A stretch of DNA of 64,000 bases from Caldilineaceae bacterium (lineage in GTDB: Bacteria > Chloroflexota > Anaerolineae > Caldilineales > Caldilineaceae). Below, piece by piece: positions 1 through 64,000 of the stretch (its first letter is position 1; each line of letters opens with the position of its first letter). Where the stretch lies: positions 263,475 through 327,474 of the forward strand of contig JALHQH010000006.1 of the NCBI GenBank assembly GCA_022842065.1, written 5' to 3'. A program made the translations under genes and the position numbers. A model generated the notes under the pieces. It was not told the DNA's origin, did not search any database, and saw only the letters and a program-made list of their open reading frames with translations.

Positions 1-728
1 CCCAGCGCCCGCTGCCACTGCGCCGCATTATCCAACTAATTTTTCAGAATCCCGACGCTTCCCTAAACCCCCGGCAGACAGTCGAGCAGATTGTGGAACG
101 GCCCCTCTGGTTCTTCTTTGGTCTGCCCCGCGCCCAACGGCGTGAACGGGTGGTTAAACTCTTGGCGCAGATGCGGCTGGGCGCGCACTATCTGGATCGC
201 TTTCCAGGGCAACTTTCTGGCGGGGAGAAACAGCGCGTCGCGATTGCACGCGCCTTTGCTGCTGAACCGGAATTAGTGCTTTGCGATGAAGTGGTCTCGG
301 CGTTGGATGTGTCAGTGCAGGCCGCGGTGCTCGATCTGCTGGTGACATTGCAACGGGAGCGCGGGGTCACCTATCTCTTTATCGCCCACGATCTGGCCGT
401 TGTGCGTGCGATTGCCGACCGCGTCGCCGTCCTCTATCAAGGGCGGCTTTGTGAGGTGGGGACGGTGGCCCAGGTCTACGCACCACCTTTTCATCCCTAC
501 ACCGAAATGTTGTTGGCGGCCGTGCCTGAACCCATACCCGGTCAACATCCCCGGTCGCCGGCCGCGGATCGCCCATCGGCCGGCCCGCCGGCGCGCGGCT
601 GTCCATTTCAAGCGCGCTGTCCACACCACCTGGGCGCGATCTGTAATGAGCAAACACCGCCCTGGCAAACGACGCGTGATGGACATGCAATTCGCTGTCA
701 TATCGTCAACGCAACCACAATGCCATAA
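1..728 (+). CDS. Oligopeptide/dipeptide ABC transporter ATP-binding protein (OppF/DppF type), 5' truncated
   Basis: The reading frame is already open at base 3, so the start and the Walker A region lie outside the window. What remains begins just before the Q-loop (FQNPDASLNPRQ), followed by the ABC signature LSGGEKQRVAIARA, Walker B (LVLCDEVVSALD) and the H-loop (FIAHDLAVV). The C-terminal extension, with GCPFQARCPHH and a further Cys in AICNEQTPP, is the oligopeptide/dipeptide 'oligo_HPY' tail. Family knowledge says such subunits energise uptake of peptides, opines or other small solutes; the substrate cannot be read here. It sits 21 bases before the sugar isomerase gene and probably shares its transcript, which hints at a carbohydrate-like or opine-like substrate (inference). 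Confidence 0.9.
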   Translation, partial: QRPLPLRRIIQLIFQNPDASLNPRQTVEQIVERPLWFFFGLPRAQRRERVVKLLAQMRLGAHYLDRFPGQLSGGEKQRVAIARAFAAEPELVLCDEVVSALDVSVQAAVLDLLVTLQRERGVTYLFIAHDLAVVRAIADRVAVLYQGRLCEVGTVAQVYAPPFHPYTEMLLAAVPEPIPGQHPRSPAADRPSAGPPARGCPFQARCPHHLGAICNEQTPPWQTTRDGHAIRCHIVNATTMP

Positions 729-749
729 CTAATCAAGGAGCATCGACCC

Positions 750-1571
750 ATGAACAATCTGCCCATCCGCATCGGCGCGGCCTTGCAAGTTCACGAACTT
801 TCGACCTATCGCGAATGGCTCATTGCCGACCAACGTGATCTGGAGATCCAGGATTTTTATAATTGTAATCTGCTCGATGAAGATTGGAAACCGCTGTTGC
901 AACAGGCCAAATCACTGCTCGATGGTTACCACGGCCGGCTAGGTATTCATGGTCCCACCGATGGCCTGCCTTTGATTACGCTTGACAAACGGGTGCGCGC
1001 CCTGGTGCAAGATCGCCTCAAACAAGGGCTTGACGTTTGTGCCGAATTGGGTGGGACGCACATGGTGCTCCACAGCCCCTTTGATTGTTTCGGCCATGCG
1101 CAGATGCAGCATTCCTGGAGCCAGGGTCTGCAACAGGAGATCGACTCGGCCCACACCATCCTTGATGCCATTGTGCCGCTGGCCGCGCAACACAACTGCC
1201 CGATCATGATTGAGGTCTGTTACGACAATAGCATTACCCCGCTGCTCTCATTGGTGCGCTCGTTTAACAGCCCCTTTGTCCAGTTGAGCCTCGACACCGG
1301 CCATGCCTTGATCATGCATCAATTCGGCGGGCCGACCCCCGACCAGTGGGTACGCGAGGGAGGCGCATTACTCGGTCATCTACACCTGCAAGATGTCGAT
1401 GGTCATCTTGACCGCCACTGGCCGCCCGGCATGGGTAATCTCAACTGGCAAGCACTGTTTGAGGCACTCGCTGAGTTGGATCACCTGCCGCGCCTGGTAT
1501 TAGAATTAAAGGACGCCGGTAAGATTGGGCAAGCCATGACTTACTTGGCTGGCCTTGGTGTCGCCCAGTAA
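750..1571 (+). CDS. Sugar phosphate isomerase/epimerase-like TIM-barrel protein
   Basis: The 273-residue protein has the xylose-isomerase-like TIM-barrel pattern: a metal-ligand Glu in IMIEVCYDN, an LDTGH motif (SLDTGHALIMH), HLHLQDVDGHLD, and a late Glu in LVLELKD. These match the usual metal-binding Glu-Asp-His-Glu set of this superfamily. A clean AAGGAG lies about 10 bases before the ATG. Members isomerise or epimerise sugars and cyclitols or act as endonuclease IV relatives; the substrate here is unknown. It directly follows an ABC ATPase gene and probably belongs to that uptake operon, whose remainder lies outside the window. A 20-bp AT-rich inverted repeat follows it. Confidence 0.8.
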   Translation: MNNLPIRIGAALQVHELSTYREWLIADQRDLEIQDFYNCNLLDEDWKPLLQQAKSLLDGYHGRLGIHGPTDGLPLITLDKRVRALVQDRLKQGLDVCAELGGTHMVLHSPFDCFGHAQMQHSWSQGLQQEIDSAHTILDAIVPLAAQHNCPIMIEVCYDNSITPLLSLVRSFNSPFVQLSLDTGHALIMHQFGGPTPDQWVREGGALLGHLHLQDVDGHLDRHWPPGMGNLNWQALFEALAELDHLPRLVLELKDAGKIGQAMTYLAGLGVAQ

Positions 1572-1618
1572 TTCTACCAACTTACCCTGTCAAAAAGAAT
1601 AAGAGATATACCAGCGGT

Positions 1619-1666
1619 TGTCATAATTTAACATTTTATACACGAGTAAAATGTTAAATTATGACA
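1619..1666. repeat. Perfect AT-rich inverted repeat, 20-bp arms, 8-base loop
   Basis: Arms 1619-1638 and 1647-1666 are exact reverse complements around the loop tacacgag. It lies between the convergent ends of the isomerase gene (plus strand) and the NAD(P)-binding gene (minus strand), so a bidirectional terminator role is possible. There is no adjacent T-run and the stem is mostly A/T. Confidence 0.85.
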
Positions 1667-1732
1667 GAGCCAAGTATAGTGTCACGATTTTAGCAGCGCG
1701 TTTGCTAAGGTCGTCACTGGCTACTGAATGAT

Positions 1733-2650
1733 TCAGCGCGCGTCAATCAGTGCTGCGGTGGCGAGCCAACCGGCGTGTGCGTTCGGATAGAGCGGTTGCC
1801 ATCCTGTAACCTGCTTGAAGCGCTGATTGCTAACGCGCAGCGACCGCGTCAGTGATGTAGAACGGTCGCCAAGGAGTAGCGCTGCTTGCCCAGGAAGACG
1901 TAGCCACGCGTTTGTGCGGGCCGCGCTGGCAAGGGCATCGGCATATGCGCGCTTTGTCAAAGGTTCGTCATCAACGACGTTAAAGATCCCGGCGGGGGCG
2001 GCTAATGCCGCGACAACAGCCGCCCCCCCATCGGCGACATGCAGCGATGAGACATATCCATCAGCGCGGCCCATCATGACACAGATATGACGACGTGCCA
2101 ACGCTAAGAACTGTTCGCTGTGTGTGGCACCTGGACCGTAAAACCAACCGAAACGCAGCACGACACCTGTGCCACCTTGCGCCGAGAAGCGTTTCACGTT
2201 GGCCTCCGCAGCTAAGTTTGCATGGGCCATAGGGAAGTGGTCGGTTGGTGTATCCTCGTCGATCCACGCCGTACCGCGATCTGGGTAGAGCATACTGACC
2301 GACTCTTGCACCACATGAGCAACACGCTCCGCAATTGCCGCATCGATAATCGCGGCAGAACCTTCTGTACGGACACGATTGTTCTCTCGCCATGCCTTGG
2401 TAAGCATAAACTGCGTCATGGGTGGGATCGCTGATGTCAAGTTGACAACTGCGTCATGCCCAGCAAACGTCGCCGCTAGGGCTGACCGGTCGAAAAGCGA
2501 AATCATCACCGGCTCGGCCCCTTGTTTGGCCAATGCAACTGCTTTCTCCGGCGTCCGCGCCAGCGCGGTGACTGTGTGCCCGGCACGGACAAGGGCTGGT
2601 ACGGCATGGCGACCGATCGCACCTGTTCCACCGGCAACAAATATCTTCAT
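1733..2650 (-). CDS. NAD(P)-dependent epimerase/dehydratase-like Rossmann protein (extended/atypical SDR)
   Basis: The 305-residue protein opens with a dinucleotide-binding glycine motif (FVAGGTGAIGRH), then a hydrophobic strand and helix, and an AVVNLTSAIPP segment typical of atypical SDRs that bind NAD(P)H. A canonical YxxxK catalytic pair is not obvious, so it may be a binding or sensor-like member rather than a true epimerase. It has 305 residues, normal for the family. The gene starts only 12 bases after the ppk2 stop on the same strand and is probably co-transcribed with it from the putative Pho promoter upstream of ppk2. Its function and substrate are not recognisable. Confidence 0.8.
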   Translation of the reverse strand: MKIFVAGGTGAIGRHAVPALVRAGHTVTALARTPEKAVALAKQGAEPVMISLFDRSALAATFAGHDAVVNLTSAIPPMTQFMLTKAWRENNRVRTEGSAAIIDAAIAERVAHVVQESVSMLYPDRGTAWIDEDTPTDHFPMAHANLAAEANVKRFSAQGGTGVVLRFGWFYGPGATHSEQFLALARRHICVMMGRADGYVSSLHVADGGAAVVAALAAPAGIFNVVDDEPLTKRAYADALASAARTNAWLRLPGQAALLLGDRSTSLTRSLRVSNQRFKQVTGWQPLYPNAHAGWLATAALIDAR

Positions 2651-2662
2651 AGAACCCTCAGC

Positions 2663-3601
2663 TTAATAGCGCGACGGCACATAAAGCTCCTGCGACAGCA
2701 TCTTGCGTTCATAGTCTTGATTAAAGACCCGCTCCGGCAAGGTGATGGTTTCGCGCGGCACGTCCGTGTAGGGGATCTGATCAAGGAAATGATGAATACA
2801 GTTGAGCCGGGCGCGTTTTTTATCGTTCGCCTCGACGATATACCAGGGCGCTTCGGGGATATTGGTGCGCTCAAAGGTCGCCTCTTTGGCTTTGGTATAA
2901 TCCTCCCAACGCACGCGCGATTGCAGATCCATCGGGCTTAGTTTCCACTGTTTCAACGGATCATGAATGCGCATCAGAAAGCGCAACTGTTGTTCTTGGT
3001 CTGTGATCGAGAACCAGTACTTGATTAGGCGAATGCCCGAACGCACCAGCATCCGCTCAAATTCCGGCACATCCTGAAAAAACTGCTCCACCTGATCCGG
3101 GCCGGCAAAGCCCATCACCCGCTCCACGCCGGAACGGTTGTACCACGAGCGATCAAACAGGACAATCTCACCGCCGGCAGGCAAATGGGGCACGTAGCGC
3201 TGGAAATACCACTGCGTCTTTTCGCGATCGTTGGGCTTGGGTAGCGCCACGACCCGGCAGACGCGCGGGTTGAGCCGCTGTGTGATCCGCTTAATCGCCC
3301 CGCCCTTGCCGGCCGAGTCGCGCCCTTCAAAGATGACCACAATCTTCTCGTCATTGGCGACCACCCAATCTTGCAGCTTGATCAACTCGGCTTGCAAGGT
3401 TAACAGCGCCTTGAAATAGCGCCTATGATCCAGCGTGTCGGGATGCTTCTCTTTGTATATCCGCCGCAGTTCCATGGAGAGCGCCGGCTCCGACAGCTCC
3501 AATTCGTAATCTTCATCGAGCATATCGCTCAATTCAGCTTCCAGCCAATCGGCGGCGTCATCGTTCCGCGCACCATAGGCATTGTCGTCATTGTGGTTCA
3601 T
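2663..3601 (-). CDS. ppk2: Polyphosphate kinase 2 family protein (PPK2)
   Basis: This 312-residue protein has the PPK2 Walker A variant FEGRDSAGKGGAI, the conserved NPRVCRVVALPKPNDREKT stretch with WYFQRYV after it, the lid module FDRSWYNRSGVERVMGF, and a C-terminal DDLQSRVRWEDYTKAKE-like region (here MDLQSRVRWEDYTKAKE). PPK2 enzymes move phosphate between inorganic polyphosphate and nucleotides in the cytosol; single-domain members usually phosphorylate (d)NDPs or NMPs using polyphosphate. It heads a two-gene minus-strand unit with the NAD(P)-binding protein. A putative Pho box with -10 TAGGAT lies 50-80 bases upstream, fitting use of polyphosphate as a phosphorus store. Which PPK2 subclass it belongs to cannot be settled by eye. 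Confidence 0.95.
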   Translation of the reverse strand: MNHNDDNAYGARNDDAADWLEAELSDMLDEDYELELSEPALSMELRRIYKEKHPDTLDHRRYFKALLTLQAELIKLQDWVVANDEKIVVIFEGRDSAGKGGAIKRITQRLNPRVCRVVALPKPNDREKTQWYFQRYVPHLPAGGEIVLFDRSWYNRSGVERVMGFAGPDQVEQFFQDVPEFERMLVRSGIRLIKYWFSITDQEQQLRFLMRIHDPLKQWKLSPMDLQSRVRWEDYTKAKEATFERTNIPEAPWYIVEANDKKRARLNCIHHFLDQIPYTDVPRETITLPERVFNQDYERKMLSQELYVPSRY

Positions 3602-3650
3602 TATCTACTCCAGATGATTGCATCAATAAAGGGATGGTTTAGCAGGGGAG

Positions 3651-3682
3651 ATCCTAGCAAAGATACGTTAATAACTTGTTAA
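3651..3682 (-). promoter_or_regulatory. Putative Pho box and -10 upstream of ppk2
   Basis: On the minus strand two TTAAC repeats start at 3682 and 3671, exactly 11 bases apart. TAGGAT (3651-3656) begins 15 bases after the first T of the second repeat. The same spacing recurs at other phosphorus genes in the window. The core is partly palindromic, so plus-strand reading toward the kinase at 4051 is possible but less likely. Confidence 0.55.
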
Positions 3683-3774
3683 TACGGGGACAGTGTAGAT
3701 GAGGTAAGCGCGGCCACAAAATCGTCAGTAGCGGTTACAGATACTCAAATCAACTTGAAAAGCGGCGTTTCTAA

Positions 3775-3837
3775 TCTTCCTCGAAGGGGTCAGACGGATG
3801 AACGGACAGAGACAAGCTGTGACCCCTTCCAGGAAGA
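3775..3837. repeat. Inverted repeat, 18-bp arms with one mismatch
   Basis: Arms 3775-3792 and 3820-3837 are complementary except at one position, separated by 27 bases. It lies in the 449-bp gap between ppk2 and the hybrid kinase, together with the Pho box and the next hairpin; no gene was seen in this gap. Confidence 0.8.
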
Positions 3838-3878
3838 TGGGCCGCCGACAACGCCGGTTCTCATTCTGGCCTGAGTAT

Positions 3879-3911
3879 AGACCAGACCGGTTTGTGAAAC
3901 CGGTCTGGTCT
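3879..3911. repeat. Perfect hairpin, 15-bp arms, 3-base loop
   Basis: Arms 3879-3893 and 3897-3911 are exact reverse complements around gtg. There is no T-run on either side, so a simple intrinsic terminator is not supported. Confidence 0.85.
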
Positions 3912-4050
3912 GCCACCGAAAATCTGGGACGCGCCCCAATACCAAAGACGTATTTACCCCTATCTTCTGCTATGCTATGATTAAGCAAAGGGCGCGCGGT
4001 GAACCATGCGCAGTAACAAACCATCGACTAGCTAGTAGGAACAGGAATTT

Positions 4051-6138
4051 ATGGCAACAGGCCAACGTAATATTGCTGAGCTAACTCTACAAAAACGACT
4101 AACCGCCCTAAATCGTGTGGTGATTCAGTTGATGAGTGTCACCTCGATTGACCAATTGGCACACGATGCCGTCGCGCTGGGGATTAGCCTCTTGGGCTTC
4201 GACCGCCTGGGGCTCTACTTTTGCCGCGCCGATGATCCCAAGGTGATTACCGGGACCTATGGCACAGATGCCAACGGCCAACTTTGTGTTGAACATGGCA
4301 CGACCATTCAAATGAGTGCAGCAGATTGGCTCTTTGAAGCCAAATTCCTGCGTGAAAATCATGCGCGGGTGATTCTCCACTCCGAGTTGTATCAGCCGGA
4401 ACCAGGTACGAATCAGAATCAGACGGTCGGCCAGGGTTGGAATGCCGCTTCCGCGCTCTGGCATGGCGATCAAATCGTTGGCTATCTCTTTACCGATAAC
4501 CTCTTACACCACCGCCCTTATACCGATGATGAGGGGGAATTGCTGGCCGCCTATGGCTTTGCGTTGGGCCATCTGACGATCCGCTTACGCACAGAAGAAA
4601 CGCTCCGGCAACAGCAAGCACGCTATCGCGCCTTGCTGGAAGCGATGCCCGATCTTTTATTTACCCTGAATCGCGCCGGGGATGTCGTTGATTTCCATTT
4701 GCCACCCGGAGAACACTTGCTCGCGCCACCGGATCAACTGGTTGGCAGAAATTTACGCGATATTATGCCGCCGCCGCTTGCGGCGCAAGTGGGTCAAGGG
4801 ATTGAGTTGGCTTATAGAACCGGCGAATGTGCCACCTTTGAATATATGCTCCCCTTTGTTGGTGAAACCCACTATTATGAAGCGCGCCTTGTTGCCGCCG
4901 AGGGTGATGTCGTTTTAGCATTGGTGCGTAATATCACCAATCGCAAGTTGTTGGAAGAGCAGTTGGTGGCGGCGCGCAAGATGGAAAGTTTGGGTCGTAT
5001 GGCGGGTGGCGTTGCCCACGATTTCAACAACCTCCTCACGGTGATCCAAGGCTTCGCCAGTATGGCCGTTCGTCATGTTCAACCAGAGCAAACCCAGGTG
5101 CAGCGAGCGCTGGCACAAATTGCCACGGCAAGCACAAAGGGCGCACGCGTCACTAGCCAATTACTCTCCTTCGCACGCAAGCAGGTAATCGAGCCGGAGA
5201 TCATGGATCTCAAGATCCTGTTGGCCGAAATTGCGCCACTGCTACAACAGACGCTCGAAAAAACGATTACATTTACACTAACGCCGGCGGCAAGGCCGAT
5301 GCCGATCCGCATCGCCCGTACCCAACTTGAACAGCTTTTGCTTAATCTCGCAACCAATGCGAATGAGGCGATGACCGCCGGCGGGCAATTCCAGATCCAT
5401 TGCGACGAGCTGACGCTGACGACAGAAAGCGCACGCCGCTTTTTGCATGCGCAGGCCGGTCACTATGTGGTGCTGGAAGTCAGTGACACCGGGTCAGGGA
5501 TTGATCCCGCCATCATCAGCAACATTTTTGATCCTTTCTTTACCACCAAGCTGGGGAGTGGGCACAGTGGGTTGGGCTTGGCCATCTGTCATGGCATCGT
5601 GCAACAGAATGGCGGCCACATCAGTGTGCAAAGCGTCCCCCACAGGGGTACAACCTTTCAGATCTTTTTGCCCTATGTGGAGGCACCGATCAATACACTA
5701 GCCGCACGGGAGATGACCGGCAGTGGTTACGGCGACGAAACCATCCTCTATGTAGAAGATGACCCGAATGTGCGCACCATTACCGCGGAAGGCTTGCAGG
5801 AATTTGGCTACAAGGTATTAGCGTTTGCCGCCGGCGTGGATGCCGTCCATTACGCGCAAACAAACCCCGCTGCGTTCGCGCTGTTGATCACCGACATGAT
5901 GATGCCGCAGATGAATGGCAAGGATGTGGCGAAGGCGATCCTTGCCCTCCGCCCCCAACTACCGGTGCTCATTGTCTCCGGCTATGTCGATGAACGGCCC
6001 GACGATCTGGTCAATTTTGCGCTGATCGATTTTCTCGCCAAGCCCTATGCAATTGATGAGTTGGCCGCGCGCGTGCGCAGCCTATTGGATCAACAGCGCG
6101 CGTCCGACAACTACGCCTTGCCACAGTCGGTCGCTTAG
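4051..6138 (+). CDS. Cytosolic hybrid histidine kinase (GAF-like, PAS, HisKA, HATPase, receiver)
   Basis: Order of the 695 residues: a GAF-like sensor (about 15-180), a PAS-like domain beginning near RYRALLEAMPDLLF (about 190-300), a dimerisation/phosphoacceptor segment with His323 in GGVAHDFNNLL, an HATPase with N, G1 (SDTGSGID) and G2 (GHSGLGLAI) boxes, and a C-terminal receiver domain starting at TILYVEDDPN, with the phospho-acceptor Asp in LLITDMMMP and a Lys in FLAKPY. No membrane segment or signal peptide is visible, so it should sense a cytosolic cue. No cognate output regulator is adjacent. This is not a PhoR-type kinase by architecture. The start follows an AGGAACAGG-like ribosome site. 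Confidence 0.9.
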   Translation: MATGQRNIAELTLQKRLTALNRVVIQLMSVTSIDQLAHDAVALGISLLGFDRLGLYFCRADDPKVITGTYGTDANGQLCVEHGTTIQMSAADWLFEAKFLRENHARVILHSELYQPEPGTNQNQTVGQGWNAASALWHGDQIVGYLFTDNLLHHRPYTDDEGELLAAYGFALGHLTIRLRTEETLRQQQARYRALLEAMPDLLFTLNRAGDVVDFHLPPGEHLLAPPDQLVGRNLRDIMPPPLAAQVGQGIELAYRTGECATFEYMLPFVGETHYYEARLVAAEGDVVLALVRNITNRKLLEEQLVAARKMESLGRMAGGVAHDFNNLLTVIQGFASMAVRHVQPEQTQVQRALAQIATASTKGARVTSQLLSFARKQVIEPEIMDLKILLAEIAPLLQQTLEKTITFTLTPAARPMPIRIARTQLEQLLLNLATNANEAMTAGGQFQIHCDELTLTTESARRFLHAQAGHYVVLEVSDTGSGIDPAIISNIFDPFFTTKLGSGHSGLGLAICHGIVQQNGGHISVQSVPHRGTTFQIFLPYVEAPINTLAAREMTGSGYGDETILYVEDDPNVRTITAEGLQEFGYKVLAFAAGVDAVHYAQTNPAAFALLITDMMMPQMNGKDVAKAILALRPQLPVLIVSGYVDERPDDLVNFALIDFLAKPYAIDELAARVRSLLDQQRASDNYALPQSVA

Positions 6139-6169
6139 AAAATCTCAAAGTTTTAATGATCTACGAAGA

Positions 6170-6223
6170 TTAACGATCAGTTAACAGATCGCTAGACCGC
6201 TATTAACTTTCCCCTGTTACAGT
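6170..6223 (+). promoter_or_regulatory. Putative Pho box and -10 upstream of the exo/endonuclease/phosphatase gene
   Basis: TTAAC starts at 6170, 6181 and 6203, with a degenerate unit (CTAGAC) at 6192, giving a strict 11-base period. TACAGT (6218-6223) starts exactly 15 bases after the last TTAAC. The first codon lies about 80 bases downstream. It is one of the clearest copies in the window. Confidence 0.65.
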
Positions 6224-6304
6224 AGTAGGCTGTGGCAATACGCCGACGCGTTTGCTTATATATCCCAACGCGCTGGAAAGCGCAAAAACCATGAGTCCAA
6301 CCTA

Positions 6305-7129
6305 ATGCTCCGCATCATCTCCTATAACATTCGCAATGGTAATGCGCCCGACGGTGATAATGCCTGGCCGCAGCGCCGTGCACGGGTCGCCAGCCTGCTT
6401 ACCCTCTATCAACCGGATCTCATTGGGTTACAAGAAGTGTTACCCGATCAGTTAGATGACTTGATGACGCAGCTCCCTGACTTTGCCTGGCTAGGGGTAG
6501 GGCGTAATGATGGTCAACGCACGGGCGAACATACCTTGATCTGCTATCGACGCGCACGGCTACGCTTAGTGCAAAGTAACTCCTTCTGGCTGTCGCCAAC
6601 CCCCGACGTGGTTGGTAGTGTCGGCTGGGATGCGACTTACCCACGCATTGCCACCTGGGCAAGTTTGTTTGATCAAGCGACAGGGCAAACATTCTTACAT
6701 CTCAATACCCATTTTGACCACCGAGGCGTGCGCGCACGGCTGGAGAGTGCGCGCCTGTTGCGCCGCTTTCTTGCTGCTCGGCCAGCGACGTTGCCGGTGA
6801 TCGTCACCGGTGATTTTAACTGCACGCCAGATGCCCCACCCTATCAACTGCTCACAGCCGAAGAAGAAGTGGCGGGGCCGCAGTTATATGATGCCATGAC
6901 CACGAGTGCCACCCCTCATCATGGCCCAACGGCAACCACCAATTGCAGCTTTGTCAACCCACTCCGTGACAAAATTGACTACATCTTTTACCATCCCTCC
7001 ACCCAGATCCAGGTGCTACGTCATGCTGTGTTGGCAGATCACTGGGACGGTATCTATCCATCCGATCATTTGCCCGTGTTGGCGGATCTAGCGATTACCG
7101 AATCGGCAACGCGTTTTGGTGCGGCATAG
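6305..7129 (+). CDS. Endonuclease/exonuclease/phosphatase family protein
   Basis: The 274-residue protein shows the family's catalytic set in order: an Asn in ISYNIRNG near the start, the metal-binding Glu in GLQEVL, NTHFDHRG, VTGDFNC, and the terminal SDHLPVLADL. Enzymes of this fold cleave phosphodiester or phosphomonoester bonds in nucleic acids, inositol phosphates or sphingomyelin. No signal peptide is visible, so it may act in the cytosol or be exported by another route. A strong putative Pho box lies upstream and a phytase gene with its own Pho box follows, which points to recovery of phosphate from organic phosphates or nucleic acids (inference). Exact substrate unknown. Confidence 0.88.
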   Translation: MLRIISYNIRNGNAPDGDNAWPQRRARVASLLTLYQPDLIGLQEVLPDQLDDLMTQLPDFAWLGVGRNDGQRTGEHTLICYRRARLRLVQSNSFWLSPTPDVVGSVGWDATYPRIATWASLFDQATGQTFLHLNTHFDHRGVRARLESARLLRRFLAARPATLPVIVTGDFNCTPDAPPYQLLTAEEEVAGPQLYDAMTTSATPHHGPTATTNCSFVNPLRDKIDYIFYHPSTQIQVLRHAVLADHWDGIYPSDHLPVLADLAITESATRFGAA

Positions 7130-7152
7130 ACCTAAAGCCACGCGGCGATCTG

Positions 7153-7195
7153 TTAACTTTGAATTGACCGGCTGTTAATACGTTTGCGCCAAGAT
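7153..7195 (+). promoter_or_regulatory. Putative Pho box and -10 upstream of the phytase
   Basis: TTAAC (7153), TTGAC (7164) and TTAAT (7175) are spaced by exactly 11 bases. A weak -10-like CAAGAT begins at 7190, 15 bases after the last repeat; GATTAC slightly downstream is an alternative. Confidence 0.6.
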
Positions 7196-7246
7196 TACAT
7201 TGATGCCCCACCATCAATATGATAAACAAAGGAACAAGGACCCGAT

Positions 7247-8506
7247 ATGCGTAATCAACGTCAATTCCTAGCCATCATCCCCTTGGTCTTGCTGTCCCTG
7301 ACCGTGGCCTGCCAACCGATCCAGCCCATCGTGGCCACCCAACCCACCACAGCCGAGGCCCCGGCGCTACCCAGCGTCTTGCCTGTGCTCGAAACTGATT
7401 ATCTGCTTGATGTCGCGGTCGATGAATTGCCCGCCGACGAACGTACCGGTGATGCCGACGACCCGGCGATTTGGGTCCACCCGACCGACGCGGCCCAAAG
7501 TCTGGTGGTTGGCGTGCTGAAAGAGGGGGGCCTTGATGTTTATGACCTGGATGGCAACCTGCTGCAGCACATTGTGTATGAAGGGGTGCGCTACAATAAT
7601 GTTGACTTGATTTATGGCTTTCCGCTCGGTGACACGACGGTTGATTTGACGGTGGCCTCGGATCGCTATAAAGATAACCTCGCCATCTTCGTCATTGACC
7701 CCACCACCCGTCAACTGACCGATGTGAGTGATCCGGCCACGCCCCTGATCTTTACCCCAGCCGGCGCAGCATCCGATGAAACGACGACGGCGTACGGGCT
7801 GGGCACCTATGCCGCGCCCGACGGTAAATTCTATGCCTTTGTCAGCCGCCGCGAAACCGGTGATCTCGCCCAACTGGAACTCAGTGACAATGGTAGCGGC
7901 TTGGTCAGCTACAGCACCGTGCGCACCGTAACCTTGCCGACGCCGGCCGATGGCGCGTTGGAAGATGCCCAGATCGAAGGGATGGTCGTCGATCAGCAGT
8001 TGGGCGTCCTCTATGCCGGGCAGGAAAATGTCGGCATTTGGAAGCTGGACGCCGCCGCCACCGGCAGCGCAGAAGCCACCTTGATCCATGCGGTCCAGCC
8101 GGACGGGGCGTATCTAGCCGCCGATGTCGAAGGGTTGACGATCTACTACGGGCCTGATGAAGAGGGTTATCTGTTAGCTTCGAGTCAGGGCGATAATACC
8201 TTTGCTCTCTTCAGCCGCAGTGGCGATAATGCTTATCTTGGCAGCTTCCAAGTCGGCAGCAACGGTGACATTGACAGCGTCGAAGAGTGTGATGGCGCGC
8301 ATGTGATCAATCTGCCCCTCGGTGACAAATTCCCCAACGGCTTACTGGTCGTGCAGGATGGTTTGAACGATCCGGCCTACATGGTGGAAGATGATGGCGA
8401 GATGGAGAATGCCAGCACCAACTTCAAATTTGTGCCGTGGGATCGCGTTGCCAACGCCTTTGCCACCCCCTTGTTGGTTGATACCACCAGTTATCAGGTG
8501 CGTTAA
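7247..8506 (+). CDS. Secreted lipoprotein beta-propeller phytase (3-phytase)
   Basis: The 419-residue protein begins with a signal peptide ending in a lipobox (LTVACQ, Cys about 22), so it should be anchored outside the membrane. Typical beta-propeller phytase motifs follow: GDADDPAIWVHP, VDLIYGFPL, ASDRYKDNLAIFVID, QIEGMVVD, GVLYAGQENVGIW, ADVEGLTIYY and LLASSQGDNTFALFSR, which carry the calcium- and phosphate-binding acids of the family. Such enzymes strip phosphate from inositol hexakisphosphate and related esters. A putative Pho box lies just upstream. A ribosome site (AAAGGAACAAGG) precedes the ATG. A complex G/C-rich inverted repeat follows the stop. Confidence 0.93.
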   Translation: MRNQRQFLAIIPLVLLSLTVACQPIQPIVATQPTTAEAPALPSVLPVLETDYLLDVAVDELPADERTGDADDPAIWVHPTDAAQSLVVGVLKEGGLDVYDLDGNLLQHIVYEGVRYNNVDLIYGFPLGDTTVDLTVASDRYKDNLAIFVIDPTTRQLTDVSDPATPLIFTPAGAASDETTTAYGLGTYAAPDGKFYAFVSRRETGDLAQLELSDNGSGLVSYSTVRTVTLPTPADGALEDAQIEGMVVDQQLGVLYAGQENVGIWKLDAAATGSAEATLIHAVQPDGAYLAADVEGLTIYYGPDEEGYLLASSQGDNTFALFSRSGDNAYLGSFQVGSNGDIDSVEECDGAHVINLPLGDKFPNGLLVVQDGLNDPAYMVEDDGEMENASTNFKFVPWDRVANAFATPLLVDTTSYQVR

Positions 8507-8519
8507 TACTGCTTCAAAA

Positions 8520-8635
8520 GTAACTACCAAGCCACCCCCACCATTCCTCCCCCTGGTAAGGGGAGGAATGGTATCGGGGTCAACTATTCCCTCCCTTACC
8601 AGGGGAGGGTTAGGGTGGGGTGGCTTGGTAGTTAC
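8520..8635. repeat. Cloverleaf-like G/C-rich intergenic repeat, copy A
   Basis: Outer arms 8520-8538 and 8617-8635 are a perfect 19-bp pair. Inside, 8541-8552 pairs with 8560-8571, and a second ccctccc/gggaggg hairpin follows. Similar modules (ctcccctt-, taaggggagg-type blocks) occur at 12061, 37547 and 39591. Confidence 0.85.
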
Positions 8636-8636
8636 G

Positions 8637-8708
8637 TTTCACGAAGAAAATCCTTTTGGCGCAACCGAATCGCAGGTGGTTGATCAGCGTAGGTCTGTCT
8701 TCGTGAAA
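8637..8708. repeat. Inverted repeat with 11-bp arms upstream of the oxidoreductase gene
   Basis: Arms 8637-8647 and 8698-8708 are exact reverse complements (tttcacgaaga). They directly abut the cloverleaf-like repeat and fill the rest of the 249-base gap. Confidence 0.7.
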
Positions 8709-8755
8709 CTTCGTGAATCATTTAAATTTTGAAGCGGCCAAATAAGGAGTCTTTT

Positions 8756-9826
8756 ATGGTGCAACCAGTACGGATTGGGATTGTTGGCTGTGGGCAAGTA
8801 ACCTTTGGTTCCTATGGTCGCACCCTTAAATTGTTGCGTGGCGAAGGACTAGTTGAGCTGACTTGGGCCTGTGATGTGATGGCGGACAAACAGCAATGTA
8901 TGTTGGATGAATTTGGTATCACCAATTTCACCACCGACTATCAAGCCTTGGTCAACCACGCAGAGGTCGACTTGGTGTTGGTGCTTACCTCCATGCGCCA
9001 ACATGGCCAGATCACCAAGGCCGCGCTCTTGGCCGGCAAACATGTGCTGGTGGAGAAGCCGATGGCGACAACGTTGGCCGAAGCCGCCGACTTAGTCGCC
9101 CTGGCCAGGCAGAGCCCTGGTTATCTCGTCCCGGCCCCCTTTACCATCCTCAGTCCCACCTATCAGGCGATGCATCACCGGCTGTTGGCCGGTGAAATTG
9201 GCCAGGTGACCTTGGCCCGCGCCCGCTACGGCCATGCGGGTCCAACCTGGGGGCCGTGGTTCTACCAAGAAGGGGGCGGCCCGCTCTTTGATCTGGGCGT
9301 CTATAACATCACCAGCTTGACCGGTCTGCTTGGCCCTGTCCGCCGTGTGATGGCGATGAGCGGCATTGCCCAACCAGAGCGCATCGTTGATGGCCGCCCG
9401 CTGGAGGTTGAAGTACCGGATACCATGCAGATCATGTTAGAATTTGGTGAAGCGACCTTTGCCACCGTCACCACCGGCTTTACCATGCAGCGTTATCGTT
9501 CCCCCGCGTTGGAACTTTATGGCAGCACCGGGACGATGCAACTGCTAGGCAACGATTTTAAGCCAAATGGCTATGAACTCTGGCTCAACCGTGTGGGTGC
9601 CTGGCAAAGTTTTGACGAAACCGCCCCGACCTGGTGGTGGACCGACGGCTTGCGCCATCTGGTGGAATGTATTCAAACCGGCACAGCACCGATTGTCACC
9701 CCGGAACACGCCTATCACGTCTTAGAAATTATGATCAAGGCACAATTGGCTGGGCGTGAAGGCTGTGCTTATCGAGTTGAGAGCACCTTTACCTTGCCCC
9801 CCTTGCACACAACCAAGTTTATGTAA
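8756..9826 (+). CDS. Gfo/Idh/MocA family oxidoreductase
   Basis: The start chosen is the ATG at 8756, behind AAGGAG, giving 356 residues. The N-terminal Rossmann motif GIVGCGQVTFGSYGR is followed by the family hallmark EKPMATTLAEA, in which Lys is part of the active site, and by GGGPLFDLGVYNI in the C-terminal substrate domain. Members oxidise or reduce sugars and cyclitols with NAD(P). The substrate here is unknown. A SAM methyltransferase gene follows after 21 bases on the same strand and may be co-transcribed. No Pho box was seen before it, so membership of the phosphate programme is not supported by the sequence. Confidence 0.88.
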   Translation: MVQPVRIGIVGCGQVTFGSYGRTLKLLRGEGLVELTWACDVMADKQQCMLDEFGITNFTTDYQALVNHAEVDLVLVLTSMRQHGQITKAALLAGKHVLVEKPMATTLAEAADLVALARQSPGYLVPAPFTILSPTYQAMHHRLLAGEIGQVTLARARYGHAGPTWGPWFYQEGGGPLFDLGVYNITSLTGLLGPVRRVMAMSGIAQPERIVDGRPLEVEVPDTMQIMLEFGEATFATVTTGFTMQRYRSPALELYGSTGTMQLLGNDFKPNGYELWLNRVGAWQSFDETAPTWWWTDGLRHLVECIQTGTAPIVTPEHAYHVLEIMIKAQLAGREGCAYRVESTFTLPPLHTTKFM

Positions 9827-9847
9827 CGTAGACAAGCGAGTAACCGT

Positions 9848-10513
9848 ATGGAAGCATGGAACGAAGCCTGGGCCACGGAAGCAGGTCGGCGGGAATGGTT
9901 GGAAGCGGATCAATTTGTGGTCGCGTTACTGCCGGCATTACGCGCGGCGAATGTGCAGCGCGGCCTCGATTTGGGCTTTGGGGTTGGGCGTCATGCCATC
10001 CTATTGGCACAACAGGGCATTACGATGTATGGGCTCGACGCCGCAGCGAATGGCCTCGCCTATGCCAATGCCTGGGCGGATCGCGAAGGGCTCTCCCTCA
10101 ACCTGCTCACCGGCGACATGACCAAGTTGCCCTATGCCGACAACTTTTTTGATTTGATCATCACCTGGAATGTAATCTACCACGGCACCATTGACGTCAT
10201 TCAACAGACAGTGACAGAAATTGAACGTTGCCTCAAGCCGGGCGGGCACCTCATCTGCACCCTTATTTCCCACTCGCACACACGTTATGGCAAGGGTAAC
10301 GAGATCGAACATAACACCTTTGTCATCCCCGACAGCGGCGAAAGCAGCCACCCCCACCACTACTTTAACCGCGCCGAGGCCCAACATCTGCTGCGTCATT
10401 TCACCCTCTACCGCTGCGAAGATGTTGACCACGCGGTTGATCAGTCCGGCAGTTATCACTGGCAAATTCATGCAACGCTCGCACAAGCTGCGGATGCTGT
10501 CAACGGATTTTGA
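9848..10513 (+). CDS. Class I SAM-dependent methyltransferase
   Basis: The 221-residue protein has motif I LDLGFGVGRHA, an acidic motif II in YGLDAAANGLAYA, GDMTKLPYADNFFDLIITW (motif III/IV) and LKPGGHLICT (motif VI), a complete methyltransferase type 11/25 fold. The acceptor is not recognisable. Its last codons and stop are formed by the left arm of an imperfect inverted repeat (10497-10522), so the C-terminus may have been remodelled by that repeat. It follows the oxidoreductase gene by 21 bases. Confidence 0.85.
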   Translation: MEAWNEAWATEAGRREWLEADQFVVALLPALRAANVQRGLDLGFGVGRHAILLAQQGITMYGLDAAANGLAYANAWADREGLSLNLLTGDMTKLPYADNFFDLIITWNVIYHGTIDVIQQTVTEIERCLKPGGHLICTLISHSHTRYGKGNEIEHNTFVIPDSGESSHPHHYFNRAEAQHLLRHFTLYRCEDVDHAVDQSGSYHWQIHATLAQAADAVNGF

Positions 10514-10620
10514 GAACGGATTTAGCCGATAGTTATGGTCAAAATCCGTTCTGCGTCTACCCCTAGAACGGATTTTGACAAGGTGAATCCGTTCAATCCG
10601 TTCTCAAAATCTGCTGACAG
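10497..10620. repeat. Imperfect inverted repeat with internal copies, 26-bp arms
   Basis: Arms 10497-10522 and 10595-10620 match with two mismatches. The interior carries further direct and inverted copies of agaacggatttt. The left arm overlaps the end of the methyltransferase gene. A related element with the same ends lies at 30403-30470. Confidence 0.8.
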
Positions 10621-10666
10621 TGTGCGTAATTGCTCCCTGCTAATGCTGCGCATGCAGGTTGAAAAA

Positions 10667-10720
10667 TTTAGGCTTGGTCATCGTAGCGGCATGGCATGCC
10701 GCTACGATACCAAGCCTAAA
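10667..10720. repeat. Near-perfect palindrome, about 26-bp arms with one bulged base
   Basis: Arms 10667-10693 and 10695-10720 are complementary apart from one extra base in the left arm. The core gtagcggcatg resembles the palindrome at 45589-45640 (gtagcggcaagg), so the two may be relatives. Confidence 0.85.
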
Positions 10721-10754
10721 GTAAATTATTACCCTTCATAAATAGATGCCAACT

Positions 10755-10829
10755 CAATGCGTTTTTTCATGCAATGGGCGCAAAGCGCCAACGCATTTCG
10801 CCTATCAGCTACCGAATTCATTCGGTAGC
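10755..10829. repeat. Two short hairpins upstream of the GDPD gene
   Basis: An imperfect aatgcgt/acgcatt stem encloses a ggcg-caaa-cgcc hairpin, and gctaccgaa pairs with ttcggtagc at about 10808-10828. The 336-base gap before the GDPD gene therefore consists almost wholly of inverted repeats. No Pho-box-like series was found in it. Confidence 0.6.
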
Positions 10830-10849
10830 CTAAACGAAAAATATAACCA

Positions 10850-11641
10850 ATGATCAATCTTCACAACAAAGCTGACCTCGCCGCGCGCCGACCGCTTATG
10901 ATTGCCCATCGCGGCGGTGTGATTGCGCCCGATGCGCCGGAAAACTCCGCCCGCGCCATCGAATTAGCCGCGCAACAGGGCTATGATTTGGTGGAACTGG
11001 ATATCTGTTGCGCCGCGGACCATGTCCCCGTCCTCTTTCACGGTCACGGTGGGCGGGGTGGGTTATTGGTGGACTGTGGCGTCGCGGGCAACATCAGCGA
11101 TTTTCCCAGCACGGCGCTGAGCAAATTTACCTATCGTGGGACTGCGCAAACGATCTTGACACTACAAGCCGCGCTGGATCTCTGTGTCAAGCACGATCTG
11201 GGCGTGATGCTCGACCTGAAGACCTTTACCCCCGACCCCTTGCCGGCAGACTATTTGCAGCGCGTGGTCACCCTCTTTGTCGAACGTGGCTTCGACAACG
11301 CCATGCTGACCCTCTCCATGCGCCCCGAAGTGCGCGCCGCCCTGCCCCCTTCAACCCTCTGGCCGATCCGCGCCGACAATCTAACCGCCATGTTGGCAAC
11401 GGGAGAATCACTGACGGGTTACTTCTGGTTTGACGACCCCGACGCGGTGACGGATGAAGCGATAACGCAGGTGCATGAACGCGGCGCGCTGACGATTGCC
11501 TGCATCAACAGCTTCCGCTATCCCGCTCATTCGTTTCAACAATTAGAGGCGGTTGACATTGCCCGTATGAAGAGTTGCGCGGTGGATGGCTGGCAGATCG
11601 ATTCGTTATATGGCCACTTTTTTGGATTAAAAGTAGATTGA
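10850..11641 (+). CDS. Glycerophosphodiester phosphodiesterase family protein
   Basis: The 263-residue protein carries the GDPD signature from the start: LMIAHRGGVIAPDAPENS (catalytic His-Arg), then VELDICCAADHVPVLFHG with the metal-binding Glu/Asp and the second catalytic His, and LGVMLDLKTF with a late acidic residue. These enzymes release sn-glycerol 3-phosphate from deacylated phospholipid headgroups. No signal peptide is visible, implying cytosolic hydrolysis after import. There is no convincing ribosome site before the ATG and no Pho box in the repeat-filled upstream gap, though the activity suits the phosphorus theme of the region. Confidence 0.9.
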   Translation: MINLHNKADLAARRPLMIAHRGGVIAPDAPENSARAIELAAQQGYDLVELDICCAADHVPVLFHGHGGRGGLLVDCGVAGNISDFPSTALSKFTYRGTAQTILTLQAALDLCVKHDLGVMLDLKTFTPDPLPADYLQRVVTLFVERGFDNAMLTLSMRPEVRAALPPSTLWPIRADNLTAMLATGESLTGYFWFDDPDAVTDEAITQVHERGALTIACINSFRYPAHSFQQLEAVDIARMKSCAVDGWQIDSLYGHFFGLKVD

Positions 11642-11791
11642 CTTGGGCCGCCTCACCTGGCTGGGATCGCACCGGTTAGCGGAGCAGCATGGCGATAGAT
11701 TGGTTGCTGCGTTGGTTTGTTAGCGTACGCTTCACCCACCTGTGCCGGGGACGTTAGCCCCCAAATGGGGACGCGCCCGCCAGCAGGATGA

Positions 11792-12058
11792 TTGGCCATT
11801 GATAATGATTATCGACAAGGTGCGCCATCCCCTAGACCGCGCTACAATGCTAACGTTGGCTTAGGGTTGCTGCTGATTCTGATTTTTAGCAGGGACCTGG
11901 CGACCGTGTTGACCGCGACCGGCCTCCTCGTTGTCTATGCCGGGCAGTTCTTTGCGCGTGTGCCGCTGCCGCTGCGGATCTTACAGATCCGGCCCCTGAT
12001 CAATGCACTGGTCGTTACCCTACAGGCCTTGCACCAAACCGGGTTGCTGGCGCTTTAA
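11792..12058 (+). CDS. Possible small membrane protein or gene remnant
   Basis: An 88-codon frame opens with TTG right after a stop codon. It encodes one or two hydrophobic segments (VGLGLLLILIF and TGLLVVYAGQFF) and ends in a leucine-rich tail. An AGGA lies only three bases before the TTG. I do not recognise it. It may be a decayed fragment of a larger membrane protein, since the rest of the 560-base gap (11642-12201) shows nothing else but a repeat. Confidence 0.25.
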   Translation: MAIDNDYRQGAPSPRPRYNANVGLGLLLILIFSRDLATVLTATGLLVVYAGQFFARVPLPLRILQIRPLINALVVTLQALHQTGLLAL

Positions 12059-12060
12059 AA

Positions 12061-12178
12061 CTAACCCCCTGCTAACCTCCCCCTGCTAACCTCCCCCTGC
12101 TAAGGGGAGGAATGGTTACGGGGTCAACCATTCCCTCCCTTAGCAGGGGCGCGGGAGGGGTGACTTGTCGTTAGTTAC
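12061..12178. repeat. Cloverleaf-like G/C-rich intergenic repeat, copy B
   Basis: Tandem copies of ctaacctccccctg are followed by taaggggaggaatgg, then accattccctcccttagcagggg. The internal hairpin halves match copy A at 8520-8635 closely (ggaggaatggt, ggggtcaac, attccctccctta). Outer arms are weaker. Confidence 0.75.
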
Positions 12179-12201
12179 AAGCACCGGCGGACTTTGCTTG
12201 A

Positions 12202-13083
12202 TTATGTCCAGAGGGCACGAATCCCAAAAAAGGCGACATCCTTGATGCGCCGAGCAATCTGCTTCACCAACGAGGCCTGGGGCGTGGTGGCAAAGGTCAT
12301 GCTCAGGATGATGCGCGTCTCGTTGGGGGCCAACCGGGTGACTTTGTGCAGCACCTTGGCCCCTTCAAAGACAATCAACGTATTGGGGTTACCGGCAATT
12401 ACCTGTTCGTGATCGCCTGTTTTGACCATCAGTTGCGCCGATGACAACTGTTCCGGCGCGTCATTCTGCTGGTTGACAATCGGCAGCAGCACAGTAAAGT
12501 GGCGGCCATTGTAAAAATTGTGATCATAGTGCCAGTTGATATGATCACCCGGTTGGGTATAGAAAAGCAGTGAGCACGCGCTTTGGTCTTCGATGGGGGT
12601 GGGATAGACGGTTTCGCCAATCAGGCGTGAGAGCAGATTGTGTAAATCCGCATGATTAAAAAAGGCAATCACCTTGGGCGCATGGTGATGCAGCGTTTCG
12701 TAGGCCACGGTGCCGCCCTGCTTATGGATGGGCAGATAGCTGCGTTCGGTCTGGCCGAGTTGGCGAATTTCGTCGTGCAGTTGTTGAAAAGCCGCGTCCG
12801 GCAAAAAGTTGGGCATTAACGCGAGATGTTCGGCAAAAGAGGGTAACGCCGGTGGTTGGGTGTGATCCGCGCGGCTGGTTGTCGCCGGTGCCAGGTTAAA
12901 TTGCGCGCCATGGGTGTCAATGGCGGCCTGCTGCAATTTGCGCAATGTTTGATAATGTTGCCGTTGTTGGCGAAATTTTTGGAAATAGAAGGCGAGGCCA
13001 AGTAATAGGAAGCATAAAATTGCGGGTGCCAAGGCGTTGGTGCGTTGGGTCTTCTGCATGGATTCCGGTTTAATCTGTGCCAC
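12202..13083 (-). CDS. Membrane-anchored 2OG-Fe(II) oxygenase (prolyl-4-hydroxylase-like)
   Basis: A GTG start with GGAG seven bases upstream gives 293 residues. An N-terminal membrane anchor (about 19-35) is followed by a linker and a double-stranded beta-helix domain. The iron ligands are visible as His185 and Asp187 in NWHYDHNF and His246 in GAKVLHKVTR, with Arg257 as the likely 2-oxoglutarate ligand. Such enzymes hydroxylate proteins or small molecules using O2 and 2-oxoglutarate. A putative Pho box with a near-consensus -10 GATAAT lies 70-105 bases upstream, so induction under phosphate starvation is inferred. The substrate is unknown; an organophosphonate- or lipid-modifying role is only a possibility. 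Confidence 0.82.
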   Translation of the reverse strand: MAQIKPESMQKTQRTNALAPAILCFLLLGLAFYFQKFRQQRQHYQTLRKLQQAAIDTHGAQFNLAPATTSRADHTQPPALPSFAEHLALMPNFLPDAAFQQLHDEIRQLGQTERSYLPIHKQGGTVAYETLHHHAPKVIAFFNHADLHNLLSRLIGETVYPTPIEDQSACSLLFYTQPGDHINWHYDHNFYNGRHFTVLLPIVNQQNDAPEQLSSAQLMVKTGDHEQVIAGNPNTLIVFEGAKVLHKVTRLAPNETRIILSMTFATTPQASLVKQIARRIKDVAFFGIRALWT

Positions 13084-13154
13084 GTTGTTTCTCCAAAAAT
13101 TTATCTATGGATCGATGGTTAACATTCAGGCTATCAGTGTTGATAGACCTGTTT

Positions 13155-13186
13155 ATTATCGCGGAAAAAGATTAACAAGATGTTGA
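13155..13186 (-). promoter_or_regulatory. Putative Pho box and -10 upstream of the 2OG oxygenase
   Basis: On the minus strand TCAAC starts at 13186 and TTAAT at 13175, 11 bases apart. GATAAT (13155-13160) begins 15 bases after the second repeat. The -10 is the best match to consensus in the set. Confidence 0.55.
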
Positions 13187-13223
13187 CACGCTACCTTTCA
13201 AGGCGTTGCAAAAGGAGCGCGCT

Positions 13224-13412
13224 TCAATCCCCCTTCAACCCCCACCGGCCATGACAAGTCCATCGCTGGTCCGCAGGGCGCTCATAGAAACGCAGCTCCC
13301 ACTGTACAGGCGCGTGTGGATCGATAGTTTCGCGCACCAATTGCTGGAGCGCTTCATGTTGCGCTGGTGGAAAGCCATAGGCAAAGCTCAAATGGAGCCA
13401 ATCTTTGCTCAT
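13224..13412 (-). CDS. Small protein of unknown function, translationally coupled to phospholipase D
   Basis: A 62-residue protein beginning MSKDWLHLSFAYG starts inside the stop of the phospholipase D gene (ATGA overlap at 13409-13412), a typical sign of translational coupling. It is rich in Trp, His and Arg, has no membrane segment or signal peptide, and shows no motif I recognise. It could be a phospholipase accessory or a free-standing hypothetical protein. It ends shortly before the Pho-box promoter of the next minus-strand gene. Confidence 0.55.
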   Translation of the reverse strand: MSKDWLHLSFAYGFPPAQHEALQQLVRETIDPHAPVQWELRFYERPADQRWTCHGRWGLKGD

Positions 13413-14605
13413 TCCACCGCCGCCTCTGCCCACCGTTGCTCGAACTCCTGCACAAAGTAGCCGGCAAAGGTCGCATCGTTAACCACGACAATATTCTCAT
13501 CATTATTGCGGTTGGCACTGGCGCTAAAATTAAACGAACCAAAGATCACCGTTGTGCGGTCGACAATGATGACCTTGTGGTGCAACAATGCCGGATTGCC
13601 ATCCAAGCGCACCTCGACATTGGCCAAACCGGCACCACGCATCAATGGATAGTAACCAGCTTCTGCCCCCACTTTTTCAAAGACGCCACGAATGAGCACC
13701 CCAGCATCGGCCCGCCCCAGCATCGCCTCGCCGATCTCTTCATTCGTAAAGGAGAAGGCCAGGAAGAGAATCTCCCGCTCCGCCCGCACCACAGTGCGCG
13801 CAATCACATTCACCAACTCCAACTCCCGTTCCGGGGCGAAATAATTTTCCAGCGCCAGGCCATGCAGCATCAACTGTTCGTTGGGCGTATTGGCCGGCGA
13901 CGTTGGGCCAAAGCTGCGCTCGTCATACATCTCATTCATCTCAGCCGTGTAGTTAGCCGCCAGTTCCGATGAATCAAAGCGCACAAAGTTATTGTTATGG
14001 CAATAAATATCGTTGGTCGCCAGATTCATAGAACCGGTCCACAGATAGTGCTGGTCGATGATAATAAACTTGTTGTGCATCAAACCGCTGCGTTTATCCT
14101 CCACCACGCTGACGCCATTGCGGCGCAAGCGGCGGATGCTCGCCAGATCGGCATTATCAGTATCGGTCACGATGCGCACGCGGATGCCCTGTGCTTCCAG
14201 TGCAATCAGCGCATCAACCAACGCGGGCGCATCGAGATCAAAGGCGGCGACATCAACCTGTTGCTGCGCCTGCAGCAGGTCGGCGGCGATCGTCGCATCG
14301 AGGCCGCCTTGGCGTGCCTCTTCTGGTGGACAGGTCGGTTGGGTAAAGTAAATTTGGTAGAAGCTGGGGGGCGTGGCCTTGGGCGGCAGCGGTGATGGGG
14401 TGGGCGGCACGGTCGTCGTCTCCGGCAATGTTACGCCTGCGGACGTTGGGTCGATTTGCCCATCCGCGGTCAGCACGACCGCGGCTAATTCTCGTAGTGA
14501 CGCGCTCAGATCATCGTTACGCCCGTTAAGCAGCCAGGCAAAGAGCAAAAGGAGGGCGGCGATGAAGAGGGTGACAGCACTGGCACTACGTAGGTTTAGT
14601 TTCAT
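13409..14605 (-). CDS. Phospholipase D-like protein with two HKD motifs
   Basis: The protein (398 residues from the ATG at 14605, or 411 from a GTG at 14644) has an N-terminal membrane anchor or signal segment (VTLFIAALLLLFAWLL) and a proline-rich linker. Two catalytic HxKxxxxD modules follow: HNKFIIIDQHYLWTGSMN and HHKVIIVDRTTVIFGSFNF. The layout is that of a secreted or anchored bacterial PLD/nuclease cleaving phosphodiester bonds of phospholipids or DNA. Neither candidate start has a good ribosome site. No clear Pho box precedes it, although the activity fits phosphorus salvage. A 62-codon gene overlaps its stop. Confidence 0.88.
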   Translation of the reverse strand: MKLNLRSASAVTLFIAALLLLFAWLLNGRNDDLSASLRELAAVVLTADGQIDPTSAGVTLPETTTVPPTPSPLPPKATPPSFYQIYFTQPTCPPEEARQGGLDATIAADLLQAQQQVDVAAFDLDAPALVDALIALEAQGIRVRIVTDTDNADLASIRRLRRNGVSVVEDKRSGLMHNKFIIIDQHYLWTGSMNLATNDIYCHNNNFVRFDSSELAANYTAEMNEMYDERSFGPTSPANTPNEQLMLHGLALENYFAPERELELVNVIARTVVRAEREILFLAFSFTNEEIGEAMLGRADAGVLIRGVFEKVGAEAGYYPLMRGAGLANVEVRLDGNPALLHHKVIIVDRTTVIFGSFNFSASANRNNDENIVVVNDATFAGYFVQEFEQRWAEAAVE

Positions 14606-14779
14606 GTGGTTAAAGGTAAGTGAGTTTGAGGGTTTATCAGTCACGCACGGTTTTGAAATGTACTTTCATTATGTGCCCTGCGTAACCGATTGGCAAACGC
14701 TACATTGCGCGGCTATCCGTTTTTTGCCCCGTTTTTTGCCACTGCCATCCTGTCTCGCGCTGCTGCAAATAAGAAGTAT

Positions 14780-14900
14780 CAGTAGACCGCAACGGTCTCT
14801 GGCTTCGACAAACCCTTCGCGCCCAAAGGCGCGCCTGGAAGGCAAGCGCCATTGGGCGTACGCAGGACGAAGCTCAGCCGCCGACCGTTGCGGTCTACTG
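14780..14900. repeat. Inverted repeat, perfect 18-bp arms
   Basis: Arms 14780-14797 and 14883-14900 are exact reverse complements, and the interior holds smaller complementary blocks such as ggcgcgcc. It occupies the 14606-14939 gap upstream of the phospholipase D gene; no gene was seen there. Confidence 0.85.
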
Positions 14901-14939
14901 AGTATAATTGTGCCCGCAAGCCAATCGCACCGCTGAGAT

Positions 14940-14982
14940 TTAACCTTTATTTGACAAGCTGTTAACACGAGCGATTGACAAT
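14940..14982 (+). promoter_or_regulatory. Putative Pho box and -10 facing the glgP remnant
   Basis: TTAAC (14940), TTGAC (14951) and TTAAC (14962) keep an exact 11-base period. GACAAT (14977-14982) starts 15 bases after the last repeat. The next recognisable coding material downstream is a glycogen phosphorylase fragment and then the DUF3592-like gene. Confidence 0.6.
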
Positions 14983-15115
14983 AGCTGGTATGAATCTCTA
15001 ACCTGCGCTACGCTGCTCTGATTGAACACCTGCCAATTACTTTATGAGTAAATTCTATGAGTAAACGATGGTTTTACGGCGACCGCGGTCTAGCGCGCTT
15101 TGGAGGAGCTGACTC

Positions 15116-15190
15116 ATGTTGACACGCTTGCTTAAGCCCGGCAGCACCCCCAGGGCAGTAAAGAGGCCTAGCGGTCGCTTCGGCGAGTAA
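15116..15190 (+). other. Short ORF (24 codons) with good ribosome site, upstream of the glgP remnant
   Basis: An ATG at 15116 follows GGAGGA by eight bases and opens a basic 24-residue peptide (MLTRLLKPGSTPRAVKRPSG and on). It ends inside the decayed glycogen phosphorylase frame. It may be a new start on a broken gene or a chance ORF; I would not claim a product. Confidence 0.25.
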
Positions 15191-15509
15191 CGACTACCAG
15201 GGCAACCCGGCATTGAAACGGGTAATCGACAGCATTGCCGGTGGTGCCTTCTCGCATGGCGATCCCAATCTTTTCCGCCCGATTGTCGATAGCTTGCTTT
15301 ACAACGACGAATTCTTACTGCTCGCCGACTATGCTTCGTACAGCGCGTGCCAGACCCAGGTCGATGCCGCCTATCGCAACCTCGACCAGTGGACACGCAT
15401 ATCGATCCTCAACACCGCACGCTGCGGCTTCTTCTCCTCGGATCGCACGATCCGCCAATATTGCCAGGAGATCTGGAAGGTGACGCCGGTGCCGGTACCA
15501 CGAGGTTAA
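15162..15509 (+). pseudogene. C-terminal remnant of glycogen/maltodextrin phosphorylase
   Basis: The open frame from 15162 encodes only the last 110 or so residues of an alpha-glucan phosphorylase: NDYQGNPALKRVIDSI, GDPNLFRPIVDSLL, YNDEFLLLADYASY, then DQWTRISILNTARCGFFSSD, RTIRQYCQEIW and KVTPVPVP. The catalytic core and the pyridoxal-phosphate Lys region are absent, and a stop (15159-15161) closes the frame upstream. A full enzyme has over 800 residues, so this is a deletion remnant. It stands directly behind a putative Pho promoter. In intact form the enzyme would consume phosphate to release glucose 1-phosphate from glycogen. Confidence 0.8.
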
Positions 15510-15520
15510 GACTTTTGCTG

Positions 15521-16042
15521 ATGGATCACAGTGACTATTTAATGCTAACTACCAATGCCCAAGCCATTTTTCTGATGTATGAGCAGAACCGCGCCTTTCT
15601 CCAGGACGGTACCGGCAAAGTCTATTCACCGGTCGAGGATGTAAAAAGTTTCATCCTCCTCGTGGCTTTGCTGGATCTCATCCTGTTCTTCTTTTTGGGA
15701 TGGTACAGTTGGCAGTGGTGGCAATTAGGCGTTGGCTATGGGGTCGCGCTGATCTTGTTATGGGTCGGCGGCTTCTACCTGCCTCACTACTACCGCCAAC
15801 GGCTCCAAACCATTTTAGCGCAAGGGCAAGTGGTGATTGGCTGCGTTTTGACGACGGTCGGCAGGGTTGAAGAAAGCGGTTACAAGGTTGCGGTCACTTA
15901 TGAATTTATGGCACCCACCGGTCAAGTCATCCAAGGACACAGCGCGGAAATCCGTAATGATTTACAGGCAAAGACGCTGCCGGCGGCCGGCACGCCGGTT
16001 GCTGTGCTGTATGTCTCGGCAGAAGACTTTTTTCTGCTCTAA
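15521..16042 (+). CDS. DUF3592-like membrane protein
   Basis: From the ATG at 15521 the protein has 173 residues: a short N-terminal part, two membrane segments (about 47-63 LLVALLDLILFFFLGWY and about 70-88), and a C-terminal soluble beta domain with GQVVIGCVLTTVG, VAVTYEFMAPTGQ and GTPVAVLYVSAED. This two-TM plus beta-barrel-like tail resembles DUF3592 proteins, whose role is unknown. The upstream frame overlaps the phosphorylase remnant, so the earlier in-frame starts are not credible. It could be driven by the Pho promoter at 14940-14982 now that the phosphorylase body is gone (inference). Confidence 0.65.
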   Translation: MDHSDYLMLTTNAQAIFLMYEQNRAFLQDGTGKVYSPVEDVKSFILLVALLDLILFFFLGWYSWQWWQLGVGYGVALILLWVGGFYLPHYYRQRLQTILAQGQVVIGCVLTTVGRVEESGYKVAVTYEFMAPTGQVIQGHSAEIRNDLQAKTLPAAGTPVAVLYVSAEDFFLL

Positions 16043-16105
16043 TCGCGCGCTAGGCACCATCAAGATCAGTGATGCACAACGAGAGCGCTTGTGCATTGAC
16101 AAACT

Positions 16106-16148
16106 TTAACCGTCGCTTGATAAGCGCTTAACCTCGACCAGTTATCCT
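16106..16148 (+). promoter_or_regulatory. Putative Pho box and -10 upstream of the nucleotide pyrophosphatase/alkaline phosphatase gene
   Basis: TTAAC (16106), TTGAT (16117) and TTAAC (16128) are 11 bases apart; a further TTGAC lies at 16096, one base out of phase. TATCCT (16143-16148) starts exactly 15 bases after the last repeat. The gene starts at 16186 behind AAGGAG. Confidence 0.65.
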
Positions 16149-16185
16149 CCTTGCAAACCCAATCCATTCACAGCAAGGAGTCTCC

Positions 16186-17439
16186 ATGTCCCAAAAACTG
16201 ATTGTCTACATGATCGACGGTGTCGCCGCAGAGCACTATGCGAGCGACCGTAAGCGTCTACCCCATTTTTCAGCCTTAGAGCAGCGCGGTTTCCGTGTTG
16301 AAAACTTGCGCAGCGAAGCGCTTGGCACCTCGCTGCCGGGGCGCACCTCCATGCTCACCGGCGTCACTGCCGATGTGAGTGGCGTCTATGGCAACCTGAT
16401 CTGGGATGGGGTGGGGGCCTTTCGTTACGCCGGGCCAGATGATATCCGCGTCCCCACGATTCCGCAGTTGGTGAAACAAGCCGGCAAGCGGGTCGCCAGC
16501 ATCAACGCCGGCATGATCCGCGCCGAGGATGCCGACATCATGAAAGCGCCTTGGTGGATCGAAGGCGAGATGATCCAACGGGCGCGTGATACGGCCCCGA
16601 CCACCTCCGGCGCGGCCTGGCAGCGGGTGGCCAGCGCGCCGCTCCACGATGACTTTGTGGCGGTCTGCCAGCAAGCTGGGCTACCCACCCACTTCCCCAA
16701 AGGGTTGGACCGGAAAAATCCGGCAACCTTCCCCCTCTATGCCCTCATGGCCGACCAACTGGCCGCCGATTGGGTAGGTGCGTTGGCCGCCAGCCCCAAT
16801 GCCCCTGATTTAATTTGGGCTGAATTCCTAATGACCGATACCCTACAACATTACAACGGTTATAAGAGCGAACTGGGTCACTTTTCCGTGGAACAGGCCG
16901 ATATGGCCCTGGGACGGATCATGCAGCGGCTGCGTAACGCTGGCGTCGCGGATGAGTGGAATATTGCCGTCCTCAGCGACCACGGCCACAGCCACATCGA
17001 GACGGCGCTGCACCCCCAGGTGATCATCCCCGGCGTGACCGCGCAATGTGAAGGGGGCAGTTTGCTCGTCGCCCCCAAGGATCAAGCCGAGTTGCGTATG
17101 GTTGCAGAAAAGCTGGCCGCCTATGGGGTTGAACCCTTCCCGAATGAATGTGTGCCGGTCGAACTGCGCGATCAGGTCTATGTCTTTGTCGCACCCCACC
17201 AGACCAGCTTTGAAGGGGATAACCCGGCGGAAACCGCACCAACCGGCAAGCCCAAAGCAAGCTCGACCCACGGCTTAAAGCCAGGTTGGACGGGCGATGA
17301 TCGCTTTGCGCTCTTTGCCGGCCCGGCTGTGCACCAAGGTCGCGTTGCCAGTGCCACGGCCACGCAGGTCGCGCCGACACTGGCGAAAGTGCTTGGCCTG
17401 ACACACGTTGACTTTCCCGCTCAGCCGCTCTGGGCGTAA
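16186..17439 (+). CDS. Alkaline phosphatase superfamily protein (nucleotide pyrophosphatase/phosphodiesterase type)
   Basis: The 417-residue protein has the metal ligands and nucleophile region of the type I phosphodiesterase/nucleotide pyrophosphatase family: VYMIDGVAAEHY with the first Asp near the start, LGTSLPGRTSMLTGV containing the Thr/Ser nucleophile, DLIWAEFLMTDTLQHY, and VLSDHGHSHIETA with the Asp-His pair, plus a late His (STHGLKPG). Members hydrolyse phosphodiesters, pyrophosphates or phosphonates. There is no signal peptide. It stands alone between a Pho-box promoter and a long perfect inverted repeat. Related enzymes include phosphonoacetate hydrolase, so a C-P substrate is possible in a phn-bearing strain, but nothing here proves it. 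Confidence 0.9.
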   Translation: MSQKLIVYMIDGVAAEHYASDRKRLPHFSALEQRGFRVENLRSEALGTSLPGRTSMLTGVTADVSGVYGNLIWDGVGAFRYAGPDDIRVPTIPQLVKQAGKRVASINAGMIRAEDADIMKAPWWIEGEMIQRARDTAPTTSGAAWQRVASAPLHDDFVAVCQQAGLPTHFPKGLDRKNPATFPLYALMADQLAADWVGALAASPNAPDLIWAEFLMTDTLQHYNGYKSELGHFSVEQADMALGRIMQRLRNAGVADEWNIAVLSDHGHSHIETALHPQVIIPGVTAQCEGGSLLVAPKDQAELRMVAEKLAAYGVEPFPNECVPVELRDQVYVFVAPHQTSFEGDNPAETAPTGKPKASSTHGLKPGWTGDDRFALFAGPAVHQGRVASATATQVAPTLAKVLGLTHVDFPAQPLWA

Positions 17440-17498
17440 CAAATTTTGGTTCAACTGGAATGCAAGGGTTGCCACGCTCGCCCAGGGCTAAAGCCGCT

Positions 17499-17567
17499 GG
17501 GCTACCCAACAACGCCGGGTAAACCCGGCTCCCTTAGCCGGGTTTACCCGGCGTTGTTGGGTAGCCC
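17499..17567. repeat. Perfect inverted repeat, 32-bp arms, 5-base loop
   Basis: Arms 17499-17530 and 17536-17567 are exact reverse complements around ccctt, and the arms contain further self-complementary ccgggtaaacccgg blocks. It follows the phosphatase gene. The 545-base gap 17440-17985 holds this and the next repeat and no recognisable gene. Confidence 0.9.
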
Positions 17568-17637
17568 GGGTGCCCACTGGGCGCGTTTACGGCGGGGTCG
17601 GGGATACGCCCCCCAGCGATCAGGTTGCAACAAAATT

Positions 17638-17690
17638 TTGCTCTTGGTGAAGCGGTTGACACCTAAGCGCGACCGCTTCACCAAGAGCAA
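17638..17690. repeat. Perfect inverted repeat, 19-bp arms
   Basis: Arms 17638-17656 and 17672-17690 are exact reverse complements separated by 15 bases. No T-run follows on either strand. Confidence 0.85.
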
Positions 17691-17985
17691 ATGCCTCTTT
17701 CTAGCGATACTATCCCCATCCACAGCAACCCGCTTCCGCACCGGCTGAACTACCGCCCCGCCTGACCGCACGTCACTTTGCGCGTAACATCACCTACCCA
17801 GCCACCCTGAACCAGCATGGACTCCCCCAAAAGAGGGAGACAAAAATGCCCCAGATCGGGGAGGCGCGCAAACACGCCAATGGCTATACTGCGCTTAGGC
17901 CAAGAGCGGGCAACCCATGCGAGTGCCACGCCGCTTGGCCGACGCAACCGTGTAAAGCCATTTTATGTTGAAACTGGAGGATCGT

Positions 17986-18759
17986 ATGTTACAGGCAGAT
18001 CACGTCATGACCCACCCCCCCGCTTTACCGCCGTTTGACACGATGCCCTGGCGCGGGCGCACCTTTTTGTGGATGAGCCTCGCCATTATCAGCGGCGTGT
18101 TGATGGGCGCCACCGTCTTAGCGCTTTTACTGCTCCCCGCCACGTTAACGGGCGGCGAAGTAACCATCACCACCGCCTATATGGTCGCGGTGCTCGCCCT
18201 GCAAGGGATGGTGATGTTACTTTGCATCTATCTCTTTGGCATGTGGCGCCAGCGGCTTGGCTGGCAGCAGATCGGCTTCACTCCCATCAGTTGGCAATGG
18301 ATCGGGCGGGCATTGGGGCTGACCCTCCTGTTGCGGGTCGGGGTTACGCTGTTGGCCTTGGCCCTCGCCCCTTTGGGCATTGTCAGCGAGCAAGCAAACG
18401 CGCTCGCACCCGAAGGCTTTTCCTGGCTCGGCGCGATCGGCATGCTTTTGTTTGGTGGAATTGTCGTACCCCTTGCGGAAGAGATCTTTTTCCGTGGTAT
18501 GCTCTATCGATGGCTGCGTAGTCGCTGGTCGATTGGGGCGGCGACCTTGGTCAGCACTCTGCTCTTCGCCCTCATTCACATTGAGTTGGCAACGATCATT
18601 CCGGCGTTTTTGATCGGCCTGGTCTGTGCCGTCAGCTTTGAACGCAGCCGCTCGCTTTGGACCCCGTTCCTCATCCATTGCGCCAACAATCTCATCGGCA
18701 TTGGGCTGCTCTATGCGCTGTTGGCAGCCGGGGTGTCGATGCCGGGGTTCCACCAGTAG
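17986..18759 (+). CDS. CPBP family intramembrane metalloprotease (CAAX protease-like)
   Basis: The ATG at 17986 is preferred because GGAGG lies five bases before it; the in-frame ATG at 17965 has no ribosome site. The product (257 residues) has about seven hydrophobic helices and the catalytic CPBP motifs: EEIFFRGMLYRWLR (EExxxR), a conserved His in LIHIELAT and HCANN. Family members cleave prenylated or membrane proteins, or act as immunity and anti-stress proteins. It ends 11 bases before the sensor kinase gene, so the three genes up to 21474 probably form one operon with signalling and proteolysis linked (inference). Confidence 0.88.
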   Translation: MLQADHVMTHPPALPPFDTMPWRGRTFLWMSLAIISGVLMGATVLALLLLPATLTGGEVTITTAYMVAVLALQGMVMLLCIYLFGMWRQRLGWQQIGFTPISWQWIGRALGLTLLLRVGVTLLALALAPLGIVSEQANALAPEGFSWLGAIGMLLFGGIVVPLAEEIFFRGMLYRWLRSRWSIGAATLVSTLLFALIHIELATIIPAFLIGLVCAVSFERSRSLWTPFLIHCANNLIGIGLLYALLAAGVSMPGFHQ

Positions 18760-18770
18760 GAATTTGCGCT

Positions 18771-20837
18771 ATGATCGAGACAAAAACTCTTACCCTACGC
18801 ACGCAACCAACGCTGGTCGGTCGGCTGGGCACTTTGGCCATGGTTGGGCTGCTCCTTGCGGTGGCGAGCCTGCTGGCCGCAACCCTCTTTGCCCAGGTAA
18901 CAACGGGACTCTATGCCCTCTTTGCCCTGAGCCTGGCCCAAAGCACCCTGCTTTTTTGGCTGCACCGTCAGCGCTTATCAGCAAGCCGCCAAGTGGACCA
19001 GCCCCAGGCCCGTTGGCTCGAACAGCTACGCGAAGGCGCAGCCCAGGCCGAGCGCAACCGCCTGGCCCGCGATCTGCACGATACGATCAAACAACAGTTG
19101 TTTAGCATCAATGTAGTAGCCGCAACGGCGCAGAGTCTTTTGCGTCAGGATGTCGATGCGGCCTTGACCGCGCTGCAAGAGGTGCGTAGCCTCACCCAGG
19201 CCGCGCTCAGCGAAATGAAGGCACTGCTCACCCAGTTGCGGCCTCATCCACTGGACAATATTGGGCTGATCGAAGCGATCCGCGAGCAACTAGATGCCTT
19301 ACACTTTCGGGCCGAAGTGGCGACGACCCTGCACTGTGACGACCTACCCGCCAGTGAACGGCTGGGGCTAGGGGCCCAAGAATCGCTCTTCCGGGCCGTG
19401 CAAGAGAGCTTGAGCAACATCGCCCGCCACGCCCGCGCCCAAACGGTGACCGTCCACCTGACCCATGACGAAAAACAGTTGACCCTGACGATTGTCGACG
19501 ATGGGCAAGGCTTTGATCCCACCCACAGCCAAACGGGGATGGGCTTGCTCAATGTACGCACTCGCCTACACGAATTGGGCGGCACCGCGCTGATCACGGC
19601 GGCACCGGGGCAGGGTTGTCAGGTACGCTTGACGCTGCCCCTCTTGCGCCCACAACCCCGCATCGACCCGGCGCTGGTCGAACGCCGCTACACATTGGCG
19701 TGGCAGATCAGCACCGCCGGCATGACGATTGGCGCTGCGCTGCTCTATCTGTTCGCAGCCGCGCCAATACCGACCTTTACCCCGCTCATCCTACTGGTGC
19801 TGATCGCCGCGGTGGTGGTGCTCTGGCAGCGCTGGCAACTGCTGGGGCCGATCATCCCGGCAAGCTACCGGCCGTGGATGAGGTGGGTCGATCTGGTGGC
19901 AACGCTTGGCTTTGGCGCAAGTTTTCTCGGGTTGGCCGGGATCATCAACCAAGGGTCGTGGCGTGGTTTTGTGCTGGCTTGCAGCGGCCTACTGCTCAGC
20001 CTGGGGGCGATCTTGGTCCGCAGTTATGCCATGCGCGACAGTGTTCACGAATGGACCACGATTGAGAAAGAGCAGAGTCAACGCCACAGTTTGCAGTGGG
20101 TCCTACCACTTTTTGGTTTGATGCAACTCTTCTGGTTCTTAGACAATGGCTATGCGCCGGCCCTTGCCGAGTGGCGCACGCGCTATCTGACGGAGAATCG
20201 CTTCTGGTTTGTCTGGCTGCTGCTGATGTTGCTGCCGCTGATCACCTCAACGCTAAACATTCGTTGGCAGCGCGCCCAGCAAGCGGCCGCAGATGATTGG
20301 TCACCGCCGGCAGCCTCGTTCACGGTGCCGGTGCCATCGGCGGCGGTTAGATGGATGCGGGGGGTGGCAACCACATTGACCTGGCTCTTGTTCATTGTGC
20401 TGCTACCGCTGACCGGCGCGGTGATCATGCAACAAAAGCAGCACTTCAGTAGCCTGGTTGGCGTGAGCATCATGCTGCTGCTGTTGGGCGGCAAATGGTT
20501 GGTGGAACATTGGCTTTCCCAACGCTTGCCGGCATGGACGACCCTCGCCTTACAACAGCAAGCCGAAAAATATTATCGGCACCTCTTTGTCTATGCCCTA
20601 ATCATGGCAGCGGGGGCGATAGTCGGCTATCTCTATGCCCTTTTCGAGCCGGTTGACAACCACGCGCCGGCAGCCTCCCTCGCCACCAAGCTCCTGGCGG
20701 GTGCCCTTGCCGCCTGCATCAGTGGGGCACCACTCTATCTGGGGTTAATGGTCTACATTAGCCGGCGGCGGGTCCACTGGCTGACCGCGCATGCCGCGAC
20801 CGCAACGGGTAAAAGCAAAGATCAAAAGGGAGAGTAA
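18771..20837 (+). CDS. NarL-type sensor histidine kinase with C-terminal membrane domain
   Basis: The 688-residue protein starts at the ATG at 18771. Two N-terminal membrane helices (about 20-65) precede a HisKA_3 dimerisation helix with His103 in ERNRLARDLHDTIKQQ and an HATPase with SNIARHARA, IVDDGQGFD and GMGLLNVRTRL (ending near residue 290). Unusually, the remaining 390 or so residues are not cytoplasmic output but at least eight hydrophobic helices (about 305-670). The kinase core is therefore sandwiched between membrane parts. The response regulator gene follows after four bases, as usual for LiaS/DesK-like pairs. The signal is unknown; a membrane or cell-envelope cue is likely. Confidence 0.85.
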   Translation: MIETKTLTLRTQPTLVGRLGTLAMVGLLLAVASLLAATLFAQVTTGLYALFALSLAQSTLLFWLHRQRLSASRQVDQPQARWLEQLREGAAQAERNRLARDLHDTIKQQLFSINVVAATAQSLLRQDVDAALTALQEVRSLTQAALSEMKALLTQLRPHPLDNIGLIEAIREQLDALHFRAEVATTLHCDDLPASERLGLGAQESLFRAVQESLSNIARHARAQTVTVHLTHDEKQLTLTIVDDGQGFDPTHSQTGMGLLNVRTRLHELGGTALITAAPGQGCQVRLTLPLLRPQPRIDPALVERRYTLAWQISTAGMTIGAALLYLFAAAPIPTFTPLILLVLIAAVVVLWQRWQLLGPIIPASYRPWMRWVDLVATLGFGASFLGLAGIINQGSWRGFVLACSGLLLSLGAILVRSYAMRDSVHEWTTIEKEQSQRHSLQWVLPLFGLMQLFWFLDNGYAPALAEWRTRYLTENRFWFVWLLLMLLPLITSTLNIRWQRAQQAAADDWSPPAASFTVPVPSAAVRWMRGVATTLTWLLFIVLLPLTGAVIMQQKQHFSSLVGVSIMLLLLGGKWLVEHWLSQRLPAWTTLALQQQAEKYYRHLFVYALIMAAGAIVGYLYALFEPVDNHAPAASLATKLLAGALAACISGAPLYLGLMVYISRRRVHWLTAHAATATGKSKDQKGE

Positions 20838-20841
20838 CGCG

Positions 20842-21474
20842 ATGACAACCCACACGCGCCTGGTGTTGGTCGATGATCATAGCATTGTCCGCCACAGCTT
20901 GACGGCCTATCTCAATGCCCAGCCGGATCTAAGCGTGGTCGGCGCGGCGGCCAGCGGCGAGGCGCTGTTGGCCCAGCTTGCGCTGTGGCAACCTGATGTG
21001 ATCATCATGGATATTGCCCTGCCCGGCGGCATCAATGGCATCGAAACCACGCAGCAAGTCATAAGACGGCTGCCCACAGTCAAGGTGATCATGTTGAGTG
21101 GCTTTGATGATGAGGCGCGCATCATTGGGGCCTTGCGGGCCGGGGCGCTGACCTATCTGGCCAAAGATGCCGAGCCAGAGACCCTACTAGCAACGATTCG
21201 TCAGGCCGCGCAAGGCAAGGCCACCCTCGACCCGGCGTTGCAGCAACTGTTACTGACGGCGCAGGGCACCCGCTACCGCGACCTGTTGACCAACCGCGAA
21301 CTCGATGTATTGCAGGGCATTGCCGATGGCTTGACCAACCACGAAATTGCCCAGCGCTTGACGATTACCGATGAAACGGTCAAAACGCACCTGAGCAGCA
21401 TGCTGCGCAAGCTCAATCTCAGCCACCGCACCCAGCTCGCGCTCTTTGCCCTGCGCAATGGCTGGGTGCAATGA
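20842..21474 (+). CDS. LuxR/NarL-family response regulator
   Basis: The 210-residue protein starts at the ATG at 20842. The receiver domain has DDHS near the N-terminus, the phosphorylated Asp57 in VIIMDIALPGG, a Ser/Thr in MLSGFDD, and Lys in YLAKDAE. The C-terminal LuxR-type helix-turn-helix reads LTNRELDVLQGIADGLTNHE followed by IAQRLTITDETVKTHLSS. It should be the partner of the kinase just upstream. The target promoters are unknown. It is of NarL type, not OmpR type, so it is not the regulator expected for the 11-base-repeat Pho boxes. Confidence 0.92.
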   Translation: MTTHTRLVLVDDHSIVRHSLTAYLNAQPDLSVVGAAASGEALLAQLALWQPDVIIMDIALPGGINGIETTQQVIRRLPTVKVIMLSGFDDEARIIGALRAGALTYLAKDAEPETLLATIRQAAQGKATLDPALQQLLLTAQGTRYRDLLTNRELDVLQGIADGLTNHEIAQRLTITDETVKTHLSSMLRKLNLSHRTQLALFALRNGWVQ

Positions 21475-21475
21475 A

Positions 21476-21590
21476 TCAGAGGACAGGATGACAAGATGAC
21501 AGGATGACAGGATGACAAGATGACAGGATGACAAGATGACAGGATAAATGCGTTGCTCTCATCTTGTCATCTTGTCATCCTGTCCTCTGA
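21476..21590. repeat. Inverted repeat built of tandem gatgacag/gatgacaa units
   Basis: Left arm 21476-21506 and right arm 21560-21590 pair with one mismatch. The left side continues as about seven tandem 8- to 9-base units of the type gatgaca-ag/gg. It lies between convergent genes. Related units occur at 29159-29190 and 31472-31531. Confidence 0.85.
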
Positions 21591-21627
21591 TAACAAATCG
21601 GGATAAACGCTGTTTCCGTGGGATCGC

Positions 21628-22251
21628 CTAATTCGCCGCCAGCAGATCGCTCTGGCTGAATTTAGATTCGAGAAAACGGCCGTGGGCCAGCAATTTCTGC
21701 GTGTCATTTTTCGCTAGATCGACCGCCACCTCGACCATCTGTTTGTCGAGCAGATCGAGCTGTTCACCTAATAGTTGGCGGGCAGTTTTGCCATTACGCA
21801 CTGGGTGTAGATTGGCAAAGGCCGGGGGCAGGCTGGTGTAATTCTGCAACGTTTCGGGCAGATAGTCCAAGACCGTTTGGCGAATGATGTGTACGCTGTG
21901 ATCCGCGCTGTTGACATCAACAATATAGGGTAGGATCGAGACAATCGAACCCTTAATGTGTTCGACTTTGCTCAAAATCTCTGCCGGCACCCGGTTGCGG
22001 ATCTTGCGTACCAACTCCTCTAATTCAACCTGCAACTCCTCGATGCTGAGTTGATGGCGTAGCGCCAGATCGATCTGCTGGTTGCCTGGCGTGACCACCA
22101 CCCCAATCGCATAGAGTCCCGGCACAATCAACCACCAGAATTGCCCGATTAACCCGGTAAAGAAAAGGATCAGCCCCAGAATCCCTAGCGCTGATCCCAC
22201 AATATTCGGTGTACCATAGAGATAAAGCCAAAGCTTTTGATTTTGGTTCAT
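21628..22251 (-). CDS. XpaC-like membrane protein of the TelA cluster
   Basis: From the ATG at 22251 the protein has 207 residues: two N-terminal membrane segments (about 15-50), then a helical soluble domain with IRQTVLDYLPETLQNYTSLP and EQLDLLDKQMVEVAVDLAKN, LLAHGRFLESKF. This layout resembles XpaC-like proteins, which in other bacteria are encoded beside TelA. I judge the resemblance from memory of the pattern, not from an alignment. It starts seven bases after the VWA gene stop without an obvious ribosome site, suggesting translational coupling. XpaC was named for hydrolysis of an indolyl phosphate, but its real activity is uncertain. Confidence 0.6.
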   Translation of the reverse strand: MNQNQKLWLYLYGTPNIVGSALGILGLILFFTGLIGQFWWLIVPGLYAIGVVVTPGNQQIDLALRHQLSIEELQVELEELVRKIRNRVPAEILSKVEHIKGSIVSILPYIVDVNSADHSVHIIRQTVLDYLPETLQNYTSLPPAFANLHPVRNGKTARQLLGEQLDLLDKQMVEVAVDLAKNDTQKLLAHGRFLESKFSQSDLLAAN

Positions 22252-22258
22252 GATTTGA

Positions 22259-23833
22259 TTATTGATAACCGCGGATTTGTTTAAAAATCGCCGCCAGTGA
22301 TTCACTTTTGGCGTTGAACATGCGTCCGCTGGTCAACTCGGCCAGTTCGGTCATCGCACGCTCGTCAGCATCGCCAAAGAGGATGGTAAAGGTACGAATA
22401 CTTTGGGTCGCGGCCGGCAACGATTGATAATAATCCGCAAATTCGTTGTCAGAAATTCCTTCGTTGTTTTCACCATCACTCATCAGCACAATCGAGTAGT
22501 AGCGGTCGGGATTCGTTTGTTTCGCCTGTTCGGCATACTGATAAGCCGTTTGCAACGATGAGTAGATCGCCGTACCACCTTGCGTGCTCAGCCCATCGAC
22601 ATAGTTGCGGATCGCTGTCATACTTTGGCTATCCGTTGCGGTCTCGGTGACACTGAAATCGCGCACCTCATAGACAACGTCGCTAAAGGGGATCATCGTC
22701 AGTTGTTCACGGTTGCGAAAGCGGGAGAATTGGCCGGTCAAAGTGGCATCGACGCCGGTCAAGCCGATCAATGCCTGTTTGAGATCATCTAGTCGATCCC
22801 CGTCCATCGAGCCGCTAATATCGATGACAAAGATGGCATGGGCGGGGATGCGCTGTTCATCCAGATAGGCAATCAGCAACTGGTCGATCACCTCGGCACT
22901 GTTGGGAAAGGGCAACTCGACCAGCAGTTGGCTGGAAAATTGATTAGAGAGCTTGACCTGTGGAATCACTGGGCGGCGCAGCGTGCGGGTCATCATTTCC
23001 TGTTGAAAATCAGGCGAGCGCAGATAGGCAACCAATTTGTCATACTGCTCACGCTTTTCGTTGTTGATCAACATCAGCGGGTAATCGGCGGTGATGATCC
23101 CCTCTTGCGGATAGATCAGCGCCAGCTTTTCCGTCAATTCGTTCCCCTCATTGAGGGCCAGCAGCACCGATTCATAGTTGACCATGCCATCGAGATCGGC
23201 TTGCGCTTTGACATAACTTTCGGCCAGCCAGCCGGAGCTACCGGCGGTCAATGCTTGCCCCTTGAAAAATTCTTGTAACGCCTTATTATCAATATCGCCC
23301 ACCTCCAGCGCCCGCCCCGTATTGGCAATGGCCGAGGCCACCCCAACCAGCGCCGTAAAGCCAGAATTCGACGCCGCCGGATTGCTCATCGCGAATTTCA
23401 ATTCACCGCTGTTGGCCTTGGCCACAATCTCGCGCCAGGTAACCGCTGGGTTATTGAGCCAACCCCACACCTGCGCCTTGCTCTCTTTTACCCCCATCAC
23501 CACCGGCGAGAGCATGATCTTTTCCTGGGCAACGACCCGCGCATTAGCGCCTTGCAGCAAGCTAAGATATTTGGCATGGGAGAACCAGGCCAGATCAGTC
23601 GCTTCCCCAGCCATCAACAATTCGGCCCCATCGAGGGTGCCGACATATTTTGGTTCGAGTTTGACGCCGGTTTCGTTCTCGATCTGGGCAAAGAGTGGTT
23701 CCAAATCGCGCAACTCCGAGCCGGCCAACATCGTCAACGTATTTTCGTCATCGCCCCCCCAACAGCCGGCCAACGTTGGCAACAGCACGAGGGTTATAAG
23801 CAACACTGAAAGTAATTTTTGGATTGGACGCAT
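22259..23833 (-). CDS. Lipoprotein with solute-binding and C-terminal VWA domains
   Basis: From the ATG at 23833 (GAGGGG upstream) the protein has 524 residues. A signal peptide with lipobox LAGC (Cys24) precedes a periplasmic-binding-protein-like domain of about 290 residues. A von Willebrand factor A domain follows with the MIDAS motif DISGS (about 338-342), a conserved Thr in STQGGTAIYSS and Asp in VLMSDGENNEG, so metal-dependent ligand binding should be intact. It should sit on the outer face of the membrane. Proteins with this fusion occur next to TelA in other lineages. It is the third gene of a four-gene minus-strand operon with a putative Pho box. Confidence 0.85.
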   Translation of the reverse strand: MRPIQKLLSVLLITLVLLPTLAGCWGGDDENTLTMLAGSELRDLEPLFAQIENETGVKLEPKYVGTLDGAELLMAGEATDLAWFSHAKYLSLLQGANARVVAQEKIMLSPVVMGVKESKAQVWGWLNNPAVTWREIVAKANSGELKFAMSNPAASNSGFTALVGVASAIANTGRALEVGDIDNKALQEFFKGQALTAGSSGWLAESYVKAQADLDGMVNYESVLLALNEGNELTEKLALIYPQEGIITADYPLMLINNEKREQYDKLVAYLRSPDFQQEMMTRTLRRPVIPQVKLSNQFSSQLLVELPFPNSAEVIDQLLIAYLDEQRIPAHAIFVIDISGSMDGDRLDDLKQALIGLTGVDATLTGQFSRFRNREQLTMIPFSDVVYEVRDFSVTETATDSQSMTAIRNYVDGLSTQGGTAIYSSLQTAYQYAEQAKQTNPDRYYSIVLMSDGENNEGISDNEFADYYQSLPAATQSIRTFTILFGDADERAMTELAELTSGRMFNAKSESLAAIFKQIRGYQ

Positions 23834-23867
23834 GATCCACACCCCTCTGGTTGTAAAGTGAGTTGGT

Positions 23868-23964
23868 AGATGGGTAGATCGGTATATCGGTATATCGGTA
23901 TATCGGTGGGGATAACTGATTTACTGATTTACTGATTTACCGATTTACCGATTTACCGATTTAC
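23868..23964. repeat. Imperfect inverted repeat of tandem 8-base units
   Basis: About four ggtatatc units are followed, after a short spacer, by six units of (t/c)gatttac. The two sides are complementary except at one position per unit. It lies between telA and the VWA gene, inside a presumed operon. A one-sided relative occurs at 29048-29092. Confidence 0.75.
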
Positions 23965-23974
23965 TTACTACTAC

Positions 23975-25231
23975 CTAGATTTTGATCTCGTCGTTGTCTT
24001 CGACGACGGTATAACCACCGCTACCAATTTCGATGTCCGCTACGGCAGCGGTGACGGTTTCGTTGCGTACGCGGTCGAGATAAGTCTGCGACTTTTTTGT
24101 CTCGCGGCTGAGCAGGTCAACGGTCTGTTGCATGGTGCCAAGCGCTTTGACTTTGTAGTCGGAGATCATGTCCATGGTGGCGTAGATGTTGTTAAAGGCC
24201 AGTTGCAACTTCTCCAGGTCAATGGTCGAATCTGCGGCCTGCTGATGAATTTGGCCGGTCTGCTTTTTGAGTAGCTGTGAGGTCGAGGCGATCAGGTTGC
24301 TGGTGGTGGTGTTAAGCGCCGTGATCTGGTCGAGCACCAACTTTTGGTTGGCCAATGCTTGGGCGACGATCACCGCGGTGCGCAGCGCAGAGACGGTGGT
24401 GGTGCTGGCGCGATCCACGCCTTTGATCAGCTCCAAATTGTTCTTACGAATCATGTCGAGCGCCAGGTAACCCTGGATGCTGACCGCCAGTTGGGTCAAC
24501 AGATCTTGCACCTTTTGGCGCACATAAAAGAGCATCTCTTCCTTGAGCACGCGCCCCTTTTCCGGCTCGCGCGCTTCAATGGTGGCGATGCGTTCGCTCA
24601 GCGCCGCATCGATTTGGCGGCCGACGTAGATGTACTGTTGCAGCTTGCTCATCACATTCCACAGATTGACCTTCTCTTCTTCAATCGTGGCGTTGTCCTT
24701 ACGCAGCACATCCTGGCCGTTATAGAGCGAGTTGATAATCTGGTTAATCTGAGCTTGCGAAGATTGATACTTGAGGAAGTAATCGCGCAGCCGATCGCCA
24801 CCCGGTAGCAGCCCAAAGAGCCGTTTGGGTTGTAACAGATCCCCCTGGCGCGCCGGGTCGAGATCTTCCACCGTTTTGCGCAGATCGGTCAGCGACTTGG
24901 CGACAAACGATTTGTCATCAAGCAAGCCATATTCCATCGCCTTGACGGGGCGATCCAACATACGGTTTGACATCGACGCCGAGGCGCGGATCTCCGCATT
25001 GCCCATGTTGTGGACCGCTTGCAGCTTCTCTTCAAAGGCGGGGCTGTGCATCGGATTATTGACGACGATATTGACAAACTCGGCGACCTTGGCATCCAGT
25101 TTGGCTTTGGCCGCATTGTCAATCGGCATCATCCCTTCGGCCGCTTCCGTTGCCACGGGCTGGACAACCGCTGGTGGCGTCAACAGTTCCGGTGGGGTGA
25201 GAGTGGTTGGTGGGGTCAATTGTTCACTCAT
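23975..25231 (-). CDS. telA: TelA family (toxic anion resistance-like) protein
   Basis: The 418-residue soluble, strongly helical protein (start at 25231, GGGAG nine bases upstream; ATG 25237 is too close to that site) matches TelA/YaaN proteins: a long proline-rich N-terminus, then SMSNRMLDRPVKAM, LLPGGDRLRDYFLKYQSSQA, and ANQKLVLDQITALNTTTSNL followed by IASTSQLLKKQ in the C-terminal half. TelA was named for tellurite resistance, but in many bacteria it belongs to membrane or envelope stress systems of unknown mechanism, often beside XpaC. Here it lies between a membrane-anchored binding-type protein and a VWA lipoprotein. A Pho box upstream suggests phosphate control. Confidence 0.88.
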   Translation of the reverse strand: MSEQLTPPTTLTPPELLTPPAVVQPVATEAAEGMMPIDNAAKAKLDAKVAEFVNIVVNNPMHSPAFEEKLQAVHNMGNAEIRASASMSNRMLDRPVKAMEYGLLDDKSFVAKSLTDLRKTVEDLDPARQGDLLQPKRLFGLLPGGDRLRDYFLKYQSSQAQINQIINSLYNGQDVLRKDNATIEEEKVNLWNVMSKLQQYIYVGRQIDAALSERIATIEAREPEKGRVLKEEMLFYVRQKVQDLLTQLAVSIQGYLALDMIRKNNLELIKGVDRASTTTVSALRTAVIVAQALANQKLVLDQITALNTTTSNLIASTSQLLKKQTGQIHQQAADSTIDLEKLQLAFNNIYATMDMISDYKVKALGTMQQTVDLLSRETKKSQTYLDRVRNETVTAAVADIEIGSGGYTVVEDNDEIKI

Positions 25232-25274
25232 GGTCATTATCTCCCAAAAAAGTGCTATTAGAAATTAGGATAGG

Positions 25275-25314
25275 ACTTACGTTTTACGTTTTACGTTTCA
25301 CGTTTTACACTTCA
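25275..25314. repeat. Short tandem acgttttacgtttcacg tract
   Basis: A one-sided tract of cgttttacgt/cgtttcacgt units fills the gap between the anchored binding-type protein gene and telA. The same units build the inverted repeats at 40802-40871 and 46504-46596 in the phn cluster. Confidence 0.7.
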
Positions 25315-26640
25315 TGTGCGCTTGTTCCAAAAGCCAGGAATGACGGCGGCGACAACGGCACCGACCGCAGCAATGACCGAGGCAACAATGGTGACGACAT
25401 TATTGGATATCCCATTGGCCATATTGTTCCAGGTTGACAAGGAGGCTGCCGAAGTGACCGATGACGCGGCTGGGCTAGAGGAGCGCAGTGCGTCGGGATC
25501 GATACCCTCCTCAGCCACTGCTTGCGTTACCGCCCCAGCGGCGTTTGGTAGTTCTTCGGCGTAGCGTTTCTCGATATAAGCGATCATCTTTTCCAGGATC
25601 TCGTAGCTGGGTGGCTCAATGACATCAATGAGATTTGGAGGCAATTGCAATTGATGTTTATCAATAAACTCTTGTAAGTAGGCCGTGTTGCGATTACGTA
25701 ACCCGTACTCAATTGCCAGCTTTTGGAGATCCTCATTCATGGTCAGCAGCTCGCCCAGCTTTTCACCATTGGGGGTCAGGGCCACCAGATTGTGCTTGGT
25801 AAAGATGGTGGGCTGCGGGTAGAGCAAAACCATCTCGCTGGTGATGGGGCTATTCTCAGCAGCAGCCTGGGCGATGAACTGTGCTTCGTAGATCATCACC
25901 AGTGGCGCTTTGCCCATCCCGATCATCAGGTAATCTTCAAAGGGCACCTCTGAGGAATATTCGGTAAAGCCCTGGGCGAGAAAGAGCGTTTCCAACTGCG
26001 CCGATAGTTGCGCCACTTCCGCATCTGTCTGCACAATATTGTTGCCATTGAGGACATAGCTGGCCAGGGCCAGGTACATCGCCCCCGAATTTGATTTGCG
26101 CACATCGGTCGAAGTGACCAAAATACTTTTGTTGACCGGATACGCGTCATTTTCTGCTAAATCAGCCCAGCGTTTTCCCGCTTGAATGTCTTCCAATAAC
26201 TGTTGCATATCGAGCGAATAATAGCCATTTTGTTTGGTTGCCATGCCATTCGCCACCAAGATCTCCGCGATGGGCCGCCACGAGGCGATCACCATCGGCG
26301 TAAAAAATGGCTCGTATGATTTGTTAACCCCCGCTTCGCGACGAACCTTCTCGGCCGAGGGCACACCGGCGGGAAAGGCGAAGTCATATTGGCTCAGATC
26401 ATAACTGGTGGCGATCTGACGTGAACCGGCTTTCTCAAATTCAACTACAATGCCATTGTCGCGCAGCACCGCGACAACGCGCTCATCGCGGAAAAATTCT
26501 TCCTTTTCCGAACCAATCAAGCCGGTTACAGTTACGACACGGCGCGCAGCCAGTTGGTCACGGGCCGAAAGAAAAATAGCTGTGCCAACCCCCAGGATCA
26601 GAATCACACTTAATAAAGGGCCTAAGATTCTTCGGTTCAC
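25312..26640 (-). CDS. Membrane-anchored solute-binding-type protein, first gene of the TelA operon
   Basis: The GTG at 26640 is chosen because GGGAG lies six bases upstream; an earlier in-frame start at 26703 lacks one. The 442-residue product has an N-terminal anchor (LLSVILILGVGTAIFL), a large extracytoplasmic part resembling periplasmic binding proteins (SYDLSQYDFAFPAG, SKSGAMYLALAS-like SNSGAMYLALASYVL) and a second C-terminal hydrophobic segment (VVTIVASVIAAVGAVVAAVI). It is similar in layout to the N-terminal half of the VWA lipoprotein two genes downstream. The ligand is unknown. Two membrane anchors make it unlikely to be an ordinary transporter receptor, and no permease or ATPase is in this operon. 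Confidence 0.75.
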   Translation of the reverse strand: MNRRILGPLLSVILILGVGTAIFLSARDQLAARRVVTVTGLIGSEKEEFFRDERVVAVLRDNGIVVEFEKAGSRQIATSYDLSQYDFAFPAGVPSAEKVRREAGVNKSYEPFFTPMVIASWRPIAEILVANGMATKQNGYYSLDMQQLLEDIQAGKRWADLAENDAYPVNKSILVTSTDVRKSNSGAMYLALASYVLNGNNIVQTDAEVAQLSAQLETLFLAQGFTEYSSEVPFEDYLMIGMGKAPLVMIYEAQFIAQAAAENSPITSEMVLLYPQPTIFTKHNLVALTPNGEKLGELLTMNEDLQKLAIEYGLRNRNTAYLQEFIDKHQLQLPPNLIDVIEPPSYEILEKMIAYIEKRYAEELPNAAGAVTQAVAEEGIDPDALRSSSPAASSVTSAASLSTWNNMANGISNNVVTIVASVIAAVGAVVAAVIPGFWNKRT

Positions 26641-26799
26641 AGAAATCTCCCTGCTTTGGTTTATGTTGTCACTGATACTCCGCGCTGCATTAGAAGTACA
26701 CATAAGTTCAACCGTAGTATGCTGGCAACTGCGTCAGGTTGCCTGAATACAAGCTGACATTGCGCACAGCAATGACACCAACGCTACGTCAGCCATGTC

Positions 26800-26842
26800 A
26801 GCGTATCAAGAGCATGTCAACAGGTGATTAACAGCTCGTTAA
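26800..26842 (-). promoter_or_regulatory. Putative Pho box and -10 upstream of the TelA operon
   Basis: On the minus strand TTAAC (26842), TTAAT (26831) and TTGAC (26820) are spaced by exactly 11 bases, with a fourth TTGAT at 26809. TACGCT (26800-26805) starts 15 bases after the TTGAC repeat. The leader to the GTG start would be about 150 bases. Confidence 0.6.
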
Positions 26843-26936
26843 CGCCAACGGAAAGCGACACGTCGGCAGGCGCGACCGCCGCGCGTAAGCCCTGCTGAAT
26901 TAACTGGATGAGGCATTCGCTTATGGGATAGCGTGG

Positions 26937-29030
26937 TTACTCGCCAACCACACCCACCAGTTGTAATGTCTCAGCAAAGTGGCAGGCGACCAGATGTCCG
27001 CTGCTGGTTGGTCGGAGCATTGGTGTTTCGTGTTCACACTGGGGTTGGGCATAACGACAACGGGGATGAAAGGCACAGCCGGTCGGCGGATGGGCGGGAT
27101 CAGCGACGGTGCCTTCCAAGCGGATGCGGCTGCTATTCGTGCGGCGGCGCGGGTCGGGTGGCAAGATCGCGGAGAGCAGCGCTTCGGTGTAAGGATGCTG
27201 GGGATTGGCAAAGATCTGCGCCGTGGGGGCCAATTCAACAATTTTGCCCACATACATCACGGCGACCCGATCACTGATGTAGGCGACGACATTCAAGTCA
27301 TGCGAAATAAAGAGATAGGTTAACGCAAACTCGGCTTGCAGATCCTTAAGCAAGTTCAGAATCTGCGCTTGCACGGAGACATCAAGGGCCGAGACTGGTT
27401 CATCGGCAATCACCAGCCGTGGATTAGAGGCAAGCGCACGCGCAATCCCAATCCGCTGGCGCTGGCCACCACTAAAGGCATGGGGATAGCGGTGCAAGTA
27501 TTGCGAACTCAACCCCACCTTTTCCAGCAAAGCACCGACGCGTGTTTCCAACGCGCGGCCTTTGGCAATGCCATTCACGCGCAACACTTCGCCCACAATT
27601 TCCAAGACCGGCAGGCGCGGATTCAACGACGCATAGGGATCTTGGAAGATCATGCGGATCTCGCTGCGGTAGCGCTTGAGTTCGCGATCACTTAACCTGG
27701 CGAGATCGGGTGGCTTGCCATTGGCATTATCGTAGATGATAGTGCCGGCGGTCGGTTTGTAGAGGCGCATCAACGCGTGGCCCAACGTCGTCTTGCCACA
27801 GCCCGATTCACCCACCAGGCCAAGGGTTTCGCCCTCATAAATCGCAAAAGAGACCCCATCCACCGCCTTGACATAGCCGGTGACTCGATTCAAGAAACCA
27901 GTGGTCAGCGGAAAGTGCATCTGCAAATCATGCACATCCAGCAAAATGCGACTTATTTTGGTCGATGTGGGCGGTGCGGTTGTTGCCGCCGGCGGGACCG
28001 TCTCTGCTTGCAACTGAATATTATGCGCGCCCGTATAGGCCAAACAGCGGACATCACGGCCATCCGTCAGGCACACCGTAGGCGGAGTGACAACATCGCA
28101 GCTGCCCCTTAGCGCAAAAGCACAGCGGGGATGAAAGGGGCAGCCGGCAGGCCGTTGCAATGGATGGGGCACATTACCCTGAATTGCCGTTAAACGTTCA
28201 CGCCGTGTTTGCTGTACTTTGGGCAACGAACGCAACAAGGCGCGCGTATAGGGATGCTGCGGATCGGCAAAGATCGCCTCGACCGGCCCCCGTTCGACGA
28301 CCATGCCCAGATACATCACCACCACTTCGTGGGCAATCTCAGCGACGACCCCCAGATCATGGGTGATAAACATCATCGACATACCAAGCTCTTGTTGCAA
28401 GTCACGCAATAGATCAAGGATGTTGGCCTGGGTGGTCACATCAAGCGCGGTGGTCGGCTCATCGGCAATCAACAACTTCGGATTGCAGACCAGCGCCATT
28501 GCGATCATGGCGCGTTGGCGCATGCCGCCGGAAAGCTCAAAGGTATACGCGTCGACGAGTTCCTGCGAGCGCGGAATGCCGACCTTGATCAGGGCCGCAA
28601 TCGCGAGTTGGCGTGCCTCCTGCCGGGAAACGGGCAAGTGCCAGCGTACGGCTTCGATAATCTGATTCCCAATCGTGTAAAGCGGTGAGAGCGAGGACAT
28701 CGGCTCCTGATAGATCATCGCGATCTCTTTGCCGCGCAGGGCGCGCATGGCATTGCCACGGGGATCAAGCGCCGTGAGATCGGTCACAGTAGTCGCGTCC
28801 GGGCGGTAGATCACGGTGCCGCCGACCACTTTGCCTGGTGCCTCCACCACCTGCAAAATCGCCCGTGCCGTCACCGACTTGCCGCAGCCCGATTCACCGA
28901 CGACGCAGACCGTTTTGCCACGCCCAATCGCAAAGGTCGCGCCATCAACCGCTTTAATAGTGCCTTCGTCCGTCTGAAAGTGGACAGCGAGTTGGTCAAT
29001 TTCTAGCAGATTATCGGTCGGTTGCGGCAT
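26937..29030 (-). CDS. Fused oligopeptide-type ABC ATPase (OppD-OppF in one chain)
   Basis: The 697-residue protein contains two complete nucleotide-binding domains. Each has a Walker [10 protein letters not shown], an ABC signature ([30 protein letters not shown]), a Walker B ([24 protein letters not shown]), an H-loop and an oligo_HPY tail with Cys residues ([22 protein letters not shown]). One chain can therefore supply the whole ATPase dimer of an Opp/Dpp-type importer. It is the last gene of the minus-strand operon binding protein - permease - permease - ATPase. The plus-strand importer at 33872-37534 has no ATPase gene, so this one may serve both (inference). Confidence 0.93.
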
Positions 29031-29047
29031 GGTGGGATCCGGAAAGT

Positions 29048-29190
29048 GGTAGATAGGTAGAACAGTAGATAAGTAAATCGGTAAATCGGTAGTTGCTTAA
29101 AGCAATTTTGATCCACGCGCCCAGTGGGCACCCGCACCATGACAAGAAGAATGCGTCGACCGCATCCGGTCATCTTGTCATCTTGTCAGG
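29048..29190. repeat. Mixed short repeats between ATPase and permease genes
   Basis: The gap holds a one-sided tract of gtagata/gtaaatcg units (about 29048-29092) and, at 29140-29190, tgacaaga.../tcttgtcatcttgtca blocks that are partly inverted. Both unit types recur elsewhere in the window. No gene was seen. Confidence 0.6.
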
Positions 29191-29231
29191 CTACAAGATT
29201 AAGTAGGAATAAGATCTATTCACTGGATTGC

Positions 29232-30380
29232 TCACGCGTACGGATCGGCGGCGTCGCGGAGGCCATCACCCAGGAAATTGAGGGCAAGCACGGCGATGAC
29301 CACGGCGAGGCCCGGCAAAAAGAGCCAAGGCGCGGTGGAGATCGAGCGGATGTTTTGCGCTTCTTGCAAGAGGACGCCCCAACTGACCACTGGCGGGCGC
29401 AGGCCAATGCCCAGAAAGCTAAGCGCCGTCTCCGCCAGGATCATGCCGGGGATGGCCAGCGTCACCACAGCGATGATATGGCTCATAAACGAGGGCACCA
29501 TATGACGGAAGATGATCCGCAGCGTGCTACAGCCATCCAATTTCGCCGCTTTGACAAAGTCTTCGGTGCGCAGGGCAAAAAATTTGCCCCGCACCACGCG
29601 TGCCAACCCCGTCCATCCCAGGATCGAGAGGATGATCGTAATAAAAAAGTAGACGCGCAGCGGCGGCACATCGGCGGGAATCGCCACCGCCAAGCCCAGC
29701 CAAAGCGGCACGGAGGGGATCGACTGCAAAAACTCGATCACGCGCTGAATCACCGTGTCGATCCAGCCGGCAAAGTAGCCGGAGATACCACCCAATAAAA
29801 TGCCAAAGCAGAGGCTAAGCGCCACCCCAACCAACCCAATCGTCATCGAAACCCGGGTGCCGTGGATCGCGCGGCTAAACATATCGCGCCCCAACCGGTC
29901 CGCCCCCGCCAGGTAAAAGGGGGCTGCGGGATCGACAGGGCCGAGGAGATGGATGTTCGTCGGAAAGAGACCCAGCAGGTGATAGGGTTCACCCTGCACA
30001 AAGAAGGTAACTTCATGGCGGGTGGTCGGGTCCACGACAAAAATTCGCCGGCCCTGTTCATAGTTGAGCTCGATTTTATAGCCGTTGACATAGGGCTGAA
30101 AGCGCCGGCCCTGCTCGTCCTGCGTAAAAAGATGAAGGGTTTGCGGCGGGGCGTAGGTGTAATCGGCCGCATAACGCTCGGTGCTAAAAGGCGCAAGGAA
30201 ATCGGCAAAGATCGCAATCAGATAGATCAGGATCGTAACGATGGCACCCGCCATTGCCAAGCGATGTTTACGAAACTTACGCCAAATCAGCCGCCATTGA
30301 CCAGCAACTAAGAGCGTCGCTGATGGTTCGTTTGATGACACAAGGGCAGTCGGTGAAGTGTTGGGTTGTGTAGCGATCAT
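29232..30380 (-). CDS. Oligopeptide-type ABC transporter permease (DppC/OppC)
   Basis: The 382-residue protein has an N-terminal cytoplasmic tail, a first membrane helix (MAGAIVTILIYLIAIFADFL), a long extracytoplasmic insert of about 100 residues, then the BPD_transp_1 core starting at GADRLGRDMFSRAIHGTRVS. It has five more helices and the EAA loop around VKAAKLDGCSTLRIIFRHMVP, ending LNFLGDGLRDAADP. The long insert between helix 1 and the core is larger than in the usual 300-residue OppC. It pairs with the upstream permease gene. Substrate unknown; the operon has a putative Pho box. Confidence 0.92.
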   Translation of the reverse strand: MIATQPNTSPTALVSSNEPSATLLVAGQWRLIWRKFRKHRLAMAGAIVTILIYLIAIFADFLAPFSTERYAADYTYAPPQTLHLFTQDEQGRRFQPYVNGYKIELNYEQGRRIFVVDPTTRHEVTFFVQGEPYHLLGLFPTNIHLLGPVDPAAPFYLAGADRLGRDMFSRAIHGTRVSMTIGLVGVALSLCFGILLGGISGYFAGWIDTVIQRVIEFLQSIPSVPLWLGLAVAIPADVPPLRVYFFITIILSILGWTGLARVVRGKFFALRTEDFVKAAKLDGCSTLRIIFRHMVPSFMSHIIAVVTLAIPGMILAETALSFLGIGLRPPVVSWGVLLQEAQNIRSISTAPWLFLPGLAVVIAVLALNFLGDGLRDAADPYA

Positions 30381-30402
30381 AAGCTGTTATCAAGCTGGGC
30401 TG

Positions 30403-30470
30403 TCAGCAGTTTTAGAACGGATTTTTGCCATAACAATCTGCTCAATCTGTTCCCTGAATCCGTTGACAGC
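30403..30470. repeat. Imperfect inverted repeat related to the one at 10497-10620
   Basis: The ends ctgtcagcag and ccgttgacag and the interior agaacggatt/aatctgttc match the arms of the element at 10497-10620. It lies between the two permease genes. Confidence 0.7.
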
Positions 30471-30476
30471 GCATCA

Positions 30477-31463
30477 CTATCGAAACCGAATGCGTGGATC
30501 CAACCACGCCAGTAGAATATCCGAAAAGAGGGTGCCCAGCACCGTAAGCATACTCAGCAACATAATAAAGCTGCCGGCCAGGAACATATCCTCCGAACGC
30601 AAGGCGTCAAGCAACAACGGGCCCGTGGTCTGCAAACTGAGCACCACCGAAACAATCGTCGAGCCGGAGACCAGATCGACAAAGATGTCGTTGAGGCCGC
30701 TGACAAAGGGGTTGAGGGCGTGGCGCAAGGGATATTTCACGATCAGCCAATTTTCGGGTAGCCCTTTGGTGCGCGCCGTGGTGACATAGGGACGGCCCAA
30801 TTCGTCAAGCAGATTGGCGCGCAGGGTGCGGATCAAGCTGGCGGTGCCGGCGGTCCCCAGCACGATCACGGGAATCCACAGGTGGCCGAACAGATCCAGG
30901 ACGCGCGCAACACTCCACGGCGCGTTAACATACTCGGGCGAAAAGAGGCCACCGACGCTCTGCCCCATATACTTGAAGGAGATATACATGAGCACCAGCG
31001 CGATCAAAAAATTGGGCGTCGCCAGCCCGATAAAACCGAGCGACGTAAAGAGGTAATCGTTAAAGGAATACTTATGCACCGCTGAGTAAATCCCAATCGG
31101 GATGGCAACGATCCAAATAAAGATCATGCTTGACATGGAAAGGACCAGCGTCAACGCCAGCCGCTCCCAGATCAGCGAACTGACCGAGAGATCCCAGCGA
31201 AACGAGCGGCCAAAATCACCGCGGGTGAGAATATTGCCCACCCATTTAAGATACTGGGCCGGCAGCGAGTTGTCCAACCCATAAAATTGGCGCAGCCCCT
31301 GCTCTTCCTGCAAGCTGACTGTCTCCCCGGCGGTGCGCCGCTGCGCCACCATGCGGTCAACAAAGTCACCCGGCGGCAAGTTAATCACCGTAAAGGCAAC
31401 AATCGAAATTGCCACCAGGGTTGGGATCATGTAAAGGATGCGGCGGATGATGTATTGGAGCAT
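30477..31463 (-). CDS. Oligopeptide-type ABC transporter permease (DppB/OppB)
   Basis: The 328-residue protein starts with the typical DppB leader MLQYIIRRILYMIPTLVAIS, continues with a DNSLPAQYLKWVGN stretch and six membrane helices, and carries the EAA-type coupling loop around TARTKGLPENWLIVKYPLRH, ending WLDPRIRFR. It forms the membrane channel with the OppC-type partner downstream. It is 70 bases downstream of the binding-protein gene; the spacer is occupied by a perfect 25-bp inverted repeat that could tune expression between the abundant binding protein and the membrane subunits (inference). Confidence 0.93.
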   Translation of the reverse strand: MLQYIIRRILYMIPTLVAISIVAFTVINLPPGDFVDRMVAQRRTAGETVSLQEEQGLRQFYGLDNSLPAQYLKWVGNILTRGDFGRSFRWDLSVSSLIWERLALTLVLSMSSMIFIWIVAIPIGIYSAVHKYSFNDYLFTSLGFIGLATPNFLIALVLMYISFKYMGQSVGGLFSPEYVNAPWSVARVLDLFGHLWIPVIVLGTAGTASLIRTLRANLLDELGRPYVTTARTKGLPENWLIVKYPLRHALNPFVSGLNDIFVDLVSGSTIVSVVLSLQTTGPLLLDALRSEDMFLAGSFIMLLSMLTVLGTLFSDILLAWLDPRIRFR

Positions 31464-31475
31464 AGGTAAGGGATG

Positions 31476-31531
31476 ACAAGATGACCGGATGACAAGATGA
31501 CCTGGATCATCTTGTCATCCGGTCATCTTGT
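31476..31531. repeat. Perfect inverted repeat, 25-bp arms of gatgacaag-type units
   Basis: Arms 31476-31500 and 31507-31531 are exact reverse complements around cctgga. It lies between the binding-protein gene and its first permease gene and could stabilise the upstream mRNA end. It shares units with the repeat at 21476-21590. Confidence 0.88.
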
Positions 31532-31535
31532 TAAT

Positions 31536-33539
31536 TTAGTTCGTTGCGATGTAGAAACTCTCAAAGTTTACAGGGGCGGGGCCGGGGTAGAGCCAGCCGG
31601 AGATGACGGTGTCGGGCACGTTGCGCAAGGTATTGTTGACGGCGCGGTAGTCGCCCATGGGCAAGCTAAGGCCGATCGTGTAAAACTCATCCGCAGCCAG
31701 TTCGAGAATCTGGTTCATGATCGCGGTTTGGGCCTCAATGCCGATGGCTTGCTTCAGATCGCTGAGCAACTGGAAGGTCTGTTGCATTGCGGCCGGTGGC
31801 TCGACCACTGGGGCAGGCGCTTCGGCTTGGCCGCGCAGGGTGACCGCTTCCCACGCCTTCCAACCCCAAGCGGCATCGGGGACATATTCGCCGGCAGAGA
31901 CCAAGGGGAGCAAACCGGTACCGTTCTCGCCGGCCCAGACGTAGGCATCCACATCATCTTCCTGGATGCGTTGGCGCCAGATGTCATCCGGCACGACGAC
32001 CAGGTTAGTCTGAACGCCGACCGCTTCCCAGTTCAGCTTGACAATGCCCATCACATCCACCCAATCCGGGCGGAAGCCTTCGTTGACCAGCACGTTGAAG
32101 ACAAAGGGTTGGCCATCGGCCCCCAGACGGAAGCCTTCCGCATCTTTCTCTGGCAACACTTTGTCGAGCGCGGCGTTGGCTTCGTCAACGTTATATTCAG
32201 TGTACTGTGTCGCCAGCCGTTCGTTGTAGAAGGTCGATTCGGGGCGCGGGGACTGTTGGAAGGGCTGGCCCTGACCAACATAGACGGTGTCGATCACATT
32301 CTGGCGATTCATGGCGTGGGAGAGGCCAATACGGAAATCTTTGTTGAGCATAATTTCCGCCCGTTCGGCAACCGGGTGGGTCAACTTCATGTGCAACAGC
32401 ATCAGGTTCAGGTCGCTGTTGATCACATCGATAAAACGATAGTTGCCCTGCTCTTGATTGTCAAAGAAGACGGCGCGGTTGGGCGGTTGGCTGATATCGC
32501 GACCGCTAAAGAAATCTTCGCCGCCAAGGGTTTTCAGCAGGCGGACTTCCGGGTCGGTCGCCAGAGTCCAGGTGCGCTTGCCGATGTAAGGGAGTTGATT
32601 GCAGGCTGGATCAACCTTGAAATAGTAGGGATTACGCACAAAGGTGAAGCGTTCGGCACCGACATAGGGTTCGGTGGGGATCCACGGCTGCATGAGCGGG
32701 CGGAGGGGATCGTTGTATTCTGCGGGGCGACCGTAACTGCCGACGCGGCCGGTCCACCAGGGACCGTATTCGGTGGCACCCTCGGTGTCCATCATCGTTT
32801 TCACCCCATCCGGGTTCAGCTTGTCGGAAAACTGGCTGAGATAATGTTCGGCAAATTGGGTGATGCGCACGCCGTAGGAAGCTGCCAGGTTGGTGATGAA
32901 AAGGCCATTGGGCTTGCTAAATTTGAATTCAACCGTCAAGTCATCGATCTTAGTCACGACGGCCGGCTGGCCATCGACTACGAAATACTCATAAGGATTG
33001 GCTTGGATCGCTGTGTTGGTCTCTACCTGCTCCCACCAGAAGACAATGTCGTCGGCGGTGAAAAGTTCGCCATCGGACCAGCGCAGCCCTTCGCGCAGGT
33101 GGAAGGTATAGGTTGTACCATCCTCGCTGGTTTCCCAGCTTTCGGCAATGTTCGGGATCACTTCGCTCCCCTCCACATTCCAGCGCACCAGACTTTCGTA
33201 GCCATATTCGCGGAACTCCGCCAAACGGCCGCCATCATAGAGGTCGAACATCTCGCCACCATATTGGCCGATGCTTTCAGACGGGGTGACGACAACCGGA
33301 TGGACAGGCAGCCGATCCGCGGCGGCGGGCAGCGTGCCGGCCGCAACCAATTCCGCCAGTTCCGGCGCTTCGTTGACGGTGGCACAGGTGCCATCCGCGC
33401 CAACGGTCGATTCAATCGCGGGTGCTTCAGCGGCGGCCGGTGCTTCAGCCGCGGGTGCTTGGGCAACGGGTGCCGCACAGGCACTCAGAATAAAGAACAC
33501 GGCCAATAGCAGTGCTCCAATGCGATGGGTTTTAGCCAT
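31536..33539 (-). CDS. Extracellular solute-binding lipoprotein, family 5 (peptide/opine/nickel type), large
   Basis: The ATG at 33539 behind AAGGAGA gives 667 residues; the longer in-frame start at 33647 lacks a signal peptide at its very N-terminus. A signal peptide with lipobox ILSAC precedes an Ala/Pro-rich linker and the SBP_bac_5 fold: [20 protein letters not shown] and [20 protein letters not shown] are the characteristic family stretch. It captures the ligand for the minus-strand importer. The ligand class is not readable. A Pho-box-like series lies upstream, so a phosphorus-containing ligand (phosphonopeptide, glycerophosphodiester, nucleotide) is a reasonable hypothesis. Confidence 0.92.
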
Positions 33540-33683
33540 TGTCTGACATCTCCTTACATATGCGATGCAGGGTTGAATAAATATACAGTTGGTTGGAAAA
33601 TTGTCGCTCTTGTGTGCATGGGCGGCGTAAAAGCGCGTCCACATCACGTTGCCAGCTGATGAGCAAACTCAGGATAAAGGGCA

Positions 33684-33735
33684 AAGATAAAGGCATTGTC
33701 AACTTCAGGTTAAGAATGTGTATTTAGCCAGTTAA
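33684..33735 (-). promoter_or_regulatory. Putative Pho box and -10 upstream of the minus-strand ABC operon
   Basis: On the minus strand TTAAC (33735), a degenerate AATAC (33724), TTAAC (33713) and TTGAC (33702) keep an 11-base period. The best -10 is TATCTT (33684-33689), starting 13 bases after the last repeat rather than 15, so this copy is somewhat weaker. Confidence 0.5.
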
Positions 33736-33755
33736 CGCTATTCAATAACGAACCC

Positions 33756-33809
33756 TTGACCCACCCCTAACAAGCTGTTAATAGGCAATTAACGTGGTGT
33801 GTCTACCTT
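33756..33809 (+). promoter_or_regulatory. Putative Pho box and -10 upstream of the plus-strand ABC operon
   Basis: TTGAC (33756), CTAAC (33767), TTAAT (33778) and TTAAC (33789) are four repeats at exactly 11 bases. TACCTT (33804-33809) starts exactly 15 bases after the last. It is back to back with the minus-strand copy in the 332-base divergent gap, which contains no gene. Confidence 0.65.
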
Positions 33810-33871
33810 GATAGCAGCCCTCTTTCCAACTAGTAGATCATAAAATCAAGCTTGTTGCGCCAAAGAGGCTT

Positions 33872-34792
33872 ATGCTCACTTATCTGCTCCGGCGGCTGTT
33901 ACGCAGCGTTATTACCCTCTGGTTGGTGGTGACGTTGGTCTTTGTAGTGCTGCGCATCTCCGGCGATCCGGCCCGCGCTATGTTACCCGACGATGCTTCC
34001 CCCGCAATGATCACCGCGTTTAACCAACAATATGGGTTGGATCAGCCCATTCCAGTGCAATATGTGCGCTACGTCGGCAATCTGCTACAGGGCAACTTGG
34101 GCGAATCACTCAGCGAACGCCGGCCAGTCGTCGAACTGCTGCAAGGGCGGCTCGGCTACACCGTACAGTTGGGTTTGGTGGCCACCCTGCTTAGTCTAGT
34201 GATCGGCATTCCGGCGGGGATCATGGCTGCGCTCAAGCACAACAGTTTGTGGGATCGCGCCCTGATGACCTTGGCCTTTTTTGGTCAATCCGCCCCCAAT
34301 TTTTTTGTTGCCATTCTGCTCATTCTGATCTTCAGCCTCCAACTACAGCTACTACCCAGCTCCGGCAAAGGCAGTTGGCAGCATCTTGTTTTACCCGCGG
34401 TCACCCTCTCCACCGGGTTGATGGCCAGCATCGCGCGCATGATGCGTTCCGCGCTGCTGGAAGTGATGGGGCAGGATTACATGCGTACCGCCCGCGCCAA
34501 AGGCTTTGGCCAATGGCAGGTGATCACCCGCCACGCGCTGCGCAACGCCATGATTCCGGTGCTCACATTGCTCGGGATCTCGGTCGGCGTGCTGATCGGC
34601 GGTGCGGCGATTACGGAGACCGTCTTTGCCTGGCCGGGGATTGGGCGCTTTGCCGTCAAGGCAATTTCGATTCGCGATTACCCGCTGATCCAATCCATTG
34701 TCCTGTTGGTGGCGGCATCGGTTGTGGTCAGCAATCTGTTTGTTGATCTGCTCTACGGCGTAATCGACCCACGCATTCGGGAGCAGGGGTAA
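33872..34792 (+). CDS. Oligopeptide-type ABC transporter permease (DppB/OppB)
   Basis: The 306-residue protein starts MLTYLLRRLLRSVITLWLVV, has QQYGLDQPIPVQYVRYVGNL and six membrane helices, with the coupling loop at YMRTARAKGFGQWQVITRHA and the end LLYGVIDPRIREQG. It heads a plus-strand operon of two permeases and a binding protein, directly behind a four-repeat Pho box. It is related in family but clearly not a recent copy of the minus-strand permease at 30477-31463. Confidence 0.94.
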   Translation: MLTYLLRRLLRSVITLWLVVTLVFVVLRISGDPARAMLPDDASPAMITAFNQQYGLDQPIPVQYVRYVGNLLQGNLGESLSERRPVVELLQGRLGYTVQLGLVATLLSLVIGIPAGIMAALKHNSLWDRALMTLAFFGQSAPNFFVAILLILIFSLQLQLLPSSGKGSWQHLVLPAVTLSTGLMASIARMMRSALLEVMGQDYMRTARAKGFGQWQVITRHALRNAMIPVLTLLGISVGVLIGGAAITETVFAWPGIGRFAVKAISIRDYPLIQSIVLLVAASVVVSNLFVDLLYGVIDPRIREQG

Positions 34793-34798
34793 CTAACC

Positions 34799-35734
34799 AT
34801 GACTACTCAAAAATTACAGGGACAAACAATTGCGCGGCCACAAATGCGTTCATCGCAGTCAACGCCTGAGCAACCAGCTTTGGGCCAGTTGCGGCGACGC
34901 CGGCGTGTCAGCTTCCCGCCGCTGATCTTGCTCGCGCTGGTGGTGATTCTGATCTTTGTGCTTTGTGCGATCTTTGCTCCCTGGCTGGCCCCGCACGACC
35001 CGATTATCAACAACTTGCGCGGCCGCTTGAACGCGCCGGAAGGTTTCGGCGGTGCCCAAGGCTTCATCCTCGGCAGCGATGCCCTGGGCCGCGATCTGCT
35101 CAGTCGCCTCATCTATGGCGCGCGCGTCTCGCTCTCGATTGGCTTTGTCGGCACGCTGATTGGCGTGGTGACTGGGGGGCTGTGTGGCCTGATTGCCGGC
35201 TACGTCGGTGGGGTGGTCGATGAGGTGATGATGTTTCTGGTTGATGCCTACATCGCCCTGCCCTTCCTCGTGATCGCACTGACGGTGATCGCTATCCTTG
35301 GCAACGGCTTACCGGTGCTCGTCATATTGGCCGGCTTTTCTGGTTGGGCCAGTTACACGCGGCTGATGCGCGGCCAAGTGTTGGCGGTGCGTGGGTTACC
35401 CTATATCCAATCGGCCCACGCCATCGGGGTCCCGCCGGCCCAGATCCTGCTGCGCCACGTCTTGCCGAATGTTGCCGCCCCGCTGATCGTCCTGGCCACC
35501 TTGGGCATGACTTCGATCATCCTGCTCGAAGCCTCACTTTCCTTTCTGGGCCTGGGCATCCAACCGCCAACCCCAGCCTGGGGGGCGATGTTGGGCGATG
35601 GCCGCAACTATCTGCACACCGCCTGGTGGATCGCGATCTTTCCCGGCGCAGCGCTTATGTTGCTCACCATGTCGATCAGCTTGGTGGGCGATTGGCTGCG
35701 CGATGTCCTGGATCCAACACTGGGGGGCCGGTAA
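34799..35734 (+). CDS. Oligopeptide-type ABC transporter permease (DppC/OppC)
   Basis: The 311-residue protein has an N-terminal cytoplasmic tail, helix 1 (LILLALVVILIFVLCAIFAP), the core start GSDALGRDLLSRLIYGARVS, the coupling loop IQSAHAIGVPPAQILLRHVL and the end DWLRDVLDPTLGG. Length is normal for DppC, lacking the long insert of its counterpart at 29232-30380. It follows its partner permease after six bases. A perfect 18-bp inverted repeat lies between it and the binding-protein gene. Confidence 0.94.
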   Translation: MTTQKLQGQTIARPQMRSSQSTPEQPALGQLRRRRRVSFPPLILLALVVILIFVLCAIFAPWLAPHDPIINNLRGRLNAPEGFGGAQGFILGSDALGRDLLSRLIYGARVSLSIGFVGTLIGVVTGGLCGLIAGYVGGVVDEVMMFLVDAYIALPFLVIALTVIAILGNGLPVLVILAGFSGWASYTRLMRGQVLAVRGLPYIQSAHAIGVPPAQILLRHVLPNVAAPLIVLATLGMTSIILLEASLSFLGLGIQPPTPAWGAMLGDGRNYLHTAWWIAIFPGAALMLLTMSISLVGDWLRDVLDPTLGGR

Positions 35735-35747
35735 AGCGGGGCAAGCT

Positions 35748-35813
35748 GTGTGCGTCGCACTGGTCGTACGCGATCGGGTGGACGAAACAACGCTTGACCA
35801 GTGCGACGCACAC
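35748..35813. repeat. Perfect inverted repeat, 18-bp arms
   Basis: Arms 35748-35765 and 35796-35813 are exact reverse complements (gtgtgcgtcgcactggtc). It lies between permease and binding-protein genes. A partly similar gcgtcgcactg sequence occurs at about 56188, upstream of terC. Confidence 0.85.
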
Positions 35814-35923
35814 GAGCGGTAGCAGAAATCCGCCCCCAAAGTGAAATACACATGGTAAAGCTGCTGATTCTAACTCATTTGATTCTAACTCACTCTCGAT
35901 TCTCTAACCCAAAGGAAACAAAC

Positions 35924-37534
35924 ATGTTCAAACGTTCCAAACCCGCTTTTCTCCAAAAGTGGACCCATGCCATCCTAGTTGCCTTAGCCTTGCTGCTCTT
36001 GGCTGCTTGTGCGACGCCAACTGCCCCCGCTGCCCCGAACGCTGACTCCGCGAATGCCACCGGCGCAGAGGCGCCGGTTGAACGCGAGACGTTAACCGTG
36101 GGCGTGCAAGGCTTGCCTGCCGCCATGGACCCGGCCAATGAGCTGAGCAACGTCGGCACGCGCGTCACCTACAGCGTCTTCGATATGTTGATCCGCCGTG
36201 ATTTTCTGGACAATAACAAGTTAGTGCCGTCGTTGGCCGTTTCGTGGGAACGCACCAGTGACACAGTACTCCAACTCAAGCTGCGCGAGGGGGTGACCTT
36301 CCACAACGGCGACCCCTTCAGCGCCGAGGATGTCAAATTCACCTTTGACCGGCTGCGGCTGCCCGACACCAAATTGGTCGAAGCGCAAAGCTACTATGCC
36401 GGCTTCAAGGAAGTGCGCGTCGTTGATGAGCTGACCGTTGAGATCGAGACCAACGAGCCGGATCCGCTGCTCGAAAAACGCCTTGCCACCTGGGGCTCCT
36501 GGATCATCCCCATGAAGTATCACCAGTCGGTTGGGAGTGACGAAGCCTTTGGCCAGGCCGCGATTGGGGCCGGTCCTTACAAGGTAGTCAGCTTGACCCC
36601 TGATGATGAGTTGGTGCTTGAACGCTACGATGGTTACTGGGGCGAAAAACCACCCGTGAAGCAGATTATCTTCAAGGTGATTCCCGAAGCCTCCACCCGC
36701 GTCACGGCGCTGATCAACGGCGAAGTGCAGATCATCACCAACATTCCGCCCGACCAAATCGCAACCCTCGAAGGCGCGGACAACGCCGCCATCAAGCAGA
36801 TCCCGCTGGCGAATATGCATGTGCTGCGCTACAACACCAAACACCCGATCTTGCAGAGCAAACAACTACGCCAGGCGATGAATCTGGCCATCGACCGCCA
36901 ACTGTTGATCGACACTTTGTGGAGCGGCAAGGCCGTTGCGCTGCGCGGCCACCAATTTGAAGAGTATGGTGAGCTCTATAACGCCGAGCGCCCTTTCACC
37001 GCCTTCGACCTCGAAAAGGCCAAACAACTGGTGGCCGAATCTGGCTATGATGGCACGCTGATCAACTACGAAACCGAAGGCAACTACTACACCAATGGCC
37101 TTGCTGCCGGCGAAGCGATTATCGAAATGTGGAAAGCCGCCGGCATCAATGCCCAGATCCGGCTGCGTCAACCCGGCGAGTCGATCCCGGTGGAAGAGAG
37201 CATGGTCGCCAACTGGTCAAACTCCTCGATTCTGGCCGATCCCGATGGCGCGCTCTGGCGTGGCTGGGGTCAACAGTCCGGGGTGCAGAAGAATTATTGG
37301 GCTGCGCCGGAAGCATTTAACCAACTCGGTCTCGAAGCACGCACGACACTCGATGGTGCGGTCCGCTTTGCCAACTACCAGCAGATGTTAGACATTTGGG
37401 AGGATGAAGCGCCCGGCACGGTGCTCTACGTACCGGTGGAAAATTACGGCGTCGCCAACGATGTACAGTGGGAACCTTATCCCTTCTACTACATGGACCT
37501 GCGCGCCTACAATCTCGCCTTTGCGACCGATTAA
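35924..37534 (+). CDS. Extracellular solute-binding lipoprotein, family 5
   Basis: The ATG at 35924 behind AAAGGAAAC gives 536 residues, the usual length for the family. The signal peptide ends in lipobox LLAAC, followed by an Ala/Pro-rich linker and SBP_bac_5 motifs: VSWERTSDTVLQLKLREGVT and FHNGDPFSAEDVKFTFDRL. It should deliver ligand to the two permeases upstream. There is no ATPase gene after it: the next genes are a G/C-rich repeat and the phn operon. ATP hydrolysis must be supplied in trans, perhaps by the fused ATPase at 26937-29030. Confidence 0.93.
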   Translation: MFKRSKPAFLQKWTHAILVALALLLLAACATPTAPAAPNADSANATGAEAPVERETLTVGVQGLPAAMDPANELSNVGTRVTYSVFDMLIRRDFLDNNKLVPSLAVSWERTSDTVLQLKLREGVTFHNGDPFSAEDVKFTFDRLRLPDTKLVEAQSYYAGFKEVRVVDELTVEIETNEPDPLLEKRLATWGSWIIPMKYHQSVGSDEAFGQAAIGAGPYKVVSLTPDDELVLERYDGYWGEKPPVKQIIFKVIPEASTRVTALINGEVQIITNIPPDQIATLEGADNAAIKQIPLANMHVLRYNTKHPILQSKQLRQAMNLAIDRQLLIDTLWSGKAVALRGHQFEEYGELYNAERPFTAFDLEKAKQLVAESGYDGTLINYETEGNYYTNGLAAGEAIIEMWKAAGINAQIRLRQPGESIPVEESMVANWSNSSILADPDGALWRGWGQQSGVQKNYWAAPEAFNQLGLEARTTLDGAVRFANYQQMLDIWEDEAPGTVLYVPVENYGVANDVQWEPYPFYYMDLRAYNLAFATD

Positions 37535-37546
37535 TTACCTTAGAAC

Positions 37547-37667
37547 GTAACTACCAAGCCACCCCCTCCTAACCTCCCCCAGTTTGGGGGAGGAACCGTT
37601 ATGCGCACAACGATTCCCTCCCTTAGCAGGGGAGCGGGTGCCCCTAAGGCGCGGGAGGGGTAGTTAC
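37547..37667. repeat. Cloverleaf-like G/C-rich intergenic repeat, copy C
   Basis: gtaacta (37547-37553) pairs with tagttac (37661-37667) as the outer closure; inside, ctccccc-agtt-tgggggag forms a hairpin and the ccctcccttagcagggg block matches copies A and B. It ends the ABC operon and precedes the phn promoter. Confidence 0.75.
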
Positions 37668-37768
37668 CTTACAACCAGATTTTCGCCTGCACAACGCGTA
37701 GGGGGCACGGTATACCGTGCCCCAACACTCACTGCCATACCAAATCATAACAACCTATACGCAATTAA

Positions 37769-37811
37769 TTAACAATTTATTTACCAGTAGATAACAGTGG
37801 ATTGTTAAGCT
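37769..37811 (+). promoter_or_regulatory. Putative Pho box and -10 upstream of the phn operon
   Basis: TTAAC (37769), TTTAC (37780) and ATAAC (37791) keep an 11-base period. TAAGCT (37806-37811) starts exactly 15 bases after the last repeat. The phnC start lies about 43 bases beyond the -10. Confidence 0.6.
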
Positions 37812-37853
37812 CTCTTTCTGTCAACATAAGCAAAGAATATTAGGAACGTATCA

Positions 37854-38627
37854 ATGAGCTTATTGCAAGTTGAAAATGTCAGCGTTGTCTACCCCAATGG
37901 CACCCAAGCGTTGAAATCAATCACCATGCACGCTGAAGCGGGCGAGATCGTGGCGATTATTGGGCGCTCTGGGGCAGGTAAGTCCACCCTGTTGCGTTGT
38001 ATCAACGGCTTGCAACCCACCACCACCGGCAGTATTGTGCTGAATAGGGATGAGATTACCGCGGCAGGCGAACGCCAACTGCGCCAAATCCGCCGCAAGA
38101 TCGGCTTTATCTGGCAGGAGTATAACCTGGTCGATCGTTTGCCGGCGATGACCAACGTCTTAACTGGGCGCCTGGGCTACAATGCCCCCTGGCAGAGTGC
38201 GCTTGGCTTTTTTGACAGTAGCCAGCGCCAAATTGCGCTGCACAATCTGGAACGGGTAAACCTTTTACATCGCGCTTACCACCGTGCGGACCGGCTCTCT
38301 GGTGGCGAAAAACAACGGGTGGCAATTGCCCGCGCCATGTCCCAACAACCCACCATTGTCCTGGCCGACGAACCTGTCGCCAGCCTGGACCCCGAGCTGG
38401 CCGAGCAGGTGATGAGCGTCCTGGCCCGGATTGCCCGTGAAGATGGCGTCTTGACCTTGATCAACATCCACCATGTTGATCTCGCCAAACGTTTTGCCGA
38501 TCGGTTGATTGGCGTTGCCCAAGGGATCGTTGTCTTTGATGGGCCACCCGATGCACTAGATGACTATGCGTTGAACCAAATCTACCGTTTTGATGCCGCC
38601 ACCGTGCGCGCACCGCTGATGGGCTAA
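37854..38627 (+). CDS. phnC: Phosphonate ABC transporter ATP-binding protein PhnC
   Basis: The 257-residue protein has Walker A GRSGAGKST, the Q-loop in KIGFIWQEYNLV, the PhnC-typical RLSGGEKQRVAIARAMSQQP signature, Walker B IVLADEPVASLD and the H-loop HHVDLAKRFADR. Length matches E. coli PhnC. It is the ATPase of the phosphonate/phosphite importer PhnCDE and the first gene of the phn operon, directly behind a putative Pho box. The gene order here is C-E-D rather than the C-D-E of E. coli. Confidence 0.94.
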   Translation: MSLLQVENVSVVYPNGTQALKSITMHAEAGEIVAIIGRSGAGKSTLLRCINGLQPTTTGSIVLNRDEITAAGERQLRQIRRKIGFIWQEYNLVDRLPAMTNVLTGRLGYNAPWQSALGFFDSSQRQIALHNLERVNLLHRAYHRADRLSGGEKQRVAIARAMSQQPTIVLADEPVASLDPELAEQVMSVLARIAREDGVLTLINIHHVDLAKRFADRLIGVAQGIVVFDGPPDALDDYALNQIYRFDAATVRAPLMG

Positions 38628-38639
38628 AAGGAAGCGACT

Positions 38640-39575
38640 ATGACCACCGAACCATTGCATGTAGGCCGGGCCATGTCAACCATTACGGACGGCTTGCCGG
38701 AACAATTACGGACCGATCTATTGCACCCGTGGCCGCGGATTACCATAAGGTCGATGCTAACCATCATGCTGCTGATCGGCGTGCTGATGTGGGGCGTCAA
38801 CGGGACCAATGCCCGGCCAAGCGAATTGATCGACGGCATTCCAAATATTCTCGACTTTATCCGCCGCCTCTTTCCCCCCCGCTTTGATCTGGTGCCAATG
38901 ACGCTGGCCATCCCGGCCTTTACGATTTTTGGCATTACCGTCCCAGCGCTGGGCCTGCCCGGCACAGCCATCCTCTTGCCGGAAGTGCTCTTTGCGATTA
39001 TTGAGACCGTCCAAATGGCGCTGATTGGTTCGGTGATCGGGATCATTCTGGCCGCCCCCTTTGGGTTGCTGGCCGCACGTAACACCTCCCCCCATCCCTG
39101 GATCTATCAAGGGACGCGCATGTTCCTTAACGCCAATCGCTCGCTGCCGGAAATTGTTTATGCCCTTGTTTTTGTTGCAGCGGTCGGGCTTGGCCCCTTT
39201 GGCGGTGTACTAGCCCTGGCCATTGGCTCCATCGGATCTATCGGCAAACTCTACGCCGAAGCGATTGAACAGATCGACCCGCAACAGGTGCTTGCTGTAC
39301 GTGCCACTGGGGCAAATCCCCTGTTGACCTTTTTCTATGCCGTCATTCCCCAGGCACTGCCGGTCATCGCCTCCTACTCATTGTTGCTCTTTGAAGGTAA
39401 CATCCGTCACGCCAGCATTCTCGGTATCGTCGGGGCCGGTGGGATTGGTTTTATCATCAGCAAATATATGGCCCTATTTCAATATACTCGGCTGATGGGT
39501 GCGGTCATCCTCCTGATTCTCGCCGTGACCATCATTGACCGCATCAGCGATTATCTGCGCAAGAAGATTATTTAA
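38640..39575 (+). CDS. phnE: Phosphonate ABC transporter permease PhnE
   Basis: The 311-residue protein has an N-terminal cytoplasmic stretch, a first helix (MLTIMLLIGVLMWGVNGT), then the BPD_transp_1 core with IGSVIGIILAAPFGLLAARN, LNANRSLPEIVYALVFVAAV, LYAEAIEQIDPQQVLAVRAT and GIVGAGGIGFIISKYM, the last being typical of PhnE. It forms the channel for phosphonate uptake as a homodimer. It starts 12 bases after phnC; a perfect-armed G/C-rich repeat separates it from phnD. Confidence 0.93.
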   Translation: MTTEPLHVGRAMSTITDGLPEQLRTDLLHPWPRITIRSMLTIMLLIGVLMWGVNGTNARPSELIDGIPNILDFIRRLFPPRFDLVPMTLAIPAFTIFGITVPALGLPGTAILLPEVLFAIIETVQMALIGSVIGIILAAPFGLLAARNTSPHPWIYQGTRMFLNANRSLPEIVYALVFVAAVGLGPFGGVLALAIGSIGSIGKLYAEAIEQIDPQQVLAVRATGANPLLTFFYAVIPQALPVIASYSLLLFEGNIRHASILGIVGAGGIGFIISKYMALFQYTRLMGAVILLILAVTIIDRISDYLRKKII

Positions 39576-39590
39576 ATAATTATCAACCTA

Positions 39591-39682
39591 CTACCCCACC
39601 CTAACCCTCCCCAGTTTGGGGAGGGGACATTATACGGAGCCACGGTTCCCTCCCTTAACAGGGGAGGGTTAGGGTGGGGTAG
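39591..39682. repeat. Cloverleaf-like G/C-rich intergenic repeat, copy D
   Basis: Outer arms 39591-39612 and 39661-39682 are a perfect 22-bp pair. Inside are ctcccc-agttt-ggggag and ttccctcccttaacagggg blocks shared with copies A-C. It lies between phnE and phnD. Confidence 0.85.
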
Positions 39683-39725
39683 CACGACAGCCACAACTCA
39701 TCAACCAAGAAGGAAATGTCTAACC

Positions 39726-40793
39726 ATGAAACGTCAATTGCTCATTGCCGGCCTGTTGCTGGCGCTTACCACCTTGCTCAGCGCTTGTGTCGTCCCGGTT
39801 GCCCCTGCGGCACCAGCAGCCGCCGACGCCCCTGCGGCGGAGGCAGCGGCCGGTGAAGTGGATCGCACCGACTGGCCGGAAACCTTCCGCGTCGGCTTCT
39901 TCGCCAGCGATGATGCCGAAAAGACCCTCAAGGACAACGAACCCTTCCGCCTGTATATGGAAGAGCAACTGGGTATCCCCGTCGAACTCTTTACCGGCAC
40001 CAGCTACAGCGCCGTGATCGAAGCCATGCGCGCCGACCGCGTCGAAGCGATGTTGGTTGGCCCCTTTGCCTATGTCTTAGCCGTGCAAGAGGCCCAAGCC
40101 GAAGCGCTCGGTGTTAATGTCGGCTTGGAAGGTGATGCAACGACCTACAATCCCGATGCGCCGACCCACTACTACAGCACAATCTTCACCAAAAAAGGGT
40201 CGGGCATTGTCACGTTGGCCGATCTAAAGGGTAAAGATTTTGCCTTTGTTGATCCGGCTTCCACCTCTGGCCATCTGGCCCCTAAAACCTTGTTGATCAA
40301 AAACGAGATCAATCCCGACAGCGACATGAAGACTGTCTTCGCCGGTAGCCACCCCTCAGCCGTGCTCGCGGTCTGGAATGACCAGGCCCCTGCCGGTGCC
40401 ACCTTTGAGAACAATCTTTACACCCTGGCCGAAGAAGGACAGATTGAATTCTGTGGTTTCGAAGATGGTAAGACCGCCGTCAAGCGCACGCCAGAAGAAA
40501 TCAAAGCCGTTTATGATGCCTGCCCGGATGGCAGTCTGGCCATCATTGCCTTCACTGATGAAATTCCCAGCACCCCGTTCGCCGTCCGCAGCACCTTGCC
40601 GGATTCTTTGAAGACAACGGTTAAGGACGCCTTGCTTGCGATCAAGGATAGCGATGAGCTGATCACCCAAATGGCCGGCTGGTATGTCGATCCCTCTGCC
40701 GACCTGGGGTTGGAATCCCTGGATCAGTACTACAACAGCCTGCGCGACATCGCCAAGCTGCTGGATCTGGATTTGAAAGAACTCGCTAAGTAA
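39726..40793 (+). CDS. phnD: Phosphonate-binding lipoprotein PhnD
   Basis: The 355-residue protein has a signal peptide with lipobox LLSAC, an Ala-rich linker, and the PhnD/SsuA/Tau-type binding fold: FFASDDAEKTLKDNEPFRLY, YSAVIEAMRADRVEAMLVGP, FAFVDPASTSGHLAPKTLLI and VFAGSHPSAVLAVWND. It captures phosphonates or phosphite outside the membrane for PhnCE. It is separated from phnE by a 150-base repeat and from phnG by an inverted repeat, either of which might raise the level of the binding protein relative to the rest. Confidence 0.94.
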   Translation: MKRQLLIAGLLLALTTLLSACVVPVAPAAPAAADAPAAEAAAGEVDRTDWPETFRVGFFASDDAEKTLKDNEPFRLYMEEQLGIPVELFTGTSYSAVIEAMRADRVEAMLVGPFAYVLAVQEAQAEALGVNVGLEGDATTYNPDAPTHYYSTIFTKKGSGIVTLADLKGKDFAFVDPASTSGHLAPKTLLIKNEINPDSDMKTVFAGSHPSAVLAVWNDQAPAGATFENNLYTLAEEGQIEFCGFEDGKTAVKRTPEEIKAVYDACPDGSLAIIAFTDEIPSTPFAVRSTLPDSLKTTVKDALLAIKDSDELITQMAGWYVDPSADLGLESLDQYYNSLRDIAKLLDLDLKELAK

Positions 40794-40801
40794 AACGTGA
40801 T

Positions 40802-40871
40802 GCGTGAAACGTAAAACGTAAAACGTGATGGGTGTCGTTACATTTTACGTTTTACGTTTCACGTTTCACGC
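40802..40871. repeat. Inverted repeat of cgtgaaacgtaaaacg-type units, 25-bp arms, one mismatch
   Basis: Arms 40802-40826 and 40847-40871 pair with one mismatch and are made of tandem aaacgta/gaaacgt units. It lies between phnD and phnG. The same units occur at 25275-25314 and 46504-46596. Confidence 0.85.
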
Positions 40872-40890
40872 CTTTAAAGATTGCAAACAA

Positions 40891-41337
40891 ATGATATCTG
40901 AACAAAGTAATTATCTTTCCGTCCTGACGGCGACGCCGGCCCAGGAAATTAAACTATTTACCGAAGCAGTGCTGGATCGGTTAGCAACTGGGCAGGTGTC
41001 GGTCGAGGTTCTCACCAGCCGGACGGGGTTAGCCATGTTGCCCTTTACGGACAGCGTCAAGGGCGTCACCTTTCACCTGGGCGAAACGTTGCTGGCCGAA
41101 GCGCATGTTCGTGTCGGCCAACAGGAAGGGTATGCCGCCTGTCTGGGGCGTGACCTGGAGCAAGCCATTGCGTTAGCTTTGCTGGATGCCCTGTTGCAAA
41201 GCGACGAGCGCGGGGTGAAAGCAGAACAGCCGGCCATCTTGGCCTTTGTCGCCGCCGCCGCGCAAGAGCAAGCGGATCAGGAACTGCGCTTACTGCACAA
41301 AATTGAAGCCACCCGCATCGAATTGGAAACTTTCTGA
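40891..41337 (+). CDS. phnG: C-P lyase subunit PhnG
   Basis: From the ATG at 40891 the protein has 148 residues; the longer in-frame start at 40825 would translate the inverted repeat and is rejected. It matches PhnG by size, position and stretches such as GLAMLPFTDSVKGVTFHLGE and LLAEAHVRVGQQEGYAACLG, where E. coli PhnG has the corresponding VRV..D/EGYA..LG region. With PhnH, I and J it forms the C-P lyase core, and with PhnI and PhnL it exchanges the purine base of ATP for a phosphonate. The stop overlaps the phnH start (TGATGA). Confidence 0.9.
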   Translation: MISEQSNYLSVLTATPAQEIKLFTEAVLDRLATGQVSVEVLTSRTGLAMLPFTDSVKGVTFHLGETLLAEAHVRVGQQEGYAACLGRDLEQAIALALLDALLQSDERGVKAEQPAILAFVAAAAQEQADQELRLLHKIEATRIELETF

Positions 41338-41939
41338 TGACAACCTTACCGGTGCAGACGTTCCAGCCCCCGCCCTCGACGAGCGCAGAAACCAGTGCGC
41401 GTGAAACTTTTCAGGCCCTCATGGGTGCCTTGAGCAATCCCGGCCGGCTTTTTACCTTACCGGGGGCTGGACTGACGACCCACCAAAGCTGCGCGCAGAT
41501 CGGCATGACCTTACTCGATCTGGAAACGAGCTTTTACACGCCCGACCACACGCTCAGAGGCATCCTGACACACAGCGGGGCGCGCTTTCGCACACCGGCC
41601 AGTGCGGCCTATCTTTTCCTCCCGGATCTGGCATTATTCGAGCCGATGATGCTGCGCCAAACGCTTGACATCATCGCCCAGACGACTGTCGGCACCATCA
41701 CCGACCCCGATCAAGGTGCAACGCTGATCGTCGCCTGTGAAGTGGGCCATGGGCAGCGCCTACAGCTATCGGGGCCTGGCATTCAACAGCGGCATGAATT
41801 GCACGTTGATTCACTACCCGTCGAATTCTGGCGCTTGCGGGCTGACAAGATCCACTATCCCCTGGGCATCGATATTTTTCTTGTGGCCGGCAGCCAAGTC
41901 GTTGGCTTGCCCCGCACAACGACCGTAGAGAGCGAGTAA
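41337..41939 (+). CDS. phnH: C-P lyase subunit PhnH
   Basis: The 200-residue protein shows PhnH features: ARETFQALMGALSNPGRLFT near the N-terminus (the RxxMxxxSxPG region), ALTLLDLE-like MTLLDLETSFYTPD, and C-terminal RLQLSGPGIQQRHELHV plus YPLGIDIFLV, which is nearly invariant in the family. It has no known catalytic activity but is an essential structural member of the PhnGHIJ core. It overlaps phnG by one base and ends four bases before phnI. Confidence 0.93.
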   Translation: MTTLPVQTFQPPPSTSAETSARETFQALMGALSNPGRLFTLPGAGLTTHQSCAQIGMTLLDLETSFYTPDHTLRGILTHSGARFRTPASAAYLFLPDLALFEPMMLRQTLDIIAQTTVGTITDPDQGATLIVACEVGHGQRLQLSGPGIQQRHELHVDSLPVEFWRLRADKIHYPLGIDIFLVAGSQVVGLPRTTTVESE

Positions 41940-41943
41940 CCCA

Positions 41944-43116
41944 ATGGCTTATGTCGCAACCAGGGGTGGTGAAAATGCCATCCAACAATCGGAACAGCTT
42001 TTTCACGATCTGCGCGGTGCCGTCACCCCAGCCTTTGTGCATACGCTCATGCAAACCATGCCCTATCTTGTGGACCGCGTCATGAGTGAGGCCGGGCTTT
42101 ATGCGCCCGAGCTGGCCGCATTGGCCTTGGCGCAAAGTGGCGGCGATCTCTACGAAAGTGTGCTGCTCTTGCGCGCCTACTGCTCCACGCAGCCGCGCCT
42201 CACCTATGCCCAACCGGTACACAGCGCCGATCTCTTTACCGTGCGCCGCATTTCAGCCGCCTTCAAAGAGATCCCTGGTGGTCAGATCCTGGGGCCATCG
42301 CTCGATTACAGTCATCGCCTGCTCCGTTTTGACCTGCTGGATGGGGCAGCGGACGCACAAGCGGTTGAACCGGCAGCGCGACCGGCGCACAAAGTTTATC
42401 CCACCGTGGCCAGCTGGCAGCGTGATCAAGATCTGATCGAGCCGCTACCCCCACCAGCCCCGTTCGATGCCCACCAGATCCCAGATATCACGCGTGAGCC
42501 GGTTGGTTTTCCGGCTCCTCGTGCCCATCGTCTGCAAGCCCTGGCGCGCGCCGATACCGGCGGCACCTTGGCCTTGGGCTACGCCTCCATGCGCGGTTAT
42601 GGCCTTACCCACCCCACGATCAACGAGCTGCGCCTTGCCTATGCCGATGTCAAGTTAACCCATCCACTCACCGGTAACACCTTTAGCGCCGGTCGCATTC
42701 GCGTCAGCCAGGCGGAAGTGGTGAGCACCGGCGGAGGCACGCCCGAAAAACCGATGTTGGAATTGGGCTTTTGTGCCACCCTGGGCTGGAATGAAGTGAA
42801 GGTGATCGCCGCTTCGATGCTCGATATGGAGATGAACAAACCCGAGCCCCACCCCGCGCACAAAGAAGAATTTGTGCTCTATCACACCGAAGCGGTCGAG
42901 GCCTCCGGCTTCTGCATCCACTTTAAGCTGCCCCACTATGTCACCTTTAGCAGCAGCATGGATAACATCCGCAACGTGCGCGAATCGCAGACGCGTGGGA
43001 TGTTTGAAGGGATCTTCGTCCAAACCCTGGCCAAGCCGACGGCCGGCAAGGCGGACACAACAACGAACGGTACCGGTGCCGCCGGTCACAAAACAACCGC
43101 GGAGCAGGGCGCATGA
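41944..43116 (+). CDS. phnI: C-P lyase subunit PhnI (nucleosidase component)
   Basis: The 390-residue protein begins with the canonical PhnI start MAYVATRGGENAIQQSEQL and has RLTYAQPVHSADLFTVRRIS, ALGYASMRGYGLTHPTINEL, and LDMEMNKPEPHPAHKEEFVL, whose His/Glu residues are strongly conserved in the family. PhnI alone is a purine nucleosidase and with PhnG/H/L makes the ribose-1-phosphonate triphosphate intermediate. It is about 35 residues longer than E. coli PhnI, the extra part being a low-complexity C-terminal tail. It overlaps phnJ by four bases. Confidence 0.94.
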   Translation: MAYVATRGGENAIQQSEQLFHDLRGAVTPAFVHTLMQTMPYLVDRVMSEAGLYAPELAALALAQSGGDLYESVLLLRAYCSTQPRLTYAQPVHSADLFTVRRISAAFKEIPGGQILGPSLDYSHRLLRFDLLDGAADAQAVEPAARPAHKVYPTVASWQRDQDLIEPLPPPAPFDAHQIPDITREPVGFPAPRAHRLQALARADTGGTLALGYASMRGYGLTHPTINELRLAYADVKLTHPLTGNTFSAGRIRVSQAEVVSTGGGTPEKPMLELGFCATLGWNEVKVIAASMLDMEMNKPEPHPAHKEEFVLYHTEAVEASGFCIHFKLPHYVTFSSSMDNIRNVRESQTRGMFEGIFVQTLAKPTAGKADTTTNGTGAAGHKTTAEQGA

Positions 43117-44063
43117 GTCAACTAAGCCAACTAGCGGCGCCCTACACGGCGACCCAACAGAGCGGTTATTCCTACGGTTTTCTCGACGAGTTTGCCAAGC
43201 GTGAGATCCGCCGGCGCACTCTCAAAGCGATTGCGATTCCCGGCTATCAAGTTCCCTATGCCAGCCGCGAACTGCCGATCGCGCGCGGCTGGGGTACCGG
43301 TGGCTTACAGGTAACGCTGAGCATTACCGGCCCCCACAGTGTGGTCAAGGTGATCGACCAGGGGGCCGACGATTCGGTCAACGCCGCCAATCTGCGCCGC
43401 TTTATTGCGCGCATGACTGGTGCCCAGACCACCACGGATACGCTGGCCGCCACCATTATTCAGAGCCGTCACCGGATTCCCGAAGAAATTTTACATAACG
43501 ACCAGGTGCTCGTTTTGCAAGTGCCGGATCCCGAACCGTTGCGTGGCGTGCAACCCAACATGTCACAGGCGCGCATTATGCATGGCGATGCCGATTACAG
43601 CCAGATGTGGCTCACCCTTTACGAGCAGCTAGTTTTCTTTGGCCGCTTTATGCAAGGGGCCAGTTACCCCTCGCTCGTCCATGGCCGCTATCTCATCTCG
43701 CCCAGCCCGATCCCACGCTGGGATACACCAAAACTGCATCAAGCGGCCCATCTCACGCTGCTCTCGGCGGGGCGCGAAAAACGGCTTTATGCCGTGCCAC
43801 CCTATACCGATGTGCGGCCGATTGAGTTTGACGATGTCTTCTTTCAGGTCGAAGCGCAAGGCACCTGGCGCTGTCGGCAGAGTGGCGCACAACACAAATT
43901 TATGAACGAGCTGCCCCAAGACGATGGCACGGTGCTCTATGAGTTGTCCGACACGAGTTATGCCGCCAAGTTGGTCGCACAACACAGCGGCCAGGCCGCC
44001 CCACTGGGCGAGACCTATTTTGACGATCAGGGCAAGTTCTACCACTCAGGCTTTCTGAAGTAA
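43113..44063 (+). CDS. phnJ: C-P lyase catalytic subunit PhnJ, lacking most Fe-S cysteines
   Basis: The 316-residue protein aligns by eye with E. coli PhnJ over its whole length: AIPGYQVP with the glycyl-radical Gly (Gly44 here), YGWGTGG-like RGWGTGGLQVT, KVIDQGADDSVNAA, QSRHRIPEE, SPSPIPRWDTPK and GREKRLYAVPPYT. In E. coli the next segment has the four cysteines that hold the [4Fe-4S] cluster and the thiyl radical (CxxC, then VCSDTDYC). Here the corresponding positions read RCRQSG and YELSDTSYAAK: only Cys254 remains, and it is the only Cys in the protein. The frame is intact and the rest of the operon looks functional. Confidence 0.93.
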   Translation: MSQLSQLAAPYTATQQSGYSYGFLDEFAKREIRRRTLKAIAIPGYQVPYASRELPIARGWGTGGLQVTLSITGPHSVVKVIDQGADDSVNAANLRRFIARMTGAQTTTDTLAATIIQSRHRIPEEILHNDQVLVLQVPDPEPLRGVQPNMSQARIMHGDADYSQMWLTLYEQLVFFGRFMQGASYPSLVHGRYLISPSPIPRWDTPKLHQAAHLTLLSAGREKRLYAVPPYTDVRPIEFDDVFFQVEAQGTWRCRQSGAQHKFMNELPQDDGTVLYELSDTSYAAKLVAQHSGQAAPLGETYFDDQGKFYHSGFLK

Positions 44064-44075
44064 GCACCTACTCGT

Positions 44076-44268
44076 TCCGCCGCGGAGCGGCGGACTGCAG
44101 CTTGGACGCTCTGCGTCCCTGGTCATCCGTGTACTCAGCATCCTCAGATGCTGAGCCCGTTCCTCAACGTCTGTGTGCATCTGGGGATGCACACTACACG
44201 TTCCCGAACTTGGAATTACTGGTAGGGCACGCTGCACCCTACCAGTATCACGCCGCTTTGCGGCGTGA
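44076..44268. repeat. Array of six consecutive perfect hairpins between phnJ and the phytase-like gene
   Basis: Stems: 44076-44082/44088-44094, 44104-44109/44113-44118, 44134-44142/44147-44155, 44173-44181/44186-44194, 44217-44227/44237-44247 and 44248-44256/44260-44268. All are perfect, 6-11 bp, with loops of 3-9 bases. The fourth resembles a hairpin at 59334-59355. This fills the 239-base gap apart from the ribosome site. Confidence 0.85.
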
Positions 44269-44302
44269 CGAGACACTTAATACGACTAACAGGAGATTCA
44301 TC

Positions 44303-45571
44303 ATGTATCGACACTTTCGTTTGTTATTCGCGGTCTTACTCTTGGCCCTGACCACCAGCCAAGCCATTGCGCAGACCAGCGGCGCGGAGCTAATCGGCTA
44401 CGCTGAATTGCCCGCCGATACCTTTGCCCCTGGTCCTGATTCCGGCCAATTTGAGGGCAACGGCAACAAGTTGGCTGCGCCCCGCTTTACCGGGCAGCCA
44501 ATCCAGGGCTTTTCGGCGATTCAATTTGGCACCAAGAGCGATAGTTACTGGGTCATGTCGGATAACGGCTTTGGCAGCAAGTACAACAGCCCCGATTACC
44601 TGCTGCGCCTCTACCAGATCACCCCAGATCCAGTGACCGTGGACGGCGGCAGCGGTGAAGTGGAGATTGATGCCCGCTTTATCCAGCTGCGCGACCCGGA
44701 TCAGTTGGTCCCCTTTATGATTGCCAACGAATTTACGCGCGAGCGGTTGCTCACCGGTTTCGATTTTGATGTGGAATCCTTTGTGATTGCCGAAGATGGT
44801 ACGATCTGGATCGGCGACGAATTTGGCCCCTACCTGCTCCACTTTGATGCCACGGGCAAACTGCTGGAAGCGCCCTATGCCACGCCGAATCTCTTGGAAG
44901 GCTTGGATCCAACCAAAGACTTTGTGCGCTCACCCCAAAATCCGGCGAACCTGGCCAATGCGCCGCAGCCAGGCGCGGTCGGTGGTGCTAACCTGCGCGC
45001 CTCGCGCGGCTATGAGGGCATGGCACTTAGCCCCGACAAAACATGGGCCTATCCTTTGCTCGAAGGCACGGTCATTAGCGACACCGCCGGCCTGCTGCGT
45101 ATCTATTCCTTTGACCTGGTCAACCAGGAGTTTATCGACATTGTCGGCTACTACCCGATGGAAGATCCCGGCAATGCGATCGGCGATTTTGCTGTGGTCA
45201 ATGAAGATGAGTTCCTGGTCATCGAGCGCGACAATGCCTTTGGGGCCGATGCCAAGCTCAAGAAGATCTTTAAGATCAACCTGGCCGAACAGGATGAAAA
45301 TGGCGTGGTCGCCAAAGAAGAAGTGGCCGATCTGCTCAACATTGCCGACCCCAACAACCTGGCCAGCGATGGCGTCTTCACCTTCCCCTTTGTCACGATT
45401 GAAAATGTGATCGTGTTGGATGAAACGACCATCCTGGTTGCCAATGACAACAACTATCCGGCCACCGGCGGGCGTGGGGCTGATGTGAAAGACAATAACG
45501 AGATCATCTGGCTGCAACTAGCCACCCCGTTGACGCTGGCCGATGGCGTCGGCATGGCAGCGGATGAATAA
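44303..45571 (+). CDS. Secreted phytase-like esterase family protein inside the phn operon
   Basis: The ATG at 44303 behind AGGAGA gives 422 residues with a cleavable signal peptide ending at AIAQ. The sequence matches the 'esterase-like activity of phytase' family: GQPIQGFSAIQFGTKSDSYW, VMSDNGFGSKYNSPDYLLRL, FVIAEDGTIWIGDEFGPYLL, SRGYEGMALSPDKTWAYPLL, and FLVIERDNAFGADAKLKKIF. It should act outside the cell or in the periplasm-like space on phosphate esters, but the family's substrates are poorly known. It is placed between phnJ and phnK on the same strand, so it is probably co-expressed with C-P lyase. It is unrelated in detail to the beta-propeller phytase at 7247. Confidence 0.88.
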   Translation: MYRHFRLLFAVLLLALTTSQAIAQTSGAELIGYAELPADTFAPGPDSGQFEGNGNKLAAPRFTGQPIQGFSAIQFGTKSDSYWVMSDNGFGSKYNSPDYLLRLYQITPDPVTVDGGSGEVEIDARFIQLRDPDQLVPFMIANEFTRERLLTGFDFDVESFVIAEDGTIWIGDEFGPYLLHFDATGKLLEAPYATPNLLEGLDPTKDFVRSPQNPANLANAPQPGAVGGANLRASRGYEGMALSPDKTWAYPLLEGTVISDTAGLLRIYSFDLVNQEFIDIVGYYPMEDPGNAIGDFAVVNEDEFLVIERDNAFGADAKLKKIFKINLAEQDENGVVAKEEVADLLNIADPNNLASDGVFTFPFVTIENVIVLDETTILVANDNNYPATGGRGADVKDNNEIIWLQLATPLTLADGVGMAADE

Positions 45572-45588
45572 ACAAACGTAAAACATTC

Positions 45589-45640
45589 GCGTTCCTCAGC
45601 GTAGCGGCAAGGCATGCCTTGCCGCTACGCTGAGGAACGC
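45589..45640. repeat. Perfect 52-bp palindrome without loop
   Basis: Bases 45589-45614 and 45615-45640 are exact reverse complements with the centre ggcatgcc. It lies between the phytase-like gene and phnK. Its core resembles the palindrome at 10667-10720. Confidence 0.92.
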
Positions 45641-45675
45641 CTGATCCGGAAAAAGACCTTTTGATTAGCAACGCT

Positions 45676-46494
45676 ATGCACAATCAGCACACCATTCCAA
45701 TCCAACTTGCCCCACCACACTTTGTCACCACCCCGCCAGTGCTGCAAGTCCGCGGGGTGAGCAAGCGTTATGGCCGTATCACCGCCGTCGACAATGTTGA
45801 CGTGACCGTCTACCCCGGCGAAATTCTGGGCATTGTCGGTGAGTCGGGATCGGGCAAATCGACCCTCTTGCGCATGCTCAACCTGGAGGAAGCGGCAGAC
45901 AGCGGCATCTATACCCTGGCGATTCCCGGCTACGAAGGCCGCAATCTCTTTGGCTTGGACCGCCTGGCCAAACGCGATGTGCGTGTCAACCATATTGGCA
46001 TTGTCTACCAACATCCTCATTTGGGGCTGCGTATGCGCAAAACGAGCAGTGGCAATGTGGCAGAACGGCTGATTATGGCCGGTGAACGCAATTTTGCCCA
46101 CTTGCGCCAAGCCGCCGGCGATGCCCTCGCTGCTTCCGAATTCCCCCTGGATCGCATGGACGACCTGCCCCTGCGCCTTTCCGGTGGCATGCAACAGCGC
46201 GTCCAATTGGCCAAGGCGATTGCCTTGCGTCCGGCCTTGCTCCTGCTCGACGAGCCAACCAGTGGGCTAGATGTTTCGGTGCAAGCGATGGTGCTCGACA
46301 CCCTGAAACGGCTCCAGCGCGAAACACAGGTCACGATGGTCATGGTCTCCCACGATCTCGGCGTCATCCGTACCCTGGCCGACCGGGTGATGGTAATGAA
46401 AGAGGCCCGCGTCGTCGAAACCGGCCTCACCGACCAGGTGCTCGAAGACCCGCAGGATGCGTATACACAGCAGTTAATTCACGCGAAGTTGTGA
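45676..46494 (+). CDS. phnK: C-P lyase ABC-type ATPase PhnK
   Basis: The ATG at 45676 gives 272 residues, slightly longer than E. coli PhnK. It has Walker A GESGSGKST, the Q-loop in IGIVYQHPHLGLRMRKTSSG (typical PhnK wording), the LRLSGGMQQRVQLAKAIALR signature, Walker B LLLLDEPTSGLD and the H-loop VSHDLGV. PhnK binds the PhnGHIJ core and is needed for C-P cleavage. No obvious ribosome site precedes the start; a perfect palindrome lies just upstream. It is followed, after another repeat, by a metallophosphoesterase rather than directly by phnL. Confidence 0.93.
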   Translation: MHNQHTIPIQLAPPHFVTTPPVLQVRGVSKRYGRITAVDNVDVTVYPGEILGIVGESGSGKSTLLRMLNLEEAADSGIYTLAIPGYEGRNLFGLDRLAKRDVRVNHIGIVYQHPHLGLRMRKTSSGNVAERLIMAGERNFAHLRQAAGDALAASEFPLDRMDDLPLRLSGGMQQRVQLAKAIALRPALLLLDEPTSGLDVSVQAMVLDTLKRLQRETQVTMVMVSHDLGVIRTLADRVMVMKEARVVETGLTDQVLEDPQDAYTQQLIHAKL

Positions 46495-46503
46495 TTACGT
46501 GCT

Positions 46504-46596
46504 GCGTGAAACGTGAAACGTGAAACGTAACAGTGTGGCTGTATGGCGCAATTGGTGCGTTTACGAATCAAGTTTTACGCTTCACGTTTTACGTTT
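46504..46596. repeat. Imperfect inverted repeat of gtgaaac/gttttacg units
   Basis: Three tandem gtgaaac units (46504-46528) face ttttacgcttcacgttttacg (about 46573-46594). Same unit family as at 40802-40871. It separates phnK from the metallophosphoesterase gene. Confidence 0.75.
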
Positions 46597-46617
46597 TATC
46601 TATCACCTGAGAAACTC

Positions 46618-47397
46618 ATGAAAATCGGTCTCATTGCGGACATCCACGGCAACCAGCAAGCCCTCAGCCAAGTGTTAAATCAGCTCTATAGCGAGCGGGT
46701 TGACCTGATCTTATGCGCGGGCGATCTAGTCTGTTATGGGGCCCATTGCAATCAGGTGATCGAGTTAATGCGCTCCTGCGCGATTCCCACCGTCACCGGC
46801 AACTATGATGCTGCCGTTGCTTGGGATTGGGTCAAAGCGTCCAGCAAACCCTCCAGCCCAGTCAACGAAGTATTAAAGCAGGCGGCGCTCGATTGGACCA
46901 AAGCGGCGCTCCATAGTAAACACCAGGGCTATCTGCGTGGCTTACCCTGGCAGTTGCGCTATCAACTAGATGGGCTCGACATTGCAGTGATTCACGCCGG
47001 TTTACACGCATTGGATGAATGGTATACCCCAGATGAGCCGGTGCGCCTCTCTGCCTTAGCCGCGCAGGTCGGGGCGGACATTATTGTGCTCGGCCATACC
47101 CATCAAGCGTTTGTTTATGAGGTTGAGTATGCCCCTGGCCGCCGCACCCTTTTGATTAATCCCGGTGCCGTTGGGCGTTCCCTCGATGGTGATCCACGCG
47201 CCGCCTATGCGACGCTACAAACGGCGACACGCGTCGTCAAGTTGCAGCGCATCGCCTATAACTTGCCGATGGCGGTCCAAGCGATTATGCATAGCGGGAT
47301 GCCACCGGAGATTGCCTTGCTTGTTCAATATGGCGCGCGCCGCGTTGAGCAGTTGCCGGCACCCATGCTCGAACAGATAAGGATTGAAGCAGTATGA
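46618..47397 (+). CDS. Calcineurin-like metallophosphoesterase (YfcE/MJ0936-like) in the phn operon
   Basis: From the ATG at 46618 the protein has 259 residues with the full metal-site motif set: GLIADIHGNQQA, AGDLVCYG, VTGNYDAAVAW, VIHAGL, and VLGHTHQAFVY. The earlier in-frame start lies in the repeat and is rejected. Such enzymes hydrolyse phosphodiesters or phosphomonoesters with two metal ions. It lies between phnK and phnL and overlaps phnL by four bases, so it is firmly part of the operon. Because phnP and phnN are absent, it may perform the cyclic ribose phosphate hydrolysis normally done by PhnP (inference). Confidence 0.9.
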   Translation: MKIGLIADIHGNQQALSQVLNQLYSERVDLILCAGDLVCYGAHCNQVIELMRSCAIPTVTGNYDAAVAWDWVKASSKPSSPVNEVLKQAALDWTKAALHSKHQGYLRGLPWQLRYQLDGLDIAVIHAGLHALDEWYTPDEPVRLSALAAQVGADIIVLGHTHQAFVYEVEYAPGRRTLLINPGAVGRSLDGDPRAAYATLQTATRVVKLQRIAYNLPMAVQAIMHSGMPPEIALLVQYGARRVEQLPAPMLEQIRIEAV

Positions 47398-48107
47398 GGA
47401 CAGATGTACTTTTGCACGTCGAGGGGTTAGCCAAACAGTTTACGATCCACCACCTGGGGCGGACGATTCCCGCCTTTGCGGATCTGCATTTCTGTCTGTC
47501 ACCAGGTCAATTTCTCTTAGTCAGTGGACCAAACGGGGCCGGCAAATCGACCTTGCTGCGCTGTCTCTACCGCACTTATCTGCCGACGGCGGGGCGGGCC
47601 TGGTTTCAATCCACTTATGGGCGCATCGATCTCGCCGGGGCGGCGGACAGTGACATCGCCCTGCTGCGCAAAGAGGAGATCGGCTTTGTCACCCAATTTC
47701 TCAAGACGCGACCACGGGTCACCGCGCTTGAACTGGTAGCCGAACCGTTGCTGCTGACGGGGTTGAGCGCTGCGGAAGCCACTAAACGCGCCGAGGCTGC
47801 GCTCGATTTTTTTGGTGTAAAACCGGATCTCTGGTCGGCTTACCCCACCACCTTTTCCGGCGGCGAGCAACAAAAGGTCAACCTGGCGCGCGCGTTGATC
47901 CGCCCCTATCGGCTCTTATTACTCGACGAACCCACTGCTTCGCTGGATGTGCAGGCCCGTCAAGCGTTGGTCGAACGGCTGAAAGTGCTGAAAACACAAG
48001 GCGTTGCGATGATGGCCGTGCTGCACCATGCCGAAGACGCCGCCGACCTGATCGACCATCGTCTAGAGATTGTAACCCAACAGGAAATCGCATATGTGGC
48101 TGAGTGA
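47394..48107 (+). CDS. phnL: C-P lyase ABC-type ATPase PhnL
   Basis: The 237-residue protein has Walker A GPNGAGKST, the PhnL-typical LRCLYRTYLPTAG, EEIGFVTQFLKTRPRVTALE around the Q-loop, the signature TFSGGEQQKVNLARALIRPY, Walker B LLLLDEPTASLD and a late His. PhnL acts with PhnG, H and I in forming the alpha-D-ribose-1-phosphonate triphosphate. The start overlaps the metallophosphoesterase stop (ATGA) and the end overlaps phnM by 14 bases, indicating tight translational coupling across MPE-phnL-phnM. Confidence 0.94.
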   Translation: MRTDVLLHVEGLAKQFTIHHLGRTIPAFADLHFCLSPGQFLLVSGPNGAGKSTLLRCLYRTYLPTAGRAWFQSTYGRIDLAGAADSDIALLRKEEIGFVTQFLKTRPRVTALELVAEPLLLTGLSAAEATKRAEAALDFFGVKPDLWSAYPTTFSGGEQQKVNLARALIRPYRLLLLDEPTASLDVQARQALVERLKVLKTQGVAMMAVLHHAEDAADLIDHRLEIVTQQEIAYVAE

Positions 48108-49308
48108 CTTACAAATTGTACTGCCCGACGGTGTGCTTGACCGCGGCTCGTTGCGCATTGAGAATGGCCGGATCGCTGAGATTATAGAAGGCCCGGTCTC
48201 TGCACCGGCCGCGGTGCAGGGGGCCGGTTTGTTGGCCATTCCTGGCCTGATCGATATGCACGGGGACATGCTCGAACGGGACATTTCGCCCCGCCCCGGG
48301 GCCGAGTTACCCTTTGCGATGGCCCTGAATGAATTGGATAAACGGTTGGTCGCAACGGGGATCACCACGGCGTATGCCGCCATCTCTTTTGCCTGGCACA
48401 CCGGGCAAAGTCTCCGTTCGGATGGCAAGGCGCGTGCGATCATGGCCACGATCAACGAGTTGCGGCCCACGTTGCTCGCCGATCATTATGTCCACGCCCG
48501 CTTTGAGATCACCAACCCCCAAGCCGGTGCCATTTTAGAAGAGATGATCCTGGCCGGTCAGGTACACATGGCCTCGATCATGGATCACACGCCAGGGCAA
48601 GGCCAATATCGGGATATTGAAGGTTATGTCAAGCAGATGTTTGAATGGCGGCGCAAGATGGGTGACCCGTTGGGTGGCAATGGCCAGGAGATCACCGAAG
48701 CCGATGTGCGTGAGAGTGTCGTTGTAGCCCAACAGCGCCCAAAGGCGTGGGATTCGGTTTATTCCGTAGCGCAAGTCGCGCAAAAACATGGCGTGGTGCT
48801 CGCCTCGCACGATGATGACACCGTGGAGAAGGTTGATCTAATGCTCGATGTCGGCATCAATATGAGTGAATTCCCGGTCAGCAAAGAGGCCGCCGGTCGC
48901 GCCCGTGAACATGGCCTGCATGTCGCGATGGGCGCACCGAATGCCCTGCAAGGGCGCTCGCTCTCCGGCAACCTCAGTGCCGCCGACGCCATTGCCGATG
49001 GGTTGGTCGATATTCTTGCCACCGATTATTACCCGGCCTCCATGCTGCAAGCAGCCTTTGCCCTCGTTGCGCGCGGCGTCCTGCCCCTCCACCAGGCGAT
49101 CAAATTAATCAGCGAAAATGTAGCGGACGGGCTGCGCTTGCATGATCGGGGTCAACTTGCGGTGGGTAAGTTGGCCGATCTGGTGTTGCTCGATGTCAAC
49201 GGGGAAATGCCGCGCGTCCACGGCACCCTGCGCCACGGCCAGCCTGTCTACTGGGACAAATTTATGCACGCACGGGGTACACTACAGCGCAGCAAAGTTG
49301 TGGTGTAG
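48094..49308 (+). CDS. phnM: RPnTP diphosphatase PhnM (amidohydrolase superfamily)
   Basis: The 404-residue protein has GLIDMHGDMLERDISPRPGA, which carries the first metal ligands and the PhnM-specific ERxxxPRPG stretch, then ASIMDHTPGQGQYRDIEGY, VLASHDDDTVEKVDLMLDVG, MSEFPVSKEAAGRAREHGLH and ILATDYYPASMLQAA. PhnM removes pyrophosphate from ribose-1-phosphonate triphosphate. It overlaps phnL. A perfect hairpin follows 4 bases after the stop and a hexapeptide acyltransferase gene comes next. Confidence 0.94.
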   Translation: MWLSDLQIVLPDGVLDRGSLRIENGRIAEIIEGPVSAPAAVQGAGLLAIPGLIDMHGDMLERDISPRPGAELPFAMALNELDKRLVATGITTAYAAISFAWHTGQSLRSDGKARAIMATINELRPTLLADHYVHARFEITNPQAGAILEEMILAGQVHMASIMDHTPGQGQYRDIEGYVKQMFEWRRKMGDPLGGNGQEITEADVRESVVVAQQRPKAWDSVYSVAQVAQKHGVVLASHDDDTVEKVDLMLDVGINMSEFPVSKEAAGRAREHGLHVAMGAPNALQGRSLSGNLSAADAIADGLVDILATDYYPASMLQAAFALVARGVLPLHQAIKLISENVADGLRLHDRGQLAVGKLADLVLLDVNGEMPRVHGTLRHGQPVYWDKFMHARGTLQRSKVVV

Positions 49309-49311
49309 CAG

Positions 49312-49342
49312 GCTCGTGACCACGCTGACCGTGGTCACGAGC
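49312..49342. repeat. Perfect hairpin after phnM, 13-bp arms, 5-base loop
   Basis: Arms 49312-49324 and 49330-49342 are exact reverse complements. There is no T-run, so it may be an mRNA-stabilising hairpin or weak terminator rather than an intrinsic terminator; the acyltransferase gene begins 47 bases later. Confidence 0.8.
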
Positions 49343-49388
49343 ATCTAAATTGTCACATAACCTGCACAAATCCGATTGGTGACTGATC

Positions 49389-50039
49389 ATGTTACAGATT
49401 GCCCATTTTCCTGCTGTTGAACCCGAACACACCGTACGTATGCTGCATGAAACCCCCACCATCCACCCCTCCTGTCACATTGTGAGTAGCTTGGTCGGTG
49501 GCTGGACCGAATTGGGACCAGAGACCACACTGCTCGAATCAACCGTGGGCGACTACAGCTATACGGCTGGGCATGTCTCCCTGGCCTATACCGACGTGGG
49601 CAAGTTCTGTTCGATTGCCGCGCTGGTGCGGATCAACCCCGGCAACCACCCGATGGGGCGCGTGACCCAACACCATTTTACCTATCGCCGCGCCCAATAT
49701 GGCTTTGGGCCGGATGACGATAGCTTTTTTGATTGGCGCCGTGGCTATCGCTGTGTCACCGGCCATGATGTCTGGATCGGCCACGGTGCGATCATTTTGC
49801 CGGGGGTGACGATTGGCACAGGGGCGGTAGTTGGGGCCGGGGCTGTCGTCACGAAGGATGTCGATCCTTACACCATCGTCGTCGGCGTCCCGGCTAAACC
49901 GATCCGCAAACGTTTTCCTGCGGAAACGATCGAAGCCCTGCTGCGGATCGCCTGGTGGGATTGGGATCACGCCACGATCAAGGCGCGGTTTGCCGATCTA
50001 TTAGAGATTGAGCGGTTTGTTGAACGGTATGGACGCTGA
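49389..50039 (+). CDS. Hexapeptide-repeat acyltransferase of phosphonate clusters
   Basis: The 216-residue protein is a left-handed beta-helix acyltransferase: [56 protein letters not shown] and [20 protein letters not shown], then [11 protein letters not shown]. The NHP and GHG histidines are the likely catalytic ones. Proteins of this type, resembling chloramphenicol acetyltransferase, recur in phn operons and are annotated as phosphonate metabolism transferases; they may acetylate aminoalkylphosphonates in the manner of PhnO. It is the last gene of the operon. Confidence 0.9.
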
Positions 50040-51190
50040 ACCGGCAAAAAGAGATTTAGCGGAGTTCTTCTTTTAAGTAAGTATAACGCCGATTTAATTT
50101 CTTCCGGGCGATCAAGGGGTAAATAGGCAAGTGCACATCTTGCAAAGTTGTCAACTAGGTGGGATTGACATTCCTCTGGGCAAGTGTTATGCTTCAAGCG
50201 TTCGTTCACAATGGAACAAACGCAATTTATGCTATCCGAAGATTGCCAAGCAGCCGCCTTGTTTGATGGATTGTGATTTACCAGTTTTAGCTGACAGATT
50301 CGTTGCTCTGTTTGATAACCGTCTTCGGATAGATACAAAGATGATAATGAACGTTTCACACACAACTACTCAACGGGCTGAAAGCCAGCCCGAAGCGGAC
50401 AGTCAACCGCCCGATTCTGCACATCGTACTCGTGCTGCCACCAGGTCAGGTGGTGGCCGGCTGCAGAGTAGGGCACTGCGATTGTCCACAAACAAGGCAA
50501 CGAAATTTGCCTTTATAGCGCCTGCAGCAGAGATGTCCTGCCCAATGTATGGTTCGGTTAGCCGTGGTGAACCGACCGATTGGGGAGTGCAGAAGGCATT
50601 GCTGCCAGGGTCCGGCTAGTTCCATTCATTAGGTCAAGTCCGGACGCTGGTCCGGTTTATCTTCTGTTTTCTCCTCTTTCCCACATCACCATTACACGCT
50701 CACCAACTACTCGTTTAGCAACTGCCTTGCGGTTAGCGCACTGATTTTTGGCATACCTAGTCTACTTCATTGGCCGCGACTGGCATAGGGGTGGATTACA
50801 TCTGTGGCGAGGCCGTCGCAGTTGCATTAGTCATGCCACTGATCAAAGCGGTACCCGATCGAACCCGCGCGCCGCGTGATCGCGGGCGGGGCCATGGCAG
50901 CGCTCGCGCAAAGGTCAACACCCCCGTGTTGCATTGTCAGCGCGCCTGCTTTGCGTCCCTACTGGCGACGCGCTTGATGTTCGCCGGCCATTCATTGCTT
51001 GTTGCCGGCACTGCGGAACTGGGCACGGCGGAACTGGGCATGGCGCAGTCGGCAAGTTGTGTGGATTCGTTTATCCAAGCCGAATTGTCTGCTGAATGAC
51101 CAGCGCATGGTTGCAGCACACAATGGCCGTTTATCAGCCCGCAGGATCAGAACGCAATCAACAACTTGTGGAAGAAGATGGAGGTATCCG
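50040..51190. other. Long gap between the phn cluster and mgtE; no recognisable gene
   Basis: About 1.15 kb without a convincing gene. Several open frames (for example 50131-50619 plus, 49967-50365 minus) have no ribosome site, no motif and atypical composition. A consensus-like promoter lies at 50165-50193. ctatccgaaga near 50232 can pair with tcttcggatag near 50322. Short hairpins occur (gggctgaaagccagccc near 50379; ccaccaggtcaggtgg near 50440). The stretch may be a long mgtE leader or decayed DNA. Confidence 0.5.
50165..50193 (+). promoter_or_regulatory. Sigma-70-like promoter in the phn-mgtE gap
   Basis: TTGACA (50165-50170), a 17-base spacer and TATGCT (50188-50193) form a near-consensus promoter. 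If used, transcription toward mgtE would have a leader of about 1 kb. Confidence 0.45.
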
Positions 51191-52543
51191 ATGGTCGATC
51201 CAATCAACCTCAACGATGCAACAACCTATGTGCTCAATCTGATTCAAGAGGAGCATCTTGACGAAGCAGCGCGCTATCTGAGCGGCTTACATCCGGCGGA
51301 TAGTGCCGAGATTCTCACTTGGCTAGAAGCAAGTGAACAGGCCGCCATGGTTGAACGGTTACAGGCACCGGAGCTGGCGCAGCTCTTCGAGCAGATGTAT
51401 GAAGAAGATATGCACGAAGTGGCTCAGTACTTGAACGTAGAAACCCTGGCCGATGTCTTAGATGAAATGGAGCCTGATGCAGCCGCCGATCTATTGGGGG
51501 AAATGACCCCTGAAGATGCTGCGGAGGTGATCGAGCAGATGGATGAAGCCGAGCCAGTGGTCTCGCTCATGGCCTATGACGATGAAAGCGCTGGTGGCAT
51601 TATGAACACCGCGCCGGCCTCGCTACGACGCTGGATGACGGTGGCAGAGGCCTTTACCTTTATCAAGCAGAATTACCACGATGCGAATGAGATCTTCTAT
51701 CTCTATGTGATGGATCGTTATGCACGGCTGATTGGGGTTGTCAACCTGCGGGCACTGATCCTAGCCGAGCCACACCAGACCATTGAAGAGATCATGAATC
51801 GCGATGTCATTTCAGCGCGCACGAGTATGGACCAAGAGGAGGTCGCCCAGCTCTTGGCGCGCTATAACTTGCTTGCGGTCCCCGTCGTTGACCAGGCCGA
51901 GCGGCTAGTAGGGATTATTTCACATGATGATATCGTGGATGTCCTGGAAGCCGAAGCAACCGAAGATATTTACCGACTTGCGCAAGTGGGCGAAGATGCA
52001 GAAATTTTCAGTTCGGTGACACGGGCCATTCGCAACCGATTTCCCTGGCTGCTCATTAATATGGGGACAGCCTTTTTAGCGTCAAGTGTCGTGGCGCTAT
52101 TTGAAGGGACAATTGCACAGGTTGCGGTGTTGGCCGCCTTTATGCCGATTGTAGCCGGACAGGGGGGCAACGCCGGGACCCAAACGATGACCATTATGGT
52201 GCGCTCCTTAGCGTTAGGTGAAATCGAGCTACGTGATGTTTGGTCCGCCCTTTGGCATGAAGTTCGGGTAGGTTTCCTGCATGGGGTTGCGCTCGGTATT
52301 TTGGTGGGTCTCATCGCCTGGCTTTGGCAAGGTAAGCCAATCTTAGGGCTGATTCTGGGCTTGGCTATGTGTGGCAATCTGATCATCGCAGCACTGGCGG
52401 GCGTAGTAGTCCCCATGCTGCTAAAACTCTGTCGCGTCGATCCAGCCTTGGCCTCCGGGGTCTTTGTCACCACAGCCACCGATGTGATGGGGTTTACGCT
52501 CTTTCTAAGCCTCTCCACCTATTTTTTACGGTGGTTACTTTAA
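51191..52543 (+). CDS. mgtE: Magnesium transporter MgtE
   Basis: The ATG at 51191, eight bases after GGAGGT, gives 450 residues, the standard MgtE length. The N-terminal MgtE_N superhelical domain ([20 protein letters not shown]) is followed by two CBS domains (about 135-260: [38 protein letters not shown]) and a C-terminal five-helix channel domain with [20 protein letters not shown] and the Mg-coordinating [13 protein letters not shown]. It is a dimeric Mg2+ channel gated by cytosolic Mg2+. Mg2+ is a counter-ion for polyphosphate and ATP, but no Pho box was seen. No M-box riboswitch was recognised upstream. Confidence 0.95.
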
Positions 52544-52578
52544 TTAGAAGAGATTTTAACAATAGTAAAAAATCCTAC

Positions 52579-52607
52579 TTGACAAATGCACAAACCTATG
52601 CGATACT
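52579..52607 (+). promoter_or_regulatory. Consensus promoter of a free-standing small transcription unit
   Basis: TTGACA (52579-52584), a 17-base spacer and GATACT (52602-52607) are as close to sigma-70 consensus as any site in the window. Initiation near 52614 would give a transcript of about 190 bases ending at the terminator at 52761-52802. Confidence 0.7.
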
Positions 52608-52679
52608 AAGCCCAGCTAGGCCAACAAACACAAGCCCAGCCTAAAATCGCTATCTTTATATAAAGGAGGTGATGCACAT

Positions 52680-52736
52680 ATGGATAACAGTATCAGTATC
52701 CGTCCGGTAGCATCACTCTCCGAGGTTCGCCTCTAA
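52680..52736 (+). CDS. 18-residue ORF with exceptionally strong Shine-Dalgarno, product unknown
   Basis: The ORF encodes MDNSISIRPVASLSEVRL. Its ribosome site AAAGGAGGTGAT (52662-52673) matches the 3' end of 16S rRNA over 12 bases, the strongest in the window. It has its own consensus promoter and an intrinsic terminator. Codons 9-12 form the left arm of a 12-bp stem (52704-52715 with 52740-52751), and codons 15-18 lie in an inner GAGG-TTCG-CCTC hairpin, so translation and RNA folding should exclude each other. No other plus-strand gene follows for 2.7 kb. It may be a small peptide, a dual-function RNA or an orphaned attenuator. Confidence 0.55.
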   Translation: MDNSISIRPVASLSEVRL

Positions 52737-52751
52737 TTTTGATGCTACCGG
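52704..52751 (+). ncRNA. Structured RNA element overlapping the 18-codon ORF
   Basis: A perfect 12-bp outer stem (52704-52715/52740-52751), extendable by a G-U and a G-C pair, encloses the small hairpin 52722-52725/52730-52733 with a UUCG tetraloop. The right arm lies just after the ORF stop. I do not recognise it as a known riboswitch class. Confidence 0.5.
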
Positions 52752-52760
52752 GCAAATGAT

Positions 52761-52802
52761 GAAAAAACCCTGTCATTCAGTAATGAGTGGCAGGGTTTTT
52801 TC
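52761..52802 (+). terminator. Intrinsic terminator of the small transcription unit
   Basis: Arms 52761-52779 and 52784-52802 pair over 19 bases with two G-U pairs around gtaa. The stem core ccctg/caggg is followed by a run of six T. An A-run on the left makes it bidirectional, so it may also stop transcription of the minus-strand kinase gene. Confidence 0.9.
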
Positions 52803-52821
52803 ATTTTATACGGCGGTTGAA

Positions 52822-52863
52822 ATGAGCATCCACTTTTTACTCCTGTAAAAAGTGGATGCTCAT
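52822..52863. repeat. Perfect hairpin, 18-bp arms, 6-base loop
   Basis: Arms 52822-52839 and 52846-52863 are exact reverse complements around ctcctg. It lies downstream of the minus-strand kinase stop and has no external T-run; it resembles the elements at 1619 and 60259 in form. Confidence 0.85.
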
Positions 52864-52924
52864 GCAGAGTGAAGTTTAGTAGCGCAGGTGACCGCCAAAG
52901 TGAAAGCGCGACCAACAGTAGTTA

Positions 52925-55363
52925 TCAGCAGGCATCGATCATGCCATTACTATCAGCTGTTTGGGTCGTGAGTTCCCAATGCGGGGCAGGCAGGTGCAAA
53001 TGCGGCAAATGCGTTTCGATGACATCCAACAGATGGCCGAGGCTAACTGGTTTACTCAGGTAATCGCTCATGCCGGCCGCCAGGCAACGCTCGCGATCAC
53101 CCGGCATGGCCAAGGCGGTCAACGCAATAATCGGCACAGTAGTAAAGTGTTGGCCACCGCGGATGCGCCGCGCAACTTCCAGCCCATCCATCCCTGGCAT
53201 CTGCACATCCATTAAAATCAGATCAGGCGCGGCTTCTGCGAGCCGTACCAACGCTTCCGCACCGCTGCGGGCGACCGCCACACTAAACCCTTTTGCCACT
53301 AAATAGTCAGTGAAGGTACTGATATTGGTCTCGTTATCCTCAACCAGCAGGATGCGAATCTGCGCACCCTGCCATTGGGCGGGCACCTGTCCATCCATGC
53401 GTGGCAGCGGGGTTGGTACCTCAGCAAGTAAAAGCGGTAGTGTATCACTCTTTGTCAATGCCGGAACTTGCGCAAAGCTACGAATTCGCCAGGGCAGAGA
53501 GACAGTAAAACGACTTCCCTGCCCCACTTCGCTAGTCACCGCAATGCTGCCACCATGCAGATCAACCATCCGATGGACCAGGGTTAACCCCAGGCCTGTC
53601 CCCTCGTGTTCCCGCGTCAAACGACTATCAAGTTGCACAAAGGGCTTAAAAAGCCGCGGCATATCTTCAACCGCAATCCCGATCCCCGTATCCCATACAA
53701 CAAATTGCACCATATCCTGATCAGGGAGACCCAACACATCAAGACCGATCGTCCCACCGGCAGGGGTAAATTTTACCGCATTGCTCAACAAGTTCACCAG
53801 GATCTGTTTTAGCCGCCGTTCATCGCCAAAGAGCAGCCGGGCCTGTGGATCAATCACGACTTTAACAGTTAACTGTTTTTGCGCGGCAACCTGGGTGACA
53901 AAATTCACACTGGATTGACAGAGCGAATCAACGGCGACCGGTCCGGGCTCAAGGGTTAATTTGCCGGCTTCCACCTTGGAAACATCCAGAACATCATTGA
54001 TCAGCGAGAGTAAATGGCGGCCACTATCTTGAATATTCGTCAGGGCACGGACTTGGCGCGTTGCCAGATTGCCATAGACTTCTTCTTGCAGTGCTTCGGC
54101 CAGCCCCAGAATCGTGTTGAGCGGCGTCCGCAACTCGTGGCTCATATTGGCAAGGAATTCATCTTTCAGCCGCACCGCATGGCCAAGCTCGGCATTGGCT
54201 TTGCTTAACTCGCGCGTGCGTTCCTCCACCCGTTGTGCTAACAGCGCCCGCTCGGCATGGAGAGCCAACTCCATCTCACGGCGTTTAGTGACATCACGCA
54301 AGGTCAAGATCCGACCCGTAATCCGCTCGCGGCGATCACGCAGGGGTGAGATAACAACATCAACATAGCGCGGCAATGGTGCGGCCAGCACGATTTCAGC
54401 CGTTGTGGAACCGGGTAACATGGCGGTGGTAAGCAGACGCTGTAATGGTTGATAGCCCTGCGCATGGGCTGGGATCACACGGTCAATCGGCCAGCCTAAG
54501 ATGATCCGCTCAGGCAGTTCCAGCAGTTGGTAAGCTGCGGGGTTGATATCAATCACCGCGTTCTTAAGATTCAGGACAATCACGCCATCATCCGTATTGA
54601 AGAAGACAGCATCGTGGGCCGCGGGCAAAATATCCCAAAGATCGAAGCGGAAGGCAAACCAACCGACAACCGCGCCCATGGTCAACAAGGCAACCGGAGT
54701 GAGATTGATCGGCAGCGGATTGAGGCCCAAAAGATGAATTGCGTTGGCCAGTAAGGCGGCCAAGACCCCAGAAATGAGCAACAGGATCTGTAAATAGGTA
54801 AGCGTCGATGACTCGCGCCGTAACAAGCGCAGAAAATAGACGACCGAAACAATCACGAGTAAGTAGGTGATGCCCGTATGTATATAAAAGCCGATCCCGC
54901 GGTTGAGCACTAACTGGGGCAGTTCCTGGGTACGCGTGACATCAATCGTCACCCATAATAACTTATGCTGTTCATTCGTCCAGGTCAAAATCGTATAAAC
55001 GACAGGCTCTACCATTAATAATAGAGGGACGAGGCGGGCACGCCAGAGCGAATGATGTTCTTGCTGCCAGAGAAAGAGCAACCAGAAAGCCGGCACCGCA
55101 GAAGACATTGTATAGATAATCTTATGCCAGATCAGCTTACCGGCCAGGTCGCTATGCATGATCTCAAAAGCGTAAGCAAATGACCAGACCGATATACTGG
55201 CCATGGCCAGCATGAACGACTTGGCCCCTGGCTCGTGAAAACGTTGCAAGGCCAAAAAGCTAAGCGCGAGCGCAACCACTGCACCAAGGAGCAATGGAAT
55301 GGCGTACACAATAGCCTGAGGATGAATGATGGAAAGTTCTGTTACAATGGTTTGTGTTGGCAT
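52925..55363 (-). CDS. Membrane hybrid histidine kinase with N-terminal 7TM sensor
   Basis: The 812-residue protein has seven to eight hydrophobic helices over the first 220 residues, arranged as in the HisKA_7TM domain. A PAS-like domain follows (DAVFFNTDDGVIVLNLKNAV, about 245-365), then a coiled coil, a HisKA domain with the phosphoacceptor His in FLANMSHELRTPLNTIL, and an HATPase with N box (LVNLLSNAVKFT), VVWDTGIGI and GTGLGLTLVH. The C-terminal receiver (ILLVEDNETN, LILMDVQMPGMDG, YLSKPV) has a conserved Asp. It is a multistep phosphorelay kinase; no output regulator is adjacent. The signal is unknown. A terminator and a hairpin follow its stop. Confidence 0.93.
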   Translation of the reverse strand: MPTQTIVTELSIIHPQAIVYAIPLLLGAVVALALSFLALQRFHEPGAKSFMLAMASISVWSFAYAFEIMHSDLAGKLIWHKIIYTMSSAVPAFWLLFLWQQEHHSLWRARLVPLLLMVEPVVYTILTWTNEQHKLLWVTIDVTRTQELPQLVLNRGIGFYIHTGITYLLVIVSVVYFLRLLRRESSTLTYLQILLLISGVLAALLANAIHLLGLNPLPINLTPVALLTMGAVVGWFAFRFDLWDILPAAHDAVFFNTDDGVIVLNLKNAVIDINPAAYQLLELPERIILGWPIDRVIPAHAQGYQPLQRLLTTAMLPGSTTAEIVLAAPLPRYVDVVISPLRDRRERITGRILTLRDVTKRREMELALHAERALLAQRVEERTRELSKANAELGHAVRLKDEFLANMSHELRTPLNTILGLAEALQEEVYGNLATRQVRALTNIQDSGRHLLSLINDVLDVSKVEAGKLTLEPGPVAVDSLCQSSVNFVTQVAAQKQLTVKVVIDPQARLLFGDERRLKQILVNLLSNAVKFTPAGGTIGLDVLGLPDQDMVQFVVWDTGIGIAVEDMPRLFKPFVQLDSRLTREHEGTGLGLTLVHRMVDLHGGSIAVTSEVGQGSRFTVSLPWRIRSFAQVPALTKSDTLPLLLAEVPTPLPRMDGQVPAQWQGAQIRILLVEDNETNISTFTDYLVAKGFSVAVARSGAEALVRLAEAAPDLILMDVQMPGMDGLEVARRIRGGQHFTTVPIIALTALAMPGDRERCLAAGMSDYLSKPVSLGHLLDVIETHLPHLHLPAPHWELTTQTADSNGMIDAC

Positions 55364-55490
55364 ACTTGGTGTGCATTGGTCCCGTTTGGTTTGAACAGGT
55401 TTGTCCCGATCAAGTTTGCCCCCTTTGTGTTTGCCTCGATCAAGCTTGACGAAGTCTACGCTCTAGTTTACGATACTTGCACACTTTTGC

Positions 55491-55533
55491 ATGACGCTAA
55501 CTTGACAGTCTGTTTACAATTTTTACACATATT
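55491..55533 (+). promoter_or_regulatory. Weak Pho-box-like series or plain promoter upstream of sufE
   Basis: ATGAC (55491), TTGAC (55502) and TTTAC (55513) are 11 bases apart and CATATT (55528-55533) starts 15 bases after the last. The repeats are less conserved than elsewhere, and TTGACA at 55502 could equally be an ordinary -35 box. Confidence 0.3.
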
Positions 55534-55562
55534 GCTTGTTTACTCAGTTTTAAGGAAAAGTA

Positions 55563-56051
55563 ATGTCAATGGATCAAAATATCCAAGAAAAGATCGACCA
55601 CTGCCCACCAGCGCTACAGACGATCATCTATGAGTTTCGGGATGCCAGCCCACAGGAGCGGCTGGAAATGTTACTTGAATTTTCTGACGATCTGCCGCCC
55701 CTGCCACCACGGCTGCATGCGCAACGTGATGCAATGGAGCAAGTACATGAATGTCAGTCGCCGGTCTTTCTGCATACGGAATTGCTGGGTGATCCACAAA
55801 ATCGCCAGGTGGCGATTTATCTTGACATTCCGCCAGAGGCACCGACTGTGCGCGGCTATGCCAGTGTCCTGGCCGAAGGGTTGGACCATGCCAGCCCAAC
55901 AGCACTATTAGCCACGCCGGAAGATGTCTACCTGTTGCTTGGGCTACACGAAGCCATCACACCGCAACGGCTGCGCGGCCTGCATGCCCTGATGGTCTAT
56001 ATGAAACGGCAAGTACAGCGCCTGGCCATTGCGGAGCAGGCAATCCCGTAA
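55563..56051 (+). CDS. sufE: SufE-family sulfur acceptor protein
   Basis: The 162-residue protein has the SufE/CsdE pattern: [20 protein letters not shown] near the N-terminus, the active-site Cys64 in [11 protein letters not shown], and C-terminal [20 protein letters not shown]. SufE accepts persulfide sulfur from a cysteine desulfurase for Fe-S cluster assembly. No sufS, sufB, C or D gene is adjacent. The usual GC before Q/R-S is replaced by EC, a conservative variation. An AAGGAAAAG ribosome site precedes the ATG. Confidence 0.9.
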
Positions 56052-56101
56052 CAGGGAGAACGTTCTTGGCAATTTGCAACAGCAACTGTTACGCTTTATA
56101 T

Positions 56102-56133
56102 TTTACAACATATTTACAACGTTTTGATTAGTA
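56102..56133 (+). promoter_or_regulatory. Pho-box-like TTTAC series in the sufE-terC gap, weak
   Basis: TTTAC (56102), TTTAC (56113) and TTGAT (56124) are 11 bases apart, but no good -10 sits 15 bases after the last one and the terC start is nearly 200 bases away. An imperfect gatgc...gcatc inverted repeat (56185-56254) lies in between. Confidence 0.2.
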
Positions 56134-56328
56134 TACCATTACCTGGAATTACTCAACACTTTATCCAAAGGGTGCAATTGATCAGATGCGTCGCACTGTC
56201 TAAACGGCGCTCATGCGATCCACTTTGCGCTGGACAGTGCAACATGCCTGCATCACTACGAACAACGTTGATAGTTATTTATTATTTATCCTGTCAGCAG
56301 TAACCACTTATTAGTAAGGACCTAAACA

Positions 56329-57195
56329 ATGGAAGATCTTTTTACCACAACAAATCTGATAGCGTTACTCACGTTGACCGCACTTGAGATCGTGTTGGGC
56401 ATTGACAATGTCATCTTTATTGCAATTTTATCCTCAAAGTTGCCAATCGAACAACAGGCACGGGCCCGTAGCACCGGCATCGGCTTGGCGGTGATTACAC
56501 GGATCATCCTCTTGCTTGGCATCACCTGGATCATGCAACTAACCCAGCCGCTCTTTTCGATCTTTTCGAATCAAATTTCGGGCCAGGATTTGGTCCTGCT
56601 CATCGGCGGCCTCTTCCTAATTGGCAAGAGCACCTATGAGATCCATGAAAAGCTTGAAGCAGCGGACCATAGCCGCACCACCAAAGCGATTGTGTCGTTT
56701 ACGGCGGTCATTATTCAAATTATGCTCGTCGATCTCGTTTTCTCACTCGATTCGGTTATTACCGCCGTTGGCATTGCCGATGTCCTGTGGGTGATGATTG
56801 TCGCCGTCGTCATTGCCGCGGTGGTCATGTTAACCTTTGCCGGGGCGATTAGTAGCTTCGTCGAGAAACATCCGACCATGAAGATTTTGGCCCTTGCCTT
56901 TTTGATCCTGATCGGCTCCATGCTGGTGATCGAAGGCTGGAATCCGGAAGCGGCCCATGAGTTGCACTTAAAGAACTATGCTTACTTTGCAATGGCCTTC
57001 TCGTTTATTATCGAATTGATCAACTTACGGCTGCGCAAACAGGCGGAAACGCCCGTCCAGTTGCATAACCAGCCGACCTTAGCAGCAACAGCACCCACGC
57101 CTGTCATGGTGGGTGCCGGTGCCGGCATTAGCCGCCCAACCTTCACAGCGCGGCCGAACGCACCACGCCCCAAAACCAAGCGCAAAAAACGCTAG
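56329..57195 (+). CDS. TerC family integral membrane protein
   Basis: The 288-residue protein has seven or so membrane helices and the TerC hallmark acids within the membrane: [17 protein letters not shown] and [19 protein letters not shown] low-complexity, basic C-terminal tail ends in [10 protein letters not shown]. TerC/Alx-type proteins export Mn2+ or support protein metalation; tellurite resistance is a side phenotype. A long A-rich leader precedes it, but no yybP-ykoY manganese riboswitch core was recognised. pyrD follows after 11 bases and may be co-transcribed. Confidence 0.92.
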
Positions 57196-57206
57196 ACAGT
57201 AGACTT

Positions 57207-58205
57207 ATGAGCACGATTGCGGTCAATTTACTAGGATACTCATTGCCCTCACCGCTCGTATTGGCTAGCGGGATTTGGGGAACCACCGTTAGCCTGCTGA
57301 CCCGCGCCGCGGCGGATGGCTGCGGCGCGGTAACAGCCAAAAGTTGCGGGCCGACCCCACGTACCGGCCATGTCAATCCATCGTGTGTAGCGTGGGAACA
57401 TGGCCTGATCAATGCGATTGGGCTGGCCAATCCTGGGGCAGAGGCGGAGGTTGCGTTATTAGCACAGGCGAAAGCACAACTCAAACCCCAGGGCACCGCT
57501 TTGATCGCCAGCATTTTTGCCGGCCCGCCCGAAGAATTTGCGCAGGTCGCGCAAATCATCGCTGCGGCCGACCCAGATTTTATTGAAGTAAATATTTCGT
57601 GCCCAAACGTCCACAGTGAGTTTGGCGAACCCTATGCCGCCGATCCCACCGCGGCGGCCGAGGTTACCCGCTATGTCAAACTAGGCATTGTCGCGGCCAA
57701 GCGGCCAAGGGCGATTCCGATCATTGTGAAACTGGCCCCCAACGTACCAAGCATTGGGCGCATTGCGCGTGCGGTGGTCGAAGCGGGGGCCGACGCGCTC
57801 TGTGTCATCAATACCATGCCGGGCCTGTTAATCGACTCGGCAAGTGGACAAACGGTGCTGGCCAATCGCAGTGGTGGGATTAGTGGCCCGGCGCTCAAGC
57901 CGATTGCGCTGAAATGTGTTTACGATGTCTACCGCGCCTGCCCCCAAATTCCGATTATTGGGACAGGCGGTGTCACCACCGGTACCGATGTGGTGGAGAT
58001 GATCATGGCCGGCGCAACCGCCGTTGGGATTGGCAGTGCCGTCTATTATCGGGGGCCAGAAGCCTTCCGCCTGATTCACGCGGAACTACGCGGTTGGTTG
58101 CAGGAACATAACATTGCGGATCTTAATAGCTTGCGTGGGGCAGCACATCAAGAATGCCAATACACTGTCACCCCAAGCCCTGCCCCAGTGCCGATCGCAC
58201 ACTAG
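57207..58205 (+). CDS. pyrD: Dihydroorotate dehydrogenase, class 1
   Basis: The 332-residue TIM-barrel flavoprotein has [11 protein letters not shown] near the N-terminus, [20 protein letters not shown] with the FMN-contacting Lys, the catalytic Cys132 in [22 protein letters not shown], and the FMN phosphate-binding [20 protein letters not shown] and [11 protein letters not shown]. It oxidises dihydroorotate to orotate in pyrimidine synthesis. The VNISCPNV wording resembles class 1B (NAD-linked, partner PyrK), but no pyrK gene is adjacent, so the electron acceptor is open. It has 332 residues, slightly longer than typical. Confidence 0.92.
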
Positions 58206-58303
58206 TACAGCGCGGCCTAAATAGACCCACAGTTCTGCCGTGCACGCGTCGAGTACTAGCATTGGGCGCACGGCTGGGTGCGACCATCAAAAACTCATTT
58301 TTC

Positions 58304-58348
58304 AACTGACTTGTTATTGCGTCGCGACAGCGCGATAACAGGTCAGTT
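58304..58348. repeat. Inverted repeat, 18-bp arms with two G-U type mismatches
   Basis: Arms 58304-58321 and 58331-58348 pair as aactgac-tgttat-gcg. It lies between the convergent pyrD and sigma-factor genes and may act as a bidirectional terminator, though T-runs are weak. Confidence 0.65.
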
Positions 58349-58390
58349 CTAGCGAATTCTTACCAGTTTGCAAAGCGTTTGCCATTTAAC

Positions 58391-58939
58391 TTAAGGCAGG
58401 GAGAGTCGTACAAAGTAGTTGGAAGAATTATATAACATTGAGGCAAGGGTGTGCCTGGAATAACCGGTAGCCTGGACTAATTCCCAGACAGTCAACCCAA
58501 CCAGATAGCGCAACAATAAAATATGGCGCACAGTTGCCGGCAAGTGAATTAGCTTTTGGTGAAAATGGGCTTCATGGTAGGTACGGTCAACATCCCAGTT
58601 ATTCTCGCAGTAGTGAGGGGTCCCTTGGGTTTGTTGATAGGCAAGTACGTGGCGGTAGGCAGCACCCACGATAATCGTTGTGAGGTTAGTATTTTCCAAC
58701 TCGGTGAGTAAAACCTGTAGCGTGGTTGTAAAGACACTTTGCAGGAGGATTTGCGCGTCTGCCTCCGAATGGGTGTTATAGACCATATAAGTATAAAGGC
58801 GCGCCGACCACAGATCAACCAGCCGTTGCCAAGCAGCGCGATCCCCACTGCGCAGGCAGTGGATCAACGAATCGTCAGCGCGGGATTGAAACGTCCATTT
58901 TAGAAAGCGAGCAGGTGCTGCTGAGAATCTACGGTGCAT
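58391..58939 (-). CDS. ECF-type RNA polymerase sigma factor, divergent
   Basis: The 182-residue protein has a sigma region 2-like segment (DDSLIHCLRSGDRAAWQRLV, then DLWSARLYTYMVYNTHSEAD) and a region 4-like helix-turn-helix (LPATVRHILLLRYLVGLTVW, ELVQATGYSRHTLASMLY). The spacing between regions is right for an ECF sigma. It has no adjacent anti-sigma factor. The region 2 -10 recognition part is less conserved than usual, so it might be a degenerate or atypical member. Its targets are unknown. A candidate start ATG lies at 58939. Confidence 0.75.
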   Translation of the reverse strand: MHRRFSAAPARFLKWTFQSRADDSLIHCLRSGDRAAWQRLVDLWSARLYTYMVYNTHSEADAQILLQSVFTTTLQVLLTELENTNLTTIIVGAAYRHVLAYQQTQGTPHYCENNWDVDRTYHEAHFHQKLIHLPATVRHILLLRYLVGLTVWELVQATGYSRHTLASMLYNSSNYFVRLSLP

Positions 58940-59193
58940 GGTCGTTCTCGCAAAAACATCATTTTCTAGACAATTACAATTTTATCATACTACTATCTTC
59001 AAACACAACATACTTTGACTAAAAAGGTAAAATAGACCGAACGCAATTACTTGTTAACTATAGTACCGTAAACACCCTAATCATTATTGACGATCTATTT
59101 ACAGAAAAGTTATGGGTAAAATAAGCAATTTCCACTAAAATTTCGCAATTAGCGAAAGGTAGTTTACAAAAAGAAAATTTTCACGGGGCAGTC

Positions 59194-59230
59194 AAAAATA
59201 AAAATCCCCCAACCCGAAGCGGTTGAGGGA
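59194..59230 (-). terminator. Intrinsic terminator, minus strand
   Basis: Read on the minus strand, ccctcaacc (59229-59221) pairs with ggttggggg (59214-59206) with one G-U pair, followed by atttttattttt. It would end transcripts from the small gene at 59450-59650. Confidence 0.75.
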
Positions 59231-59333
59231 ATAAAAGGTAGAATTTAGACAAGCTAGTGACAAAAGTGATTGAACATATCACCGACAAGGAAAAGCCTTA
59301 TAGACAAAACAAATAGAGTTGACACAAAGCGGT

Positions 59334-59355
59334 CTGTGCATCAGGGGATGCACAG
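59334..59355. repeat. Hairpin related to the fourth hairpin of the phn array
   Basis: ctgtgcatc (59334-59342) pairs with gatgcacag (59347-59355) around aggg. The hairpin and its flank (gatgcaca-g/c-tacac) resemble 44173-44199. Confidence 0.75.
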
Positions 59356-59449
59356 TACACAATTGTGCCACGTTTAGTTGTGTTATCTATTAGACGAATG
59401 GCTGCGACAGCAGATAACCAACACCAAGGGGTGCAGTCTGCAATACCAC

Positions 59450-59650
59450 CTAGGCGTTAAGCGCCAATTGGACATTGCCGGCAACTTTACGACGTTCTTC
59501 AACAGGATAGATTTCATTCTCCTCTTGAAAAGAGGCGAATGCTTGACGCTGAACTTCATCGGCACGCGCAGAAGCGGCACAAGCAGCGAACACGACCACC
59601 GAAGCAAGACACGAAGTGCCCAAAAATCCGAGTATAATTGTCATAATCAT
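59450..59650 (-). CDS. Small single-pass membrane or exported protein, unknown
   Basis: The ATG at 59650 stands nine bases after a perfect AGGAGG (59659-59664 region, minus strand), giving 66 residues. A hydrophobic N-terminal segment (IILGFLGTSCLASVVVFAAC, about 4-26) is followed by a charged tail (DEVQRQAFASFQEENEIYPV, then EERRKVAGN). It could be a membrane-anchored small protein or, given AASARA before the charged part, an exported peptide of about 35 residues. An intrinsic terminator lies downstream on the same strand. No homologous family is recognised. Confidence 0.55.
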   Translation of the reverse strand: MIMTIILGFLGTSCLASVVVFAACAASARADEVQRQAFASFQEENEIYPVEERRKVAGNVQLALNA

Positions 59651-60333
59651 TTGCACATTCCTCCTCTTTGTACCTGTACATTGGTTACAGACCGAAAACG
59701 GTTGTACTTCTGACGGACGATCTCGGCTGAACCTTTACGACTACACAGGGAACGCATCAGCGGTTAGTGTGCAAAAACGAGCAACAATGTTAAGGTAGTA
59801 ACACACACATCGCTGAGCCTCCAGTGCCGCTACTTACACTTTACATTGCCTGTATTCTTTCAGCCTCACAATTATCTACAGTGAAGGGCAGCGATGGAGA
59901 AAGAATATGCAGATGTCGGCGGCTGTGGGCTCATTGTTTTCATCAACTAGGGTATAGAATAGCATAAAATAAAATCTTTGCAGCGCGTCATAAGTACGAA
60001 CTTTCAGCGATAAGTGACTTACCGTTCTATTATTCAACTACGTAATTTGTTTTATTTATATACACAAATTGTTGTTGACAGCATGCCGTGTCCGAGCGCA
60101 TGCTCGCGTTGAATGCGCTCTCTCACTGGACAAAAACATAAGTTTGGGCGCATATAGGACCACAGCACTACGTAACTCATCCGCCAGAACTAAACGATTG
60201 CGTCAAATAACGTAAGGTCTCTGTGTTTCTCATTGAGCTCTATTTAAATCAGGGGAAGTTGGTTAGTAGGTAAGATGGTTTACACGCAACCATCTTACCT
60301 ACTAACCAACCACCGAAAGGTAAACAAGCCGTC
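59651..60333. other. Gap upstream of nudC; no gene
   Basis: About 680 bases, A/T-rich, with a gcatgccgtgtccgagcgcatgc-type imperfect inverted repeat near 60082 and the perfect repeat at 60259-60309. No convincing ORF. It must contain the promoters of the small minus-strand gene and of nudC, but I could not assign either with confidence. Confidence 0.5.
60259..60309. repeat. Perfect inverted repeat, 22-bp arms, 7-base loop
   Basis: Arms 60259-60280 and 60288-60309 are exact reverse complements around tacacgc. The loop resembles the tacacgag loop of the element at 1619-1666 although the stems differ. It lies 25 bases before the nudC start. Confidence 0.9.
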
Positions 60334-61299
60334 ATGGACAACTATGCGCGTTCCGCCCTTAATTTTTTTGCCGCCAACCCAGTTGACCGGCTGGTTGACA
60401 AACGGCGCAATAGCGAATGGCTGGCAGCCCAAGTGGCCGCAGCAGCAACCCGGTTTATCCCGATCTGGCGTACGCAAAATCTTTTTATCGATGCACAAGC
60501 CGCAGCACCACGCTTGCTGGCGTACCCCGAAGTGGCCGAAGCGCTGACGTACGAACGAGTGACACTGCTCGGAACATTAGCAGGAATCACCTATTTTGCC
60601 CTGGATGTAGAACAGGAAGGCATCGAGACGCCACCCGATTGGATTACACAGCTTGGTGCTTTTCGGGATTTGCGCACCGTTGGGCTTGCGGTTGCCCCTC
60701 AATTGGGTGCCCTACTGGCTTATGCGCGTGGGATGATCTATTGGGAGCGCCGTCACCGTTACTGTGGTGACTGTGGCAGCCCGACCCGCAGCACAGAAGG
60801 GGGCTTTGTACGCACTTGTACAAGCGTAACCTGTGGCAAGCAGATCTTCCCACGCACTGATCCTGCGATCATCGTTTTGGTGCAGGCGGGCGACAGTTGC
60901 CTGTTGGCACGGCAGGCAAGTTGGCCACCAGGACGCTATTCGGTGATTGCCGGTTTTGTTGAACCCGGTGAAAGTCTGGAAGATGCGGTCAAACGCGAGG
61001 TGATGGAAGAATCCGGCATTGCCGTGAACGAGATCTACTATCACTCTTCACAGCCATGGCCTTTCCCCAGCTCGCTCATGCTTGGCTTTATGGCCCATGC
61101 TGCCACCACCGAGTTCAATCTGATTGACAACGAATTGGAAGAAGCACGCTGGATGACACGCGCCCAGATCACCACAGAGTTACAAGATGGCCGGCTCAAG
61201 CTCCCGCCGGGCCTATCGATCTCGCGCCGCCTGATCGAAACTTGGTTTGATCGCGGCAACGCCGGCAAGCTCAGTGAGATCGCCGGTGGAGCCTGGTAA
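60334..61299 (+). CDS. nudC: NAD(+) diphosphatase NudC (Nudix, zinc ribbon)
   Basis: The 321-residue protein has an N-terminal NudC domain, a four-Cys zinc ribbon (RYCGDCGSPT ... RTCTSVTCGKQ), IFPRTDPAIIVLV, the Nudix box GFVEPGESLEDAVKREVMEE, and the NADH-specific SQPWPFPSSLMLGF array. It cleaves NAD(H) to NMN(H) and AMP and may remove NAD caps from RNA. The ribosome site GAAAGG precedes the ATG. A GNAT acetyltransferase gene follows after 38 bases and may be co-transcribed. Confidence 0.95.
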   Translation: MDNYARSALNFFAANPVDRLVDKRRNSEWLAAQVAAAATRFIPIWRTQNLFIDAQAAAPRLLAYPEVAEALTYERVTLLGTLAGITYFALDVEQEGIETPPDWITQLGAFRDLRTVGLAVAPQLGALLAYARGMIYWERRHRYCGDCGSPTRSTEGGFVRTCTSVTCGKQIFPRTDPAIIVLVQAGDSCLLARQASWPPGRYSVIAGFVEPGESLEDAVKREVMEESGIAVNEIYYHSSQPWPFPSSLMLGFMAHAATTEFNLIDNELEEARWMTRAQITTELQDGRLKLPPGLSISRRLIETWFDRGNAGKLSEIAGGAW

Positions 61300-61337
61300 G
61301 CCAGCGCGCCAAACTGATCACCAAAGCTGGAGAAAGT

Positions 61338-61841
61338 ATGAACTATGCGATTCGCCCAATTACAGCAGACGATGAAGCTTTCCTGTGGCAGATGCTCTAT
61401 TATGCCGCCCACATGCACGAAGAAGACGGCAAAACGGTGGTTGATGCCATGCAGAATCCCACATTGGCGCTCTATGTCACTGGTTGGGGACGGCCCGGCG
61501 ATCTAGGCTTCCTGGCCGCAGAGGTGCCGACGGGTAAAGCGCTAGGGGCAGGTTGGGTACGCCTATTCACAGGCGAAAATAAAGCCTACAGCCCAACCGA
61601 TGATGACACGCCGGAGTTAGCGATTGCGCTCTTACCGGCTTATCTGAATCAAGGCATCGGCACGGCTTTGCTGCGACACCTCATCGATGCGGCACATCCC
61701 CACTACCCTGGTCTGGCGCTGAGTGTCCGCGCCGATAATCCGGCATTGCACCTTTATCAACGCTGTGGCTTTGTCGTCGTCAATCAGATCATTAACCGTG
61801 TAGGGGGGATGTCGTATGACATGCGCTTGCTCTTTACTTAG
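61338..61841 (+). CDS. GNAT family N-acetyltransferase
   Basis: The 167-residue protein has the GNAT fold: IRPITADDEAFLWQML near the start, LAIALLPAYLNQGIGTALLR with the acetyl-CoA-binding Q/RxxGxG/A motif (NQGIGTAL), LALSVRADNPALHLYQRCGF and a final VNQIINRVGGMSYDM. The substrate cannot be told. It shares a strand and short spacer with nudC. Confidence 0.88.
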   Translation: MNYAIRPITADDEAFLWQMLYYAAHMHEEDGKTVVDAMQNPTLALYVTGWGRPGDLGFLAAEVPTGKALGAGWVRLFTGENKAYSPTDDDTPELAIALLPAYLNQGIGTALLRHLIDAAHPHYPGLALSVRADNPALHLYQRCGFVVVNQIINRVGGMSYDMRLLFT

Positions 61842-62044
61842 ACATTTGTCTTGCTACCTGTATAGCTAGGATGAGCAAGAATAAAAAGTAAGAGGTAGTA
61901 CTTATCTGTTCAGTACTCAAAGACTATTTACGGCAAAGCAGAGCGCGGCTACACTGAAATGAAGCCGGATGATCGTTGTGTGTTTACATTACACCAAAGC
62001 ATATCACTCGGTCTTGAAAGTGTACCAAAGCACTGGAGACCATA

Positions 62045-62632
62045 ATGCAACTCTTTTTCACTCTAATCCTTGCTCATCTGTTTGCCGATTTTCCGCTACA
62101 GAACAATGCGATTGCCAAATTGAAAAAGTACCACCTGTCTGGTGTCTTCATTCATGTCGCAATTTATACAGCTGTTACAGCTTTGTTACTAGAGAACAGT
62201 TTGCAATACTGGCCGCTGATCGTAGGACTAGGCATCATCCATTTTCTGATTGATGCGGCAAAAATACGCTTTCAGCAGGGTAACGATGGCATCTTGGCCT
62301 TTCTGGTCGATCAGCTGCTTCACCTCACCAGCATGATCGTGGCGACCTACCTGGCCGATTACTTTTGGACCCCAGCACCCCAAGGAATTTTACCAACCGA
62401 TCGGCTGCTGGTGGCGTTGCTGGCGGCCTTCATTCCTGCGGCAATGGTCTGTTGTTGGATCTGGACGACGAGCGCCGGCAGTTCCTATCTCCAACAATCC
62501 AGCCTGTTACGCTGGGTTAATCAGCGCATCCTATTAGTGGAGCAACGCTTTGGCCTGGTGGTGGTTGGGGTCGTCATCTGGCTTTTGGCACGCCAAGAGT
62601 GTAGCGGCTGGGAACGGTTAGTCTGGTGGTGA
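62045..62632 (+). CDS. DUF3307 family membrane protein
   Basis: The 195-residue protein begins MQLFFTLILAHLFADFPLQN, the recognisable DUF3307 opening, with GVFIHVAIYTAVTALLL and IHFLIDAAKIRF; the conserved H and D residues in these helices are typical. Five or six hydrophobic helices make it an integral membrane protein. The function is unknown. It is bracketed by 200 bases of non-coding DNA upstream and 59 bases downstream. Confidence 0.8.
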   Translation: MQLFFTLILAHLFADFPLQNNAIAKLKKYHLSGVFIHVAIYTAVTALLLENSLQYWPLIVGLGIIHFLIDAAKIRFQQGNDGILAFLVDQLLHLTSMIVATYLADYFWTPAPQGILPTDRLLVALLAAFIPAAMVCCWIWTTSAGSSYLQQSSLLRWVNQRILLVEQRFGLVVVGVVIWLLARQECSGWERLVWW

Positions 62633-62691
62633 ATGCCGAGGAGCTTGTGGTAAAATAGGTAAAAACCGCTCAGCCAGAAAGGTTTTCACCC

Positions 62692-64000
62692 ATGCCCACA
62701 CCACATCTCCTCCCCGCGCGCTATGCTGTGCAGCAGATCAAACATCTCCGCATTCCCATGCCGGATGGTGTCCAGCTCTCCGCCGATCTCTTTATGCCCC
62801 AGGGCAAAGGCCCTTTTCCCGCTGTTCTTGAATATCTCCCCTATCGCAAAGATGATCACACCGCCACACGCTGGAACGCCCATTTCTACTTTGCCGAACG
62901 CGGCTTTGTCGGGGTGCGCGTTGACATGCGTGGCACTGGTGCCTCCGAAGGGATCAGTTACAACGAGTATCTGCCCCAAGAACAGGCCGATGCCTGCACG
63001 GTGATTGAGTGGCTGAGCCGGCAAGCATGGTGTAATGGCAATGTCGGCATGTTTGGCACCTCCTATGGCGGCTTTAACGCAATCCAGACGGCGATGCACA
63101 ACCCACCGGCCCTGAAAGCGATCATCCCCCACGCCGCCACCGATGATCGCTATAATGATGATGTCCATTACAGCGGCGGCTGTTACATGGCGATGGATCA
63201 GGCCCTTTATCCGGCGTGGATGGTGGCGCTCAATGCCCTCCCCCCGCTGCCCGAATACGCCGGTGGTGAATGGGCCACGGCCTGGCGGTCACGGCTCGAA
63301 GAGACGCCCCCCTGGCTCTTTGCCTGGCTCCACCACCAGACCGACGACAGTTATTGGCAGCAGGGTTCGCTCAAGACCGACTACAGTTCGATCAAATGCC
63401 CAGTGCTGCACCTCGGTGGCTGGGCGGACGGCTATACGAATCCAGTCTTTCGTATGGCTGAAAAGCTCACTGCCCCGAATCGCGCCATTGTAGGACCGTG
63501 GCAGCACTCGCGCCCAAATGTCGCCTACCCCGGTCCCAATATCGATCATCTACACGAGATGACCCGCTGGTGGGCGCAATGGCTACGGGGCGAAGAGACC
63601 GGCATCATGGCTGAAGATCAGTTGGCGATCTATGTCCAACAGGGGGCCGCGCCACACCCCTTTCTCCCGCATATGCCCGGCCACTGGCGTTATGAAGCAC
63701 AATGGCCGCCCGTTCGGCAGCGACCCCTCCCGCTCTATCTCGCGGCTCAACAGGGTTTAACCAACCAGGTCGAAAGTGGCGATGGCGAAGATCGCTATCG
63801 CTATCGCGCCACCGTCGGTGTGACCGCCGGCTTCTGGTGGCCGGCGGCAGCACCCTATGGCCTCGCCCGCGATCAAGGGGCCGACGAAGTGCGCTCACTC
63901 TGTTATACCAGCCCAGTTTTGGACGAGGCCGTCGAGATCCTGGGCCAACCGCAGGCAGTGCTCTATGTCAGTTCAACCGCGCGCGTCGCCTTCTTCTCTG
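62692..64000 (+). CDS. CocE/NonD family alpha/beta hydrolase (X-Pro dipeptidyl-peptidase like), 3' truncated
   Basis: The frame opens with ATG at 62692 and runs off the window after 436 residues. N-terminal MPDGVQLSADLFMPQGKGPF and LEYLPYRKDD are the CocE-type entrance, VDMRGTGASEG the oxyanion region, and GMFGTSYGGF the nucleophile elbow (Ser). LHLGGWADGYTNP carries the acid Asp and IVGPWQHSRPN the catalytic His. A C-terminal jelly-roll domain begins near residue 340 and is incomplete. Family members hydrolyse acyl esters or amides, including cocaine esters, cephalosporin esters and X-Pro dipeptides. The natural substrate is unknown. Confidence 0.92.
   Translation, partial: MPTPHLLPARYAVQQIKHLRIPMPDGVQLSADLFMPQGKGPFPAVLEYLPYRKDDHTATRWNAHFYFAERGFVGVRVDMRGTGASEGISYNEYLPQEQADACTVIEWLSRQAWCNGNVGMFGTSYGGFNAIQTAMHNPPALKAIIPHAATDDRYNDDVHYSGGCYMAMDQALYPAWMVALNALPPLPEYAGGEWATAWRSRLEETPPWLFAWLHHQTDDSYWQQGSLKTDYSSIKCPVLHLGGWADGYTNPVFRMAEKLTAPNRAIVGPWQHSRPNVAYPGPNIDHLHEMTRWWAQWLRGEETGIMAEDQLAIYVQQGAAPHPFLPHMPGHWRYEAQWPPVRQRPLPLYLAAQQGLTNQVESGDGEDRYRYRATVGVTAGFWWPAAAPYGLARDQGADEVRSLCYTSPVLDEAVEILGQPQAVLYVSSTARVAFFS

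Follow-up and report, generated by a model that had tools for sequence, protein, structure and literature searches.

The window analysed here, a 64,000-nucleotide stretch of contig JALHQH010000006.1 from a Caldilineaceae bacterium, carries on its forward strand a phosphonate operon with the gene order phnC-E-D-G-H-I-J-[phytase-like]-K-[YfcE-type phosphodiesterase]-L-M-[hexapeptide transferase]. It begins with the phosphonate ABC transporter genes phnC (ATPase, 37854..38627, TIGR02315 329 bits) and phnE (permease, 38640..39575, TIGR01097 266 bits), both over their cut-offs, and a gene for a phnD-type substrate-binding protein (39726..40793), which scores 216 bits, over cut-off, against TIGR01098 and 182 bits, below the 261-bit cut-off, against the PhnD model TIGR03431. 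phnH (41337..41939; PF05845 128 bits, TIGR03292 124 bits) and the RPnTP diphosphatase gene phnM (48094..49308; NF011988 402 bits) exceed their NCBIfam cut-offs. PhnG, PhnK and PhnL are divergent: their best NCBIfam matches are to the right families, under the curated cut-offs. phnG (40825..41337; PF06754 71 bits) reaches 83 bits of the 89 required by TIGR03293 and probably starts at an internal ATG at 40891, while phnK (45661..46494) and phnL (47394..48107) score 216 bits against TIGR02323 (cut-off 303) and 235 bits against TIGR02324 (cut-off 256), respectively. phnI (41944..43116, PF05861 383 bits) overlaps by 4 nt with phnJ (43113..44063), a reading frame of 316 amino acids with an ATG start. 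Between phnJ and phnK lies a phytase-like esterase gene (44102..45571, PF13449 186 bits) whose start is probably the ATG at 44303; the interval leading into it (44060-44320) contains four perfect inverted repeats with arms of 9-11 nt and loops of 3-9 nt, which resemble a series of small hairpins. A YfcE-type calcineurin-like phosphodiesterase gene (46543..47397, TIGR00040 63 bits, cut-off 56) separates phnK from phnL, and a phn-associated hexapeptide transferase gene (49389..50039, TIGR03308 274 bits, over cut-off) follows phnM. An earlier note on this DNA had called the C-P lyase operon complete, which is right for phnG, H, I, K, L and M and not for the full E. coli set, as phnN and phnP are not among the scanned operon genes of the window.

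The window PhnJ matches the family profile PF06007 and its fold along the full length (405 bits, cut-off 25); neither it nor PhnI has a match in NCBIfam, a library that may hold no PhnJ model. The phmmer alignment to E. coli PhnJ (4xb6_D) is unbroken over residues 16-285 and scores 286 bits. In the E. coli enzyme three cysteines bind the cluster and a fourth, which we take to be C272, is the thiyl residue. Both phmmer and MAFFT align E. coli CAICGSTH with CRQSGAQH and VCSDTDYC with ELSDTSYA, the same readings that the earlier note had made by eye. Cys254 (43872..43874), indeed the sole cysteine of the 316 residues, corresponds to C241, and Ser257 (43881..43883), Leu278 (43944..43946) and Ala284 (43962..43964) replace C244, C266 and C272, leaving only the first of the three radical SAM cluster cysteines (C241/C244/C266) and an alanine at the position of Cys272. 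The rest of the scaffold is intact, as had been claimed. Gly44 (43242..43244), the equivalent of the E. coli glycyl-radical residue Gly32, is present together with the HRIPE motif, the glycine alone being no proof of a radical. The substrate- and Zn-site residues are likewise in place: Arg119-His120 (43467..43472; E. coli Arg107-His108) and Gln136 (43518..43520; E. coli Gln124) in PhnJ, and the equivalents of H328 and H333 in PhnI. Arg107-His108 of the E. coli protein contact the ribose and the cyclic phosphate, and Gln124 contacts the ribose (PMC9947105). Passages of the same paper assign all four PhnJ cysteines to the cluster site and describe, from cryo-EM, that the invariant residues of PhnJ and PhnI except Gly32 touch the cyclic phosphate ligand or Zn.

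The missing cysteines are neither displaced nor lost through a sequencing or assembly error, two possibilities that had been raised for this gene. MAFFT alignment with the E. coli, Thermus and Sinorhizobium proteins gives the same columns, and an AlphaFold model of the window PhnJ superposes on E. coli PhnJ across the cysteine-bearing domain. Error is excluded because relatives at 95, 93 and 92% identity and below, which come from other contigs, have these residues too.

A clade of PhnJ proteins sharing the loss, which the earlier note had suggested looking for, does exist. The best 120 of 7783 matches to the window PhnJ and the best 120 of 8000 matches to Thermus PhnJ comprise 215 different proteins, none of which has the four-cysteine set; since both queries lack it, this set is biased towards the Cys-less clade. 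Fourteen of the 215, all full-length, contain no cysteine anywhere. We aligned 373 PhnJ rows, combining these homologues with loci from genome contigs, plasmids, E. coli K-12 and a Chloroflexota sample (some genomes occur twice): 102 rows retain all four cysteines, 246 retain one, 25 none, and not a single row two or three. In a tree built from E. coli columns 1-234, leaving out the cysteine region, one branch divides 34 Cys-less representatives, the window PhnJ's clade, from 42 canonical ones with a support of 100/99 and in 100% of 200 bootstrap trees, the bootstrap being not fully settled (0.988). Named members of the clade come from Chloroflexota (Caldilineaceae, Anaerolineae, Chloroploca, Oscillochloris), Thermus, Meiothermus, Deinococcus oregonensis, Synechococcus sp. 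WC101, Rhizobiaceae, Phyllobacteriaceae, Devosia and Rhodobacterales, and the closest named relatives of the window PhnJ among the matches listed are Caldilineaceae (87%). No relative of the WC101 protein (P0124) was found among viral contigs.

Within the clade, none of the 271 Cys-less rows departs from Gly32, Arg107, His108 or Gln124, and Gly32 is kept even in all 373 PhnJ rows. The first cysteine (C241) is kept in 91% of the Cys-less rows, the second is replaced mostly by Thr or Ser, the third by Leu, Val or Ile, and the fourth by Ala, Gly, Met, Leu or Val; cysteine occurs at position 272 in 0 of 271. In 18 of the 22 alphaproteobacterial Cys-less proteins (L008, L009, L011-L024, L026, L027) a cysteine directly follows the glycyl-radical glycine, at E. 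coli position 33. The dN/dS ratio, a measurement the earlier note had called for, has a median of 0.138 for Cys-less and 0.135 for canonical phnJ. Since the Cys-less proteins form one clade, with invariant substrate-site residues and a dN/dS like that of the canonical gene, the suggestion that this phnJ is recently dead can be ruled out. There is hardly any doubt that the clade is genuine, ancient and functional. What stands of the original observation is the loss of three cysteines; what does not is the picture of a loss in a single PhnJ, as the family is large and takes the place of canonical PhnJ in 12 of 37 PhnJ-bearing Chloroflexota.

The partner protein PhnI keeps its three Zn-site histidines and carries an extra cysteine. 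Cys324 (42913..42915), at E. coli position 326, precedes the Zn ligand His326 (E. coli His328) by two residues. All 51 Cys-less rows keep His219, His328 and His333, and position 326 is Cys in 49 of these 51 versus 0 of 94 canonical rows. The PhnI tree splits as the PhnJ tree does (100/100, 26 versus 68 rows), with Thermus PhnI on a long branch. Among the 120 proteins listed in a Thermus-seeded PhnI search, 108 have Cys at position 326, 11 have Ala and one fragment has a gap; the 11 Ala proteins all fall within the 12 best listed matches and include by name Thermus, Synechococcus sp. OH20 (P0221) and one Meiothermus, another Meiothermus (P0240) carrying Cys. Because it is absent from the Thermus/Synechococcus group, PhnI Cys326 is not a universal substitute and marks just the larger part of the clade. 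In 39 paired loci, which are too few for much inference on co-occurrence, PhnJ C241 and PhnI C326 are both present in 36, the PhnI cysteine alone in two, the PhnJ cysteine alone in one, and neither in none. Across the loci under comparison, nine further PhnI positions are switched between the clades (65, 76, 85, 199, 223, 251, 252, 273 and 318), some of which, e.g. 85 and 252, are non-uniform in the wider homologue set.

We sampled 400 genomes of the Chloroflexota, the phylum of the Anaerolineae MAG G003, and found PhnJ in 37, 12 with the Cys-less form and 25 with canonical PhnJ only (26 copies). These 12 and the genomes G001-G006 (G003 belongs to both) make up a set of 17 drafts of unstated completeness, each with a Cys-less PhnJ, and a second phnJ was found in none of the 17. 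The records of G001-G006 include one labelled only 'bacterium' (L005) and one titled Bacteroidetes (L004); the PhnJ of the latter is 74% identical to the window protein and its PhnI lies near the window PhnI in the tree, so it is possibly a mislabelled bin. In alphaproteobacteria, 18 of 22 genomes hold a verified four-cysteine PhnJ besides the Cys-less copy, one has a split second copy, and three drafts show the Cys-less form only. The Cys-less form is rare in this class, since in a sample of 385 genomes, 65 of them with PhnJ, a low-scoring second copy occurs in just two (G015, G449), that of G015 reading as Cys-less. Annotated operons on alphaproteobacterial plasmids possess their own G to M set (L116 lists one of the two ABC ATPases), which argues against Cys-less PhnJ serving simply as an accessory to the canonical complex. 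Compared with the canonical copy of the same alphaproteobacterial genome, PhnL of the Cys-less operon has fewer cysteines in 12 of 12 pairs, PhnK in 12 of 16 (two equal, two more) and PhnI in 5 of 15 (seven equal, three more), so that a general purge of cysteines from these operons is partial only.

At the end of the pathway, PhnN (TIGR02322) and PhnP (TIGR03307) are under cut-off in G001-G006 and in 37 of 37 PhnJ-bearing Chloroflexota, where the best scores are 74 of the 156 bits needed for PhnN and 120 of 272 for PhnP. As canonical members are equally affected, the absence is not tied to the cysteines, and we rejected the downstream enzymes as a sign of different chemistry. Other enzymes may replace PhnN and PhnP; the YfcE-type phosphodiesterase, a relative of which (51 bits) lies near phnJ in L005, is a possible stand-in for PhnP. 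DUF1045, which we take to be a ring-opening 2H phosphoesterase for the cyclic phosphate, is missing from five of G001-G006 and weak in G005 (31 bits, cut-off 24). PhnN and/or DUF1045 occur near the Cys-less phnJ in 3 of 22 alphaproteobacterial genomes (both within 5 kb in G013, PhnN within 4 kb in G020, both on the same contig within about 9 kb in G022) and on one of four plasmids (L114, both). If we have the role of DUF1045 right, operons containing it make a cyclic phosphate intermediate. Just downstream of two Cys-less phn operons (L002, 14283-16250; L004, 10201-12930) lie phnX (over cut-off), the gene for phosphonoacetaldehyde hydrolase, and one for an FAD oxidase of family TIGR03364.

As cysteines thought to be essential are missing from an old, widespread and preserved branch, the clade must break C-P bonds otherwise or do another job. 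The earlier note had offered both a different route and a core complex without C-P cleavage, and both are among the candidate readings below; the job of the clade is likely phosphonate use. Judging from the sequences, we favour, with a probability of roughly 55%, a working phosphonate-scavenging complex whose bond-breaking step would take place at the PhnI/PhnJ Zn pocket without a PhnJ [4Fe-4S] cluster or PhnJ Cys272, by a chemistry that we infer. This reading draws on the fold, the invariant substrate and Zn residues, the matching PhnI and PhnJ trees, purifying selection and the phosphonate gene neighbourhood. Phosphonate would be imported by PhnCDE, coupled to ribose by PhnGHI(L) and trimmed by PhnM, the latter two steps as in E. 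coli. The P-C bond would open at the Zn2+ pocket shared by PhnI and PhnJ, with no SAM cleavage at the PhnJ C-terminal domain, and the ribose 2-hydroxyl would take the phosphorus as the 1,2-cyclic phosphate. For a local thiol or metal ligand, the leading candidate in most of the clade would be the PhnI cysteine beside the Zn ligand. Known ways of C-P cleavage are hydrolytic, oxidative and radical. With odds slightly short of even, we tentatively propose the narrower claim that a broad Fe-S-free and thiyl-Cys-free C-P lyase, cleaving unactivated bonds at the PhnI/PhnJ zinc pocket and possibly oxygen-tolerant, could be a fourth, found in Chloroflexota, in Thermus and in one or more cyanobacterial lineages.

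Several points count against a cluster-free cleavage. Without a radical, an unactivated C-P bond is chemically hard to break, the PhnI cysteine is absent in the Thermus/Synechococcus group, and 18 of 22 alphaproteobacteria keep a canonical copy; the low PhnN and PhnP scores in all 37 Chloroflexota also belong on this side. Furthermore, E. coli PhnJ is described in a passage of PMC9947105 as SAM-dependent and strictly anaerobic.

It is conceivable, if rather unlikely, that the complex still couples a phosphorus compound to ribose through PhnGHI, L and M and cleaves no unactivated C-P bond at all, relying instead on simple nucleophilic chemistry at the Zn site to act on activated substrates, such as phosphonates with a stabilised leaving group, or on some other phosphorus compound. 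A changed task of this kind would fit the retention of the Zn- and ribose-site residues while the cluster ligands beyond the first are replaced, as well as the nine switched PhnI positions, and is what one expects where a verified canonical enzyme persists alongside, as in those 18 alphaproteobacteria. It sits poorly with the 17 Chloroflexota-set drafts in which the Cys-less protein is the sole PhnJ found, and with phnX and the TIGR03364 oxidase adjoining two of the operons, which suggest general phosphonate use. Physiology reported for Synechococcus also bears on it. Gomez-Garcia 2011 is said to describe methane or ethane release in light. The PhnJ of strain WC101, presumably a hot-spring strain, is the only Synechococcus-named one we read (cluster of 52 sequences) and is Cys-less; OS-B' likely has the same predicted PhnJ. 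Part of PMC5955973 credits Synechococcus JA-2-3B'a(2-13) with a full phn cluster and growth on phosphonates as sole P, and lists it among methane releasers from methylphosphonate; a passage of PMC9600594 contrasts OS-B', with its C-P lyase operon, with OS-A. Should the OS-B' PhnJ be Cys-less, the methane release reported for OS-B', as far as these excerpts go, would contradict a complex that leaves unactivated C-P bonds alone.

Less probable again is an unchanged radical chemistry with another starter, in which the four-cysteine site is mainly structural or can be replaced, and some other protein generates the Gly32 radical. Ribosomal proteins, with their pairs of zinc-binding and zinc-free paralogues, offer an analogy. 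In favour of this, Gly32 is invariant in all 373 rows, and excerpts of PMC9947105 place it ~30 Å from the E. coli cluster site, an acknowledged puzzle, and 31 Å from the Zn ion in the E. coli structures. Cys272 is missing as well, however, and in the 14 of 215 listed homologues without any cysteine a PhnJ thiyl radical is therefore impossible. Nor do the commoner families of the neighbourhood include a candidate starter. We built greedy BLAST families from 29 Cys-less loci, counting the window, and 52 canonical ones; those present in at least 8 of the 29 are phn genes, transporters, the hexapeptide gene and a regulator read as GntR-like, and no unfamiliar family that could serve as a replacement gene was found at this frequency. 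Several families in 3-7 Cys-less loci are open reading frames on the strand opposite the phn genes. Of the 61 Pfam families in 36 neighbouring open reading frames, the 25 commonest include none of radical SAM type. The three missing cysteines of the window PhnJ might finally be put down to a degenerate gene or an error in sequencing or assembly, which we give practically no weight given the single clade, the dN/dS of 0.138, the lack of rows with two or three cysteines (0 of 373) and the relatives from other contigs.

With so large a clade under selection and without the cluster, counts of phnJ cover two sorts of enzyme. PhnJ serves as the marker gene for methane derived from methylphosphonate, as in a passage of PMC9617973, and goes by the description of a SAM-dependent radical enzyme. 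The clade is at the same time a natural experiment on the 30 Å puzzle, the distance from the E. coli cluster site to the radical glycine. In the open-access titles, abstract openings and passages among the matches listed, Cys-less PhnJ is not named.

Compared with the E. coli C-P lyase, the window complex keeps C241 alone of C241, C244, C266 and C272, its clade mostly has Cys at PhnI position 326, and its operon genes lack phnN and phnP. The second phn operon of Sinorhizobium sp. B11 (L113) combines a Cys-less PhnJ, as in the window, with G, H, I, M and two ABC ATPase genes of its own; alphaproteobacterial second operons differ in that a canonical PhnJ is usually present elsewhere in the genome and a few have phnN and/or DUF1045 nearby. 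The plasmid pVV8 of Thermus thermophilus HB8 (L112), reportedly the subject of a study by Ohtani (2012), resembles the window in its phn cluster, with a one-cysteine PhnJ of 61% identity, phnC-D-E-G-H-I-J, two ABC ATPases, phnM and the hexapeptide gene; its PhnI differs in having Ala at 326 and no cysteine in the whole protein. Downstream of the Thermus cluster (L112, 19037-28807) lies an annotated phytase-family gene, with genes for a TIGR00282-type phosphodiesterase and SurE in between. According to a passage of PMC7694296, pVV8 has been lost from many laboratory lines of HB8. Finally, the PhnJ of Synechococcus sp. WC101 shares the Cys-less signature, is 86% identical to the Thermus protein over core columns and differs in a further cysteine five residues past the first, and the PhnI of Synechococcus sp. 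OH20 has, unlike that of the window, Ala at position 326.
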